A DNA stretch of 64,000 nt, taken from NCBI GenBank assembly GCA_947448745.1, contig CANFOQ010000007.1:1-64000 (forward strand), written 5' to 3'. The notes beneath the pieces are model-generated. The model was not told where the DNA came from and ran no database searches. It saw only the letters and a list, made by a program, of their open reading frames with translations. Position numbers and translations under genes: made by a program. This document shows, in pieces, positions 1 to 64,000 of the stretch; within the stretch, counting starts at the first letter, position 1, and every line of letters begins with the position of its first letter. The DNA is from Comamonadaceae bacterium (GTDB lineage Bacteria; Pseudomonadota; Gammaproteobacteria; Burkholderiales; Burkholderiaceae_C).

Positions 1-9
1 TCACTTCCT

Positions 10-25
10 GCCAACCGAAGTTGGC
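10..25 (-). other. Short stem-loop after hppA
   Basis: A 6-bp perfect stem closes a 4-base loop. Read on the minus strand, the direction of hppA, it is GCCAAC-TTCG-GTTGGC, that is a stable UUCG tetraloop about 12 bases beyond the hppA stop. No T-run follows inside the window, so it does not meet the usual pattern of an intrinsic terminator. It may be a 3' end-protecting hairpin. Bases 1-36 hold nothing else I recognise. Confidence 0.35.
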
Positions 26-36
26 CAGAACCGACC

Positions 37-2214
37 TTACTTGCCTTCAGCCGCAGGTGCCGCAGGCGCAGCAGCCGGTGCATCAGCAGGGGCGCTGATG
101 GCAGGCGGGGTATCGACAACCGCTGGGGCCGCCACACTGCCGCCGTGGAAATGCATCATCACGGGCACGATCAGCAGCGCCACGATGTTGATGATCTTGA
201 TCAAGGGGTTGACCGCAGGGCCGGCGGTGTCCTTGTAGGGGTCGCCGACGGTGTCGCCAGTAACGGCCGCCTTGTGGGTCTCAGAGCCTTTGCCACCGTG
301 GTGACCGTCTTCGATGTACTTTTTGGCGTTGTCCCAGGCACCGCCGCCGGTACACATGGAAATCGCCACGAACAGACCGGTGACGATGGTGCCCATCAGC
401 AAGCCGCCCAAGGCCGCTGGGCCCAAGACCAAACCCACCACGATGGGTGCGACAACGGGCAACAAGCTGGGGATCATCATTTCTTTGATGGCCGCTGTCG
501 TCAGCATGTCCACGGCCGTGTCGTACTCGGGCTTGCCAGTACCGTCCATGATGCCCTTGATCTCCTTGAACTGGCGGCGCACTTCCACCACCACGGCACC
601 GGCGGCGCGGCCCACGGCCTCCATCGCCATCGCGCCAAACAAGTAAGGAATCAAACCACCGATGAACAAACCGATGATGACCTTGGGGTCGCTCAAGTCA
701 AACTTGATGTGGGCGCCCAAGCCTTCGAGCTTGTGGGTGTAATCGGCGAACAGCACCAACGCGGCCAGACCGGCGGAGCCGATGGCATAGCCTTTGGTCA
801 CGGCTTTGGTGGTGTTGCCCACGGCGTCCAACGGGTCGGTGATGTCGCGCACGCTGGCAGGCAGCTCGGCCATCTCGGCGATGCCACCGGCGTTGTCGGT
901 GATCGGGCCGTAGGCGTCCAAGGCCACCACGATACCGGCCATGCTCAGCATGGAGGTGGCGGCGATGGCGATGCCGTACAAGCCGCCCAGGTCGTAGGCG
1001 CTGTAAATGGCCGCGCAAACAAACAGCACAGGCCAAGCGGTGGAGCGCATGGACACGCCCAAGCCGGCAATGATGTTGGTGCCGTGACCAGTGGTCGAGG
1101 CTTGCGCGATGTGCTGCACAGGCGCGTACTGGGTGCCGGTGTAGTACTCGGTGATCCAGACCAGCGCACCAGTCAAGATCAAACCAATCGCACACGCGCC
1201 AAACAATTTGCCAGCGCTCAAGGCCGTGCCATCAGGCAAGGTCATGGCGGCGGGGAACAGTGAATTGGTGACAAAGTAAAACGCAACCAATGACAAGATG
1301 CCCGAGACGGCCAAGCCTTTGTAAAGCGCGGGCATCACGTTCGTCATGCCGGGGCTGGCTTTGACGAAGAAGCAACCGATGATCGAGGCCACGATGGAGA
1401 CGCCGCCCAACACCAGGGGGTAGAGCACCATGTTCGGGCCAGCGGTACCGGCCAACAACGCGCCCAGCACCATGGTGGCAATCAAGGTCACCGCATAGGT
1501 TTCAAACAAGTCAGCCGCCATGCCAGCGCAGTCGCCGACGTTGTCACCGACGTTGTCGGCAATCACGGCAGGGTTGCGCGGGTCATCTTCCGGAATACCG
1601 GCTTCGACTTTGCCCACCAAGTCCGCGCCAACGTCAGCGCCTTTGGTGAAAATGCCGCCGCCCAAACGGGCGAAGATGGAAATCAGGGAGGAGCCAAACG
1701 CAAAACCCACCAGCGGGTTGAGCATGCCGGCCAGCGCTTTGCCGTCAGCAGGTGCCGCACCTTTGGTGAGGTACCAGTAAAAACCGGTCACGCCCAACAG
1801 GCCCAAGCCCACCACCAACATGCCGGTGATGGCGCCGCCACGAAACGCCACATCCAACGCAGGGCCAATGCCCTTGGTGGCAGCTTGCGCGGTGCGCACA
1901 TTGGCGCGGACAGAAATGTTCATGCCGATGAAACCGCAGGCTCCAGAGAGCACCGCACCGAGGACAAAGCCCACGGCACTCAAGGGGTCGAGAACCAAGG
2001 CGATCAGAATCGCCAGCACCACGCCGACCATGGCGATGGTTTTGTATTGCCGTGCCAAATAAGCAGCTGCGCCGGTTTGAATGGCCGCCGCAATTTCTTG
2101 CATGCGGGCATTGCCTGCGTCTTGGGAAAGAATCCAGCTGCGGGCCCAGAAGCCGTAAATCACGGCGATGAGGCCGCAGATGAGCGCAAATACAAGCGCT
2201 GTAGAACCAGTCAT
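37..2214 (-). CDS. hppA: K+-insensitive H+-translocating membrane pyrophosphatase
   Basis: Predicted 725-residue polytopic inner-membrane protein that couples hydrolysis of pyrophosphate to proton export. The substrate-binding segment [20 protein letters not shown] lies at about residues 195-220, followed by the [19 protein letters not shown] loop of the family. The segment [16 protein letters not shown] carries Lys with Thr three residues later; in this family Lys/Thr at these places marks the K+-independent proton-pumping subclass, while K+-dependent enzymes carry Ala/Gly. The C-terminus ends in an Ala/Pro-rich tail of about 35 residues. I chose the ATG at 2212-2214 because AAGGAG precedes it and the protein begins directly with the first membrane segment; the frame stays open upstream but that part is not conserved-looking. 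It diverges from ppa. Confidence 0.96.
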
Positions 2215-2326
2215 AAGATCTCCTTGGATAGTTTCGCGTTGAGGTGGGGCCACGCAACGGGTTGTTTGACACCACCTTTGCGTTGCTTCCTCACACACTC
2301 ACACCGAGGTTGATTGGCCAACTCGG
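2215..2326 (-). promoter_or_regulatory. Structured 5' leader of hppA
   Basis: The 238-base gap between hppA and ppa holds several complementary segments. On the hppA strand a hairpin at 2304-2326 pairs CCGAG with CTCGG, extended inward by TTG/CAA. Nearer the gene, ACGCAA (2278-2283) pairs with TTGCGT (2252-2257) and AGGTGG (2272-2277) pairs with CCACCT (2242-2247). The last two helices interleave, so they form either a pseudoknot or two mutually exclusive hairpins, just upstream of the AAGGAG ribosome binding site near 2218-2223. I could not place the transcription start. Confidence 0.4.
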
Positions 2327-2367
2327 CGAATGTAAGGGATTCAAATGACGGCTTGGCGTCAAACCCC

Positions 2368-2397
2368 TTGTGCGTGTAAGAAAAATCAGGGTAATTA
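2368..2397 (+). promoter_or_regulatory. Possible ppa promoter
   Basis: TTGTGC at 2368-2373 and TAATTA at 2392-2397 are separated by 18 bases and would start transcription about 50 bases before the ppa ATG. The match is only partial, so this is a weak call. Confidence 0.3.
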
Positions 2398-2452
2398 CTG
2401 ACAAAATAGCGCAGTTTTTCGATTCCCTTTTCAATTCAAAGAGATTTTCAAC

Positions 2453-2989
2453 ATGTCCCTCGACAACGTCACCGCTGGCAAGAACGCTCCCCACGAATTC
2501 AACGTGATCATCGAAATACCGATGAACGCCGACCCGATCAAGTACGAAGTGGACAAAGAAACTGGCGCCATCTTCGTGGACCGTTTCATGAGCACAGCCA
2601 TGCACTACCCGACCAACTACGGTTATGTGCCCAAAACCATCAGCGGTGACGGCGACCCCGTCGACGTCTTGGTCATCACGCCCGTGCCGCTCATTCCTGG
2701 TGTGGTTGTGCCGTGTCGCCCCATCGGCATTTTGAAAATGGAAGACGAAGCCGGCATGGACGGCAAGGTGTTGGCCGTGCCCACCGACAAAATTTTGTCC
2801 ATCTACACCCAATGGCAAAAACCCGAAGACTTGAACCCGATGCGCTTGAAAACCATCGCGCACTTCTTTGAACACTACAAAGATTTGGAGCAGGGCAAAT
2901 GGGTCAAGATTTTGGGTTGGGAAGGCCCAGAGTCAGCACGTCAAGAAGTGCTGGACGGCATGAACAATTACAAAAAAGCCAAAGGCTGA
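2453..2989 (+). CDS. ppa: Inorganic pyrophosphatase, family I (soluble)
   Basis: Predicted 178-residue cytosolic enzyme that hydrolyses pyrophosphate to two phosphates and pulls biosynthetic reactions forward. The family I signature DGDPVDV, with its metal-binding aspartates, is present near residue 66, and the length is typical. The ATG follows AGAG in a purine-rich stretch. It diverges from the membrane pyrophosphatase hppA, so two enzymes for the same substrate share one intergenic region. Its TGA directly abuts the stop codon of the convergent FemAB-like gene, forming TGATCA with no room for a terminator between them. Confidence 0.97.
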
Positions 2990-4168
2990 TCAGTCTGGGC
3001 GCTTGAACGGATTGCGTTCGTCCAAGTGCGCCATGTAGTTGTCCACACCGCGGCCTTCGCGTTCTAAAAATTCAGCCACCGCCTGCGCAAAGCGGTGGTC
3101 GGCCAACCAGTGGCCACTGTGGGTGCTGGTGGGCATCAAAGCACGCGCCATCTTGTGCTCGCCTTGGGCACCGCCTTCAAAGCGCTGCACCCCATGCTGC
3201 ATGCACCATTGCAAGGGTTGGTAATAGCAAGCCTCGAAGTGCAAACAATCGACACGCTCGAGGGCCCCCCAATAACGACCATAGGCCACGGCGTCGGCTT
3301 CGCCCAGGTGATGGATGCCAATCAAACTGCTGGCCATGGGCACGCCGTCGCGCTCGGCGATGAACAACAACCAGTTGTGCGCCATGTCGGTTTGCATGCT
3401 TTGGAAAAACGCCGGTGTCAGGTAGGGCGCGTTGCCATGTTCCAGGTAGGTGCGCTCGTAGCACTCGTAAAAGAAGCGCCAATCGTTTGAACTGATGGCC
3501 GCACCCAAAGACCATCTGAAGCTGACGCCTGCCTCAGTGACTTTGCGCCGCTCTTGCCGGATTTTTTTGCGCTTCTCTTGGTTCAAGCTGGCCAAGAAGG
3601 CATCGAAGTCGGGCCAAGCTTGGTTGTGCCAATGGAACTGCACGGTTTGGCGTTGCAGCAATTCTTCTTTCGCGCAAGCTGCCATGTCAGCGGGGCTGCC
3701 AAACAGCAAGTGCATGGACGACAGTTTTTCTTCGGCGCACCAAGCCACAACCGCTTGCAGCAACAGCTGCCGCGTGGGCGCATCCACGGCCAGCAATCGC
3801 GAGCCCGGCACCGGTGTGAAGGGCACCGCGATCAAGGCCTTGGGGTAATAACGCAAGCCGTGTTGTTGATAGGCATTGGCCCAAGCCCAGTCAAACACAT
3901 ACTCGCCATAGGAATGGTCTTTCAAATACAGCGGGCATGCGGCCACCAGTGCATCTTTCAACCACAGGGTGATGAAGCGCGGTGTCCAGCCGCTGTCGGG
4001 CGTGGCGCTTCCGCTCTCGTGCAGGGCTTGCAGGTAAGCGTGTTGCATGAAGGGGGTGGGGCAGTCTTGTTGCGCCAACAACTGGTCCCATGCGGTGGCG
4101 GCAATCTCACCGGGGTGCGTGTGCACCTGAATGCCATAATCGTTCAGCTCTTTTTGCATTTCATTCAT
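2990..4168 (-). CDS. FemAB-like GNAT-fold protein (PF04339 type, former DUF482)
   Basis: Predicted 392-residue cytosolic protein. The segments QEKRKKIRQERRKVTEAGV and WGALERVDCLHFEACYYQPL, and a conserved EGGAQGEHKMARALMP stretch near the C-terminus, are typical of the 'peptidogalycan biosynthesis/recognition' family, which has the two GNAT-like domains of FemAB enzymes. The substrate of this family is not established, so I assign no reaction. The first ATG (4166-4168) overlaps the nadE ATG on the other strand; a second in-frame ATG lies three codons in. Neither has a good ribosome binding site. Its promoter must lie inside nadE. Confidence 0.88.
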   Translation of the reverse strand: MNEMQKELNDYGIQVHTHPGEIAATAWDQLLAQQDCPTPFMQHAYLQALHESGSATPDSGWTPRFITLWLKDALVAACPLYLKDHSYGEYVFDWAWANAYQQHGLRYYPKALIAVPFTPVPGSRLLAVDAPTRQLLLQAVVAWCAEEKLSSMHLLFGSPADMAACAKEELLQRQTVQFHWHNQAWPDFDAFLASLNQEKRKKIRQERRKVTEAGVSFRWSLGAAISSNDWRFFYECYERTYLEHGNAPYLTPAFFQSMQTDMAHNWLLFIAERDGVPMASSLIGIHHLGEADAVAYGRYWGALERVDCLHFEACYYQPLQWCMQHGVQRFEGGAQGEHKMARALMPTSTHSGHWLADHRFAQAVAEFLEREGRGVDNYMAHLDERNPFKRPD

Positions 4169-5831
4169 GACGCTTCAACTCAGTGTAGCCCAGCTCAATT
4201 TCACCGTCGGTGACATGCAGGGCAATGCCCACAAAATCATCGACGCCGCCCGCACCGCCTTTGACCGCGGTGTGCGTTTGTTGGTCACGCCCGAACTCTC
4301 CATCTGCGGTTATGCCGCCGAAGATTTGTACCTGCGGCCTTCATTCATCCAAGCTTGTGAAGAAGCACTCGACTTGGTACGCGATGAACTCGCCGACTTG
4401 CACGGCATGCACGTGGTGGTGGGCCACCCCAGTGGCAACGACGAACGCACCCGCTCGGTGGCGGTGCAACACCGCTTCAACATGGCCTCGGTGTTCTGTG
4501 AAGGTCATTTGGTGGCCAGCTACGCCAAGCGCGAATTGCCCAATTACCAGGTGTTTGATGAGCGCCGTTATTTCAAACCCGGCCAAGAGACCTGCGTGTT
4601 CACGGTTCAGGGCGTGCGCATTGGTTTGCTGATTTGCGAAGACGCCTGGTTCGAGCAACCTGCGTTTGAGACCCGCGACAACGGCGCCCAACTCTTGGTG
4701 GTGCTGAACGCGTCGCCGTTTCACCAAGGCAAAGCCAACGAGCGTGAAGAGGCCATGCGTGCACGTGTGTTGGCCGTGGGTTTGCCACTGGTCTATGCCC
4801 ACATGGTGGGCGGCCAAGACGAGGTGGTCTTCGAGGGCCGCTCGTTTGCACTGCAAAGCAGTGGCAGCTTGGCGGGTAGGGCGCTCAGCTTTGCCGAAGA
4901 CGCGTTTGATGTGTTGGCCGACCACAAAGCAAACAGCCTGCGCTTGAAAGCCTTGGTGCATCCCTTGCCCGATGCTTTGTCCGATGTGTGGCAAGCGCTG
5001 GTGTTGGGCGTGCGGGACTACATCGGCAAAAATAAATTTCCATCGGTGCTGCTGGGCTTGTCGGGCGGCATTGATTCAGCCGTGGTGTTGGCCGTGGCGG
5101 TTGACGCCCTGGGCGCGGAACGTGTGCGTGCAGTGATGATGCCCTCGCCCTATACGGCCGACATCAGCCTGACCGATGCCCGTGACATGGCCGAGCGGGT
5201 GCAGGTGCGCTATGACGAGTTCTCCATCGTGCCGATGTTTGAAGATTTCTTGAACACCTTGCAAGATGACTTTGCCGACAAACCGCTGGACGCCACCGAA
5301 GAAAACATCCAAGCCCGCATTCGCGGCACCTTGCTCATGGCCTTGTCCAACAAACACGGCGGCATGGTGCTGACCACCGGCAACAAAAGCGAAATGGCCA
5401 CCGGCTATTGCACCCTGTATGGCGACATGGCCGGCGGCTTTGCGGTCATCAAAGACGTGGCCAAAACATTGGTCTACCAGCTGGCGCATTGGCGCAATGA
5501 CAACGATCCGTTTGGCCAAGGTTTGAACATCATCCCCGAGCGCATCATCACCCGACCCCCCAGCGCCGAGTTGCGGCCCGACCAAACCGATCAAGACAGT
5601 TTGCCGCCCTACGACGTGTTGGACGCTATTCTTGCGATGTACATGGAGCAAGACCAAAGCGCCGAGCAAATCGAGGCGGCTGGATTTGCTCGCGCCGATG
5701 TGGACCAAGTCATTCGGCTCATCCGCATCAACGAGTACAAACGCCGCCAAGCGCCCATCGGGGTTCGGATCACGCACCGGGCTTTCGGCAAAGATTGGCG
5801 TTATCCTATAACCAGTCTTTTTCGGGCCTGA
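4167..5831 (+). CDS. nadE: Glutamine-dependent NAD+ synthetase
   Basis: Predicted 554-residue enzyme for the last step of NAD synthesis: deamido-NAD + glutamine + ATP to NAD. The N-terminal carbon-nitrogen hydrolase domain has the nitrilase-type triad Glu43, Lys121 and Cys157 and would release ammonia from glutamine. The C-terminal synthetase domain has the ATP pyrophosphatase loop SGGIDS at 299-304. The start MTLQLSVAQLNFTVGD matches the usual beginning of the family, so the ATG overlapping the FemAB-like gene's ATG is probably correct. glnB follows after 32 bases and is probably cotranscribed. Confidence 0.97.
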   Translation: MTLQLSVAQLNFTVGDMQGNAHKIIDAARTAFDRGVRLLVTPELSICGYAAEDLYLRPSFIQACEEALDLVRDELADLHGMHVVVGHPSGNDERTRSVAVQHRFNMASVFCEGHLVASYAKRELPNYQVFDERRYFKPGQETCVFTVQGVRIGLLICEDAWFEQPAFETRDNGAQLLVVLNASPFHQGKANEREEAMRARVLAVGLPLVYAHMVGGQDEVVFEGRSFALQSSGSLAGRALSFAEDAFDVLADHKANSLRLKALVHPLPDALSDVWQALVLGVRDYIGKNKFPSVLLGLSGGIDSAVVLAVAVDALGAERVRAVMMPSPYTADISLTDARDMAERVQVRYDEFSIVPMFEDFLNTLQDDFADKPLDATEENIQARIRGTLLMALSNKHGGMVLTTGNKSEMATGYCTLYGDMAGGFAVIKDVAKTLVYQLAHWRNDNDPFGQGLNIIPERIITRPPSAELRPDQTDQDSLPPYDVLDAILAMYMEQDQSAEQIEAAGFARADVDQVIRLIRINEYKRRQAPIGVRITHRAFGKDWRYPITSLFRA

Positions 5832-5845
5832 TGTTTTTTATTTGA

Positions 5846-6202
<357 letters not shown>

Positions 6203-6209
6203 GCCCTGC

Positions 6210-6803
6210 TCAAATTTGCTGCAAGCCGTCGCTTTGGGCCAAGCCCGCGGCTTGCACCAATCGCGGCAGCAGTTCATCGGCCTCTTTGGACGCATGGATG
6301 AAAGCCATTTGCCCTTCCGACAAAAAACCTTGGTGCACGGTGCTCTGTAAAAACTGCCACAAGCCGTCGTAGTAGTGGGCGACATTCAGCAGCCCAATGG
6401 GCTTGTTGTGAAAACCCAGTTGCCGCCAAGTCCAAACCTCAAACAATTCTTCAAAGGTGCCAATGCCACCGGGCAGGGCCAAAAAAGCATCGGCGCTTTC
6501 GGCCATCATGTGTTTGCGCTGGTGCATGTTGTCCACCACGTGCAGTTCATCACACGCATGGCGGGCAAATTCTTTCTCGGCCAAAGCATGGGGAATGATG
6601 CCCACCACCCGACCACCCGCATCTTGGGTGGCCTGCGCCACGATGCCCATCAAACCATTGTTGCCACCGCCATAAACAAGCTGACCTTGGTGTTGGCCAA
6701 TCCAGGTGCCCACTTGCACGGCGGCAGCGGCGTACTCGGGCAGGGTGCCTGGGCGAGAGCCACAGTAAACGCAAAGAGAAAAAGCAGGTTTCATGTGGTT
6801 CAT
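6210..6803 (-). CDS. LOG-family protein (TIGR00730 Rossmann fold, cytokinin-riboside monophosphate phosphoribohydrolase-like)
   Basis: Predicted 197 residues. The motif PGGIGTFEE, typical of the LOG / 'lysine decarboxylase-like' family, and an early CVYCGSRPG segment identify it. Family members cleave nucleoside 5'-monophosphates at the N-glycosidic bond; older annotations as lysine decarboxylase are wrong. Its ATG overlaps the RDD gene's stop (ATGA, 6800-6803), so it is the last gene of a five-gene leftward operon and probably translationally coupled. Its role in this operon is not known to me. Confidence 0.9.
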   Translation of the reverse strand: MNHMKPAFSLCVYCGSRPGTLPEYAAAAVQVGTWIGQHQGQLVYGGGNNGLMGIVAQATQDAGGRVVGIIPHALAEKEFARHACDELHVVDNMHQRKHMMAESADAFLALPGGIGTFEELFEVWTWRQLGFHNKPIGLLNVAHYYDGLWQFLQSTVHQGFLSEGQMAFIHASKEADELLPRLVQAAGLAQSDGLQQI

Positions 6804-7336
6804 GATGCCAGATCAGTGTGACCGTCAGATGCATTTTGTGGCCGCACATCGATCAAGCGCGTGCCAGCCCATTGGTCATGCCAATATTGACGGTCGGGAT
6901 GCAAGCGACTGGATGCTGCCCACAATGCAACCCACAACACACACAGGCCAACACTTTGCATCGAGGTGAGACCCAGCATTTGCGCCAGCAACAGCGGCGG
7001 GAACAACCAAACCCAACTCAAAACGTATCGCAGCAGCGCGCGTTGTTGCGAGAGTGCTTGACCATGCACATCCACCAAGCGCAGATGCCAGGTTTTCATG
7101 GCCAAAGTTTGTCCCTTGTGCCAAAACCAAGTGAAGTACAGCCCCAGCACCAAAAATTCAAAGGCTTGCAAGCCGTGCCGGTTGTCAAGTGCGTGTTTGG
7201 TTTGGCTGAGCGCACCGAACAAATAACCCGAGATGAAGACCACGCCAAACAGCAATACACCTTCGTAAAACCAGCAACTCAGGCGCCGAAGCACAGAAGG
7301 TGTTTGGCCCCAAGGGGCGGCCTCGGTTCCGGGCAT
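6800..7336 (-). CDS. RDD-family membrane protein
   Basis: Predicted 178 residues with about three to four hydrophobic segments: one around residues 20-45 (FYEGVLLFGVVFISGYLFGA), one near 65-75, and a paired block near 115-150. The family name comes from conserved Arg-Asp-Asp residues; here R17/R18 precede the first membrane segment and a D/K-containing segment (HLRLVDVHGQ) follows the second, as is usual. Function of the family is mostly unknown; some members are linked to ion or compatible-solute transport. It overlaps DUF3106 upstream by one base (TAATG) and LOG downstream by four. Confidence 0.85.
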   Translation of the reverse strand: MPGTEAAPWGQTPSVLRRLSCWFYEGVLLFGVVFISGYLFGALSQTKHALDNRHGLQAFEFLVLGLYFTWFWHKGQTLAMKTWHLRLVDVHGQALSQQRALLRYVLSWVWLFPPLLLAQMLGLTSMQSVGLCVLWVALWAASSRLHPDRQYWHDQWAGTRLIDVRPQNASDGHTDLAS

Positions 7337-7983
7337 TATTTGTCGGCGTTGACCGTCAGGCTGGTTTTGCGCACCGGCAGCAAGGTGCGTGGATGCACCT
7401 CGGTGGTTTCAATGCGTGGCGCTTTGCTTTGGCCTTCTTTGAGCAGGGGCGTCGTGGTCAGTTTTTCAGGGGCGATGGGTTTGGGGGCTGTGGCAGCCCC
7501 TTTGGGCAGTGGTGATTTGCCAGACGCCAATTTTTGTTTTTCTTCATCGTTCAAGGCCTGGTAGGCCTCCCACTTGGCCTTTTTTTCATCCGTGCTCAAT
7601 TGCTGTGATTGGGCAAAGTTCAAACGCGCTTGCGAACGTTGTGTGGGGCTGAGAGCCGCCCACTCTTTCATGCGCTCTTGCGCTGTGGCTTGCGCTTGCG
7701 GGCTCAGGCCGGGAAAAGTTTTGGCGATGGCCAACCATTTGCGTTTGCGGTTTTCTTCCAAGCTGGACCACAGGTGTTCAAGCGGCGCCAAGGTGGTTTG
7801 TTGTGCAGCGTTGAGCTCTGACCACTTGGGACTGGTTTCCAGCAGCGCAACTGGTGATTTGCTGGTGGTTGCAGGGGGTGTTGCGGTCGAGGTTTGTGCG
7901 AGGGCAGTGGCCGCAATTGAGCCCAGTGCCAGGGCGAAACAAAGGCTTTGCCATGAATAACGCACAGAGGAACGAAGGCGCAT
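7336..7983 (-). CDS. DUF3106 exported protein
   Basis: Predicted 215 residues beginning with a Sec signal peptide (Arg-rich start, hydrophobic core to about residue 28, cleavage after ALA). The mature part has repeated W-x-x-L/LSPEQ-like helical segments (LLETSPKWSELNAAQQTTL, MKEWAALSPTQRSQARLNF), which is the DUF3106 pattern, and then a Pro/Lys-rich tail. It is probably periplasmic. The repeated helix pattern resembles small periplasmic stress sensors such as CpxP/Spy-type helices, but that is only an impression. The stop and the RDD start overlap as TAATG; its own ATG overlaps the DUF3619 stop in the same way. Confidence 0.85.
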   Translation of the reverse strand: MRLRSSVRYSWQSLCFALALGSIAATALAQTSTATPPATTSKSPVALLETSPKWSELNAAQQTTLAPLEHLWSSLEENRKRKWLAIAKTFPGLSPQAQATAQERMKEWAALSPTQRSQARLNFAQSQQLSTDEKKAKWEAYQALNDEEKQKLASGKSPLPKGAATAPKPIAPEKLTTTPLLKEGQSKAPRIETTEVHPRTLLPVRKTSLTVNADK

Positions 7984-8414
7984 TATTCTTTGTTGCCCAA
8001 GTTGTTTTTCAGGAAATGTGCGAACGCTGGATCGGCATAGGCTTGTGGAGGCAAATCATCAATCAGCAGGGCTGAATCAACCTCGGCCAATTCCAGAGCT
8101 GATTGGTCGTTGTGAAAGTCGTAGAGAAACACCAAGCCAGCCGCCAAGCAGACCAAGGGCAACAAGGACACCATGGCTTGGTAAAGCCATTGGAATTTGT
8201 GGTCAGGCTTCAGGCTCAACACGCCGTTTTGAAGTTGCACATCCGATACTGTTTGCCATTCCAGTTGGCTGACTTTGCGCGCGGCCACCGCACGCATGCG
8301 AGCTGCACGCAAACGCTCGGTGATGTCATAAGCCAAAGTTTGATTGGCTTCGTCCAAGTGCACAGCCAAGCGCCGTCCCAAGATGTCTTGTGGTTCGAAA
8401 TGGTGGTTGTTCAT
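7983..8414 (-). CDS. DUF3619 single-pass membrane protein
   Basis: Predicted 143 residues. An N-terminal cytosolic part of about 80 residues contains an Arg-rich helix (RLRAARMRAVAARK); then comes one transmembrane helix (MVSLLPLVCLAAGLVFLY, about residues 87-104) and an acidic periplasmic tail. It is encoded immediately after the sigma-factor gene with a 4-base overlap (ATGA). The position and topology (cytosolic domain, one membrane span, external tail) are those expected of an anti-sigma factor, but no zinc-binding anti-sigma motif is visible, so this is inference. Confidence 0.82.
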   Translation of the reverse strand: MNNHHFEPQDILGRRLAVHLDEANQTLAYDITERLRAARMRAVAARKVSQLEWQTVSDVQLQNGVLSLKPDHKFQWLYQAMVSLLPLVCLAAGLVFLYDFHNDQSALELAEVDSALLIDDLPPQAYADPAFAHFLKNNLGNKE

Positions 8415-8977
8415 GGTTTGATTCCCTTGGCTTGTAAGGCTTTGTAAAGCGCTTGGATGGCCCTTGAACAGTGTGTTTTCACGCTACCCTCCGAACATCC
8501 CATTGCGGCGGCTGTTTCAGCCACATCCAACTCCTCCCAGTAACGCAACAAGAATGCCTCTCGTTGACGGCCGGGTAAATTTTGTATTTCTGATTCTATT
8601 TGGCGCACCGTTTGGGTGCGGGCAAATTGGTCTTGTGCACTTTCGGATACATCTGAATGCCCTTTGCTCTCCAAAATTTCTAAAAAGTCAAAGCTCTCGT
8701 CGTCGTGCCCCACGCCAATATCGCTGAAATTCGTGAACAAAGCTGTACGGGTTTTCCGCCTGCGAAACCAATCCAGCGTGGTGTTGGACAAGATCCGTTG
8801 AAACAGCAAGGGCAGTTCTGCGGCCGGTTTGTCGGCATAGTGTTCTGCCAGTTTCATCATGCTGTCTTGCACGATGTCCAGGGCAGCTTCTTCATCTCTG
8901 ACGTGGTACAGCGAGCGCTTGAACGCGCGTTTTTCGACGCTTGCCAAAAAATCAGAGAGTTCTTTGTCGGAAGCCAA
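8411..8977 (-). CDS. RNA polymerase sigma factor, sigma-70/ECF type
   Basis: Predicted about 188 residues. Region 2 includes RDEEAALDIVQDSMMKLAEHY and the DWFRRRK segment; region 4 has RQREAFLLRYWEELDVAETAAAMGCSEGSV (split here for length: the HTH begins at AAAMGCSEG), so it is a two-domain sigma. No ATG lies upstream of the conserved part. I prefer the TTG at 8975-8977, giving MASDKELSDFLASVEKR, which matches the usual family beginning; a TTG at 9029-9031 would add 18 unconserved residues and falls on a 22-base palindrome. It heads the overlapping operon with DUF3619, DUF3106, RDD and LOG. Its promoter target set is unknown. Confidence 0.85.
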   Translation of the reverse strand: MASDKELSDFLASVEKRAFKRSLYHVRDEEAALDIVQDSMMKLAEHYADKPAAELPLLFQRILSNTTLDWFRRRKTRTALFTNFSDIGVGHDDESFDFLEILESKGHSDVSESAQDQFARTQTVRQIESEIQNLPGRQREAFLLRYWEELDVAETAAAMGCSEGSVKTHCSRAIQALYKALQAKGIKP

Positions 8978-9019
8978 GGGATGGGGCGCAGTCTGTTGCA
9001 GATTGGAGGAAAGAAAGAG

Positions 9020-9041
9020 GCTTGCAGGCAAGCCTGCAAGC
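9020..9041. promoter_or_regulatory. 22-base perfect palindrome upstream of the sigma gene
   Basis: Arms GCTTGCAGGC and GCCTGCAAGC are perfectly complementary with only AA between them. A 2-base spacer is poor for an RNA hairpin but good for a dimeric DNA-binding protein. It lies 43 bases upstream of the preferred sigma-factor start and in the gap shared with ilvB, so it could control either gene. Confidence 0.5.
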
Positions 9042-9256
9042 GACGCAGATTATGTCACCGAGGTTGCTCTTTCAGGGGCGGATAAACCATGGGCACAGCA
9101 ATCGGTGTCATAATCTTGGGCTCCCAATCAAAAAGGGTTCGAGCATGGTGTGAAACGCTTTTGGCTCGAGATCCAAAGTCTTGATGCGCTTCCAAAAAGA
9201 GTTGCAAAAAGGCACCCTGGGTTTTTCGTCTTCGAAATTCACAAAGGTTTTACACC

Positions 9257-11038
9257 ATGGAAACTACCAAGGCGGCGCCTCCTCAAGCCGCGAATGCCAG
9301 CGACGTTCATGCTGGCAGCACTGAACTCAACGGTTCAGACATTCTTGTCAAAGCACTGCAAGCCGAAAACGTCAAATACCTCTGGGGCTACCCCGGTGGT
9401 GCGGTGTTGCACATCTATGACGCGCTTTACAAACAAGACACGATTCAACACATTTTGGTGCGCCATGAGCAGGCTGCGGTGCATGCCGCCGACGGCTATG
9501 CGCGTGCCACAGGCGATGTCGGCGTGGCCTTGGTCACCTCTGGTCCCGGCGTGACGAATGCTGTGACGGGCATTGCCACCGCTTACATGGACAGCATTCC
9601 CATGGTGATCATCACCGGGCAAGTGCCCACGCACGCCATTGGCTTGGATGCATTCCAAGAGTGCGACACCGTCGGCATCACGCGACCCATCGTCAAACAC
9701 AACTTCCTGGTCAAAGATGTTCGTGAGCTGGTGGATGTGATGAAAAAAGCTTTTCACATCGCTCGCAGTGGCCGGCCCGGCCCCGTGGTGGTCGACATCC
9801 CCAAAGACGTGTCTTTCAAAAAGACCGCGTACAACGGTTACCCAGAGACCGTTGAAATGCGCTCGTACAACCCCGTGCGCAAAGGCCACAGCGGTCAAAT
9901 CCGCAAGGCCTTGCAACTGTTGTTGACCGCCAAACGTCCCTTCATCTACACCGGTGGCGGTGTTTTGATGAGCGAAGCCTCCCAAGAATTGCGCACACTG
10001 GTGGACATGTTGGGCTTCCCCTGCACCAACACCCTGATGGGCTTGGGTGCTTACCCGGCCAGTGACCGCAAATTTTTGGGCATGCTGGGCATGCACGGCA
10101 CAGTCGAAGCCAACAACGCCATGCAAAACTGCGATGTCTTGTTGGCCGTTGGTGCACGTTTCGACGATCGCGTGATTGGCAACCCCAAGCACTTTGCACA
10201 AAACGAACGCAAGATCATTCACATTGACATCGACCCCTCCAGCATTTCCAAGCGGGTCAAGGTGGACATTCCCATTGTGGGTGATGTCAAGGACGTGTTG
10301 ACCGACATGATCGGCATGTTGCGAGAGACGCCCACCAAACCCGATCCAAAATCTTTGGCTGCTTGGTGGGAAACCATCGAGGCTTGGCGTGCCCGCGACT
10401 GCATGAAATATGACCGTGGCAATTCAATCGTCATCAAGCCCCAGGCCGTCATTGAAACCCTTTGGAACCTGACCAAAGACGCAGATGCGTACATCACCTC
10501 CGATGTGGGCCAGCATCAAATGTGGGCCGCTCAGTACTACAAGTTTGATCAACCGCGTCGCTGGATCAACTCTGGTGGCTTGGGCACCATGGGCGTGGGA
10601 ATCCCGTACGCCATGGGCATCAAACTGGCCAAGCCCGAGAGCGAGGTGTATTGCGTCACGGGTGAGGGCTCGGTGCAAATGTGCATCCAAGAACTGTCCA
10701 CCTGTTTGCAATACAACACGCCCATCAAAGTCATTGCCTTGAACAATCGTTATTTGGGTATGGTGCGCCAGTGGCAAGAGATTGAATACTCCGGTCGTTA
10801 CAGCCACAGTTACATGGATGCCTTGCCCAATTTCGTCAAGCTGGCCGAAGCCTATGGTCATGTCGGCATGCTGATTGAGCGGCCTGAAGACGTTGAGCCC
10901 GCTTTGCGCGAAGCCCGCAAATTGAAAGATCGCACCGTGTTCATGGATTTCAGAACCGACCAAACCGAGAATGTGTTCCCCATGGTGCAAGCAGGCAAGG
11001 GCATCACTGAAATGCTGCTCGGCAGCGAAGACCTTTGA
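9257..11038 (+). CDS. ilvB: Acetolactate synthase, large (catalytic) subunit
   Basis: Predicted 593 residues. It joins two pyruvates, or pyruvate and 2-ketobutyrate, in the first common step of valine, leucine and isoleucine synthesis. The N-terminal thiamine diphosphate domain has the catalytic Glu71 in [15 protein letters not shown]; the C-terminal cofactor-binding motif begins at [15 protein letters not shown] and ends with NN (the usual GDG first triplet is GEG here). A hydrophilic extension of about 22 residues precedes the conserved start. It leads ilvB-ilvN-ilvC-pssA, with ilvN 16 bases on. The upstream region has an extended -10-like TGTCATAAT at 9106-9114 but no convincing attenuator. 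Confidence 0.97.
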
Positions 11039-11054
11039 TCGGCGGGCCAACATC

Positions 11055-12592
<1,538 letters not shown>

Positions 12593-12602
12593 TCCAGACG
12601 CC

Positions 12603-13403
12603 ATGCGCAACGACGACACCGACGAACAAATCGAAGCCTCCAGCAGGCTTCGCAAGGGCATCTATGTGCTGCCCAACTTGTTCACCTTGGCCGCTTTGTT
12701 TTGTGGGTTCTATGCCATCGTGATGGCCATGGGCAACCAATACGAAGCTTCTGCATTGGGTGTTTTCTTTGCCATGGTGCTCGACAGTTTGGATGGTCGT
12801 GTGGCGCGCATGACCAATACCCAAACTGCCTTTGGTGCCCAAATGGACTCCTTGGCCGACATGGTGTCTTTTGGTGCTGCGCCGGCCCTGATCGTTTATG
12901 AATGGGTTCTGCGCGATTTGGGACGTTGGGGTTGGTTTGCCGCTTTCGTGTATTGCGCTTGTGCAGCGCTGCGCTTGGCCCGGTTCAATGTGAATACCTC
13001 GGTGGTGGACAAGCGCTTTTTCCAAGGCCTGCCATCACCCGCAGCGGCCGCCTTGATGATGGGCTTCATTTGGTTGGTGACCGTGTTGGGCTTGGTCAAA
13101 ACTGATTTTGTCTGGGTGGCCTTTGCGCTGTGCTTGTATGCCGGTCTCACCATGGTCAGCAATGTGCCGTTCTACAGTTTCAAAGATTTTCAAATGCGCA
13201 AAAGCGTGCCTTTTGCAGTCATTGTGTCCATCGCCTTGGTCATTGCCGTCATCAACATTCACCCCCCCATCGTTTTGTTTTCCTTGTTTCTGATTTACGG
13301 CACCAGCGGTTATGCGGTCTATGCTTGGCGTCGTTTCAAAGGCATACCAACCAGCGTCATCAGCACTTCCACAGACGAGCCTGAAGAAATGGGCTTGCAC
13401 TGA
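12603..13403 (+). CDS. pssA: CDP-diacylglycerol--serine O-phosphatidyltransferase
   Basis: Predicted 266 residues, polytopic, inner membrane. It makes phosphatidylserine, the precursor of phosphatidylethanolamine. The CDP-alcohol phosphotransferase signature DG-x2-AR-x8-G-x3-D-x3-D is complete in DGRVARMTNTQTAFGAQMDS plus LAD, about residues 69-91. It lies ten bases behind ilvC, so it is probably expressed with the ilv genes. The ATG at 12603 is preferred over a TTG at 12573, which would overlap ilvC by 20 bases. Confidence 0.95.
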   Translation: MRNDDTDEQIEASSRLRKGIYVLPNLFTLAALFCGFYAIVMAMGNQYEASALGVFFAMVLDSLDGRVARMTNTQTAFGAQMDSLADMVSFGAAPALIVYEWVLRDLGRWGWFAAFVYCACAALRLARFNVNTSVVDKRFFQGLPSPAAAALMMGFIWLVTVLGLVKTDFVWVAFALCLYAGLTMVSNVPFYSFKDFQMRKSVPFAVIVSIALVIAVINIHPPIVLFSLFLIYGTSGYAVYAWRRFKGIPTSVISTSTDEPEEMGLH

Positions 13404-13439
13404 GCAAGGCATGGCCTGGCGCAGCAGCGGTGCCGCCTG

Positions 13440-13448
13440 TGCTACATT
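13440..13448 (+). promoter_or_regulatory. Extended -10 promoter for the leuA leader
   Basis: TGCTACATT is an extended -10 (TG-n-TACATT); no good -35 is seen. With normal spacing, transcription would begin at about 13455, which is the A of the leader peptide's ATG. No ribosome binding site precedes that ATG, so the leader would be translated as a leaderless mRNA. Confidence 0.45.
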
Positions 13449-13454
13449 TCGCAC

Positions 13455-13508
13455 ATGAATTCTTTGCACAACCTACTGCTACTGGGCTTTTTCGGGCTTC
13501 ATTGGTAG
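13455..13508 (+). CDS. leuL: leuA leader peptide (attenuator)
   Basis: A 17-codon reading frame encodes MNSLHNLLLLGFFGLHW and stops at TAG. Six of its 17 residues are leucine, including four consecutive Leu codons (CTA CTG CTA CTG), the signature of a leucine attenuator: slow translation when charged tRNA-Leu is scarce would let leuA be transcribed. A terminator follows 21 bases after the stop and leuA 98 bases after it. CTA is a rare codon in this GC-rich window, which would sharpen the stall. The symbol follows the role of E. coli leuL; there is no sequence homology. Confidence 0.75.
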   Translation: MNSLHNLLLLGFFGLHW

Positions 13509-13529
13509 CGTTCGCGCATCCTTTTTCCA

Positions 13530-13565
13530 GGCCCGTTTGCAACCGCAACGGGCCTTTTGTTTTTG
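13530..13565 (+). terminator. Intrinsic terminator / attenuator before leuA
   Basis: Arms GGCCCGTT (13530-13537) and AACGGGCC (13547-13554) enclose a 9-base loop and are followed by TTTTGTTTTTG. It stands between the Leu-rich leader peptide and leuA, as the regulated terminator of an attenuator should. Confidence 0.85.
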
Positions 13566-13606
13566 TGTGGACCAGGTTCTGATTGATCAGACCTCAGGAG
13601 TGAGAA

Positions 13607-15145
13607 ATGACCGATAAATTGATAATTTTCGACACCACCTTGCGCGATGGTGAGCAGTCTCCCGGCGCGTCCATGACCCGCGATGAAAAATTGCGCATTG
13701 CCCGCCAATTGGAGCGCTTGCGCGTCGATGTGATTGAAGCTGGTTTTGCGGCCAGCTCAGAGGGTGATTTTTTGGCCGTCAAAGCCATTGCTGACGCCAT
13801 CACCGAATCCACTGTTTGCTCGCTCTCACGCGCCAATGACCGGGATATTTCCAGAGCTGCCGAAGCCTTGAAAGGCGCCAAAAACGCGCGCATCCACACT
13901 TTCATTGCCACCTCTGCCTTGCACATGGAAAAGAAATTGCGGATGACGCCGGACCAGGTGTTTGAGCAAGCCAAGCAATCGGTGCGGTTTGCCCGCAACT
14001 TGGTGGCTGATGTGGAGTTCAGCCCAGAAGACGGCTACCGCAGCGATGTGGATTTTTTGTGCCGCATTTTGGAAGCGGTCATCAAAGAGGGTGCCACCAC
14101 CATCAACGTGCCCGACACCGTCGGCTACGCCGTGCCCGAGTTGTACGGCAACTTCATCAAGACCTTGCGCGAGCGCATTCCCAATTCCGACAAGGCAATC
14201 TGGTCGGTGCACTGTCACAACGACTTGGGCATGGCTGTGGCCAATTCTCTGGCGGGCGTGCAAATTGGCGGTGCTCGCCAAGTGGAATGCACCATCAACG
14301 GCTTGGGCGAACGAGCTGGCAACTGTTCCTTGGAAGAAATTGTCATGGCGGTGAAAACTCGCAAAGACTATTTCGGCTTGACCTTGGGCATCGAAACACA
14401 ACACATCTTGGCAGCCAGTCGCATGGTGAGCCAGACCACCGGTTTTGTGGTGCAACCCAACAAAGCGGTGGTGGGGGCCAATGCCTTTGCCCATGCGTCG
14501 GGCATTCACCAAGACGGCGTGCTCAAAGCGCGTGACACCTACGAAATCATGCGCGCCGAAGACGTGGGTTGGAGCGCCAACAAAATCGTCTTGGGCAAGC
14601 TTAGCGGCCGCAATGCGTTCAAACAACGCTTGCAAGACTTGGGCGTTGAACTTGAAAGCGAAGCCGAAACCAATGCGGCGTTCACGCGGTTCAAGGAATT
14701 GGCCGATCGCAAGAGCGATATTTTTGACGAAGACATTTTGGCCTTGGTCAGTGAAGAAAGCGTCTCTCACGAAGGTGACGTATTTGGCTTTGTGAAGTTG
14801 TCACAGCACAGCGAAACTGGCGAGCGCCCGCATGCGGCCATCGTGTTCACCGACAACGGCAAAGAAATCTCTTGCGATTCCGATGGCAATGGCCCGGTCG
14901 ATGCCTCATTGAAAGCCATCGAGAAGCATGTAAAAAGTGGTGCCGAAATGGTGTTGTACTCGGTCAACGCCATCAGTGGCTCGACTGAAAGCCAAGGCGA
15001 GGTGACGGTTCGTTTGCAAAACAACGGCCGCATCGTCAATGGTGTGGGCTCGGACCCCGACATCGTCGTCGCCTCTGCCAAAGCGTACTTGAGTGCCTTG
15101 AACAAATTGCAGAGCAAAGCTGAGCGTGTGATGGCGCAAGGATGA
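13607..15145 (+). CDS. leuA: 2-isopropylmalate synthase
   Basis: Predicted 512 residues. It condenses 2-ketoisovalerate (from the ilv pathway encoded next door) with acetyl-CoA in the first committed step of leucine synthesis. The HMGL-like TIM barrel starts with [17 protein letters not shown], with the metal ligand Asp and catalytic Arg; [13 protein letters not shown] holds the metal-binding histidines; the C-terminal leucine-binding LeuA dimer domain (about residues 390-505) gives feedback inhibition. The ATG follows CAGGAG. It is preceded by a leucine leader peptide and terminator. I see no leuB/C/D nearby. Confidence 0.97.
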
Positions 15146-15146
15146 G

Positions 15147-15165
15147 AGAATTCAAAATGAATTCT
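15147..15165. other. AT-rich inverted repeat after leuA
   Basis: AGAATTCA and TGAATTCT are perfect 8-base arms separated by AAA, directly after the leuA stop and followed by TTTT. It may be a weak terminator for leuA or an operator for the next gene; the stem is AT-rich and not strong. Confidence 0.4.
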
Positions 15166-15202
15166 TTTGATTACTTGAGAAAAAACATGCAAGTTGTTGA
15201 TA

Positions 15203-15229
15203 TTGATTGTTTTTTTAATTCACTATAAA
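15203..15229 (+). promoter_or_regulatory. Possible pbpG promoter
   Basis: TATAAA at 15224-15229 is a good -10 in an AT-rich stretch, about 40 bases before the pbpG ATG. TTGATT at 15203-15208 gives a short 15-base spacer and TTGATA at 15197-15202 a long 21-base spacer, so the -35 is uncertain. Confidence 0.4.
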
Positions 15230-15269
15230 CTCCGACGCATCGTTCTCGAACAAACCCCGCAAGGACTGC

Positions 15270-16238
15270 ATGTTGAAAAGAATACAAGCCCCCATTTATG
15301 CCGTGGTACTGGCCTTGTCCACACTGTGTGTGGCCCCGCTGGCCTATGCCAAAAACCATCCTGCGGTGCAGAAGTCTTCCAATGTCAGAGCCAATGTCGC
15401 GAAGAAAAAATCAGTTCGCATCAAAGCCAGTGCGCCCAAAAAACCGTCCTTTGGTCAAATCGCAGGTTTGCATCAAAGTGACGATGAACTGTCGTTGAAA
15501 TCCAGTGTGGCCTATGTCATTGACCAAGACACCCAAGAGGTGTTGCTGAGCAAAAACGACAATGCGGTGCTGCCGATTGCGTCCATCACCAAACTGATGA
15601 CTGGCTTGGTGATTCGTGAAGCCAATCTGTCGATGGAAGAAGCCATCACCATCACCACCGAAGACATCGACACTGAAAAAGGCAGCAGTTCCCGTTTGCG
15701 CCCCGGTGCCACACTCACCCGTGGTGAACTCCTGCATTTGGCACTCATGTCCAGCGAAAACCGTGCGGCCCACGCCCTGGGACGCACCTACCCGCAAGGC
15801 TTGTCTGCTTTCATTGCGCAGATGAATGCCAAAGCACAGCAACTGGGCATGCACGACACCAAATATGCAGAGCCCACAGGTTTGTCCAGTCGCAACCAAT
15901 CCAGCGCCAAAGATTTGGCCACTTTGGTGGCTTTCGCCGCCAACGACCCGACATTGCGTGAACTCACCACCTCGGGTGGCATGGATGTGGAAGTGGGCAG
16001 CCGCACCCTCAAATACAAATCCACCAACCGTTTGGTGACCAACCCCAACTGGAGCATTGACTTGCAAAAAACCGGCTACATCTCAGAAGCTGGTCAATGC
16101 TTGGTGATGCAAGCCAAAGTGGCTGGTCGCAAGCTGGTGATGGTGTTCCTGGACTCTGCTGGCAAATTCAGCCGAATCGCAGACGCCGAGCGTGTTCGCC
16201 GATGGGTGGAGCTGCGCCATCCAGCTGCACAATCCTGA
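15270..16238 (+). CDS. pbpG: D-alanyl-D-alanine endopeptidase, PBP7/8 type
   Basis: Predicted 322 residues. A signal peptide (to about AYA-27) exports it to the periplasm, then a Lys-rich linker of about 40 residues leads to a serine peptidase S11 domain. All three penicillin-binding motifs are visible: S105-x-x-K108 (SITK), S162-x-N164 (SEN) and K267-T-G269. It would cut D-Ala-meso-DAP crosslinks in peptidoglycan. The lack of a C-terminal amphipathic membrane anchor favours PbpG over DacA/DacC. It appears monocistronic and ends at a strong terminator. Confidence 0.92.
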   Translation: MLKRIQAPIYAVVLALSTLCVAPLAYAKNHPAVQKSSNVRANVAKKKSVRIKASAPKKPSFGQIAGLHQSDDELSLKSSVAYVIDQDTQEVLLSKNDNAVLPIASITKLMTGLVIREANLSMEEAITITTEDIDTEKGSSSRLRPGATLTRGELLHLALMSSENRAAHALGRTYPQGLSAFIAQMNAKAQQLGMHDTKYAEPTGLSSRNQSSAKDLATLVAFAANDPTLRELTTSGGMDVEVGSRTLKYKSTNRLVTNPNWSIDLQKTGYISEAGQCLVMQAKVAGRKLVMVFLDSAGKFSRIADAERVRRWVELRHPAAQS

Positions 16239-16258
16239 ACGATCCCCACATTCAAAAG

Positions 16259-16282
16259 AAGCCTCCATTCGGAGGCTTTTTT
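16259..16282. terminator. Intrinsic terminator between pbpG and the iclR-type gene
   Basis: AAGCCTCC-ATTC-GGAGGCTT is an 8-bp stem with a 4-base loop followed by TTTTTT. It ends at the stop codon of the convergent IclR gene; the A-run on the other side (AAAAGAA) could let it work weakly in both directions. Confidence 0.9.
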
Positions 16283-17067
16283 CATGGGGTTGCCAGATAG
16301 CCCAAAGCTTCTGAAATGCGTTGTGCCGTGGCCTGCAACTTGGGTAGCCAAGCTTCATCGAGTCGATCTGCTGGTGCGGAAATCGACAAGCCTGCAATCA
16401 ACTTGGCTTGGTCGTCATAAATGCCGGCCGCCATGCAGCGCACCCCCAACTCCAACTCTTCGTTGTCGCGAGCCAAACCATATTGACGCGATTTGGCCAG
16501 TTCTTTTTCCAAAGCGGCCAATTGGGTGATGCTGTTTTTGGTATGACCACTCAGGCCGGTTTTGGTGGCATAGGCACGGACACGGTTGGGGTCGTCTGCT
16601 GCTAAAAACAACTTGCCAACGGAGGTGAGATGCAAGGGCGCTCGGCCGCCTATGGCGCGCACCACTTGCATGCCCGAGCGCTCGCTGAAAGCACGTTCGA
16701 CATACACAATTTCATCGCCTTGGCGCACACTCAGGTTCACGGGTTGCTGGGTCAGTTGATGCAATTCGCGCATGGGCTTGAGCGCCGCGTCTCGCACATT
16801 CAAACGGCCTTTGACGTAATTGCCGAGTTCCAACAAGCGCATGCCCAAGCGGTATTGGCCAGGTTCGGGGCGGTCGACATAGCGGCCGCTGACCAGGTCA
16901 TTGAGGATACGGTGGGTGGTGGAGGGGTGCAGGCCGGTTTGCTCGCTGATGTCTTTGAGGGAGCTTAAGCCGTCTTTCGCGGCCAGCACATCCATCAGGG
17001 CAAACATGCGCTCTAAAACTTGAATCGATGGTGTCGCGGGATTCAAATCATCAACTGTTTTTCGCAT
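16282..17067 (-). CDS. IclR-family transcriptional regulator
   Basis: Predicted 261 residues. The N-terminal winged helix (about residues 10-75) has the recognition-helix segment ISEQTGLHPSTTHRILNDL; the C-terminal IclR effector domain (about 85-255) has the characteristic LHLTSVGKLFLA and MAAGIYDDQAKLIAGLSIS segments. Such proteins are usually repressors or activators of catabolic operons, but no catabolic genes lie nearby, so the target is unknown. It starts nine bases after bpt and is probably cotranscribed with aat-bpt. Confidence 0.92.
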   Translation of the reverse strand: MRKTVDDLNPATPSIQVLERMFALMDVLAAKDGLSSLKDISEQTGLHPSTTHRILNDLVSGRYVDRPEPGQYRLGMRLLELGNYVKGRLNVRDAALKPMRELHQLTQQPVNLSVRQGDEIVYVERAFSERSGMQVVRAIGGRAPLHLTSVGKLFLAADDPNRVRAYATKTGLSGHTKNSITQLAALEKELAKSRQYGLARDNEELELGVRCMAAGIYDDQAKLIAGLSISAPADRLDEAWLPKLQATAQRISEALGYLATP

Positions 17068-17076
17068 GGTGGGATT

Positions 17077-17832
17077 TTACTGGCTGGGTTCAGCGGGAAA
17101 GGACCATAGCCCATCACGCAACAACTGGTGTGGTTTGAACTGCGCTTTGTAGTTCATCTTGGCGCTTTGTTCGATCCAATAGCCCAAGTACACATAGGGC
17201 AGACCCAGCGCCTTGGCCTGGGCGATTTGCCACAACACACAATAGGTGCCTAAGCCTGAAGACAACGTGGGGTCGGGATCGTAGAAGGTGTAAACCGCCG
17301 ACAAGCCATCGTTCAGCACGTCCAAGATGGACACCATGCGCAGAGAGCCCACCTCACCTTCGGGTGCCCGGTCCCTGAACTCCACCAAACGCGAATTGAC
17401 CCGACTTTGCAGCAAAAACTGGGTGTATTGCTCGATGCTGTCTTGGTCCATGCCGCCACCCGCGTGGCGCTGGGTTTGATATTTCAAATACAAGTCATAG
17501 TGCTCAGGTACATAAGCCAAACTGGAAACCGTTGCGACCAATGATTGATGTGACTTGTGAGCGCGGCGCTGACTGCGGTTTGGTTGAAATGCTTGCACAT
17601 CAATGCGCAATGGCACACAGGCTTTGCAGCCGTCGCAATAGGGTCGGTAGGTGAACAAACCACTGCGGCGAAAGCCTTTGGCGACCAATTCGGAATAGGT
17701 GTCGTTGTGGATCAGGTGGCTGGGTGTCGCCACTTGAGAGCGCGCCTGCTGCACTTCCAAGTAGCTGCAAGGGTAGGGGGCAGTGGCATAAAACTGCAGG
17801 GATTGAAGCGGTAAATCCTGGAGGTTTGTCAC
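17077..17832 (-). CDS. bpt: Aspartate/glutamate leucyltransferase (arginyltransferase family)
   Basis: Predicted 251 residues. It transfers leucine from Leu-tRNA to N-terminal Asp or Glu of proteins, marking them for ClpS/ClpAP in the bacterial N-end rule. The N-terminal ATE segment has [18 protein letters not shown], with the cysteine cluster of the family, and the C-terminal domain has [17 protein letters not shown]. The start is GTG at 17830-17832; no ATG is available in frame. It follows aat by 12 bases, and both enzymes serve the same pathway. Confidence 0.93.
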
Positions 17833-17844
17833 TGGGCCATCAGC

Positions 17845-18591
17845 TTATTCGAGAAGTTCGTGCCAGTATAAAGGGTCAAATTCCCAGCGCAGCGCTGCTT
17901 GGGGGGTGGCTTGCGCCGTGTGGTTCAAAAATGCCATGCGAGGGATTTCATGCGCTCCCATGCTGGCCAGATGCGCGGTGTTTTGTTGGCAATCAATCAT
18001 CACCACGCCTTGGGCTTGGCACAAACCCGTCAGCGCCGACAGGGCCAGTTTTGACGCATTGGTCTGCCAGGCAAACATGGATTCGCCAAACACGGCGCGG
18101 CCGATGGCCACACAGTACAAGCCGCCTACCAGCTGGCCATCCACCCAGGTCTCGACACTGTGGGCATGGCCAGCGCTGTGCAATGCTTCGTAGGCCCGAA
18201 CCATCTCGGGCACGATCCAGGTGCCGTTTTGCCCCGGTCGGGGGGCCGTGGCGCAGGCTTGAATGACTTGTGCAAAAGCCGTGTCGATTCGAATCTCAGC
18301 CGCTGGATTTTTCAAAAAAAGTTTGATGTGTTGCCGCAATGACCGGTGCAAGCGAAATTGCGATACCGGCAAGACCATGCGCGGGTCTGGGCTCCACCAC
18401 ATCACCGGTTGCCCCTCGCTGTACCAAGGAAAGCAGCTCTGTCCATAGGCTTGGAGCAAGCGGTCCACCGACAGCCCACCGCCCACGGCCAACAAGCCTG
18501 GTGCGGGTGTGTCGGCCCCCCAGGCCATGCTGGGTGGGGGCAGCGGGTCGTTCAGGCCGAGTTGATGCAAGTGGGGTTGGGGGTATCGCAT
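17845..18591 (-). CDS. aat: Leucyl/phenylalanyl-tRNA--protein transferase
   Basis: Predicted 248 residues. It attaches Leu or Phe to N-terminal Arg or Lys of proteins, creating N-degrons for ClpS. The family segments GLLAVGGGLS, QSCFPWYSEGQPVMWWSPDPR and VETWVDGQLVGGLYCVAIGR are clear. It opens a leftward operon aat-bpt-iclR and diverges from the enoyl-CoA hydratase family gene, with about 50 bases between the starts. Confidence 0.95.
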   Translation of the reverse strand: MRYPQPHLHQLGLNDPLPPPSMAWGADTPAPGLLAVGGGLSVDRLLQAYGQSCFPWYSEGQPVMWWSPDPRMVLPVSQFRLHRSLRQHIKLFLKNPAAEIRIDTAFAQVIQACATAPRPGQNGTWIVPEMVRAYEALHSAGHAHSVETWVDGQLVGGLYCVAIGRAVFGESMFAWQTNASKLALSALTGLCQAQGVVMIDCQQNTAHLASMGAHEIPRMAFLNHTAQATPQAALRWEFDPLYWHELLE

Positions 18592-18643
18592 CGCAAAGCT
18601 GGCATGATGTCAAAAGTTGAATCGTGATTGGAGAAGATACACC

Positions 18644-19432
18644 ATGAGCACCGCCACCACCATCTACGTCTTGCAAGAACGACCCCAAGCGGGCGTTGTT
18701 CGCTTGGTGATGAACCGTCCCGACAGTTTCAATGCCCTGTCATCCGAGATGCTCAGCGCCTTGGAAGACGCCTTGGTGCAAGCCTCGCAAAGCCCTGACT
18801 GCCGCGTGATCGTGCTGGCCGCCTTGGGCAAAGCTTATTGCGCGGGCCACGATTTGCGGGAAATGCGCAGCCAGCCCGATCCAGACTTCTACACCCAGTT
18901 GTTCGCCCAATGCAGCCGCATGATGATGCGCATCCAACACCTTCCCCAGCCGGTCATCGCCCAAGTGCAGGGCATCGCCACTGCTGCGGGTTGCCAGTTG
19001 GTGGCCATGTGTGATTTGGCTGTCGCGGCTGACACCGCCAAGTTCGCCGTTTCAGGCATCAACTATGGTTTGTTTTGCGCCACCCCCAGCGTCGGTTTGA
19101 GCCGCAACATGCACCGCAAACAGGCCATGGAAATGCTGCTCACAGGGGACTTCATCGATGCCCAGACCGCGGTCGCGCGGGGCTTGATCAACCATGCCGT
19201 GCCAGCCGAAGAATTAGCGCAGGCCGTGCTGGCCCTGTGCGCCAAGATCAGCGCCAAGCCTGAAACCGCAGTGCGCATGGGCAAAGGTTTGTTCTATCAA
19301 CAATTGGAAATGGGCGTTCAAGCGGCCTACCAATTGGCCGGTCAAACCATGGCCTGCAACATGATGGACGACGCGGCCCAAGAAGGATTTCAGGCCTTCA
19401 TAGAAAAACGCAAGCCCAGTTGGCAGCCTTGA
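18644..19432 (+). CDS. Enoyl-CoA hydratase/isomerase family protein, ECHDC3-like
   Basis: Predicted 262 residues with a crotonase fold: the oxyanion-hole segments AYCAGHDLREM and GIATAAGCQLVAMCDLAVA are present. The segment FAVSGINYGLFCATPSVGLS and RKQAMEMLLTG resembles the ECHDC3 group. At the place where classical hydratases have the first catalytic Glu (FGQPEI) it has Gly, and the second Glu position in the next helix is also not acidic, so ordinary hydratase activity is doubtful. The ATG follows GGAGA. It is probably a single gene, diverging from aat. Confidence 0.88.
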   Translation: MSTATTIYVLQERPQAGVVRLVMNRPDSFNALSSEMLSALEDALVQASQSPDCRVIVLAALGKAYCAGHDLREMRSQPDPDFYTQLFAQCSRMMMRIQHLPQPVIAQVQGIATAAGCQLVAMCDLAVAADTAKFAVSGINYGLFCATPSVGLSRNMHRKQAMEMLLTGDFIDAQTAVARGLINHAVPAEELAQAVLALCAKISAKPETAVRMGKGLFYQQLEMGVQAAYQLAGQTMACNMMDDAAQEGFQAFIEKRKPSWQP

Positions 19433-19443
19433 TCGCTTCACGC

Positions 19444-19463
19444 CAAGCCTCTGTACAGGCTTG
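19444..19463. other. Stem-loop between convergent genes
   Basis: CAAGCCT-CTGTAC-AGGCTTG is a 7-bp perfect stem 12 bases after the enoyl-CoA hydratase family stop. A second short stem (GATGC/GCATC) follows near 19481-19494. There is no T-run, so it is not a classical terminator, though it sits where transcription from both sides should end. Confidence 0.4.
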
Positions 19464-19501
19464 AAGACCTGCCTTGGGGCGATGCTCAGGCATCCAAGGT
19501 C

Positions 19502-19852
19502 TCAATGCGGGTTTTCAAAAAACACCGTGTTGGTGTAGTTGCTGATTTCAAAATAAACCCGTTTTTCACCCGGATCCACCTGCATGTTGAGGTTTTCGTC
19601 CAGGTAGCCATAGCCATAGCGGTAGTCGCGGGCTTTGCCGTCATCTGTGCCCAGGGCCGTGCTGAGTTTGTCGATTTTCAAAAAGCGGCGCACCAACTTG
19701 TCGCCCGCGTAAACCTCCAACACACCGTCGGTGCCTGTCCAGTTTTGGATTTCGCGGCCAATTTTGTTTTGCTGTTCTTGGGTACAGCCCAGTAGACCGG
19801 CGGTGGCCAACAGCAGCGCCAAAGCGGCGAAAGGAAATTGAAAGCGGTTCAT
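19502..19852 (-). CDS. Small predicted lipoprotein, function unknown
   Basis: Predicted 116 residues. The N-terminus MNRFQFPFAALALLLATAG ends in a lipobox LLGC, so it should be lipidated at Cys. The mature part begins TQEQQNKIGREIQNWTGTDG and carries a segment describing a small beta-rich domain (VLEVYAGDKLVRRFLKIDKL, YRYGYGYLDENLN). I do not recognise a named family. The ATG at 19850-19852 was chosen because the signal sequence begins there. It lies 49 bases after the HIT-family gene on the same strand. Confidence 0.8.
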   Translation of the reverse strand: MNRFQFPFAALALLLATAGLLGCTQEQQNKIGREIQNWTGTDGVLEVYAGDKLVRRFLKIDKLSTALGTDDGKARDYRYGYGYLDENLNMQVDPGEKRVYFEISNYTNTVFFENPH

Positions 19853-19901
19853 GGGGAAGGCCTTTGGTGGAGAGCCCAGGGGGTGGGCGAAATGTGCAGG
19901 T

Positions 19902-20315
19902 TCAGGCGGCGGGCGGCGCTGGCGGGGGCGCGTTCCAAAACACCGCTTTGTCGGGGAAGATCCAACGGATGCCACCACGGGGTTCAGTCACATCGCCTTT
20001 GAAGCGGGGGATCAGGTGCATGCTGACATGGCTGACCGTTTGGCCAGCGGCAAAACCTTCGTTGATGCCGATGTTGAAGCCGTTGGGATTGAGTTCTTCT
20101 TTGAGTTTGTCCTTGACCCGGGTCATCAAAATCAACATGTCTTCGCGCTCTTGGTTGGTCAACTCGAAGTAAGACTCGACGTGGCGGCGCGGAATGATCA
20201 GGGTGTGGCCAGAAGAAACGGGGAACACATCTTTGAAAGCGATTGACAGGGTCGTCTCATCGAAGATGCGAGCCTCAGCCAGTGTGCAGTAGGTGCAAGT
20301 GCTTGGTTTGTCCAT
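19902..20315 (-). CDS. HIT-family protein with Ser at the nucleophile position
   Basis: Predicted 137 residues, related to diadenosine polyphosphate hydrolase-type HIT proteins: CTYC near the start, SSGHTLIIPRRHVESYFEL, and the family C-terminus PRGGIRWIFPDKAVFW. The histidine triad should read H-x-H-x-H, but here it is His96-Val-Ser98-Met-His100 (HVSMHLIPR). The middle histidine is the nucleophile that forms the nucleotidyl intermediate, so classical hydrolase activity is unlikely. The Ser codon is AGC at 20022-20024. The C-terminus is Ala/Pro-rich. It diverges from gloA. Confidence 0.88.
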   Translation of the reverse strand: MDKPSTCTYCTLAEARIFDETTLSIAFKDVFPVSSGHTLIIPRRHVESYFELTNQEREDMLILMTRVKDKLKEELNPNGFNIGINEGFAAGQTVSHVSMHLIPRFKGDVTEPRGGIRWIFPDKAVFWNAPPPAPPAA

Positions 20316-20421
20316 GAGAAATTATGCGTCAAAACCTTGGCCCTACTGGCAAAGCCACTTGGCCCTCATGCCCGGGTCCCCTGAGTTAAAGTTTGCCGTC
20401 TTTTTCACATCCCTTTGTCTC

Positions 20422-20841
20422 ATGCGCTATTTGCACACCATGGTTCGGGTCACCGACCTCGAAAAATCCCTCGCCTTCTACCGTGATGCCTTGGGCCTGG
20501 AAGTGCTTCGCACCAAAGAAGTGCCCTCGGGTCGCTTCACGCTGGTGTTCTTGGCCGCACCCGGTGACAGTCAAGCCCAGGTGGAACTCACCTACAACTG
20601 GGACCCCGAGGTGCTGGAAGGCGGCCGAAATTTTGGCCACCTGGCTTATGCGGTGGACAACATTTATGCCACCTGCGAGCGTTTGCAAGCCCACGGCGTC
20701 ACCATCCAGCGTCCTCCGCGCGATGGCTACATGGCCTTTGTGCGCTCCCCAGACAATATTTCCGTGGAGTTGTTGCAAGCGGGTGATCCTTTGCCCGTGG
20801 CCGAGCCTTGGGCCAGCATGCCCAATGTGGGCAAGTGGTAG
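20422..20841 (+). CDS. gloA: Lactoylglutathione lyase (glyoxalase I)
   Basis: Predicted 139 residues, a single VOC-fold chain. It converts the hemithioacetal of methylglyoxal and glutathione to S-lactoylglutathione. The four metal ligands are visible in order: His5 (MRYLHTMVRV), Glu in VELTYNW, His in FGHLAYAV and Glu in SVELLQ. The ATG at 20422 is chosen because it gives the standard MRYLHTM beginning; the frame is open for 43 codons upstream without family similarity. uvrC starts six bases after its stop. Confidence 0.95.
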   Translation: MRYLHTMVRVTDLEKSLAFYRDALGLEVLRTKEVPSGRFTLVFLAAPGDSQAQVELTYNWDPEVLEGGRNFGHLAYAVDNIYATCERLQAHGVTIQRPPRDGYMAFVRSPDNISVELLQAGDPLPVAEPWASMPNVGKW

Positions 20842-20847
20842 CCCGCA

Positions 20848-22755
20848 TTGAGCGCTGACACGCCAGAAAACACCGGCCCCAGCGCCGGGTTTGACGAGGC
20901 CTTGTTGGCCCAAGTGGCGGCACTGCCTGCTTTGCCGGGCGTCTACCGTTATTTCGATGCGCAAAACCAGGTGCTGTATGTGGGCAAGGCCAACCACCTG
21001 AAAAAACGCGTCAGCAGTTATTTCCAAAAAACCCATGACGGCACCCGCATTGGCCACATGGTCAGCAAGATCGTGCGACTGGAGACCACGGCGGTGCGCT
21101 CCGAAGCCGAGGCCTTGCTGCTGGAAAACAACCTCATCAAGACCCTCAAGCCGCGCTACAACATTTTGTTTCGCGACGACAAGAGCTACCCCTACCTGAA
21201 GATCACCCGCGCCCTGAACGTGGCCCTTCAAGACTCTGGGCATCCCCAACCCAAGTCGGCCGCGAGGGTGGTGTATTACCGCGGGGCGGTGGACAAGCAG
21301 CACGATTACTTTGGCCCCTATCCCAGTGTGTGGGCGGTGCGCGAGGCCATTCAGTTGCTCCAAAAAGTGTTTCGGCTGCGCACCTGCGAAGACACGGTGT
21401 TCAGGAACCGGCTGCGCCCGTGCTTGCTGCACCAAATCAAACGTTGTTCGGCGCCGTGCGTGGGGCTGATCAGTTTGGAGGATTACCAGCGCGATGTCCA
21501 AAGCGCCTGCGAGCTTCTTAATGGCCGCACCAAGGATGTGATGAAGTCCTTGGAACAACGCATGATGGCGCATTCAGAAAAGTTGGAGTTTGAGCAAGCC
21601 GCTGACATCCGCAACCAAATCAGCGCCCTGAGCAAGGTGCTGCACCAGCAGGCGGTGGACACGGTGGACGACCGCGACGTGGACATCCTGGCGGTGTTGG
21701 TGAATGGCGGCAAGGCCTGCGTCAATTTGGCCATGGTGCGCGGCGGGCGGCATTTGGGTGACAGCCCCTATTTCCCAACCCATGTGGACAACGCCGAGCC
21801 CCACGAGGTGCTGGAAGCTTTCATCAGCCAGCATTACCTGGAGGTGGCTGCACCGCCCACGCTGATCACCAGCCATGCGGTGGACAAAGACCTGCTGTCG
21901 GCGCTGAGCGATCAGCTGGGGTTGAAATTGCGCGCCATTCACCAACCGCGCGAGCAACGCAAAGCCTGGCTGGACATGGCGCAGCAAAACGCCGCGCTGC
22001 AACTGGGCCGTTTGCTGGCCGAGGAGGGCTCGCAGCAAGCCCGCACCCGCTCCTTGGTGGACGCGCTGGACTTGGCAGCGGAAGACCTGGACAGCTTTCG
22101 CATCGAGTGCTTTGACATCTCGCACACCGCTGGCGAGGCCACCCAGGCCTCCTGCGTGGTGTTCCACCACCACAAGATGCAAGCCGCCGAATACCGCCGT
22201 TACAACATCGAGGGCATCACTGGCGGCGACGACTACGCAGCCATGCGCCAGGTGCTGCTGCGCCGCTACACCAAGCTGGCCGAGGCGGTGCAGTTGGGCG
22301 AGGCCAAATTTCCCGATCTGGTGCTGGTGGATGGCGGCAAGGGCCAAATCAGCATGGCGCGGGAGGTGTTCGAGTCGCTCGACCTGGATTTATCCCGCCT
22401 GGTGGGTGTGGAAAAAGGCGAGGGCCGCAAAGTGGGCTTGGAAGAACTGGTGTTTGCCGATGGCCGCCCCAAGCTGGCGCTGAGCAAGGACGCTGCCGCC
22501 TTGATGTTGGTGGCGCAAATTCGCGATGAGGCGCACCGCTTTGCCATCACCGGCATGCGGGCCAAACGCGCCAAGGTGCGCACAGGCTCCAGCAGCTTGG
22601 AAGAGATTCCCGGCGTGGGCCCGAAAAAGCGCGCCAAACTGTTGCAGCGCTTTGGCGGGGTGCGCGGTGTGGCCGACGCCAGTGTGCAGGACTTGTGCAC
22701 CGTGGAAGGCATTTCGCCGGAATTGGCGCAGGCCATTTATTCGGCGCTGCGCTAA
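20848..22755 (+). CDS. uvrC: Excinuclease ABC subunit C
   Basis: Predicted 635 residues. It makes both incisions in nucleotide excision repair together with UvrB. Domains in order: GIY-YIG nuclease ([18 protein letters not shown], about 31-110), a Cys-rich region, UVR domain that binds UvrB (about 225-260), UvrC RNase H-like nuclease (about 410-555, [17 protein letters not shown]) and tandem helix-hairpin-helix ([20 protein letters not shown]). The start is TTG at 20848; the first ATG comes far inside the nuclease domain. It is coupled to gloA and converges on serB. Confidence 0.96.
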
Positions 22756-22769
22756 ACCCAGGCTGCGCA

Positions 22770-23492
22770 TCAAGCGCCTGGCAGCACCACTTCCAACAAG
22801 CGGTCTAAACCGCCTTCATTGATGGCCACCATGGCCTGTTCTCGCACCTTGGGCTTGGCCTGGTAGGCCACGGACAAACCGGCCACGCCCATCATCGGCA
22901 GGTCGTTGGCGCCGTCGCCCATGGCGATGCTTTGCGCCGGGCTGATGCCCAACTGCTGGCAGGTTTGCAGCAACATGCGCCGCTTCTCGTCGCCGTCGCA
23001 AATGTCGCCCCAAGCTTGGTCCACCATGCGCCCGGTCAGCAGCTTGTTTTCAATCTCAAACACATTGCTGCGGGTGAAATCGATGCCCAATTGGTCGCGC
23101 ACCCGGTCGGTGAAATAGGTGAAACCGCCGCTCACCAGCAGCGTTTTCAAGCCTGCACGTTGGCAAGCCTGCACCAGTTGTTGAGCACCGGGGTTCAAGC
23201 GCAAGCGTTCTTCATAAACTTCGGCCAACGCGCTTGCCGGCACGCCGCGCAGCAAGGCCACACGTTGGCGCAGGCTGTCTTTGTAGTCGGCAATCTCCCC
23301 GCGCATCGCAGCTTCCGTGATGGCGGCCACCTCGGCTTTGCGCCCGGCGGCGTCGGCCACCTCGTCAATGCACTCGATGTTGATGAGTGTGGAGTCCATG
23401 TCGAACGCTATCAGCTTGAACTGGCTGAATTGCAGGGGGGCTGAAAAGCCCTGAATCCACAGGCCAGGGGCGAATTCGGTGGGTGCGGTCAT
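22770..23492 (-). CDS. serB: Phosphoserine phosphatase
   Basis: Predicted 240 residues, HAD superfamily. It removes phosphate from O-phosphoserine in the last step of serine synthesis. Motif I is DMDST with nucleophile Asp31 and general acid Asp33; motif II is the Ser in LLVSGGFTYF; motif IV is GDGANDLPMM. It lacks the N-terminal ACT domain of E. coli SerB. Its ATG overlaps the mfd stop (ATGA, 23489-23492), so the two are translationally coupled. Confidence 0.95.
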   Translation of the reverse strand: MTAPTEFAPGLWIQGFSAPLQFSQFKLIAFDMDSTLINIECIDEVADAAGRKAEVAAITEAAMRGEIADYKDSLRQRVALLRGVPASALAEVYEERLRLNPGAQQLVQACQRAGLKTLLVSGGFTYFTDRVRDQLGIDFTRSNVFEIENKLLTGRMVDQAWGDICDGDEKRRMLLQTCQQLGISPAQSIAMGDGANDLPMMGVAGLSVAYQAKPKVREQAMVAINEGGLDRLLEVVLPGA

Positions 23493-26400
23493 GCCACTTT
23501 TTCCTTTTGAACCGGGGCCAAGGGGTCCCCGAGTGAACGCAGGATGTCGCGCACCATCTGCGCCCGGTCTTTCACCTCGGGCAGGGCGCGTTCAATCCGC
23601 AGTTTGTCGTTGCCAGCCAGTTTGATGTGCTTGTTTTTTTGCACCAACTGGATGATGCGCATGCCGTCGATCGGCGCATGGGGCTTGAAGGTGATCAGGA
23701 TGACGCCGGGCGCGGCGTCCACCTTGGCCACGCCAAAAGGCCGCGCCAGCACCCGCAGCCGGTGGGTGTCGATCAAGGTTTGCGCCTGTGAAGGCAGTTT
23801 GCCAAAACGGTCCACCAGCTCTTCCAGCAAGGCGTCCACTTGGTCTTGGGTTTTGGCGGTGGCGAGTTTTTTGTAGAAACTCAGGCGCAAATGCACGTCG
23901 CCGCAATAGTCGTTGGGCAACAAGGCCGGGGCGTGTAAATTGATTTCGGTGGTCACATTCACCGGGCTCAAGAGGTCGGGTTCTTCGCCGTTTTTCAGGG
24001 CGCGCACGGCCTCGGACAGCATCTCGTTGTAGAGCTGGAAACCCACCTCCAGCATGTTGCCGCTTTGGTTGTCGCCCAGCACCTCGCCTGCACCCCGGAT
24101 TTCCAAATCGTGCATGGCCAGGTAAAAGCCCGAGCCCAGCTCTTCCATTTGCTGGATGGCTTCCAGCCGCTGGTTGGCTTGTTTGGTCAGGCTTTGCACA
24201 TCGGGCACCAGCAAATAGGCATAGGCCTGGTGGTGGCTGCGGCCAACCCGTCCCCGCAACTGGTGCAACTGCGCCAAGCCAAATTTATCGGCGCGGCTCA
24301 TCAGGATGGTGTTGGCAGTGGGCACATCAATGCCGGTTTCGATGATGGTCGAGCACAGCAAGATGTTGAAGCGCTGCGCCACAAAGTCGCGCATGACCCG
24401 TTCCAAGTCGCGCTCAGGCATTTGACCGTGGGCCACGGCAATCCGGGCCTCGGGCAGCAGTTCTTGCAAGCGTTCCAAGCGGTTTTGGATGGTTTCCACC
24501 TCGTTGTGCAAGAAATAGCACTGGCCGCCGCGCTTGAGTTCACGCAGCACCGCTTCGCGGATGACGCCGTTGTCCTCGGTGCGCACAAAGGTTTTGATGG
24601 CCAAGCGGCGTTGCGGCGCAGTGGCGATCACGCTCAGGTCGCGCAGGCCTTCCAGGGCCATGCCCAAGGTGCGGGGAATGGGGGTGGCGGTCAGCGTCAG
24701 CACATCCACTTCGGCCCGCAGCGCTTTCAGGGTTTCTTTGTGGCGCACGCCAAAACGGTGTTCCTCGTCAATCACCAGCAGGCCCAAATCCTTGTATTTC
24801 ACCGATTCACTCAGCAACTTGTGGGTGCCCACCACAATGTCCACGCTGCCTTCTTCCAAGCCGGCCATGGCCGCTTTCACTTCTTTCGGTGTGCGAAAAC
24901 GGCTCATCTCGGCGATGCGCACCGGCCATTTGGCAAAGCGATCGGTCAGGGTTTGAAAATGCTGCTCGGCCAGCAAGGTGGTGGGCGCCAGGATGGCGAC
25001 TTGTTTGCCACCCATGACGGCGATGAAAGCCGCCCGCAGCGCCACCTCGGTTTTGCCAAAGCCGACATCGCCGCAGACCAAGCGGTCCATCGGGCGCGGG
25101 CTGATCATGTCTTGAATCACCGCATGGATGGCGGCGCGTTGATCGGCCGTCTCTTCAAAGCCAAAGTCGGTGGCGAAGGTTTCGTAGTCTTGTGCCGTGT
25201 AGCGGAAAGCGTGGCCTTGGCGGGCGGCGCGGCGGGCGTAAATGTTGAGCAACTCGGCTGCGGCATCGCGCACTTGCTCGGCGGCACGCCGTCGGGCTTT
25301 GTCCCATTGGCCCGAGCCCAAGCGGTGCAACGGGGCTTGGTCGGGGCTGACGCCGCTGTAACGGCTGATCAGGTGCAACTGGCTCACCGGCACATAGAGC
25401 GTGGCCTCGTCAGCGTATTCGAGGTGCAAAAACTCTTGCAACAGCGGTTGACCTTGGTCGTCCAGGCCTTGGCCCATGTCCATGTTGACCAGACCTCGGT
25501 AGCGGCCAATGCCATGCGCACTGTGGACCACCGGGTCGCCCACATTCAATTCGCTCAGGTCTTTGATGAGCGACTCGACATCGCTTACCTGCTCTTGCTT
25601 GCGACGGCGGCGGACTGTGGTGCTGGCGGCAAACAACTCGGTTTCGGTCACCAAGTCGATGCCTTTTTCAAGCCATGCAAAGCCAGCGTGCAAACTGCTG
25701 GTGGCCAAACCAAAGGGCTCGGCGCTGCCTAAAAATTCTTCTAAGTTGTCAAAAACAACTGGACTGATGCCGCCGGCACGGATGAAGTCCAGCAGACTTT
25801 CGCGCCGGCCATCGGACTCAGCCAACACCAACATGCGTTGCTGGCTGCTGTGCTGGCGCATGCTGAGTTTGGCCAGGGGGTGGTTGGCAGCACGTTCCAC
25901 GGTCAGGTCGGGCAGGGCAGCGGCCCATTCGACCGGCTCGACCGAGCTGGTGGCACGCACAGCCAAAGCCGCATGGGATTGCGTGGCGGCAAAAAACTGC
26001 TCGGTGCTCAGGAACAAATGGGCTGGGGGCAACACCGGCCGCTCGGGGTCACCTTGGGCCAGTCGAAACCGCTCTTGGGCATCTTGGCCAAAACGTTGCA
26101 ACACGGGCTCCAACTCACCGTGCAGCACCACCAAGGCCTCTTCACCCAGGTAATCAAACACCGTGGCGGTTTCCTCAAAAAACAGCGGCAAGTAGTACTC
26201 GATACCCGCCGTGGCAACGCCGTTGCCCATGTCTTTGTAAATGCGGCTGCGGGTCGGGTCGCCGTCCAAAAGTTCACGCCAACGGCTGCGAAACAATGCA
26301 CGCGCCGTGTCGTCCATCGGAAACTCGCGGCCAGGCAACAAACGCACTTCGGGCACCGGGTAGAGGCTGCGCTGGGTGTCGGGATCGAAGGTGCGGATTG

Positions 26401-26968
26401 AATCGATTTCATCGTCGAACAAATCCACCCGGTAGGGCACCAAGGAGCCCATGGGAAACAAATCAATCAGACCACCGCGCACCGTGTATTCGCCGGGACT
26501 CACCACCTGCGACACATGGCTGTAACCGGCCAAGGTGAGCTGTGCTTTGAGCCGCGCTTCGTCCAGGTTTTGTTTGACCTTGAAGGCGAAGGTGTAGGCG
26601 GCCAAAAAGGCGGGCGGGGCCAAACGGTAAAGCGCGGTGGCCGCAGGCACCAGCACCGCGTCGGCCTCGCCTTGAGAGATGCGCCACAAGCTGGCCAAAC
26701 GTTCGCTGATCAGGTCTTGGTGCGGAGAAAACGTGTCGTAGGGCAGGGTTTCCCAGTCGGGAAACAGCACACAACGGGCGTCGGGGGCGAAGAACACCAG
26801 CTCATCCAGCAAGCGTTGCGCATCAAAAGCGTCGGCGGTGATGATGGCCACCCGCCGACCCTGTGCTTTTTCACGCGTGATCAGCTCGGCCAACAAGGCC
26901 GCATCAGCCGAGCCGGGGGGCTTGGCCAGGGTGAATTTCTTCGAGGAGAGGAGCGCAGGCAGTTGCAT
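23489..26968 (-). CDS. mfd: Transcription-repair coupling factor
   Basis: Predicted 1159 residues. It removes RNA polymerase stalled at DNA lesions and recruits UvrA. Domains in order: UvrB-like N-terminal module (about 1-340), RNA polymerase-interacting domain beginning near VGDPVVHSAHGIGRYRGL (about residue 480), a superfamily 2 translocase with Walker A GDVGFGKTEVALRAAF, DEEHRFG Walker B, and the TRG motif region, then a C-terminal domain that masks the UvrA site. The length fits the family. It diverges from ispD and is followed by serB. uvrC, another excision-repair gene, converges from the other side. Confidence 0.97.
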   Translation of the reverse strand: MQLPALLSSKKFTLAKPPGSADAALLAELITREKAQGRRVAIITADAFDAQRLLDELVFFAPDARCVLFPDWETLPYDTFSPHQDLISERLASLWRISQGEADAVLVPAATALYRLAPPAFLAAYTFAFKVKQNLDEARLKAQLTLAGYSHVSQVVSPGEYTVRGGLIDLFPMGSLVPYRVDLFDDEIDSIRTFDPDTQRSLYPVPEVRLLPGREFPMDDTARALFRSRWRELLDGDPTRSRIYKDMGNGVATAGIEYYLPLFFEETATVFDYLGEEALVVLHGELEPVLQRFGQDAQERFRLAQGDPERPVLPPAHLFLSTEQFFAATQSHAALAVRATSSVEPVEWAAALPDLTVERAANHPLAKLSMRQHSSQQRMLVLAESDGRRESLLDFIRAGGISPVVFDNLEEFLGSAEPFGLATSSLHAGFAWLEKGIDLVTETELFAASTTVRRRRKQEQVSDVESLIKDLSELNVGDPVVHSAHGIGRYRGLVNMDMGQGLDDQGQPLLQEFLHLEYADEATLYVPVSQLHLISRYSGVSPDQAPLHRLGSGQWDKARRRAAEQVRDAAAELLNIYARRAARQGHAFRYTAQDYETFATDFGFEETADQRAAIHAVIQDMISPRPMDRLVCGDVGFGKTEVALRAAFIAVMGGKQVAILAPTTLLAEQHFQTLTDRFAKWPVRIAEMSRFRTPKEVKAAMAGLEEGSVDIVVGTHKLLSESVKYKDLGLLVIDEEHRFGVRHKETLKALRAEVDVLTLTATPIPRTLGMALEGLRDLSVIATAPQRRLAIKTFVRTEDNGVIREAVLRELKRGGQCYFLHNEVETIQNRLERLQELLPEARIAVAHGQMPERDLERVMRDFVAQRFNILLCSTIIETGIDVPTANTILMSRADKFGLAQLHQLRGRVGRSHHQAYAYLLVPDVQSLTKQANQRLEAIQQMEELGSGFYLAMHDLEIRGAGEVLGDNQSGNMLEVGFQLYNEMLSEAVRALKNGEEPDLLSPVNVTTEINLHAPALLPNDYCGDVHLRLSFYKKLATAKTQDQVDALLEELVDRFGKLPSQAQTLIDTHRLRVLARPFGVAKVDAAPGVILITFKPHAPIDGMRIIQLVQKNKHIKLAGNDKLRIERALPEVKDRAQMVRDILRSLGDPLAPVQKEKVA

Positions 26969-26995
26969 GAATCAAGGGGACGCTGACATGACAAA

Positions 26996-27023
26996 CACCC
27001 CCGAATGCAGGCAAGCGGGGGTG
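26996..27023. other. GC-rich stem-loop between mfd and ispD
   Basis: CACCCCCG (26996-27003) and CGGGGGTG (27016-27023) are perfect 8-base arms around a 12-base loop. It lies 28 bases upstream of the mfd start and 67 upstream of the ispD start, in the only gap for both promoters. No T-run follows on either strand that would make it a strong terminator; it may be an operator or part of the mfd 5' leader. Confidence 0.45.
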
Positions 27024-27089
27024 GCAAGGGCTGATTCTAGAATGGGGCATTCCTTTTCGCGTCGGTCGTCTGACGAAACCCCGCCACCC

Positions 27090-27800
27090 ATGAACCAACA
27101 GCTTCCGCGATTCCATGTGGTCATTCCCTGTGCAGGCAGTGGCAGCCGCTCGGGTTTGGGCAGCCCCAAGCAATACGCCCTCTTGGCGGGTGATCCCATG
27201 GTGGTGCACACCTTGCGGGCTTTTGCCGAGGTGCCGGGTATGGGCCAGGGCGTGGTGGTGGTCGCCCCCGATGACCAAAGCATGGCCGAAGTGTTCGCCC
27301 TTTACCCTCAAGCCCAATTTGCCATTTCCAACACCGGAGGCGCGACCCGCGCCCAAAGTGTCTTGGCCGGTTTGCTGGCGCTGCAATCCATGGGTGTGGA
27401 TGGCAACGACTGGGTGCTTGTGCACGACGCGGCCCGTTGCTTGGTGACCCCGGCCTTGATTCAAAAGCTGTTGTTGGCTTGCCAGCACGACGAAGTGGGC
27501 GGCTTGTTGGCCTTGCCGTTGCCTGACACCTTGAAAGAGGCATCTGAAGGGCGGGTCAGCAGCACCTTGCCGCGCAGCGGCAAATGGCTGGCGCAAACCC
27601 CGCAAATGTTCCGTTGGGACACGCTGTTTGGGGCCTTGGCGCAGGCTGGAGACCAAGTGACGGACGAAGCCAGTGCCCTCGAGGCTTTGGGTGAAGCACC
27701 GCTTTTGGTGCCTTCCGCCTCGTTCAATTTCAAAGTCACCTACCAAGAGGACATGGCCATGGCAGAAGCGGTGTTGCAGCAGCGAAAGACAGACGTATGA
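27090..27800 (+). CDS. ispD: 2-C-methyl-D-erythritol 4-phosphate cytidylyltransferase
   Basis: Predicted 236 residues, the usual length. It makes CDP-methylerythritol in the MEP isoprenoid pathway. The nucleotide-binding segment is [18 protein letters not shown] near residues 16-33 (Ser replaces the more common Gly at one position), and [13 protein letters not shown] holds the catalytic Asp/Arg. The ATG at 27090 has no clear ribosome binding site. Its stop overlaps the ispF start (ATGA), a coupled pair. Confidence 0.95.
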
Positions 27801-28279
27801 CCTCGTTTCGCATGGGCGAAGGTTGGGATGTGCATGCCTTGGTGCCGGGTCGCCCGTTGGTGATTGGCGGCGTCACCATCCCCTACCACTTGGGGTTGCT
27901 GGGCCATTCGGATGCCGACGTGCTGCTGCACGCCATCACCGATGCCCTGTTGGGTGCCGCTGGCTTGGGGGATATTGGCCAGCATTTTCCCGATACCGAC
28001 CCCCAATGGAAGGGCGCGAATTCTGGGGACTTGTTGCAAGCCACTGGCCGTTTGTTGACCCAAGCGGGCTGGCGCATAGGCAACATCGATGCCACGGTGG
28101 TGGCCCAAGCGCCGAAATTGGCAGCGCACAAACCAGCGATGCAAGCATGCATTGCGCAGGCTTTGGGCATTGAACCCGGGCAAGTGAACATCAAAGCCAA
28201 AACCGCTGAAAAGCTCGGGCCCGTGGGCATGGGTCAATCCATCGAAGCCCGCGCCGTGGCGCTGATTCACAGCGCTTAA
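27797..28279 (+). CDS. ispF: 2-C-methyl-D-erythritol 2,4-cyclodiphosphate synthase
   Basis: Predicted 160 residues, forming a trimer. It cyclises the CDP intermediate in the MEP pathway. The zinc ligands are in [10 protein letters not shown] and [18 protein letters not shown], and the [13 protein letters not shown] loop is present. It overlaps ispD by four bases. Its TAA shares TTAA (28276-28279) with the stop codon of the convergent HTH gene, so the two reading frames overlap by four bases at their ends. Confidence 0.96.
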
Positions 28280-28728
28280 ACCCCAGGGACTTCGGGCGCG
28301 TCTGGCCCCTTGGGCGGTCTCAGGGCCGCTTGCGACAAAAACGCCAACTTCACCCAATGCCGCACCATGCGTTTGTGCTCGGCGGTCAAATTCATGAATT
28401 GGCGCAACATTTCCGTATCGCCCATGCCCAAAGGGGCAGGTTGATGGGGCTCGCGAACTTTGAGGTTGAAGTGGGTGGGGCCGAACAACAGGTCTTGCGG
28501 ACTGATTTGCAGCACATCACCCAAGGTTTTGAGTTTGTCGGGTTTGGGCATGGAGACGCCAATCATCCAATTGCGGGCCGCATGGGGCGTGATGCCTTCG
28601 CCCCAGTAGCGCATGTTGAAGGCGTCAGCCAACTGCGTGGCCGAAGACTTCAAACCGGCTTCTTTCATGGCGTGGCGCAGTCGGGCTGCAAAGGCTTCTG
28701 ATTCGGGGTTGGGGTTGGGTTTTTTCAT
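28276..28728 (-). CDS. Small helix-turn-helix regulator, XRE-like
   Basis: Predicted 150 residues. An N-terminal HTH of about residues 11-75 ([56 protein letters not shown]) resembles phage-repressor/XRE domains with an insertion between helices 2 and 3. A second helical segment near 105-130 ([20 protein letters not shown]) may be for dimerisation. I do not recognise a named regulator. No phage genes accompany it. I chose the ATG at 28726-28728; longer in-frame starts add unconserved residues. The target is unknown. Confidence 0.75.
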
Positions 28729-28845
28729 GCCTCGAACCTTAAAGTTTTCACTGGTGCAAGGCAATGGATTGGCGCTTACAAAATGCCAAAGTGAATGTCG
28801 GGCACTTCGCCCTCATCTGTTTGGATGATGGGAGAAACCCGAGGT

Positions 28846-29628
28846 TTACTGGGCTGCCCAACCACCGTCCATGTTCCAAGCAACGCCGCGCACATTGTTG
28901 CCCGCGGCGGTACAGAAGAACACCGCCAAGGCACCCAATTCTTCGGGCGTGGTGAATTGCATCGAAGGCTCTTTTTCACCCAGCAAAACACGTTTGGCTT
29001 CTTCGTTGGAAATGTTCAAAGCGGCTGCTTTGGCGTCCACTTGCTGTTGCACCAAGGGGGTCAGCACCCAGCCTGGGCAAATGGCATTGCAGGTCACGCC
29101 GGTGGTGGCGGTTTCCAGCGCAGTGACCTTGGTCAATCCGACGATGCCATGCTTGGCCGCCACATAGGCAGACTTTTCGGCCGAGCCCACCAAACCATGA
29201 ACAGAGGCCACATTGATGATGCGGCCCCAGTTGGCCTTCTTCATGGCTGGCAGGGCCAAGCGTGTGGTGTGAAACGCGCTGCTCAGGTTGATGGCGATCA
29301 CGTCGTCCCACTTTTCTGTGGGGAAGTTTTCAATGGCGCACACGTGTTGGATGCCCGCGTTGTTGACCAAGATGTCGACTTGACCAAAACGCTGGGCAGC
29401 GGCTTGCATCATGTCTTCAATTTCTGTCGGCTTGCGCATGTCAGCACCGTGGTAGAGGGTTTGCACGCCCAGTGCTTGAATGGATTGTTCTGCTTCAGCG
29501 TAGGCGCCAAAGCCATTGAGCACAATATGGGCACCTTGTTGGGCCAACGCTGTGGCCAAGCCCAAACCAATGCCGCTTGTGGAACCTGTGACCAAAGCGG
29601 TCTTGCCTTTTAAAAATGGCGTAGTCAT
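28846..29628 (-). CDS. 3-hydroxybutyrate dehydrogenase (SDR)
   Basis: Predicted 260 residues. Classical short-chain dehydrogenase with TGSTSGIGLGLA (NAD-binding, residues 14-25), NNAGIQH, the catalytic Ser in NVASVHG and Tyr-x3-Lys in YVAAKHG. The AGIQHVCAIENFPTEKWD segment and overall length match bacterial D-3-hydroxybutyrate dehydrogenases (BdhA type), which oxidise 3-hydroxybutyrate released from polyhydroxybutyrate to acetoacetate. phaR, the storage-granule regulator, lies about 2.5 kb away. It diverges from relA with about 70 bases between the starts. Confidence 0.9.
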   Translation of the reverse strand: MTTPFLKGKTALVTGSTSGIGLGLATALAQQGAHIVLNGFGAYAEAEQSIQALGVQTLYHGADMRKPTEIEDMMQAAAQRFGQVDILVNNAGIQHVCAIENFPTEKWDDVIAINLSSAFHTTRLALPAMKKANWGRIINVASVHGLVGSAEKSAYVAAKHGIVGLTKVTALETATTGVTCNAICPGWVLTPLVQQQVDAKAAALNISNEEAKRVLLGEKEPSMQFTTPEELGALAVFFCTAAGNNVRGVAWNMDGGWAAQ

Positions 29629-29698
29629 GAATGTCCAATCCCTTACGATGTCAATGTCTTGATTCTGCCCTAGCACCCTTGGTGCCTGAAAACACACC

Positions 29699-31900
29699 AT
29701 GAAAACCGATTCTTCGCCTGCCTCATTGCCTGCATCGCAGGCCTTGCCGGTGACCGAAGCCGGGCAGGCCAGTCAAGCCTTGGTAGAGAAGGCTCGGGTA
29801 TTTGCCCAAGCCTTGTTGTCGGGGCAGCAATTGCCCACGGGTGAGCGATTGGCCGACCACGCGCAAGCTGTGGTTGATTTGGTGGCCCACATTGGCGGCA
29901 CCGCAGACATGCAAGCCGCGGTCTACTTGGCTTACGCCTGCGACCAATTGAACAAGCCCCAAGAACTGCTGGCCGCGGCCTTTGGCGACGAGTTGGCCCA
30001 TTTGGCGGTCGAAGCACAACGCTTGTTCCAGTTGCAGCGTCAAGCTCGTCAACAACGCGACGATCCGCTGCAAAGCCGGGTGCAAATTGAAAATGTGCGA
30101 CGCATGTTGTTGGCGTTCTCGCGTGACTTGCGCGTCGTCATGTTGCTGATGGCCTCGCATGTCCAATCCTTGCGTTACACCGCGTCGTTGAAAGTGGCAG
30201 GCTTTGAAGCCATCGCACGCGAGTCCTTGCAGGTTTTCGCCCCTTTGGCCAATCGTTTGGGTGTCTGGCAAATCAAATGGGAAATGGAAGACTTGGCGTT
30301 TCGCATGTTGGAGCCCGCTGTTTACAAAGAAGTGGCGGGATGGCTGGAGCTCAAACGCACAGACCGCGAGCAAGAAATCGCGCAGGTGCAAGCCTTCTTG
30401 CAAACACAATTGAAGCAGCAAGGCATCAACGCGCAAGTGCAAGGTCGGCCCAAAAACATTTACAGCATCGTGAAAAAGATGCGTGGCAAATCCTTGAACT
30501 TCGACCAGGTGCGCGACTTGCGAGCGCTGCGCATCATCGTGGCCCATGTGGATGATTGTTACCGTGCTTTGTCCTGGGTGCATGGCCACATGCAAGCACT
30601 GGACAACGAGTACGACGATTACATCGCCAAGCCCAAAGCCAATGGCTACCAGTCCTTGCACACGGTGGTGCGACACGCAGGCCAGGTGCTGGAAATTCAA
30701 ATTCGCACCCAAGCGATGCACGAACACGCCGAGTTTGGTGTGGCCGCGCACTGGGCCTACAAAGAGGCAGGTGTCAAGGGTTATGCCGGGGTCTCTGCGT
30801 CAGCCGAGCAAGCACAAAAAATGGCTGTGTTGCGCCAGTTGTTGGCCTGGGAGCGCGACCTGTCTGGCGCACCGGAATCACACACTGCGCAAGATGACGA
30901 CAAAATTTATGTCCTCACGCCCGAAGCGGCCATCGTCGAGTTGCCACTTGGGGCCACGCCCATTGATTTCGCCTACACCTTGCACACCCAACTGGGGCAT
31001 CGGTGCCGAGGGGCCAAGCTCGATGGTGTCTTGGTGCCCTTGAACACGCCACTGCGCAACGGCCAAACGGTGGAGATCACCGCCATCAAAGAAGGCGGGC
31101 CTTCGCGTGATTGGCTCAATCCGGAATTGGGTTTTTTGGCCAGCGGCCGCGCCAAAGCCAAGGTGCGGGCTTGGTTCAATGCGCAAAAAGCCGCGCAAAC
31201 CATGGCCCGGGGTCGCGATCTGGTGGAAAAACTTTTGCAACGTGAAGGCCGCACTGCTTTCAAGCTGGAAGACTTGGCCAAGCAATTGGGTTTTGATTCT
31301 GCTGCGCATTTGTTTGAGGTGGTGGGCAAGGACGAGTTTTCATTGCGACACATCGAGTTGCTGTTGCGACCTGCCGTGGCGCCAGAGCCCTTGGACGAAC
31401 GCTTGCTGCGCAAGGTGCAACGCCCCAAACCGCTGAACTCGCCAGGTGGTGTCTTGGTGGTCGGTGTGGATTCGCTGCTCACCCAGCTGGCGCGTTGCTG
31501 TCGGCCCGCACCACCGGATGACATCAAAGGCTTTGTCACACGTGGCAAAGGCATCAGCGTGCACCGGGTGGAATGCCGAAACTTTTTGCAACTGGTGCAA
31601 CGCAGCCCCGACCGCGTGATTGATGTGGCATGGGGTGGCCATGAAGCTGCGGTGGGCAGTGCGGTGTATCCGGTGGACGTACAGGTGCTGGCGCACGATC
31701 GCCAGGGTTTGTTGCGTGATATTTCGGAGGTGTTTGCCAAGGACAAGATGAACGTCATTGGCGTGCAAACCCAATCCATCAAAGAGGTGGCCTGGATGAC
31801 CTTCACCATCGAGGTGCCAGACGCCTCCCGATTGACCAAAGTTTTGAGCATCGTGAAAACAGTTGCAGGTGTTCAATCAGCACGTCGATTGGCGGCTTAA
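29699..31900 (+). CDS. relA: (p)ppGpp synthetase I, RelA type
   Basis: Predicted 733 residues. Ribosome-associated synthetase that makes (p)ppGpp from GTP/GDP and ATP under amino-acid starvation. The N-terminal hydrolase-like domain lacks the HD and ED metal-binding motifs of SpoT (the equivalent region reads YLAYACDQLNKPQE), so it should not degrade (p)ppGpp. Synthetase domain: RGKSLNFDQVRDLRALRIIV and YDDYIAKPKANGYQSLHTVV. Then a TGS domain (about 400-460), a Cys-containing zinc-finger-like part and a C-terminal ACT domain (YPVDVQVLAHDRQGLLRDIS). It is followed by tRNA-Val. Confidence 0.95.
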   Translation: MKTDSSPASLPASQALPVTEAGQASQALVEKARVFAQALLSGQQLPTGERLADHAQAVVDLVAHIGGTADMQAAVYLAYACDQLNKPQELLAAAFGDELAHLAVEAQRLFQLQRQARQQRDDPLQSRVQIENVRRMLLAFSRDLRVVMLLMASHVQSLRYTASLKVAGFEAIARESLQVFAPLANRLGVWQIKWEMEDLAFRMLEPAVYKEVAGWLELKRTDREQEIAQVQAFLQTQLKQQGINAQVQGRPKNIYSIVKKMRGKSLNFDQVRDLRALRIIVAHVDDCYRALSWVHGHMQALDNEYDDYIAKPKANGYQSLHTVVRHAGQVLEIQIRTQAMHEHAEFGVAAHWAYKEAGVKGYAGVSASAEQAQKMAVLRQLLAWERDLSGAPESHTAQDDDKIYVLTPEAAIVELPLGATPIDFAYTLHTQLGHRCRGAKLDGVLVPLNTPLRNGQTVEITAIKEGGPSRDWLNPELGFLASGRAKAKVRAWFNAQKAAQTMARGRDLVEKLLQREGRTAFKLEDLAKQLGFDSAAHLFEVVGKDEFSLRHIELLLRPAVAPEPLDERLLRKVQRPKPLNSPGGVLVVGVDSLLTQLARCCRPAPPDDIKGFVTRGKGISVHRVECRNFLQLVQRSPDRVIDVAWGGHEAAVGSAVYPVDVQVLAHDRQGLLRDISEVFAKDKMNVIGVQTQSIKEVAWMTFTIEVPDASRLTKVLSIVKTVAGVQSARRLAA

Positions 31901-31946
31901 AGTTGCTGAAGCAGATACTGTTAGAATTACGCTCGTTCGGCAACGA

Positions 31947-32023
31947 AGGCGCGTAGCTCAGCTGGTTAGAGCACCACCTTGACATGGTGGGGGTCGTTGG
32001 TTCGAGTCCAATCGCGCCTACCA
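31947..32023 (+). tRNA. tRNA-Val(GAC)
   Basis: 77 bases with encoded CCA. The acceptor stem AGGCGCG pairs with CGCGCCT; the anticodon stem CCACC/GGTGG encloses the loop TTGACAT with anticodon GAC at 31981-31983; the T-loop is TTCGAGT. It lies 46 bases after relA; a TAGAAT box at about 31922-31927 could be its -10. A weak hairpin with a T-run (32052-32074) lies before phaR. Confidence 0.97.
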
Positions 32024-32102
32024 TCTTGACCGAACCGTTTATCCACCTGACCGTCCGCAAGACGCCTCTTTTTTCGAGCGACTTCTTATTCAGGACAACC
32101 CT

Positions 32103-32642
32103 TTGTCTAGCAAACCCAAGTCCCCAAGCACCTCCGAGGCCCCACACAACGCGGCCAATGCCACTGTGCGGACCATCAAAAAATACCCGAATCGGCGCTT
32201 GTACGACACGCACACGTCAAGCTACATCACCTTGCATGAAGTCAAAGACATGGTGGTGGCAGGCGCTGCCTTGCAAGTGGTCGACGCCAAAACCAATGAA
32301 GATTTAACCCGCAGTATTTTTTTGCAAATCATTTTGGAAGAAGAGTCTGGCGGTGTTCCCATGTTTTCAGAAGCCGCCTTGGTCAACATCATTCGGTTTT
32401 ATGGCCATTCCATGCAAGGTTTCATGGGCAGTTATTTAGAAAAAAATGTGCAGGCCTTTTTGGACATCCAACAACACATGTCCGAGCAGTCCAAACAACT
32501 CACCCCGGAGATTTGGACTCAAATGATGAGCCAACCCAATCCCTTTTTGAAAAATGTCATGGGCAACTACACCGAACAATCACAACAAATGCTGAAACAA
32601 ATGCAAGACCAAATGTTTCAAGCCATGGGATTGAAGCGCTGA
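32103..32642 (+). CDS. phaR: Polyhydroxyalkanoate synthesis repressor PhaR
   Basis: Predicted 179 residues. The N-terminal PHB/PHA accumulation DNA-binding domain has the hallmark [20 protein letters not shown] and the PHB-binding domain follows ([17 protein letters not shown]). PhaR senses polyhydroxybutyrate and represses phasin genes. The C-terminus is rich in Gln and Met and probably coiled. The start is TTG at 32103 behind AGGAC; a GTG 20 codons in is less likely. Its stop overlaps the rimO start (TGATG). Confidence 0.94.
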
Positions 32643-34000
32643 TGGGCGCACCACGCGTTGGCTTTGTCAGCCTCGGATGCCCCAAAGCCCTGACCGACTC
32701 GGAGCTCATCCTCACCCAACTCAGTGCCGAGGGCTACGAGACCTCCAAGACATTTGCGGGCGCCGACTTGGTGATCGTCAACACCTGCGGCTTCATTGAC
32801 GACGCGGTGAAAGAAAGCTTGGACACCATCGGTGAAGCCTTGGCAGAAAACGGCCGCGTCATCGTCACGGGTTGCTTGGGGGCCAAGTCCCAAGAAGATG
32901 GCCGCAACGTGGTGCAAGTCATGCACCCCAGCGTGTTGGCCGTGACTGGCCCACATGCCACCCAAGAGGTGATGGATGCAGTGCATTTGCACTTGCCCAA
33001 ACCACACGATCCCTTCATCGATTTGGTCCCCGCTGCCGGTATCAAACTCACGCCCAAGCACTACGCCTATTTGAAAATCAGTGAAGGCTGCAACCACCGT
33101 TGCACGTTTTGCATCATCCCGTCCATGCGTGGCGATTTGGTGTCGCGTCCCATCGGCGATGTGCTGCGTGAAGCGCAGGCTTTGTTCGAGTCAGGCGTCA
33201 AAGAATTGTTGGTCATCAGCCAAGACACCTCGGCCTATGGCGTGGACATGCGTTACCAAATGGGTTTTCATGATGGTCGTCCCGTCAAAACCAGAACCTT
33301 GGAATTGGTAGAAGCGCTTGCTGATTTGGCCGAGCCGCATGGCGCTTGGGTGCGCCTTCACTATGTTTATCCCTATCCCACTGTGGACCATCTGATTCCA
33401 CTCATGGCCTCGGGCCGTGTGTTGCCGTATTTGGATGTGCCTTTTCAGCACAGCCACCCCGATGTGTTGAAACGCATGGAGCGACCAGCCAGTGGCGAAA
33501 AAAACCTCGAGCGTTTGTTGAAGTGGCGCGAGATGTGTCCGCAATTGGTGGTGCGCAGCACCTTCATTGCAGGCTTTCCTGGCGAGACCGAAGCGGAGTT
33601 CGAACACCTGCTGAACTTTGTGCAAGAGGCGCAAATTGACCGTGCCGGTTGCTTCGCCTACAGCCCCGTGCAAGGGGCAACTGCCAATGACTTACCGGGC
33701 ATGTTGCCGCAAGCCGTGCGCGAAGAACGACAAGCTCGCTTCATGGCCGTGGCCGAAGCCGTGTCTGCAAAAAAATTGAAGTCGCGCATTGGCTCCACCA
33801 TGCAAGTGCTGATTGACAGTGCCAAAGGCCTGGGCAAACAAGGGGGTGTTGGCAGAACCTATGCCGATGCACCAGAGATTGACGGCGTGGTGCATTTGCT
33901 GCCACCTGAGAAGGTCAGCAAGACATATAAAACAGGTGAATTTACGAAGGTGCGCATCGTTGATGCACAAGGCCATGACTTGATTGGCCTGCCGGTTTGA
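32642..34000 (+). CDS. rimO: Ribosomal protein S12 methylthiotransferase
   Basis: Predicted 452 residues. Radical-SAM enzyme that adds a methylthio group to Asp89 of ribosomal protein S12. The N-terminal UPF0004 domain has the auxiliary cluster cysteines Cys13, Cys49 and Cys78; the radical SAM motif is C150-x3-C154-x2-C157 (CNHRCTFC); a C-terminal TRAM domain ends the protein. I chose the ATG at 32642, which overlaps the phaR stop by one base and begins directly at [15 protein letters not shown]. It converges on tRNA-Leu. Confidence 0.96.
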
Positions 34001-34014
34001 GTGACCGTTAAGAT

Positions 34015-34099
<85 letters not shown>

Positions 34100-34116
34100 T
34101 TTCAGGAAAGCAGAGG

Positions 34117-34125
34117 ATCATATCA
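34117..34125 (-). promoter_or_regulatory. Extended -10 promoter of tRNA-Leu
   Basis: Read on the minus strand, TGATATGAT is an extended -10 (TG-A-TATGAT, one base from TATAAT). The tRNA 5' end is 17 bases further on, so transcription would start about 10 bases before it, normal for a tRNA gene. No clear -35 is seen. The G of the TG element is opposite the C of the proposed ATC start codon of rnr. Confidence 0.55.
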
Positions 34126-36374
34126 AAAAAAGCACCACCACCCATTCTGTCCCTGCTGAAGAATTTCAGGGCACTGTTGAAGGTCATCGCGATGGACATG
34201 GTTTTGTGCAGCGTGAAGATGGTCAAGCCGACGTTTATTTGCCGCCCAATGAAATGCGTGCGGTCTTGCACCGCGATCGTGTGTTGGCCAAGGTCACGCG
34301 CCTTGATCGCAAAGGCCGACCCGAGGGCCGCATCGTTGAAATCCTAGAGCGTCCGGCACAACCCATCATTGGTCGCTTGTTGCAAGAGAGCGGTGTTTGG
34401 TTGGTGGCCCCCGAAGATCGACGCTTTGGCCAAGACATCTTGATTCCCAAAAGCGCCACAGGCAATGCAGCCGTTGGTCAAGTGGTGGTGGTTGAGTTAA
34501 CCGAACCGCCCAGTTTGTTTGGCCAGCCGGTGGGCCGTGTGCAAGAAGTGTTGGGTGAGATGGACGACCCCGGCATGGAGATTGAAATTGCGGTGCGCAA
34601 ATACAGCGTGCCACATCGTTTCTCCGATGCCTGCCTGGCCCAAGCGGCCACGCTGCCCGACAAAGTGGGTCCTCAAGATGCGCGCAACCGCATCGACCTG
34701 CGCGACATTCCCTTGGTCACCATTGATGGTGAAGACGCCCGCGATTTTGACGATGCGGTGTATTGCGAACCCGTCACCAAAGGCCCCACACCCGGTTGGC
34801 GTTTGTTGGTGGCCATTGCCGATGTGAGCCACTATGTGGACACCGGCAGCGCCATTGACATTGATGCCTATGAACGCGCCACCAGCGTGTATTTCCCACG
34901 CCGCGTGATCCCTATGCTGCCGGAAAAACTCTCGAATGGTTTGTGCTCCCTGAACCCCAGCGTGGACAGGCTGTGCATGGTTTGCGACATGATGGTTGAC
35001 GCTGACGGGCAGGTCTACGCCTATCAGTTTTATGAAGCGGTGATGCACAGCCATGCACGCTTCACTTACACCGATGTGGCGGCGATTTTGTCCAACACCC
35101 GGGGGCCGCAAGCTTCCAAGTACAAAGACCGTGTGTCCGACCTGATGAACTTGCACGATGTCTATCGCAGCTTGTTGCAATCTCGCATGAAGCGCGGTGC
35201 GGTGGATTTTGAAACCACCGAAACCCAAATTGTTTGCGATGACAACGGTCGCATTGAAAAAATCGTGCCGCGTGTGCGCACTGAGGCGCACCGATTGATT
35301 GAAGAAGCCATGCTGGCGGCCAACGTGTGCAGTGCCGACTTCATTTTGCAAAGCAAACACCCTGCATTGTTTCGGGTGCACGAAGGCCCCACACCAGAGA
35401 AGCGCGAGATTTTGCGCAATTACTTGCGAGCATTGGGCGTGTCAGCCACCTTGAGCGAAGACCCGACACCAGGTCAATTTCAAGCCATCGCCCAGGCCAG
35501 CAAAGAGCGTCCCGATTCACAGCAAATCCACACCATGCTGTTGCGCTCGATGCAGCAAGCGATTTACACACCCATCAACAGCGGTCACTTTGGTTTGGCT
35601 TACCCGGCCTACACCCACTTCACCAGCCCGATCCGGCGTTACCCCGACTTGCTGGTGCACCGCGTCATCAAGTCCATCTTGAATGGCACGAAATACCAAT
35701 TGCCAGCCTTGCCCACACCTGGTGAAGCCCATGCCAAATTGGCCCGTCGCTTGTCGGCGCAATCCAAACTGGCCCAACGCAAAACTGCCCCAGTCAAAGC
35801 ATCCCCTGCACAACAAGCCTGGGAGGCTGCGGGCTTGCACTGCAGTGCCAACGAACGCCGTGCTGATGAGGCCAGCAGAGATGTGGAAGCGTGGCTGAAA
35901 TGCCAGTACATGCGCGAGCATTTGGGTGAAGATTTCAGCGGCACGGTCTCGGCCGTGACAAGCTTTGGTGTGTTTGTCACCTTGGACGCCATGTACGTGG
36001 AAGGCTTGGTGCACATCACCGAGTTGGGCGGCGACTATTTCCGTTTCGATGAAGCCCGCCAAGAGCTGCGCGGCGAGCGCACAGGCATTCGTTATGCCAT
36101 TGGTGCGCGGGTGCGGGTGCAGGTCAGCCGTGTAGATTTGGATGGTCGAAAAATCGATTTCCGCTGGGTACAAGAGCCCGGCGCTGAAACCTTGGACAAG
36201 GGTTTCAAACGCAAAAATCCTCTACCATCTGCGCCTGAAAAAAAGGGCAGCAAACGCAGTACGCAGAAAAAAACAGCGACTGCCAAAGATGCCAAACCGC
36301 AAAGCTTGACCGAGGCCGTGAAAAAAGCCGCCGCCAAGCCGAAGAAAAATCACAAGCCCAAGCGCAGACCCTGA
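34122..36374 (+). CDS. rnr: Ribonuclease R, probably initiated at ATC
   Basis: Predicted about 750 residues. 3'-to-5' exoribonuclease that degrades structured RNA. Cold-shock domain ([19 protein letters not shown]) near the N-terminus; RNB catalytic domain with the metal-binding aspartates in [18 protein letters not shown]1 domain ([20 protein letters not shown]); a Lys-rich basic tail of about 60 residues. Start: no ATG, GTG or TTG lies between tRNA-Leu and the cold-shock domain. AGAGG at 34112-34116 stands five bases before ATC AAA AAA AGC, which reads like a typical MKKS start with ATC for ATG. The frame is open back to a TTG at 34014, but that would be translated through the antisense of tRNA-Leu. 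Confidence 0.9.
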
Positions 36375-36387
36375 AAGGACACCAGCC

Positions 36388-37140
36388 ATGACCCAACCCA
36401 AAATCGCCATCGTCACCGGTGCAGGCACCGGCATCGGCAAAACCGCCGCCTTGGCCTTGTTGAACGATGGCTGGCAGGTTGCCTTGGCAGGTCGTCGCGA
36501 ACAACCCTTGAAAGATGTCGCCGAAGAAAGTGGTCATGCCAGTCAATGCTTGGTGGTGCCCACCGATGTCGCCAATCCTGAATCGGTCAAAGCCTTGTTC
36601 GCCCAAACCGTTCAAGCCTGGGGCAGGGTGGATCTGTTGTTCAACAACGCTGGCGTCAGTGCGCCACCCGTGCCCTTGGATGAATTGACCATCGAGCAAT
36701 GGCGCAACGTGGTGGACATCAATTTGAATGGCATGTTCTATTGCTTGCAACAAGCCTTTGCCATCATGAAAAAGCAGCAACCCATGGGCGGGCGCATCAT
36801 CAACAACGGCTCCATCTCTGCTTATGCGCCGCGCCCCAACTCGATTGCGTACACCTCCACCAAACACGCCGTCACCGGTTTGACCAAAACTGCTGCCTTG
36901 GATGGCCGTGCGTTCTCTATTGCCGTGGGTCAAATTGACATCGGCAATGCGGGCACCGACATGGCCGCCCCCATGGCGCGTGGTGTCAAACAAGCCAGTG
37001 GTGATGTCAAGCCCGAACCTTTGATGGATGTCGCGCATGTGGGCGAGTCGATTTTGTACATGGCCAACTTGCCACTGACGGCGAATGTGCTGTTTCACAC
37101 CGTGATGGCGACCAACATGCCCTTTGTCGGACGCGGCTGA
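36388..37140 (+). CDS. SDR-family oxidoreductase
   Basis: Predicted 250 residues. Classical short-chain dehydrogenase: [13 protein letters not shown] (residues 10-22), NNAGVSAP, catalytic Ser in [10 protein letters not shown] and Tyr-x3-Lys in [17 protein letters not shown] near residue 34 suggests NADP preference (basic residue after beta-2). The substrate cannot be told from sequence. The ATG follows GAAAGGA, 13 bases after rnr, so it is probably cotranscribed with rnr. It ends upstream of the rpsB promoter. Confidence 0.9.
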
Positions 37141-37173
37141 GGCTTCTCACAGGGCGTTTGGCCCGCCTCTCTA

Positions 37174-37182
37174 TGCTAGAAT
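37174..37182 (+). promoter_or_regulatory. Extended -10 promoter of rpsB
   Basis: TGCTAGAAT is an extended -10 (TG-C-TAGAAT). No -35 close to consensus is seen at the usual distance. It would start a transcript at about 37189, giving a leader of about 120 bases before the rpsB ATG. Confidence 0.55.
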
Positions 37183-37203
37183 CTACTGGCTTTAGTGAAA
37201 AGA

Positions 37204-37282
37204 TTTACTTTTTGTAAAAACGCTTTAGCAAATCCCAAACCAGTTCCAAAAGGTGTTGCCCTCACAGGCAATGATGAACTGG
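37204..37282 (+). promoter_or_regulatory. Structured rpsB leader, candidate S2 autoregulatory site
   Basis: Two hairpins lie in the leader. TTTAC/GTAAA (37204-37218) forms the first. The second is two-tiered: CCAGTTC (37240-37246) pairs with GAACTGG (37276-37282), and inside it TTGCC (37256-37260) pairs with GGCAA (37267-37271). The AGGAG ribosome binding site follows at 37301-37305. In E. coli the rpsB leader binds S2 and represses rpsB-tsf; applying that to this leader is inference. Confidence 0.5.
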
Positions 37283-37311
37283 CTTTTAGAAACAACCTTC
37301 AGGAGTTACTC

Positions 37312-38058
37312 ATGTCTACATCCATGCGCGAAATGCTGGAAGCCGGTGTGCACTTTGGCCACCAAACCCGTTTCTGGAACCCCAAGATGGCCCCGTTCAT
37401 CTTCGGTCATCGCAACAAAATCCACATCATCAACCTGGAAAAAACATTGCCCATGTTCCAGGACGCGATGAAGTTCGCCAAACAATTGGCGTCCAACCGC
37501 GGCAACATCCTGATGGTCGGCACCAAGCGCCAAGCGCGTGAAATCATTGCCTCCGAAGCCAAACGTGCAGGCGTTCCCTTCGTGGACCAACGCTGGTTGG
37601 GTGGCATGTTGACCAACTTCAAAACTGTCAAAACATCCATCAAGCGCTTGAAAGACATGAAAGCGCAACAAGAAATCGGTTTGGACGCCATGTCCAAAAA
37701 AGAACAACTCATGTTCATGCGCGAGTTGGAAAAATTGGAAAAAGACATCGGTGGCATCCAAGACATGGTGACATTGCCCGATGCGATTTTTGTGATTGAC
37801 GTGGGCTTCCACAAAATCGCCATCGCCGAAGCCAAAAAATTAGGCATCCCCCTTATCGGTGTGGTGGACTCCAACCACTCGCCTGAAGGCATCGACTACA
37901 TCATTCCTGGCAACGATGACTCTTCTAAAGCCGTCACGCTGTATGCCCGTGGCATCGCTGACGCCATCTTGGAAGGCCGTGCCAACGCCGTGAACGACGT
38001 GGTCAAAGCCGTGGCTGAAGGCCAGGACGAATTCGTCGAGGTGGATGCACAAGCTTGA
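37312..38058 (+). CDS. rpsB: 30S ribosomal protein S2
   Basis: Predicted 248 residues. Small-subunit protein at the head-body junction that recruits S1. The start [20 protein letters not shown] and the signature [20 protein letters not shown] (about residues 182-201) are typical. The ATG at 37312 follows AGGAG. It has its own promoter and folded leader. tsf follows after a terminator-like hairpin. Confidence 0.98.
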
Positions 38059-38079
38059 TGACCCTCGGGTTATCAGCAC

Positions 38080-38103
38080 AAGGGGCTCGCGTGGCCCCTT
38101 TTT
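38080..38103 (+). terminator. Intrinsic terminator / attenuator between rpsB and tsf
   Basis: AAGGGGC (38080-38086) and GCCCCTT (38094-38100) form a 7-bp stem with a 7-base loop, ending in TTTTT. It probably reduces rather than ends transcription, since no promoter for tsf is obvious in the remaining 49 bases. Confidence 0.8.
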
Positions 38104-38152
38104 CGCACCCCCAATTGAACAACACACATTGAACTGAAACCGAGGAGTATTT

Positions 38153-39046
38153 ATGGCAGCTATCACTGCAAGCATGGTCGCCGAGTTGCGCGCCAAAACC
38201 GATGCCCCCATGATGGAATGCAAAAAAGCCTTGACCGAAGCCGAAGGCGACATGGTCAAAGCCGAAGAGTTGTTGCGCGTCAAGTTGGGCAGCAAAGCCA
38301 GCAAAGCCGCTGCACGGGTCACCGCTGAAGGCGTGGTGGCCACGGCCATTCACGGCAAAACCGGCGCTTTGTTGGAAGTCAACTGCGAAACCGATTTCGT
38401 CACCAAGAACGACAGCTTCTTGGCCTTGGCGCAAACCGCCGCCGAGTTGATCGCCAAACACCATCCCGCCGACATCGATGCTTTGGGTGCTTTGCCCCAT
38501 GCACAAGACGGCTTTGGCCCTACCTTGGAAGATGTGCGCAAAGGTTTGATTGGCAAGATTGGCGAGAACATGAGCTTTCGCCGCTTCCAATATTTCGGTG
38601 GCGATCAACAACTCGCTGCTTATTTGCACGGCACCCGCATCGGTGTGGTGGTCGAGTTCACCGGCGAAGAAACCGCCGCACGCGACGTTGCCATGCACGT
38701 GGCCGCCATGAAGCCTGTGGCGCTGACCAGTGCCGATGTGCCCGCCAATCTGATTGACATGGAGCGTTCAGTGGCCACGGCCAAAGCTGCCGAGTCTGGC
38801 AAGCCTGCTGACATCGCTGCCAAGATGATTGAAGGCGCTGTGCAAAAGTACCTGAAAGAAGTGTCTTTGTTCAACCAGCCTTTCGTGAAAAACGACAAGC
38901 AAACGGTTGAGCAAATGTTGCAAGCCACCAAGACCACGGTGAAATCTTTCACCATGTATGTGGTGGGTGAAGGTATCGAGCGCAAAGTCGATGACTTCGC
39001 GGCCGAGGTGGCCGCCCAAGTCGCCGCTGCCAAGCAGTCAGCCTGA
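38153..39046 (+). CDS. tsf: Elongation factor Ts
   Basis: Predicted 297 residues. Guanine-nucleotide exchange factor for EF-Tu. The N-terminal UBA-like domain starts [20 protein letters not shown] with MECKKAL, and the core signature [15 protein letters not shown] (about residues 72-86) contains the Asp-Phe pair that opens the EF-Tu nucleotide site. The ATG follows GAGGAG. Strong terminators lie on both sides, so its dose relative to rpsB depends on read-through. Confidence 0.98.
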
Positions 39047-39057
39047 CAGCATCAATC

Positions 39058-39082
39058 AAAGGGGACAACAGTCCCCTTTTTT
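39058..39082 (+). terminator. Intrinsic terminator after tsf
   Basis: AAAGGGGAC-AACA-GTCCCCTTT is a 9-bp stem with a 4-base loop followed by a run of T. It ends the rpsB-tsf unit. pyrH starts 43 bases later, so a pyrH promoter or read-through is needed. Confidence 0.92.
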
Positions 39083-39124
39083 ATGTCTGCAACTCGTTAA
39101 ACTCTGAATCAGATGGAGAAATCA

Positions 39125-39847
39125 ATGGCCGCAATTCAACCAGCTTACAAACGCATTTTGCTCAAGTTGTCCGGTGAGGCTTTGATGGGCGATGACGCTT
39201 TCGGCATCAACCGCGCCACCATTGTTCGCATGGTTGAAGAGATCGCTGAAATCACCCACATGGGCGTTGAAGTCGCCGTGGTGATTGGCGGGGGCAACAT
39301 CTTCCGAGGTGTGGCTGGCGGCTCCGTGGGCATGGACCGCGCCACTGCCGACTACATGGGCATGTTGGCCACCGTCATGAACGCACTGGCTTTGGCCGAC
39401 ACCATGAACAAAGCAGGCTTGGTGGCCCGCGTCATGTCGGCCATTGGCATCGAGCAAGTGGTGGAACCTTATGTGCGACCCAAGGCGTTGCAGTACTTGG
39501 AAGAGGGCAAGGTGGTGGTGTTTGCCGCCGGTACCGGCAACCCCTTCTTCACCACCGACACGGCAGCTGCATTGCGCGGTGCAGAAATTGGCGCGGCCAT
39601 GGTGCTCAAAGCCACCAAGGTCGATGGCGTCTACACCGCCGACCCCAACAAAGACCCCACAGCCACGCGTTACAGCCGCATCAGTTTTGACGATGCGATC
39701 AAAGGCAACTTGGGCATCATGGACGCCACCGCCTTTGCACTGTGTCGCGATCAAAAATTACCCATCACCGTTTTTTCCATCTTCAAGCACGGCGCGCTCA
39801 AGCGTGTCGTCATGGGCGAAGACGAAGGCACCTTGGTCTTTGCTTGA
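39125..39847 (+). CDS. pyrH: UMP kinase
   Basis: Predicted 240 residues. Phosphorylates UMP to UDP with ATP; hexameric, activated by GTP. The amino-acid kinase fold shows [20 protein letters not shown] and the ATP-site segment [18 protein letters not shown] chose the ATG at 39125, which has GGAG at the right distance; an ATG 12 bases earlier lacks a ribosome binding site and in fact contains this GGAG. frr follows after 31 bases. Confidence 0.97.
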
Positions 39848-39878
39848 GCTTGAAGTGACACCGCAGGAGAATTGAATC

Positions 39879-40439
39879 ATGGACATCAACGAGATCAAAC
39901 AAAACAGCGCCACCAAAATGGACCAGTCCATTGCCGCCTTCACCAATGGCTTGTCGAAAATCCGCACCGGCCGTGCCAACCCCGGCATGCTCGACTCGGT
40001 GATGGTCGAGTACTACGGCAACCCCACACCCTTGTCGCAGGTGGCCAATGTCACCTTGTTGGACGCCCGCACCATCAGCGTTCAACCTTGGGAAAAAGGC
40101 CTCGGCCCCAAGATTGAAAAAGCCATTCGCGAAAGCGATTTGGGTTTGAACCCGGCAACCATGGGCGACTTGATCCGCGTGCCCATGCCCCCTATGACCG
40201 AAGAGCGCCGCAAAGAGATGACCAAAATTGTGCGCAGCGAAGGTGAAAACGCCAAGGTGGCGGTGCGCAATTTGCGCCGCGATGCCAATGAAGCCGTGAA
40301 GAAACTCGTCAAAGAAAAGCTGGCTTCTGAGGACGATCAAAAACGCGCTGAAACCGACATTCAAAAAGTCACCGACAAACACATTGCAGACATCGACAAA
40401 TTGATCGCGTCGAAAGAGCAAGAAATCATGGCGGTCTGA
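39879..40439 (+). CDS. frr: Ribosome recycling factor
   Basis: Predicted 186 residues, the usual length. With EF-G it splits post-termination ribosomes. The sequence shows [20 protein letters not shown], the RTGRAN loop contacting 23S rRNA, and the long C-terminal three-helix bundle. The ATG follows CAGGAG. The next gene is cdsA only seven bases away; in most relatives uppS sits between them. Confidence 0.98.
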
Positions 40440-40446
40440 GCACTTC

Positions 40447-41304
40447 ATGCTGAAGCAGCGCATCATCACCGCCTTGCTGCTGTTGGCCGTTGCGCTGCCG
40501 GCCTTGTTTCACCAAGATCCCCATTGGTTGGGCGGATTTGGTTTGCTGCTCATTCTGGCGTCTGCTTGGGAGTGGGGACGATTGAATGGCTTGACCCTGC
40601 GCACAGCCTTGTTCATGAGCCTGGTTTGCGCCATGTTGTGCGCCCTGCTGTATGCCGCCTATTGGATGACCGCCGAGAACGGCCTGTGGGGCGCCCTGGT
40701 CGGACGAAACACCTGGTTGCTGGTGGGCGCGGCTTGGGTGTTGTTCGGTGGCTATTTGCTGCAGGGCGGCATGAGCCGTTGGCAAGCACTGCCCCGCTGG
40801 TTTCGTTTGTTCTTGGGCGTGCTGATGTTGTGCAGCACCTGGTTGGCCTTGTACCAAGCCAAGATCATGGGCACGGCCTTTTTGCTTTCTTGCCTCGCCT
40901 TGGTCTGGATCGCTGACATCGCGGCTTATTTCGCGGGTCGCCGCTGGGGACGTCGCAAATTGGCACCCACCATCAGCCCCGGTAAAAGTTGGGAAGGCGT
41001 GGTGGGCGGCATGTTGGCTGTGCAACTGTTCGCCTTTGCTTGGTTGGCGTTGGCCGCACAGTGGCCGCTTTTACAAGGCAGTGTTTTTGCTGCGCTGCTT
41101 CAACATGGCTACCCCTTGTTGGTGCTGGGCTTGTTGTTCTTGACCGCCATGAGCGTGGTGGGCGACCTCATCGAGTCGCTGATCAAACGCAGTGCTGGGG
41201 CCAAAGACAGCAGCCAGTTGTTGCCCGGCCATGGTGGCGTGTTGGACCGCATGGATGCTTTGCTGCCCACACTGCCCCTGGCTCTGATGCTGGCTTTGTT
41301 TTAA
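40447..41304 (+). CDS. cdsA: Phosphatidate cytidylyltransferase
   Basis: Predicted 285 residues with about seven membrane helices. Makes CDP-diacylglycerol, the precursor used by PssA encoded at 12.6-13.4 kb. The family signature near the C-terminus is complete: SVVGDLIESLIKRSAGAKDS followed by LLPGHGGVLDRMDAL, with the metal-binding aspartates. The ATG at 40447 lies seven bases after frr. Its stop is two bases before dxr. Confidence 0.96.
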   Translation: MLKQRIITALLLLAVALPALFHQDPHWLGGFGLLLILASAWEWGRLNGLTLRTALFMSLVCAMLCALLYAAYWMTAENGLWGALVGRNTWLLVGAAWVLFGGYLLQGGMSRWQALPRWFRLFLGVLMLCSTWLALYQAKIMGTAFLLSCLALVWIADIAAYFAGRRWGRRKLAPTISPGKSWEGVVGGMLAVQLFAFAWLALAAQWPLLQGSVFAALLQHGYPLLVLGLLFLTAMSVVGDLIESLIKRSAGAKDSSQLLPGHGGVLDRMDALLPTLPLALMLALF

Positions 41305-41306
41305 CC

Positions 41307-42506
41307 ATGACCCAACAACTCACCATCCTCGGCTCCACCGGCTCCATTGGTGTCAACACCTTGGATGTGGTGGCACGCCATCCCGAAAAGTACCAAGTTT
41401 TTGCCCTCACCGGGGCGCGACAAGTGGCGCTGATGTTCCAGCAATGCGTGGCGTTCAAACCGCGTTTTGCGGTCATGGTGCAAGCCGATGCTGCGCGTGA
41501 ACTCGCTGACAAAATTCAAGCGGCGGGTTTGTCCACCCAGGTGCTGAACACGCCACAGGCTTTGCTCGATGTGTCCTGCGACGATCGCGTGGACGTGGTG
41601 ATGGCAGCCATCGTCGGTGCAGCAGGTTTGGCACCTTGTTTGGCGGCGGCCAAAGCTGGCAAGCGTTTGTTGTTGGCCAACAAAGAAGCCTTGGTCGTGG
41701 GTGGTCAGTTGTTCCTCGATGCGGTGAAAGCGGGTGGTGCCCAATTGCTGCCAATCGACTCCGAGCATTCGGCGGTGTTTCAATCGCTGCCCGACAACCC
41801 ATCGACTTGGCCGCAAGCGGTGGACAAAATCATCCTCACCGCCTCTGGTGGTCCGTTCAGAACCCGTGACCCCAGCAGCTTGCATGCTGTCACCCCTGAA
41901 GAGGCTTGCGCCCACCCGAACTGGGTGATGGGCCGCAAAATCTCTGTCGACTCGGCCACCATGATGAACAAAGCCTTGGAGGTGATCGAGGCCAAGTATT
42001 TGTTTGGCGTGTCACCCCAGCAAATCGAGGTGGTTATTCACCCGCAAAGCGTCATCCATTCCATGGTGCAGTTTGTCGATGGATCGGTGGTGGCGCAGTT
42101 GGGCACGCCCGACATGCGCATGCCGATCGCTTACGGCTTGTCTTGGCCGCAGCGCATCGCCTCAGGCTCCGACAACCTGAATTTCCACACGCTGCAAGCC
42201 ATGACCTTTGAAGCCATGCACGAGCCCGCGCATGTGCAGCGCTTTCCGGGGCTGGGCTTGGCGTGGGACGCCCTGGCCGCACCCAGCGGCACCACGGCGG
42301 TGCTGAATGCCGCCAACGAAGTGGCCGTGGACTTGTTTTTGAACCGACTGATTCGCTTTGACCAGATCCACCAAGTGAATCTGGGCACGCTTGAAAAAGT
42401 GTTGCCTGCCGCGCCACAAAGCCTGGAAGACCTGCTGGACATCGACCGCAAAGCACGCGCAACGGCGACAGCCATCGCCGCTGGTTTGGCCAACCGGACC
42501 GCTTGA
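41307..42506 (+). CDS. dxr: 1-deoxy-D-xylulose 5-phosphate reductoisomerase
   Basis: Predicted 399 residues. First committed enzyme of the MEP isoprenoid pathway, NADPH- and metal-dependent, target of fosmidomycin. The NADPH motif GSTGSIGVNTLDV begins at residue 9; ANKEALVVGG, the metal-binding IDSEHSAVFQ and the flexible active-site loop around NWVMGRKISVDSATMMNK are present. I chose the ATG at 41307 directly before MTQQLTILGSTGSIG. Its TGA overlaps the rseP ATG. Confidence 0.97.
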   Translation: MTQQLTILGSTGSIGVNTLDVVARHPEKYQVFALTGARQVALMFQQCVAFKPRFAVMVQADAARELADKIQAAGLSTQVLNTPQALLDVSCDDRVDVVMAAIVGAAGLAPCLAAAKAGKRLLLANKEALVVGGQLFLDAVKAGGAQLLPIDSEHSAVFQSLPDNPSTWPQAVDKIILTASGGPFRTRDPSSLHAVTPEEACAHPNWVMGRKISVDSATMMNKALEVIEAKYLFGVSPQQIEVVIHPQSVIHSMVQFVDGSVVAQLGTPDMRMPIAYGLSWPQRIASGSDNLNFHTLQAMTFEAMHEPAHVQRFPGLGLAWDALAAPSGTTAVLNAANEVAVDLFLNRLIRFDQIHQVNLGTLEKVLPAAPQSLEDLLDIDRKARATATAIAAGLANRTA

Positions 42507-43855
42507 TGCACACCTTAGGCGCTTTCGCACTGGCCTTGGTGCTGATCATTTTTGTGCACGAATACGGGCACTACCGCATGGCCTTGTTTTGGAAGGTGCG
42601 GGTGCTGCAGTTCTCCATCGGTTTTGGCCGCCCCTTGCTCAAGTGGACGCGCCTGCAACCGGGCTTGGCCACCACCACCGACTTCACCATCGGTGCCATT
42701 CCCTTGGGCGGCTTTGTCAAGATGCACGGCCAGCAAGACGATGACAACGCCCCCTTGACGCCCGATGCCTTCGATGCGCAATCCTTGTGGGCCAGGGTGT
42801 GCATTGTGTCGGCTGGCCCCTTGGCCAATCTGTTGTTGGCGGTGCTGCTGTACGCCGGTTTGAATTGGGCGGGCAGTGAACAGCCGCGCCCCATCTTGGC
42901 CTCGCCAGCACCCGGCACATTGGCCCACGCCGCCGGTCTGAAGGGCGGTGACGAGGTGCTGCGTTTGCGCGAATCGGATGGCGATTGGCAAACGCTGGCT
43001 TCCATCTCGGAGCTGCATTGGGCCTTGCTGTCTAACAAGTCTGCTGCATCACTGGAGCTTGAAATTCAATCGGCAGACAACGGCAAAGTGAAGAACACCG
43101 AGCTGAGCTTGCTTGGGTTGACCGACAGCCCAGAAGGCCTGGACATGGACAAGCTGGGCTTGGCCGGGCCACAAATGAAAGCCCTGATCCGCGCCGTCAA
43201 CCCCAGCAGCCCAGCCGCCTTGGCGGGTTTGCAAGCTGGGGACGAGGTGCTGCAAGTCAACCACGAGCGGGTGGAGGACTCCGCGCATTTGATACGGCTG
43301 ATTCGCAGTCTGAAGGGGGCTCAGCCATGGTTGGTGCTGCGCGGCCACACCGAGCACAACCTCACCCTGACGCCGGTCCTCATGAATTTGAATGGGCAGT
43401 CTGTGCCGGCCATTGGCGCGGCTGTCGGTGCTGCGCCTGCGCGGGTTTGGTTGCAAGATGGTCCGCTGGATGGCCTGGGCCACGCCTTGTCCCAACTCTG
43501 GATGCAAACACGGCTGACGGGCGCGGCTTTCGCTGGCTTGCTCACGTCTTCCAACGGCTGGAAGCAACTGAGTGGACCGGTGACGATTGCCAATGTGGCG
43601 GGGCAAACCGCTGACGCCGGATGGCGGCCCTATGTGGGCTTTTTGGCCTTGGTGAGTTTGAGTATTGGGCTGATGAATTTGCTGCCGATTCCCTTATTAG
43701 ACGGGGGACACCTGATGTATTATCTTTGGGAATTTGCCACGGGCAGCAAGCCTTCACCACAGTGGTTGCAGCGGTTTCAATCTGTCGGTATGGCTTGTAT
43801 TTTGTTGCTGATGTTTTTCGCCTTTTTGAACGATTTTTTACGCTGGTTCAATTGA
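42506..43855 (+). CDS. rseP: RIP zinc metalloprotease RseP
   Basis: Predicted 449 residues. Site-2 protease of the inner membrane that cuts anti-sigma factor RseA after DegS and so releases sigma-E. The zinc motif is His18-Glu19-x-x-His22 (HEYGH) in the first helix; two PDZ domains follow (about 115-200 and 215-300); the third zinc ligand lies in NLLPIPLLDGGHLM near the C-terminus. The ATG overlaps the dxr stop (TGATG). It lies directly before bamA, whose folding defects are sensed by the sigma-E pathway. Confidence 0.96.
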   Translation: MHTLGAFALALVLIIFVHEYGHYRMALFWKVRVLQFSIGFGRPLLKWTRLQPGLATTTDFTIGAIPLGGFVKMHGQQDDDNAPLTPDAFDAQSLWARVCIVSAGPLANLLLAVLLYAGLNWAGSEQPRPILASPAPGTLAHAAGLKGGDEVLRLRESDGDWQTLASISELHWALLSNKSAASLELEIQSADNGKVKNTELSLLGLTDSPEGLDMDKLGLAGPQMKALIRAVNPSSPAALAGLQAGDEVLQVNHERVEDSAHLIRLIRSLKGAQPWLVLRGHTEHNLTLTPVLMNLNGQSVPAIGAAVGAAPARVWLQDGPLDGLGHALSQLWMQTRLTGAAFAGLLTSSNGWKQLSGPVTIANVAGQTADAGWRPYVGFLALVSLSIGLMNLLPIPLLDGGHLMYYLWEFATGSKPSPQWLQRFQSVGMACILLLMFFAFLNDFLRWFN

Positions 43856-43884
43856 TTCTTATCCCACCTTCTTTTCATTTTCAT

Positions 43885-46212
43885 ATGACCAACAGATATT
43901 TCTCGGTGCTATTCAAATTCATTCAAATTTGCATATTGAGTTTGAGTTTCTCAGCTGTCGTTCAAGCGGTTGAAGCTTTTCAAGTGGAAGATATTCGGAT
44001 TGAAGGATTGCAACGCGCTGAGCCCGGCAATGTATTGGCCACCTTGCCATTTCGCGTGGGTGAAAATTATTCGGATGAGAAAGGCACTTTGGCCATTCGC
44101 AATTTATTTGCCACCGGTTTATTCAAAGATGTGCGCATTGAAGTCAATGGCAACGTGGTGGTGGTGGTGGTGGAAGAGCGGCCCCTTATTTCTGCCGTGA
44201 ATTTCGTGGGCATCAAAGAATTCGACAAGGAAACCTTGCGAAAAGCCTTGAAAGACATTGGTTTGGCCGAGGGGCGTCCATTCGACAAAGCCTTGGCAGA
44301 CCGCGCCGAGCAAGAACTCAAGCGTCAATACATCAATAAAAGTTTGTACGGTGCCGAAGTGGTGACCACCGTGGCACCTGCGGAACGCAACAAAGTGAAT
44401 TTGAATTTCACCGTGGTTGAAGGGGATGTCGCGAAAATCAAAGAATTCCGCATTGTGGGTGCCAAAGTATTTGACCCTTCCACTTTGAAAGACCAATTGG
44501 ATTTGTCCGAGCCCAATTACATGTCTTGGTACACCAAATCAGACCGCTATTCCCAAGCCAAATTAAACGCTGATTTAGAAAATCTGAAATCTTATTATTT
44601 GTCCAAAGGTTATTTGGAATTCCGCGTCGATTCCACCCAGGTGGCCATTTCCGCCAACAAGCAAGACATCAGCATCACCATCAATATCACCGAAGGTTCA
44701 CGCTTTGTGGTGTCGGATGTGGTGTTGGAAGGTTATTACCTGGGCCGCGACAATGAATTCAAATCCCTGGTCAGTATCAAACCAGGCCAGGCCTACAACA
44801 TCACTGATGTGGTTCAAACCACCAAGGCTTTCTCTGAATATTTCGGCAATTTCGGCTTTGCATTTGCCCGCATCGAGCAGCAAACCGAGATCAACCGTGA
44901 GAAAAACCAAGTCAAAATCATTTTGCAAGCCGACCCCTCCAGACGCGCTTATGTGCGCCGCATCAATATTGCGGGCAACGAGCGCACCAAGGACGAGATT
45001 ATTCGCCGTGAATTTCGTCAAATGGAATCTTCCTGGTATGACGGCGACAAAATCCGGCTTTCCCGCGACCGTGTCGACCGTCTGGGTTATTTCACCGAAG
45101 TCTTGATTGACACCCAGGAAGTGGCCGGCACCACCGACCAAGTGGATATCAACATGAAGGTCACTGAAAAACCGACTGGGGCTTTGCAATTAGGCGCAGG
45201 ATATTCATCAGCTGAAAAATTGTTTCTCTCGTTTGGTATCAGCCAAGAAAATTTCTTTGGCACCGGTAATTCATTGGGTATTCAAGTCAATACCAGTTCC
45301 TATAACAAGATTTACCAAATCAACACCACCGACCCTTATTTCACCGAAGACGGTGTGTCGCGCACCCTGAGTTTGTACCAACGCAATACCAAGCCTTATT
45401 TGGCCGCCAGCGGTGACTACAACCTGCAAACCTCCGGGGCGGGGGTGAGTTTTGGGATTCCTTTTGCGGAAAAGGACACGGTGTTTGTAGGCTTGGCTTA
45501 TGAAAAAAATGATATTACAAATGGCAATAAATTGCCCTACGCCTACCAGGAAGTGATTGATACCTATGGAACTTCTCTCGTGTCGGTCCCCGTCACCCTC
45601 GGATGGGCCAGGGATGGCCGAGACAGTGCGCTGGTGCCCAATAAAGGCCGGTTGATCAGATTGAATTCTGAAGTGGGTGTTGGCGGAGATACCCGTTATT
45701 ACAAAAACAATGCGCAAGTCCAAGAATATTGGCCGCTGACCAAAAAATACACCTTGGCAGTCAATGCCGAATTTGGTTATGGCGCTGCCTATGACAATAA
45801 AACCTACCCGGTGTTTAAAAACTTTTATTCAGGCGGTTTGGGTTCAGTCCGTGGTTTCCAACAAGGCACTTTGAAAACGGACAATGCCTATGCCTTTTAT
45901 AAAAACAAACCCAACGGCGACACATTGGCTGTTGGTGGCTCTAAAAAGATATTGCTGAATACTGAGTTTTTGGTGCCTTTTCCTGGCGTGGGCACCGATA
46001 AGACTTTGCGTCTCTTTACATTTGTTGATGTTGGCAACGTTTATTTGGAAAGCGAATCCATTGATTTGGCGCAACTTCGAAGCTCGGCCGGTATTGGCCT
46101 GAGTTGGATCTCTCCGGTTGGGCCACTCAGATTCGCTTGGGCCAAACCGCTTAAGAAGTTTGAGAACGATACAATGCAACCCTTCCAATTCCAAATCGGG
46201 ACGGCCTTTTGA
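43885..46212 (+). CDS. bamA: Outer membrane protein assembly factor BamA
   Basis: Predicted 775 residues. Signal peptide to about VVQA-27, five POTRA domains (about residues 30-430, beginning FQVEDIRIEGLQRAEPGNVL) and a C-terminal 16-strand Omp85 barrel containing the VRGF motif (SVRGFQQGTL) and ending in a Phe (FQIGTAF), as outer-membrane barrels do. It inserts beta-barrel proteins. The gene is visibly more AT-rich than its neighbours. The ATG at 43885 has no ribosome binding site; a TTG overlapping the rseP stop would add 11 residues. skp overlaps its stop (TGATG). Confidence 0.96.
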   Translation: MTNRYFSVLFKFIQICILSLSFSAVVQAVEAFQVEDIRIEGLQRAEPGNVLATLPFRVGENYSDEKGTLAIRNLFATGLFKDVRIEVNGNVVVVVVEERPLISAVNFVGIKEFDKETLRKALKDIGLAEGRPFDKALADRAEQELKRQYINKSLYGAEVVTTVAPAERNKVNLNFTVVEGDVAKIKEFRIVGAKVFDPSTLKDQLDLSEPNYMSWYTKSDRYSQAKLNADLENLKSYYLSKGYLEFRVDSTQVAISANKQDISITINITEGSRFVVSDVVLEGYYLGRDNEFKSLVSIKPGQAYNITDVVQTTKAFSEYFGNFGFAFARIEQQTEINREKNQVKIILQADPSRRAYVRRINIAGNERTKDEIIRREFRQMESSWYDGDKIRLSRDRVDRLGYFTEVLIDTQEVAGTTDQVDINMKVTEKPTGALQLGAGYSSAEKLFLSFGISQENFFGTGNSLGIQVNTSSYNKIYQINTTDPYFTEDGVSRTLSLYQRNTKPYLAASGDYNLQTSGAGVSFGIPFAEKDTVFVGLAYEKNDITNGNKLPYAYQEVIDTYGTSLVSVPVTLGWARDGRDSALVPNKGRLIRLNSEVGVGGDTRYYKNNAQVQEYWPLTKKYTLAVNAEFGYGAAYDNKTYPVFKNFYSGGLGSVRGFQQGTLKTDNAYAFYKNKPNGDTLAVGGSKKILLNTEFLVPFPGVGTDKTLRLFTFVDVGNVYLESESIDLAQLRSSAGIGLSWISPVGPLRFAWAKPLKKFENDTMQPFQFQIGTAF

Positions 46213-46718
46213 TGAAATTCAATCCTTCACGTCTGCTTTTAACCAGCCTGTTCTGCATGGGCGCTGTGGCCTCCTTTGCGCAAGAGTTTCGGGTAGGCTT
46301 CATCAACACCGACCGAATCTTCCGCGAGGCCAACACCGCCAAAGTGGCGCAGACCAAGCTGGAGCAAGAGTTCTCCAAACGTGAAAAAGAATTGGTTGAA
46401 CTGGGCAACAGCCTCAAATCCAATTCTGAAAAACTCGAGCGCGATTCGCCAACTTTGTCAGAAACGCAGCGCACCACCCGCCAGCGTCAATTGACTGACC
46501 AAGACCGTGAATTTCAGCGCAAACGCCGCGAATTCCAAGAAGACCTGAACGCCCGCAAAAACGAAGAGCTGCAACAGGTGCTGGAAAAAGCCAACAAGGT
46601 CGTCAAGCAAGTAGCCGAAGCCGAAAAATACGACTTGATCCTGCAAGAAGCGGTTTACATCAACCCCAAGCACGACATCACCGAAAAAGTGATCAAAGTC
46701 ATCAACAGCGGTAAGTGA
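46212..46718 (+). CDS. skp: Periplasmic chaperone Skp (OmpH family)
   Basis: Predicted 168 residues. Signal peptide (cleavage after SFA, about residue 23), then [20 protein letters not shown], and two long charged helices (about 45-130, rich in Glu, Arg, Lys and Gln) that form the tentacles of the trimer; the C-terminus returns to the body with [16 protein letters not shown]. It carries unfolded outer-membrane proteins to BamA, encoded directly upstream with a one-base overlap. Confidence 0.95.
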
Positions 46719-46731
46719 TGGCGTGGTTGCC

Positions 46732-47718
46732 ATGCGATTAGGCTGGTTGGTTGACAAGCTGGGCGGCACGCTGCACGGGTCCCCAGACCTTCTCATCACC
46801 GGCTTGTCCCCTTTGGCGTCTGCCGCCCAAGGGGATTTGTCTTTTCTGAGCCACCCCCAATACATCGCCCAGCTCGACAGCAGCCAGGCCGCCTGTGTGA
46901 TTGTTTCCCCAGCACACGAAGCACAAGCCCAGCGCCGTGGCCCCTGCATCTCGACGGCCAATCCCTACGCCTATTGGGCACGCACCACCCAGCTTTGGAA
47001 GTCGCAGTTGCTGGCCGCGCAACCTCACACCGAGCCCTTGGTCCACCCCAGCGCCGTGGTGCACCCCAGCGCCCAAGTGCATGCCAGCGTCCAAATCGGG
47101 CCCTTGTGTGTGGTGGAAGAGGGCGCTGTGATTGGCGCGGGCACCTGCTTGAAGTCCCGGGTCACGGTTTCTGCCGGTTGCCGCATTGGCGAAAACTGCA
47201 TCCTGCACGCCGGTGTCGTCATTGGTGCTGATGGCTTTGGCTTTGCCCCCGAAGACCAGCAATGGATCAAGATCGAGCAACTCGGCGCGGTGCGCATTGG
47301 CAACGATGTGGAGATTGGTGCCAACACCTGCATCGACCGGGGGGCGATTGCCGACACCGTGATTGAAGATGGCGTGAAGTTGGACAACCTGATTCAAATT
47401 GGCCACAACGTGCACGTCGGTGCCCACACAGCCATGGCGGGTTGCGTCGGCGTGGCCGGCAGCACCCACATTGGTGCCCATTGCACGATTGGTGGCGGCG
47501 CGGTGGTCTTGGGCCACTTGACGCTGGTTGATGGTGTGCACGTGTCGGCCGCCAGCGTCGTCACCCATTCTTTGCAAAAGCCGGGTCAGTACACCGGCGT
47601 GTTCCCCATCGACGACAATAAAACTTGGCACAAAAATGCGGCCAGTTTGAAGCAGCTGAACGCGCTGCGTGAACGCATCAAATTGTTAGAAGCAGGTCAA
47701 TCCAAACAAAGGTCATGA
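46732..47718 (+). CDS. lpxD: UDP-3-O-acylglucosamine N-acyltransferase
   Basis: Predicted 328 residues. Adds the second hydroxyacyl chain, at the 2-amino group, in lipid A synthesis. An N-terminal uridine-binding domain (about 1-100) precedes a left-handed beta-helix of hexapeptide repeats; the catalytic His is in [15 protein letters not shown], and a C-terminal helix ends the chain. I prefer the ATG at 46732; a GTG three codons earlier is possible. Its stop overlaps the fabZ start (ATGA). Confidence 0.95.
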
Positions 47719-48158
47719 GCATGGATATCCATCAAATTCTGAAACTGCTTCCGCATCGTTATCCCATTTTGTTGGTTGACCGTGTGCTCGAGATTGAAAA
47801 AGGCAAGTCCATCAAGGCCTTGAAAAACGTCACCATCAACGAACCCTTTTTCAATGGCCATTTCCCGCACCGCCCGGTCATGCCAGGCGTGTTGATGCTG
47901 GAAGCTTTGGCCCAAGCCGCGGCCTTGCTGGCGTTCAACACCCTGGACGTGGTGCCAGACGACAACACCGTGTATTACTTTGCAGGCATTGATGGAGCGC
48001 GTTTCAAACGCCCCGTCGAGCCCGGCGATGCACTCACCTTGTGTGTCGAACTTGATCGCATGAAAGCCGGTATTTTCAAATTCAAGGCCAAAGCTTGGGT
48101 TGGTGAAGAGCTGGCGGTGGAAGCCGAATTGATGTGCACCATGCGCACCATCGCCTGA
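47715..48158 (+). CDS. fabZ: 3-hydroxyacyl-ACP dehydratase FabZ
   Basis: Predicted 147 residues, hot-dog fold. Dehydrates 3-hydroxyacyl-ACP in fatty acid elongation; it competes with LpxA for 3-hydroxyacyl-ACP and so balances phospholipid against lipid A. The catalytic His is in [20 protein letters not shown], which also contains the catalytic Glu. It lies between lpxD and lpxA as in most proteobacteria, overlapping lpxD by four bases; an ATG six bases in would be equally plausible. Confidence 0.97.
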
Positions 48159-48168
48159 GCATTCACCC

Positions 48169-48963
48169 ATGGCCTTGATTCACCCCTCAGCCCTGGTGGA
48201 CCCGGCGGCGCAACTGCACGAGAGCGTGTCGGTTGGACCCTTCACCACCATCGGCCCGCATGTGCGCATAGGGGCGGGCACCACGGTGGCGGCGCACTGC
48301 GTGATCGAAGGCCACACCACGATTGGTGAGCAGAACCAAATCTTCCAGTTCAATTCATTGGGCGCGGTACCACAAGACAAAAAATACGCAGGTGAACCCT
48401 GTGAACTGGTCATCGGAAACCGCAATGTGATTCGCGAGTTTTGCACCTTCAACATCGGGACCGTGGGTGACCAAGGCGTGACCCGTGTGGGTGACGACAA
48501 CTGGATCATGGCCTATGTGCATCTGGCGCACGATTGTCAGGTGGGCAACCACACCATCTTTGCCAACAGCACCCAACTGGCCGGCCATGTGCATGTGGGC
48601 GACTGGACCATCTTGGGCGGCTTCACGGTGGTGCACCAGTTTTGCCGACTCGGTGCCCACAGTTTCACCGCCATGAACTCTTTGTTGTTTGCCGACCTGC
48701 CACCGTTTGTGATGTGCCAAGGCCAACCAGCGCAGGCGAGGTCCATGAATTTCGAAGGCTTGAAGCGCCGTGGTTTCACCCCCGCGCAAATTCAAGCGGT
48801 CAAGGCGATGCACAAACTGCTGTACCGCGATGGTCTGACCTTGGAGCAAGCAGCGCTGCACATTCAAGCCTTGGATGAAGGCCAGGACGACTTGCAAGCC
48901 GTCGTGGCCTTGATGACCTCGTTCTTGCAAGACGTGTCGCCCCAGCGCGGCATTGTTCGCTGA
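48169..48963 (+). CDS. lpxA: UDP-N-acetylglucosamine O-acyltransferase
   Basis: Predicted 264 residues. First step of lipid A synthesis: transfers 3-hydroxyacyl from ACP to UDP-GlcNAc. Left-handed beta-helix of hexapeptide repeats from the N-terminus ([20 protein letters not shown]), with the catalytic His in [14 protein letters not shown], and a helical C-terminal domain. It follows fabZ after ten bases and precedes lpxB by 21. Confidence 0.97.
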
Positions 48964-48984
48964 GCAACACCGCCGCAGGTGTTG

Positions 48985-50133
48985 ATGTCCCAAACCCCGC
49001 AACCCCAACAAATCGCCATGGTGGCGGGTGAAGCCTCGGGTGATTTGCTGGCGTCTTTGTTGATCCCCAGCTTGCAACAACAGTGGCCCGGTGTGCAACT
49101 GTGTGGCATTGGCGGCCCGCGCATGAATGCCCTTGGTTTTGCATCTTGGTGGCCGGTGAGCAAATTGGCCGTGCGTGGCTATGTGGAGGTGCTGAAACAC
49201 TACCGCGAGATTGTCGGGATTCGCCGTCAACTCAAACAACGCTTGCTGCAAGACCCGCCCCAGTTGTTCATCGGGGTCGATGCGCCTGATTTCAACCTTG
49301 ATTTGGCCAAAGACTTGAAGAAGCAAGGCATTCCCACGGTTCAATTTGTCTGTCCCTCGGTCTGGGCATGGCGGGCGGAGCGCTTGCAGAAAATCCGCGA
49401 CAGTGTCGATCATGTCTTGTGTTTGTTTCCCTTCGAACCGGCCTTGTTGGCACAACACGGCATTGCCGCCACTTTTGTGGGCCATCCAATTGCCCACACC
49501 ATCGCTGACCATGTGGACAAAGCGCCTGTTCGTGCTGCACTGGGTTTGGATGACAACGACTTGGTTTTGACCTTGATGCCCGGTAGCCGACAGTCTGAAA
49601 TAGCGCAGCTTGCCCCGGTGTTCTTGCAAGCCGCAGCCTTGCTTCAACAACAGCATCCCCAGTTGCAGGTTTTGTTGCCCGTGGCCCCAGGATTGATGTC
49701 GGCGGTGCAAGCGCATGTGCACCACAGTGGGTTGAAAAACATTCGATTGTTGGAAGGCCAAAGCCATGCGGCCTTGGGCGCTGCTGATTTGGTGTTGGTG
49801 GCCAGTGGCACGGCCACCTTGGAAGCCGCTTTGTTCAAACGCCCCATGGTCATCGCTTACAAAATGCCCTGGCTGAGTTGGCAAATCACGAACCGAAAAC
49901 GATTGCAAGCTTGGGTCGGCTTGCCCAACATCTTGTGCCAAGATTTTGTGGTGCCCGAATTGCTGCAAGACGCCGCCACGCCGCAGGCATTCGCCAGCGC
50001 ATTGCAGCACTGGCTTGACCATCCCGAACAAGTCAAGCAAATGCATCAAGCTTTTCAAGCCTTGCATCAAAGCTTGAAACAAGACATGTCCTCACTGGCC
50101 CGCCATGCGCTCGAAAAAATCATTGCCGCTTGA
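48985..50133 (+). CDS. lpxB: Lipid A disaccharide synthase
   Basis: Predicted 382 residues. GT19 glycosyltransferase that joins UDP-diacylglucosamine and lipid X. The N-terminal [15 protein letters not shown] and the central [17 protein letters not shown] and [10 protein letters not shown] motifs are typical. I chose the ATG at 48985 behind GCAGG; GTG and TTG codons lie directly upstream. Its 3' end overlaps the start of rnhB by 29 bases in another frame. Confidence 0.96.
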
Positions 50134-50743
50134 GCAAACCGCCTTGAATTGGGACGGCCCGGTGTTGCTGGCTGGGGTGGACGAGGCCGGGCGTGGCCCC
50201 TTGGCTGGCCCGGTGTTTGCCGCAGCGGTGATCTTGGACGATTTATCGCCCATCAAAGGATTGGCCGACTCGAAAAAACTCAGCCCGTTGAAGCGCGACA
50301 AGCTCTATGACGAGATTCGCGCTCGCGCTTTGTGTTGTTCGGTCGCGCAAGCCTCGGTGGAAGAAATCGATCGATTGAATATTTTGCAGGCCACGATGTT
50401 GGCCATGCAACGTGCGGTGCAAGGCTTGCGGCTCAAGCCCGGCAAAGTCTTGGTGGATGGCAATCGGCTGCCCGTGCTGGACATCTTGGCCGAAGCCATC
50501 ATCAAAGGCGACAGCAAGGTGCCGTGTATTTCTGCTGCATCCATCTTGGCCAAAGTAGAGCGTGATCGCTGGTGTGAAAGCATTGACCAAGCCTTTCCCA
50601 ACCATGGTTTTGCCCAGCACAAAGGCTATGGCACAGCCGCGCATTTGCTGGCTTTGCAAATCCATGGCCCGACCATCTGGCACCGCCGCAGTTTTGCACC
50701 GGTGACCGCCTTGTTGCACAAAGCAGAACAGCTCTCGTCATGA
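50105..50743 (+). CDS. rnhB: Ribonuclease HII
   Basis: Predicted 212 residues. Nicks RNA strands of RNA/DNA hybrids and removes single ribonucleotides from DNA. The motif [19 protein letters not shown] contains the first catalytic Asp and Glu; later [12 protein letters not shown] and [17 protein letters not shown] are standard. The ATG lies inside lpxB (29-base overlap); a TTG six codons in would shorten the overlap. Its stop overlaps the next gene's ATG (ATGA). Confidence 0.95.
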
Positions 50744-51522
50744 CGCCCAAGACCGTCACCTCCAAAGACAACCCCTGGTTCAAGCAACTGCGTCAACTCA
50801 CCAGCGACAACACGGCTTACCGTTTGCAGCAGCGCGTTTGGTTGGAAGGCGATCATTTGTGCCAAGCCGCGGTGGACCGTGGCCATCGACTGGCGGAAGT
50901 GGTGATGTCCGATACCGTGGATGAACAAGTCATCGCCCAATGGTCTGAACGGTGTGACGCCTTGACCTTGTTGCCGGACAAACTCATGCAAGCCCTCAGC
51001 AACTTGCCTTCACCTGCTTGGATGGGTGCGGTGCTGGCCTTGCCAAGCGCTGTGGACTTGCAGCCTGACCAGCCCAGTTTGGTGTTGGACCGCTTGCAAG
51101 ATCCTGGCAATGCGGGTTCCATTTTGCGCAGTGCCGCTGCGTTTGGCTTCACCCAAGTCATCACCACCCCGGGTACGGTGGCCATGTGGTCTGCCAAAGT
51201 GGTGCGTGCCGCCATGGGGGCGCATTTCGGTGTTCGCTTGTTTGAATCTGTGTCGATGGAGGAATTGGCTGCATTGAATTTGCCGGTGTTGATCACCAGT
51301 TCACACCAAGGTGATTTTTTGCACGAACTGGTGCAACGCCAACAACTGCCCATGCCCTGCATGTGGGTCTTGGGCCATGAAGGGCAGGGCGTGGACCCGC
51401 GTTGGACCGCGTTGGCCCAGCAACAGGTGCGCATCGCGCAACCCGGTGGCGAAGAGTCTTTGAATGTGGCCGCCGCCGCTGCCATTTGCCTGCATGCGAG
51501 TGCTACACAAGCGCGTCATTGA
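50740..51522 (+). CDS. TrmH/SpoU-family RNA 2'-O-methyltransferase
   Basis: Predicted 260 residues. An N-terminal L30e-like RNA-binding domain (about 1-95) precedes the SPOUT methyltransferase domain with its three motifs: [33 protein letters not shown] and [19 protein letters not shown]. The substrate, rRNA or tRNA, cannot be told from the sequence; the domain order matches the RlmB/TsnR side of the family. It overlaps rnhB by four bases and ends the cluster that began at rpsB. Confidence 0.93.
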
Positions 51523-51531
51523 AGAGATTTC

Positions 51532-51554
51532 GGGTTAACCCTGAGGGTTATAAT
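51532..51554 (+). promoter_or_regulatory. carAB promoter with overlapping GGGTTA repeats
   Basis: A perfect TATAAT -10 lies at 51549-51554. Directly upstream, GGGTTAACCC (51532-51541) is a perfect 10-base palindrome, and TAACCC-TGA-GGGTTA (51536-51550) is a second inverted repeat that shares its arm and runs into the -10. So three half-sites of GGGTTA/TAACCC cover the spacer. No good -35 is present, which suggests an activator or a repressor binding here. Confidence 0.55.
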
Positions 51555-51621
51555 GCCGGACTTCTTCATCAACCGCACGCCCTTCGCTCGATAAAAAGCC
51601 AATCCCCTTGTCAAGTCGTCA

Positions 51622-51638
51622 AAGAGAGGGCCTCTCTT
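51622..51638 (+). other. Inverted repeat in the carA leader
   Basis: AAGAGAGG and CCTCTCTT are perfect 8-base arms around one G, 34 bases before the carA start. As RNA it would fold with a shorter stem (AAGAGA/TCTCTT). No terminator follows. It may affect carA translation or bind a protein. Confidence 0.35.
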
Positions 51639-51672
51639 GGTCGCGGGGCGTCACCGAATCTCGGAGATCTGA

Positions 51673-52837
51673 GTGCTTTTGTCTCTTCAGGGAAATCACC
51701 CTTCCGCTATCTTGGCGCTTGCAGACGGCACAGTCTTCACAGGGCAATCCATCGGTCATCAAGGCCACACTGTAGGCGAGGTGGTTTTCAACACTTCGAT
51801 GACGGGTTATCAAGAAATATTGACCGACCCCAGTTACAACCAACAGATGGTGACCCTCACCTATCCCCACATTGGCAATTACGGGGTATGCGAAGAAGAC
51901 AGTGAATCCAGTGATGTGCACGCCGCCGGCTTGATCATCAAAAATCTGCCCCTGATCCATTCCAATTTCCGCGCCCAAAGCAATTTGTCGGATTATTTGA
52001 AAGCGCACAAAACGGTGGCGATTGCCAACATCGACACCCGCAAACTCACCCGCCATTTGCGCGAACACGGTGCGCAAAACGGTGCCATCCTCGGCTTGGC
52101 CGCGGGTGAGTTGCCCACTCCCGAAAAAATCAAAGAAGCCATTGCCTTGGCCCAAACCGCACCGGCCATGTCGGGCTTGGATTTGGCGAAAGTCGTGTCG
52201 GTGAAAGCAGCCTACGAATGGCTGGAAACCGAATGGCAATTGGGCCGTGGCTATGGCCAACAAAGCAACGCCAAGTTTCATGTGGTCGCCTTGGACTTCG
52301 GTGTCAAACGCAACATCTTGCGCATGCTGGCCCAGCGCGGTTGCAAAGTCACCGTGGTGCCCGCTCAAACCTCGGCAGAAGACGTCATGAAGTTGAAGCC
52401 CGATGGCGTGTTTTTGTCCAATGGCCCGGGCGACCCTGGCCCTTGCACCTACGCCATTGAAGCCACACAATCTTTCTTGACCCAGCGTGTGCCACTGTTT
52501 GGCATTTGCTTGGGGCACCAAATTTTGGCTTTGGCCTGCGGCGCACAAACCTACAAAATGAAATTCGGTCACCACGGTGCCAACCATCCGGTGAAAGACT
52601 TGGCCACAGGCCGTGTCTCCATCACCAGTCAAAACCACGGTTTCGCCGTGGATGACAAAACACTGCCGGCCCATGTGCGTGCCACGCACGTGAGTTTGTT
52701 TGACGGCAGTTTGCAAGGCCTGGAACTCACCAACCAACCGGCCTTCAGTTTTCAAGGTCACCCCGAGGCCTCTCCGGGCCCCCACGATATCGGCTACTTG
52801 TTTGACCGTTTCATTCAATCCATGGCGGTAACTTCAC

Positions 52838-52845
<8 letters not shown>
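51673..52845 (+). CDS. carA: Carbamoyl phosphate synthetase, small (glutaminase) subunit
   Basis: Predicted 390 residues. Releases ammonia from glutamine and channels it to CarB for arginine and pyrimidine synthesis. The N-terminal CPSase_sm domain begins at [17 protein letters not shown]; the C-terminal class I glutamine amidotransferase has the nucleophile Cys in [16 protein letters not shown] and the His-x-Glu in [13 protein letters not shown]. The start is GTG at 51673 behind CGGAGA. Its end overlaps carB by eight bases. Confidence 0.96.
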
Positions 52846-56092
<3,247 letters not shown>

Positions 56093-56113
56093 GCTTTTCA
56101 CGGATCAATTGAC

Positions 56114-56590
56114 ATGGCCACCATTCCCATCACCAAAAACGGTGCTGAAAAATTAAAACAAGAATTGCACACCTTGAAAACCGTGGATCGGCCTTGGGTG
56201 ATCAACGCCATTGCTGAAGCCCGGGCACAAGGCGACTTGAGCGAGAACGCTGAATACGATGCGGCCAAAGACCGTCAAGGTTTCATTGAAGGGCGCATTC
56301 AAGAAATTGAGAGCAAGCTGTCCATGTCGCAAATCATTGACCCCACTAATTTGGATGCGGGCGGCCGCGTGGTGTTTGGCGCCACTGTGGAACTGGAGGA
56401 TGAAGCTTCAGGGGATGCTTTCAAATACCAAATCGTGGGCGAGGATGAGGCCGATTTGAAACTGGGCTTGATCAACATCAGCAGCCCGATTGCCCGCGCC
56501 TTGATTGGCAAAGAAGAGGGTGATGTGGCCAGCGTCGAAGCGCCAGGCGGCGTGAAAACCTATGAAATCATCAAGGTGTCCTACCTCTGA
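56114..56590 (+). CDS. greA: Transcription elongation factor GreA
   Basis: Predicted 158 residues, the usual length. Enters the secondary channel of RNA polymerase and stimulates cleavage of backtracked RNA. The N-terminal coiled coil contains the acidic tip ([18 protein letters not shown]) with the catalytic Asp and Glu; the C-terminal FKBP-like domain follows. It lies 21 bases after carB. It converges on the yhbY gene with a four-base gap. Confidence 0.97.
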
Positions 56591-56594
56591 GAGG

Positions 56595-57068
56595 TCAACC
56601 TTGGGCTGACTTCTTGACCGATTTTTGTTTGGGTTTGGCGCGTTTGATTTGACCGCCGGCCGCCAAGCGTTGATTGCCCAGCACTTTCACACGCTTCATT
56701 TCGGGTCGTTGACCACCACGGCTGCTGTATTTCAAAACCTTGAACTCACGCGGACCTGGTTTGCGGTCTTCATCGATCTTTTTGGCTTTTTCAGGCTGTG
56801 GCCGCCACAGCACGAGCAACTTGCCGATGTGTTGAATCGGTGCGGCCTTGAGTTGATTGGCCAAGGCTTGAAAGATCACTTCACGGGTTTGGCGGTCGTC
56901 ACCCAAGACACGAATTTTGATCAGACCGTGGGCATTCAAGGCCAAGTCGGTTTCTTTGACCACCGCGGCAGTGAGGCCATCATTGCCAATCATGACGACG
57001 GGGTCTAAGTGATGGGCCAATGCACGATGGGCTTTGCGTTCGGTGGGGGTGAGTTGAATAGCAGACAT
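56595..57068 (-). CDS. yhbY: YhbY-family CRM-domain RNA-binding protein
   Basis: Predicted 157 residues. The CRM domain (about residues 3-95: [33 protein letters not shown]) has the GxxG-like loop and resembles E. coli YhbY, which associates with pre-50S particles. A basic C-terminal extension of about 60 residues (rich in Lys, Arg and Gln) goes beyond the 97-residue E. coli protein. The ATG at 57066-57068 is chosen because upstream extensions are unlike the family. It diverges from rlmE. Confidence 0.9.
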
Positions 57069-57102
57069 GTCGGTATTATCAGCCGAGACAGAGGGCCAAG
57101 AA

Positions 57103-57768
57103 TTGAAAGTCAAAACGCAAAGCAAAAAAGTCAACAAGTCATGGTTGAACGACCATGTCAATGACCCCTATGTGAAATTGGCCAAGCGCGAAGGGTACAG
57201 AGCCAGAGCCGCCTACAAACTCAAAGAAATTGACGAGAGTTTGGGCCTGTTCAAACCCGGCATGGTGGTGGTGGATTTGGGCAGTACGCCAGGCGCTTGG
57301 AGCCAGTATTTGCGCCGACGCATGGCCCCAGAAGGTGCCGCCACTGGCGAATTGGATGCCACCTTGGTGGCGTTGGATTTGCTGCCGATGGAGCCTATTG
57401 AAGGCGTTTTCTTTTTGCAAGGCGATTTTCGAGACGAAGCCGTTTTGGCCCAGTTGGTCGAACACCTTGATGGCAAAGCCGTGGATGTGGTGGTGTCTGA
57501 CATGGCGCCCAATTTATCGGGCATTGCTTCAGCGGATGCAGCCCGCATTTCGCACTTGGTGGAATTGGCGGTCGATTTCTGCAAGAGCCATTTAAAAAAT
57601 GACGGTGCATTGGTGGTCAAGGTGTTCCACGGCGGCGGCTATGACGACTTGGTCAAGCTGTTTCAAGACACGTTCAAGGTGGTCAAGCCCTTTAAGCCCA
57701 AAGCCAGCAGGGACAAATCCGCTGAGAATTTTCTGGTGGGCATAGGATTGAAGGCCACTCAAAGTTAG
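57103..57768 (+). CDS. rlmE: 23S rRNA (uridine(2552)-2'-O)-methyltransferase
   Basis: Predicted 221 residues (FtsJ/RrmJ). Methylates U2552 in the A loop of 23S rRNA. The start [20 protein letters not shown] is family-typical; the SAM motif is [15 protein letters not shown], and the catalytic K-D-K-E tetrad falls in [22 protein letters not shown] and the final SAENFLVG segment. I prefer the TTG at 57103 behind GAGGG; an ATG at 57067 would add 12 residues and overlap the divergent yhbY start codon. ftsH follows after 196 bases. Confidence 0.93.
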
Positions 57769-57823
57769 TTTATTTGTATTCAAAAGAAGTCAATTTCGCG
57801 CTTCAAGCCCACCAGTACAGGCT

Positions 57824-57863
57824 CGATAAGCCCTTGAAGAGCCTATCGGGGTGGTCTCCATAC
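57824..57863 (+). promoter_or_regulatory. Palindrome and possible heat-shock promoter before ftsH
   Basis: A 25-base imperfect palindrome (57824-57848) has arms CGATA/TATCG, GC/GC and CTT/AAG with two symmetric mismatches around a central G. Its centre, CCCTTGAAG (57831-57839), resembles a sigma-32 -35, and CTCCATAC (57856-57863) resembles CCCCATNT, but the 16-17-base spacing is longer than usual. The 196-base gap between rlmE and ftsH holds no gene. A TAAAAT box at 57904-57909 could be an alternative sigma-70 -10. Confidence 0.35.
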
Positions 57864-57964
57864 CACGCTGTGTGGGGGCATGGGAAAAGCAGCTTGAAAA
57901 GCCTAAAATGGTCGCAACCTACTGCCCAAGCATTTCGCTAGGCACGCATTGACTGGAGTTCACT

Positions 57965-59878
57965 TTGAACAACCCTTGGTTCTCTAAATTGGCTGTTTGG
58001 CTCGTGATTGCCATGGTGCTTTTCACCGTTTTCAAGCAGTTTGATACACGCGGTCAAACAGGCAATGGCTACTTGGCTTATTCCGACTTTCTCGAAGAAG
58101 TGCGTGGCAAACGCATCAAATCAGCCACCATCCAAGAAGGTCAGGGCGGCACAGAAATTGTCGCCACCACCACCGATGAACGCAAGGTGCGCACCAATGC
58201 CACTTACTTAGACCGCGGCTTGGTGGGTGACTTGATCGCCAACAACGTGAAGTTCGATGTCAAACCCCGCGAAGAAGGTTCCTTGCTCATGACTCTGTTG
58301 GTCAGCTGGGGCCCCATGTTGCTGCTCATTGGTGTATGGGTCTACTTCATGCGGCAAATGCAAGGCGGCGGCAAAGGCGGCGCTTTCAGCTTTGGCAAAA
58401 GCAAAGCCCGCATGCTGGATGAGAACAACAACACGGTCACCTTCGCTGATGTGGCCGGTTGCGATGAAGCCAAAGAAGAAGTCAAAGAGGTTGTCGACTT
58501 CTTGAAAGACCCGCAAAAATTTCAAAAACTCGGTGGACGCATTCCCCGCGGTTTGTTGCTGGTTGGCCCCCCTGGAACCGGCAAAACCTTGTTGGCCAAA
58601 GGCATCGCCGGTGAAGCCAAGGTGCCTTTCTTCAGCATTTCAGGCTCAGACTTCGTTGAGATGTTTGTGGGTGTGGGCGCTGCACGTGTGCGCGACATGT
58701 TTGAAAACGCCAAGAAAAACGCCCCTTGCATCATCTTCATTGATGAAATTGATGCAGTTGGTCGCCAGCGCGGTGCCGGCTTGGGTGGTGGCAACGATGA
58801 ACGCGAACAAACCTTGAACCAAATGCTGGTGGAGATGGATGGTTTTGAAACCAACTTGGGTGTGATCGTGGTGGCCGCCACCAACCGCCCAGACATCTTG
58901 GATGCCGCCTTGTTGCGCCCAGGTCGCTTTGACCGTCAGGTCTATGTGACCTTGCCTGATATTCGGGGTCGCGAACAAATCTTGAATGTGCACATGCGCA
59001 AAATCCCTGTGGGTCAAGACGTGTCGCCAGGCGTGATTGCGCGTGGCACACCTGGCATGAGTGGCGCAGACTTGGCCAATTTGACCAACGAAGCCGCCTT
59101 GATGGCAGCTCGTCGCAATGCCCGCGTGGTTGAGATGGTGGACTTTGAAAAAGCCAAAGACAAAATCCTCATGGGACCTGAGCGCCGCAGCATGGTGATG
59201 CCCGAGGAAGAGCGTCGCAACACGGCCTACCACGAGTCTGGCCATGCCTTGATCGGCAAGTTGCTGCCCAAATGCGATCCGGTGCACAAAGTCACCATCA
59301 TTCCGCGTGGTCGTGCCCTGGGTGTCACCATGAGCCTGCCAGAAGCTGACCGTTACAGCTATGACCGCGTCTACATGTTGAACCAAATCAGCATGTTGTT
59401 TGGTGGTCGCATCGCCGAAGAAGTGTTCATGAATCAAATGACCACGGGTGCATCCAATGACTTTGAACGTGCCACCCAAATCGCCCGCGACATGGTGATG
59501 CGCTACGGCATGTCAGAAGCCTTGGGCCCCATGGTTTATGCCGAAAACGAAGGCGAAGTGTTCTTGGGTCGCTCGGTGACCAAAACCACCAACATGAGCG
59601 AATCGACCATGAAGAAAGTGGACGACGAGGTCCGCAACATCATTGATGGCCAATACAACTTGGCGCGTCGCCTGATTGAAGAGCACGCTGAGCAGATGCA
59701 CGCCATGGCCCACGCTTTGCTGGAATGGGAAACCATCGACAGCGAGCAACTCGACGACATCATGGCTGGGCGCCCACCCCGCCCACCCAAAGATTGGGCG
59801 CCGCGCACACCTTCCTCAGGTGATGGTTCGGGTGGCACACCGTCGGTGCAACCCAATCCCACACCCACCACGGCATGA
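57965..59878 (+). CDS. ftsH: ATP-dependent zinc metalloprotease FtsH
   Basis: Predicted 637 residues, hexameric inner-membrane protease that degrades misfolded membrane proteins and, in E. coli, LpxC and sigma-32. Two membrane helices (about 6-24 and 108-128) flank a periplasmic domain; AAA+ domain with Walker A GPPGTGKT (201-208), Walker [12 protein letters not shown] and second region of homology; zinc site His423-Glu-Ser-Gly-His427 (HESGH instead of the commoner HEAGH). The C-terminal tail is Pro/Gly-rich. The start is TTG behind GGAG. folP overlaps its stop. Confidence 0.97.
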
Positions 59879-60747
59879 TCCAGGCCAATAAGGATACCAA
59901 TCTGGGGCTTCGGCCCCATTTTGATTTTTGGCAGACCTCTCGATTCGAATTGAGCTTGCAACGCCCCTTGGTGATGGGGATTGTGAACGTCACACCGGAC
60001 TCTTTCTCTGGCCATCCAACCCCCAAGTTGGCAGCCATGGCCATTGAAGAAGCAATGCGATTGCGACAATCGGGTGCCGATATGTTGGACGTGGGGGGTG
60101 AATCCACCCGGCCAGGCGCCACGGCGTTGACCGCAGATCAAGAATGGGCCCGTATCGAGCCTGTATTGGGTGAGTTGATGAACTGGCATGTGCCCATCTC
60201 CGTCGACACCTACCACGCTGAAAACATGCGCCGTGCATTGGACATGGGCGTGGACATCATCAATGACGTGTGGGCCCTGCGACAAGCGGATGCCTTGTCC
60301 GTGGTGGCTGCTTACAAGTGCGGCATCTGCATGATGCACATGCATGGCGAACCACAAACCATGCAGATCAGCCCCATGCAAGGCGAGGCCATGCCTTCGG
60401 TATTGGATTTTTTCACCAAGCAATTGCACCGGACCGATGCTGCTGGCATTGATCGTCAACGCATCGTCATCGACCCCGGGGTTGGCTTTGGCAAAACCGT
60501 TGAACAAAATTTCCAATTGCTTGCTCAGCAAGCGCAACTTCATTCTTTGCAAGCGCCGGTGTTGGTGGGCTGGTCGCGCAAATCGTCGCTGGGGGCGGTA
60601 ACGGGTTTGGATGTTCACCAACGCTTGATCCCCAGCGTCACAGCAGCCATCTTGGCCGTTGAGCGAGGTGCCGCGGTCGTGCGCGTGCATGATGTGGCTG
60701 AAACGGTGTCGGCCTTGGCCGTCTGGTCCGCAGCCAAGCGTCTTTAA
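59875..60747 (+). CDS. folP: Dihydropteroate synthase
   Basis: Predicted 290 residues, TIM barrel. Condenses p-aminobenzoate with hydroxymethyl-dihydropterin diphosphate in folate synthesis; the sulfonamide target. The two Pfam signatures are clear: [13 protein letters not shown] (diphosphate loop) and [26 protein letters not shown] follows near residue 202. The ATG overlaps the ftsH stop (ATGA). glmM follows after 28 bases, the usual order. Confidence 0.97.
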
Positions 60748-60775
60748 AATCATCCAAACAATCAAGAAGACAACG

Positions 60776-62104
60776 ATGAAAAGAAACTACTTTGGCACGG
60801 ATGGCATTAGAGGCACGGTGGGTCAATCCCCCATCACTCCAGACTTCATGTTGCGCTTGGCCAATGCGGTGGGCCATCAACTCAAGGCAGAAGATGCACG
60901 TCCAAGGGTGTTGATCGGCAAAGACACGCGTATCTCTGGCTATATGTTGGAGTCCGCGCTCGAAGCAGGTTTCAATTCAGCAGGTGTGGATGTCGTCTTG
61001 CTGGGGCCATTGCCCACGCCAGGCGTGGCCTATTTGACCAAAGCATTGCGGGCCAATTTGGGGGTGGTCATCAGCGCCAGTCACAACCCGTTTGACGACA
61101 ACGGCATCAAATTTTTCAGTGCGGCAGGCAGCAAATTGGATGATGCTTGGGAGTTGGCCGTGGAAGCCAAATTGGCACAAGCACCTGTCTGGGTGGACTC
61201 CCAATCCTTGGGCAAAGCCAAGCGTTTGGATGATGCAGCGGGTCGCTACATTGAGTTCTGCAAAAGTGCCTTCCATGCAGATTTGACCCTGAAAGGGCAA
61301 AAAATCGTGGTTGATGCGGCCCATGGTGCAGCCTACTTGATCGCTCCAAAATTGTTCAGCGAATTGGGGGCCGAAGTGGTGTCGATTGGTTGTTCTCCGG
61401 ATGGCATGAACATCAACCAAAACGTCGGGGCCACTAAGCCACAGGCATTGCAACGTGCAGTTCTCGATTCAGGTGCGCAGTTTGGTGTGGCCTTGGATGG
61501 TGACGCGGATCGCTTGATCATGGCGGATGCCACCGGCCGTTTGTTCAATGGTGACGAACTCTTGTATTTGTTGGCCTTAGACCGACTTCGTGCAGGCGAC
61601 AACATCAAAGCCGTGGTGGGCACCCTCATGACCAACCAAGGCATTGAGTTGGCACTGAACAAGCAAGGCATCCAACTTCACCGCGCCAAGGTGGGCGACC
61701 GGTATGTGTTGGAAACCATGGTGCAAAACCATTTGCTGTTGGGTGGGGAAGGCTCAGGCCATTTGTTGGTGCTGGACAAGCATTCCACCGGTGATGGCTT
61801 GATCAGCGCCTTGCAAGTGTTGCAATGCTGTTTGCGAGCCAAATCCACGCCATCAGAATTGCTCAAAGACGTGAAATTATTCCCGCAATGCCTTTTGAAT
61901 GTTCGATGGGCACCTGATGTCGATTGGCGGACGCACCAGGGTTTTCAAACCGCCATCAAGCAGACCGAACAACGCTTGGGACAAAACGGGCGTGTGTTGA
62001 TCCGACCCAGTGGCACCGAGCCAGTTCTTCGCATCATGGTTGAAGCCATGGACCAAACCACCGCTGAATCCAGTGCGCAAGCATTGGCTGACATCCTTGT
62101 CTGA
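60776..62104 (+). CDS. glmM: Phosphoglucosamine mutase
   Basis: Predicted 442 residues. Interconverts glucosamine 6- and 1-phosphate for UDP-GlcNAc, feeding peptidoglycan and the LpxA reaction. The start [14 protein letters not shown], the phosphorylated Ser102 in [12 protein letters not shown], the Mg2+ loop [10 protein letters not shown] and the C-terminal phosphate-binding [14 protein letters not shown] are all present. I chose the ATG at 60776; the frame stays open upstream inside folP without similarity. Its last eight bases overlap ppk1. Confidence 0.97.
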
Positions 62105-64000
62105 ATTACTAACAACGTCATCAAAAAAATCCTTCATCGACAGGGATGAAAGCGTGCTCGCTTTCAACGAACGGGTGTTGGACTGGGCCAAACGACCAGA
62201 CGTCCCCTTGTTGGAGCGACTGCGCTACCTTTGCATCGTGTCTTCCAACTTGGATGAATTTTTCGAGGTGCGGGTGGCGCTGCATCTTTATGAAAAAGAT
62301 GCCAAAAATGTTCAGTCGCCTTATTCGGAGACCAGTTACCGTCAAGTCACGGAGGTGGCCCATCATTTGGTGGACGAGCAATACCGGGTCTTCAATGAAG
62401 AGTTGATTCCTGCCTTCAACCAAGAAGGTATTCAGCTCATCACCCACGATGACCGCAATCCAGCCCAACACAAGTGGGTTCGCCAGTATTTCGAACGGGA
62501 AGTCAAACCCTTGCTCACACCTGTGGTCTTGGACCCGTCCCATCCTTTTCCGGTGGTGGCCAACAAGTCTTTGAACTTCATTGTTCGGTTGTCTGGCAAA
62601 GACGCGTTTGGCCGACAAAACGAAATTGCCATTGTGAAAGTGCCCAGAGCGTTGCCGCGTGTGATCCGCATTCCCAACAAATTGGCAGACGGGCAGGGTG
62701 TTCAATTCGTTGCCTTGTCCAGCGTGATTCGGTCGCACTTGAAGGATTTGTTCCCGGACCGTGTGGTCGGCGAATTTTCCCAATTCCGCGTCACCCGCGA
62801 CTCCGAAATGTTGGTGGACGAAGAAGATGTGAAAAATCTTCGCACTGCCTTACGCCAAGGCTTAGAGCATCGACAATTTGGTCGTCCAGTTCGCTTGGAA
62901 GTGGCTTCGGTATGTTCTGACTATTTGGCCCAGTTTCTATTGCGTCAATTCCAATTGCCGCCTGAAGCACTCTACCGTGTCGATGGTCCTGTCAATTTGG
63001 TTCGTTTGAATCAAATGATTGACCTGATTGACAAACCCCAGTTGTTGTTCCCCCCGCATTTGGCTTGTTACCCGCGACAGCTGCAAGAAGGTGAAGCCAT
63101 CTTCGATCAGTTGCGCAGGCATGACGTGATGATCCATCAGCCCTTCGAGAGTTTTTTGGGGGTGCTGGACTTTTTGCGCGAAGCGGTGCATGACCCTGAT
63201 GTTCTGGCCATCAAGCAAACCATTTACCGAACCGGCAATGATTCTGAACTGATGGAGTTGCTGCGCGAAGCGGTGCGCATGGGCAAAGAAGTCACCGCCG
63301 TGGTGGAAATCAAAGCGCGGTTTGATGAAGAAGCCAATATCAATTGGGCTGAACGATTGGAGTCCGTTGGGGCTCAGGTGGTTTATGGCGTGGTTGGTCT
63401 GAAAACCCACGCCAAGATGCTGCTGGTGACCCGCAAAGAGCGTCATAAATTGGTGCGTTATGGGCATTTGTCCACCGGCAACTACAACGCGCGTACCGCG
63501 CGGCTTTACACCGATTTGAGTTACCTCACGGCCAATCCGCGCATCACGTCCGACATGGAGCAGGTGTTTTCTCAACTGGCCAGCCAATCACGTTTGTCAA
63601 AGCTCAACCATTTGTGGGTGGCTCCTTTTCAATTGCAAGATCAACTCTTGTCGATGATCGACCGTGTGACCAAAGCCGCCAAGCGGGGTATGCAAGGTCG
63701 GATCATTTTGAAAATGAATTCACTCACCGATACACGCTTGGCGCAAGCGCTGGTGATGGCCGGGCAATGCGGTGTTGAAATTGATTTGATTGTGCGAGGG
63801 GCTTGCATCTTGCCAGCGCAACAACCCGGGTTCACCGACCGAATTCGTGTGCGCTCCATCATTGGGCGGTTTTTAGAGCATTCACGTGTTTTCTATTTCC
63901 GCATCGCAGACAAAGAAGACCTTTACTTGTCCAGCGCGGATTGGATGAACCGCAATATGCTGCGCCGCATTGAATTGGCTTGGCCAGTGTTGGACAAAGA
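62097..64000 (+). CDS. ppk1: Polyphosphate kinase 1 (partial, cut by window end)
   Basis: The frame runs from a TTG at 62097 without a stop to the window edge: about 634 of an expected 690 residues, so roughly the last 55 are missing. It makes polyphosphate from ATP. The N-terminal domain shows [11 protein letters not shown] and [12 protein letters not shown]; the head domain follows; the catalytic His that is phosphorylated lies in [12 protein letters not shown], with [20 protein letters not shown] after it, and a second conserved His in [14 protein letters not shown]. The start overlaps glmM by eight bases. Confidence 0.95.

Follow-up and report, generated by a model that had tools for sequence, protein, structure and literature searches.

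The window analysed here, a 64-kb stretch of DNA of a freshwater bacterium taken as a whole, carries the genes ilvB, ilvH, ilvC, pssA and leuA in this order and in one direction. The features described below all lie on the + strand. The regulated gene leuA (13607–15145) encodes 2-isopropylmalate synthase (NCBIfam NF002087, 893 bits), whose best-matching named relative is that of a Limnohabitans MAG, and its start is preceded by its own Shine–Dalgarno (SD) sequence, AGGAG at 13596–13600. Directly upstream lies pssA (12573–13403, NCBIfam TIGR00473). Between the two genes, 51 nt after the pssA stop codon, a leader ORF of 17 codons begins, leuL (MNSLHNLLLLGFFGLHW, 13455–13508), with its ATG at 13455–13457 and its stop codon TAG at 13506–13508. 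As the preliminary description of this locus had read it, the ORF contains four consecutive Leu codons, two of them CTA (CTA CTG CTA CTG, 13473–13484). It is preceded by an extended −10 promoter element, TGTGCTACATT at 13438–13448, in which the core TG-C-TACATT occupies 13440–13448 and the hexamer TACATT 13443–13448, with no recognisable −35 element. Only 6 nt separate this element from the leuL ATG and no purine-rich SD sequence is present, again in agreement with the earlier reading. The A of the leuL AUG, at 13455 and 7 nt downstream of the −10 hexamer, is the predicted transcription start. No comparable leader was seen by eye in front of ilvB in the window (9030–9280).

Downstream of leuL, the GC-rich stem and T-tract noted earlier were found as a predicted intrinsic terminator hairpin, AGGCCCGTTTGCAACCGCAACGGGCCT (13529–13555, −18.0 kcal/mol), followed by a U-tract at 13555–13564 and then by the leuA ATG at 13607. 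The distance from the peptide stop to the end of the stem, previously put at about 45 bases, is 47 nt by count. The folds suggest that the 5' part of this hairpin, AGGCCCG at 13529–13535 (segment 3), is common to the terminator and to a competing antiterminator. The putative 5' arm of the latter, CGGGCTT at 13493–13499 (segment 2), lies within the leuL ORF and was recognised from folds with a masked, stalled ribosome and from the usage of GGG codons. A small hairpin, GCG-UUCG-CGC at 13508–13517, sits within the antiterminator loop in the fold of the window copy, and a similar block, GCGC.CGCGC, was seen in the alignment of relatives.

To place the locus among its relatives, 164 loci gathered via LeuA were used. 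A Leu-rich leader ORF was accepted upstream in 123 of them, giving 117 unique leaders, of which 97 come from L001–L130 (window included) and 20 from other Burkholderiales families. The group of 97 is mostly Comamonadaceae and includes records titled only Burkholderiales and one Rubrivivax. L002 was dropped as identical to L001; the picks of the Leu rule at L018, L084, L134, L136, L163 and L164 were not accepted as leaders, and no leader was found at L018. By the same rule 35 of the 164 loci have no leader, many of them having another leuA copy upstream or a short contig, and these stand outside the counts of 97 and 20 except for L070, which was added by hand. L095, L098, L103 and L111 were left out of the leader alignment, and the masked-ribosome fold was run without L073. 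All counts given here come from related sequences that are not independent, and they should not be read as probabilities. The end of PssA lies directly upstream in 79 of the 97 leaders, with 18–142 nt (median 46) from its stop codon to the leuL ATG. Tandem leuA-like genes were observed in Variovorax, Polaromonas, Ramlibacter and other relatives (L035, L038, L039, L046, L047, L062, L066, L068, L079 and others); wherever a leader could be seen at these loci, it sits 1.8–2.0 kb upstream, before the first copy.

As the rule used for picking leaders itself selects for Leu, we also searched without any Leu requirement, using the pattern T[AG]TGnTAnAnT-N5-8-ATG followed by a short ORF. Of 121 unique regions upstream of leuA, 90 yielded such an ORF, with at least three Leu within six residues in 89 cases and two in the remaining one (L070). 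Elsewhere in the 80 loci L032–L111, on both strands, the motif occurred 12 times, every time at a Leu leader; these occurrences are 1.8–2.0 kb ahead of the leuA fetched, with a leuA-like coding end (by a crude pattern) in between in 10 of the 12 cases. The preliminary description had named relatives with non-conserved Leu codons as the observation that would speak against attenuation; the Leu codons turned out to be conserved. The choice among synonymous codons is also strongly biased, CTA accounting for 215 of the 464 Leu codons of the 97 leaders versus 25 of 3062 in 82 leuA genes of these loci. This enrichment matches the CUA control codons of the Salmonella leu attenuator, in which a change from CUA to CUG is described as having made it less sensitive (Carter et al., cited in PMC1183508). 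Apart from the Leu run and a tail with Gly, the peptide is variable among the 97 leaders. The stop codon is TAG in 78 of the 97 leaders versus 15 of 81 leuA genes, a preference that may reflect pairing between CTA and TAG.

The promoter and its position relative to the ORF are similarly constant. Of the 97 unique leaders, 90 carry TGnTAnnnT at a distance of 6–8 nt upstream of the leuL ATG (61 at 6 nt, 28 at 7 and 1 at 8), compared with a background of 73 of 8181 ATGs in L032–L111, in which the leuL starts are counted too. Allowing a neighbouring upstream ATG with a gap of 5–8 nt, an in-frame ATG follows the extended −10 in 96 of 97. At L109 the −10 is missing from where it would be expected. 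The conserved promoter block across the leaders reads T-T-G/A-T-G-n-T-A-n-A-n-T. When 90 leaders were anchored on the −10, the columns 13–45 nt upstream of its 3' end did not exceed 0.21 bit, and hence a −35 box at constant spacing is not conserved. A simple scan of 13300–13660 found no site with the two-hexamer sigma-70 consensus, and its terminator part does not list the hairpin at 13529–13555; presumably it misses the −10 and the hairpin because it requires a −35 hexamer and because the stem is interrupted.

The same region has no recognisable SD sequence. Upstream of leuL, the longest match to AAGGAGGTGA is 2–4 nt in all 97 leaders, whereas 68 of the 97 leuA starts have a match of 5–6 nt. 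Matches of 4 nt occur in 25 of the 97 leaders versus 13.0 in shuffles, and 24 of these 25 are GTGA belonging to the TGTGA form of the −10. At position −1 relative to the leuL ATG, 74 of 97 leaders have C, with mixed bases at −6 to −2; a C before the ATG is what would be expected of a pyrimidine–purine transcription start. Together with the −10-to-ATG spacing conserved in relatives, these features lend support to the leaderless start suggested earlier from the window alone, and leuL is very likely leaderless across the family as far as its sequence can tell, with a leader of 1–3 nt possible, the −10-to-start distance being a rule of thumb. We also considered a more conventional attenuator, in which the transcript starts further upstream, at a distant promoter or by read-through from ilvBHC-pssA, and leuL is translated from an internal AUG without an SD sequence. 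The ilvB-ilvH-ilvC-pssA-leuA order and the short distance from pssA would allow such read-through. Nevertheless, the extended −10 at its fixed spacing is the sole conserved upstream sequence within the 45 nt examined, a C stands at −1 in 74 of the 97 leaders, no SD match longer than 4 nt occurs in the 97 leaders, and an internal AUG without SD is expected to start poorly. We therefore regard an upstream start as improbable and favour a message that begins at the leuL AUG.

We next turn to the RNA structures that such a message could form. In 96 of 97 leaders a hairpin resembling a terminator reaches −10 kcal/mol or better (median −18.9 kcal/mol), the one without a terminator being L103. In the window, the free fold of 13455–13566 reaches −33.5 kcal/mol (z −2.07), and 7 of 200 dinucleotide shuffles are at least as good. 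Among 93 aligned leaders, two outer terminator pairs exchange with no mispairs (A-T 76, C-G 15, G-C 2 for one; G-C 74, A-T 19 for the other), and one inner pair fails in 8. The covariation terms of RNAalifold gave no bonus (0 for the pairing of segments 2 and 3, +0.75 for the terminator); with almost no variation in the 2:3 core, covariation speaks neither for nor against this pairing. The tail of the leuL ORF reads ACGGGC in 65 of 97 leaders, with a closely similar sequence in 31 of the 32 others, and is complementary to the terminator 5' arm GCCCGT. Of the 96 leaders with a Gly codon towards the end of the ORF, 92 use GGG for it, compared with 290 of the 3150 Gly codons of 82 leuA genes, suggesting that the RNA is constrained and not the peptide alone.

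In the window, segment 2 starts 8 nt past the Leu run and can pair with the terminator 5' arm at 13529–13535. When the second Leu codon was masked as occupied by a ribosome, at least three expected 2:3 pairs were obtained in 86 of 95 leaders, compared with 31 of 95 without a ribosome. With the ribosome masked at the stop codon there were none, because the masking then covers segment 2. By a wider measure of 2:3 pairing, at least four pairs were found in 90 of 96 leaders versus 33.2% of 960 shuffles; the fold test alone is modest, since one third of the shuffled controls also pair with segment 3. For a ribosome on the second Leu codon, segment 2 starts a median of 8 nt (2–17) past its assumed edge. 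Comparative folding of the leaders, which the preliminary description had put forward as a check, thus predicts alternation of antiterminator and terminator in most of the group of 97 (the 86 of 95 in the masked fold), and in silico the antiterminator is exclusive with the terminator and controlled by the position of the ribosome. One part of that description did not hold. It had the antiterminator formed from the Leu-codon region itself, and an antiterminator built from the Leu codons was rejected; segment 2 consists of the codons just past the Leu run.

The Leu codons may have a structural partner of another kind. In 70 of 96 leaders they can pair with the ORF end to form a protecting hairpin (1:2, at least three pairs). 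In the window copy this hairpin is weak, and without a ribosome 4.89 expected 2:3 pairs were obtained, the antiterminator being favoured. RNAalifold found no common 1:2 structure between the Leu run and the stop codon. We also asked whether the CTA bias could be a structural need of the 1:2 hairpin, and discarded this explanation. In 768 leaders resampled with Leu codons drawn at leuA usage (weights from the leuA count without reverse-strand loci, CTA 15 of 2434), the same criterion of at least three pairs lowered the 1:2 hairpin from 70 of 96 to 58%, so the sensing of a rare codon offers a simpler reason for CTA. Rfam covariance models gave no match at the gathering score at the leuL locus, and the leucine leader gave none there with E values up to 10; among amino-acid leaders, the closest was a sub-threshold Trp_leader (17.4 bits, cut-off 41, E 0.39). 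Likewise, no Rfam matches were found in 20 relatives, 15 from other families.

Taken together, the terminator in 96 of 97 leaders, the CTA enrichment and the 2:3 folds support the ribosome-mediated leucine attenuation proposed in the preliminary description. We consider it highly probable that leuA is controlled here by an attenuator which responds to charged leucyl-tRNA and is built on a leaderless message. Directed by the extended −10 promoter, RNA polymerase would begin with the A of the leuL AUG, and a ribosome would initiate on this 5'-terminal AUG without an SD sequence and translate leuL. When Leu-tRNA is scarce, above all the isoacceptor reading CUA, the ribosome would stall in the CUA/CUG run; segment 2 (CGGGCUU) would then be free past the ribosome and pair with segment 3 (AGGCCCG), and leuA would be transcribed. 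When leucine is plentiful, the ribosome would reach the UAG stop codon and cover segment 2, segment 3 would pair with segment 4, and transcription would end about 110 nt from its start. The released leaderless RNA of about 110 nt, or the peptide, could instead act mainly in trans, as rnTrpL and peTrpL do in Sinorhizobium, where rnTrpL is likewise described as a leaderless, terminated leader RNA (PMC7298713); given how the peptide varies beyond its Leu run and Gly-containing tail, we find this very unlikely. The least credible explanation is a plain terminator of the pssA operon, with the ORF being fortuitous and the leuA promoter unrelated: the hairpin does sit between two genes, but the Leu ORF, the CTA bias, the promoter spacing and the ORF–terminator complementarity are all conserved, and the lack of a two-hexamer promoter in 13300–13660 means that none was found between the terminator and leuA.

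Leucine attenuation is well known from enterobacteria, where leuL of E. coli and Salmonella controls leuA through a competing antiterminator and terminator and has a normal 5' UTR with an SD sequence and a longer leader. The predicted attenuator of about 110 nt studied here differs in that its ORF appears to start at the first base of the transcript. Shared between the two are the CUA-rich Leu leader peptide (for CUA, see PMC1183508), the opposition of antiterminator and terminator, and the control of leuA. Leaderless leader peptides have themselves been described elsewhere. The trpL transcript of S. meliloti (rnTrpL/peTrpL) is reported to begin at the AUG of the leader ORF and to form a ribosome-dependent attenuator with a terminator; this organism is an Alphaproteobacterium, the codons are for Trp, and its 5' end is a reported one, whereas that of leuL in the window is predicted (PMC7298713). 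In S. lividans, leuL1, leuL2, trpL1, trpL2, ilvL and others are listed as leaderless, and leader ORFs with a Leu run are described as transcribed leaderless before leuA or leuS (PMC8079986). A leaderless leader ORF with a Leu run would thus be common to leuL of the window and to leuL1 and leuL2 of S. lividans, with the difference that leuL1 is described as having no typical intrinsic terminator (PMC8079986) and leuL of the window has a strong one. The leader peptide of ilvBNC in C. glutamicum is cited as having no ribosome-binding site (Morbach 2000, cited in PMC4046766 and PMC11857589), and the actinobacterial LEU element is presented as a pseudoknot in which the Leu run pairs with the SD sequence of leuA (PMC1262725). 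Closer to the present family, dRNA-seq of Burkholderia cenocepacia is reported to have placed the starts of 72 genes at the start codon, with no mention of 'leuA' or 'leader peptide' in the main text of that paper (PMC4603805). We found no report of a leaderless attenuator peptide in the literature searched for Betaproteobacteria, including Burkholderiales, Burkholderia, Ralstonia and Bordetella, although a 2004 survey of proteobacterial attenuators may already predict a leuA attenuator for this class of bacteria. Leaderless attenuator peptides being already known in rhizobia and actinobacteria, what appears to be new here is classical leucine attenuation run from a leaderless message.

Leaders of other Burkholderiales families share part of this arrangement. 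In 12 of the 20 Leu leaders from these families, TAnnnT lies 5–8 nt before the ATG, the background being 16 of 345 ATGs. A hairpin of −10 kcal/mol or better was found in only 1 of the 20, and CTGCTGCGC-N3/4-GCGC (or its TTG form) stands at the ORF end in 12 of 20. The output step of these leaders likely differs, and is perhaps Rho-dependent or of another kind. The leader type seen in L133–L160 has a longer ORF, often ending in LLLR.AR, and C-rich stretches after the stop codon. For aromatic and Trp leaders, 20 loci each from other families gave a mixed picture, some of the leaders being leaderless and many ambiguous, and no conclusion here draws on them.

To see whether the promoter-to-AUG arrangement is specific to leuL, we searched whole genomes. 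In ten genomes of the same genus, the strict motif TGTGNTANANT-N6-7-ATG gave 21 matches versus 2 for a reversed-pattern control: 9 were Leu leaders before leuA, 10 were Phe/Tyr leaders before DAHP synthase and 2 were other. Other occurrences of the strict motif, at L299 and L300, belong to an 83-residue antitoxin-like protein and to an ORF of 7 codons lying immediately ahead of a larger one. In the genome of the window itself, the strict TGTG form gave 3 matches versus 1 in the reversed control, and a looser promoter–ATG pattern was not enriched (14 versus 19 in the reversed control). Across 150 genomes of the family, 83 had a strict match; there were 131 matches and 27 in the reversed control (hand sums), so that roughly a fifth of the 131 may be due to chance. 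Thirty loci, one per genome, were examined and comprised 16 Leu leaders, 11 Phe/Tyr leaders and 3 that were neither, with L316, L324 and L330 classed from the peptide alone; at L304, L308 and L312 the next gene was taken to be another form of LeuA.

The Phe/Tyr leader MFSVKFHFAYFWFSRPNGGREV precedes DAHP synthase in the genome of the window. This leader and its terminator (L178:272–400, contig 28, about 28770–28900) are predicted to be leaderless with a leuL-like architecture, and CGGCGGT at the end of the ORF is the complement of ACCGCCG in an arm of the terminator. Among 30 loci of the same genus the DAHP-synthase leader was found in 25, 24 of them with a gap of 7 nt; both this set and the trpE set of the genus consist of related sequences. 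In front of trpE, 27 of 30 same-genus loci have an ORF with a Trp motif, 25 being a Trp-Pro-Trp leader and 2 a case in which a different ORF was picked. The gap is 6–9 nt in 22 of the 25, and 13 nt in 3 in which the second ATG was taken. In the genome of the window, a candidate leaderless Trp leader (GAWPWRR) lies before trpE on contig 37 (L179:281–376) and is conserved in the genus. No consistent terminator was noticed for the trpE leader in the genus.

Based on these observations we tentatively propose, as a possibility rather than an expectation, that in Comamonadaceae an extended −10 fused to the AUG is a dedicated design for amino-acid attenuators (of leuA, DAHP synthase and probably trpE), using leaderless initiation of the 70S type and insulating the gene. 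In such a scheme, read-through RNA from ilvBHC-pssA, having neither an SD sequence nor a 5'-terminal AUG at leuL, would remain untranslated and be terminated, and a shortage of the amino acid could relieve only RNA started at the AUG. The strict promoter-to-AUG motif is almost confined to leader peptides of this kind (19 of 21 matches in ten genomes), which turns what looked like an odd leader into a rule that may hold family-wide and provides a simple sequence signature for finding attenuators in the family. It would also supply a natural set of short, strongly selected leaderless messages with which to ask why attenuation should be leaderless, be it for a faster first ribosome, for tighter coupling or for insulation from read-through.
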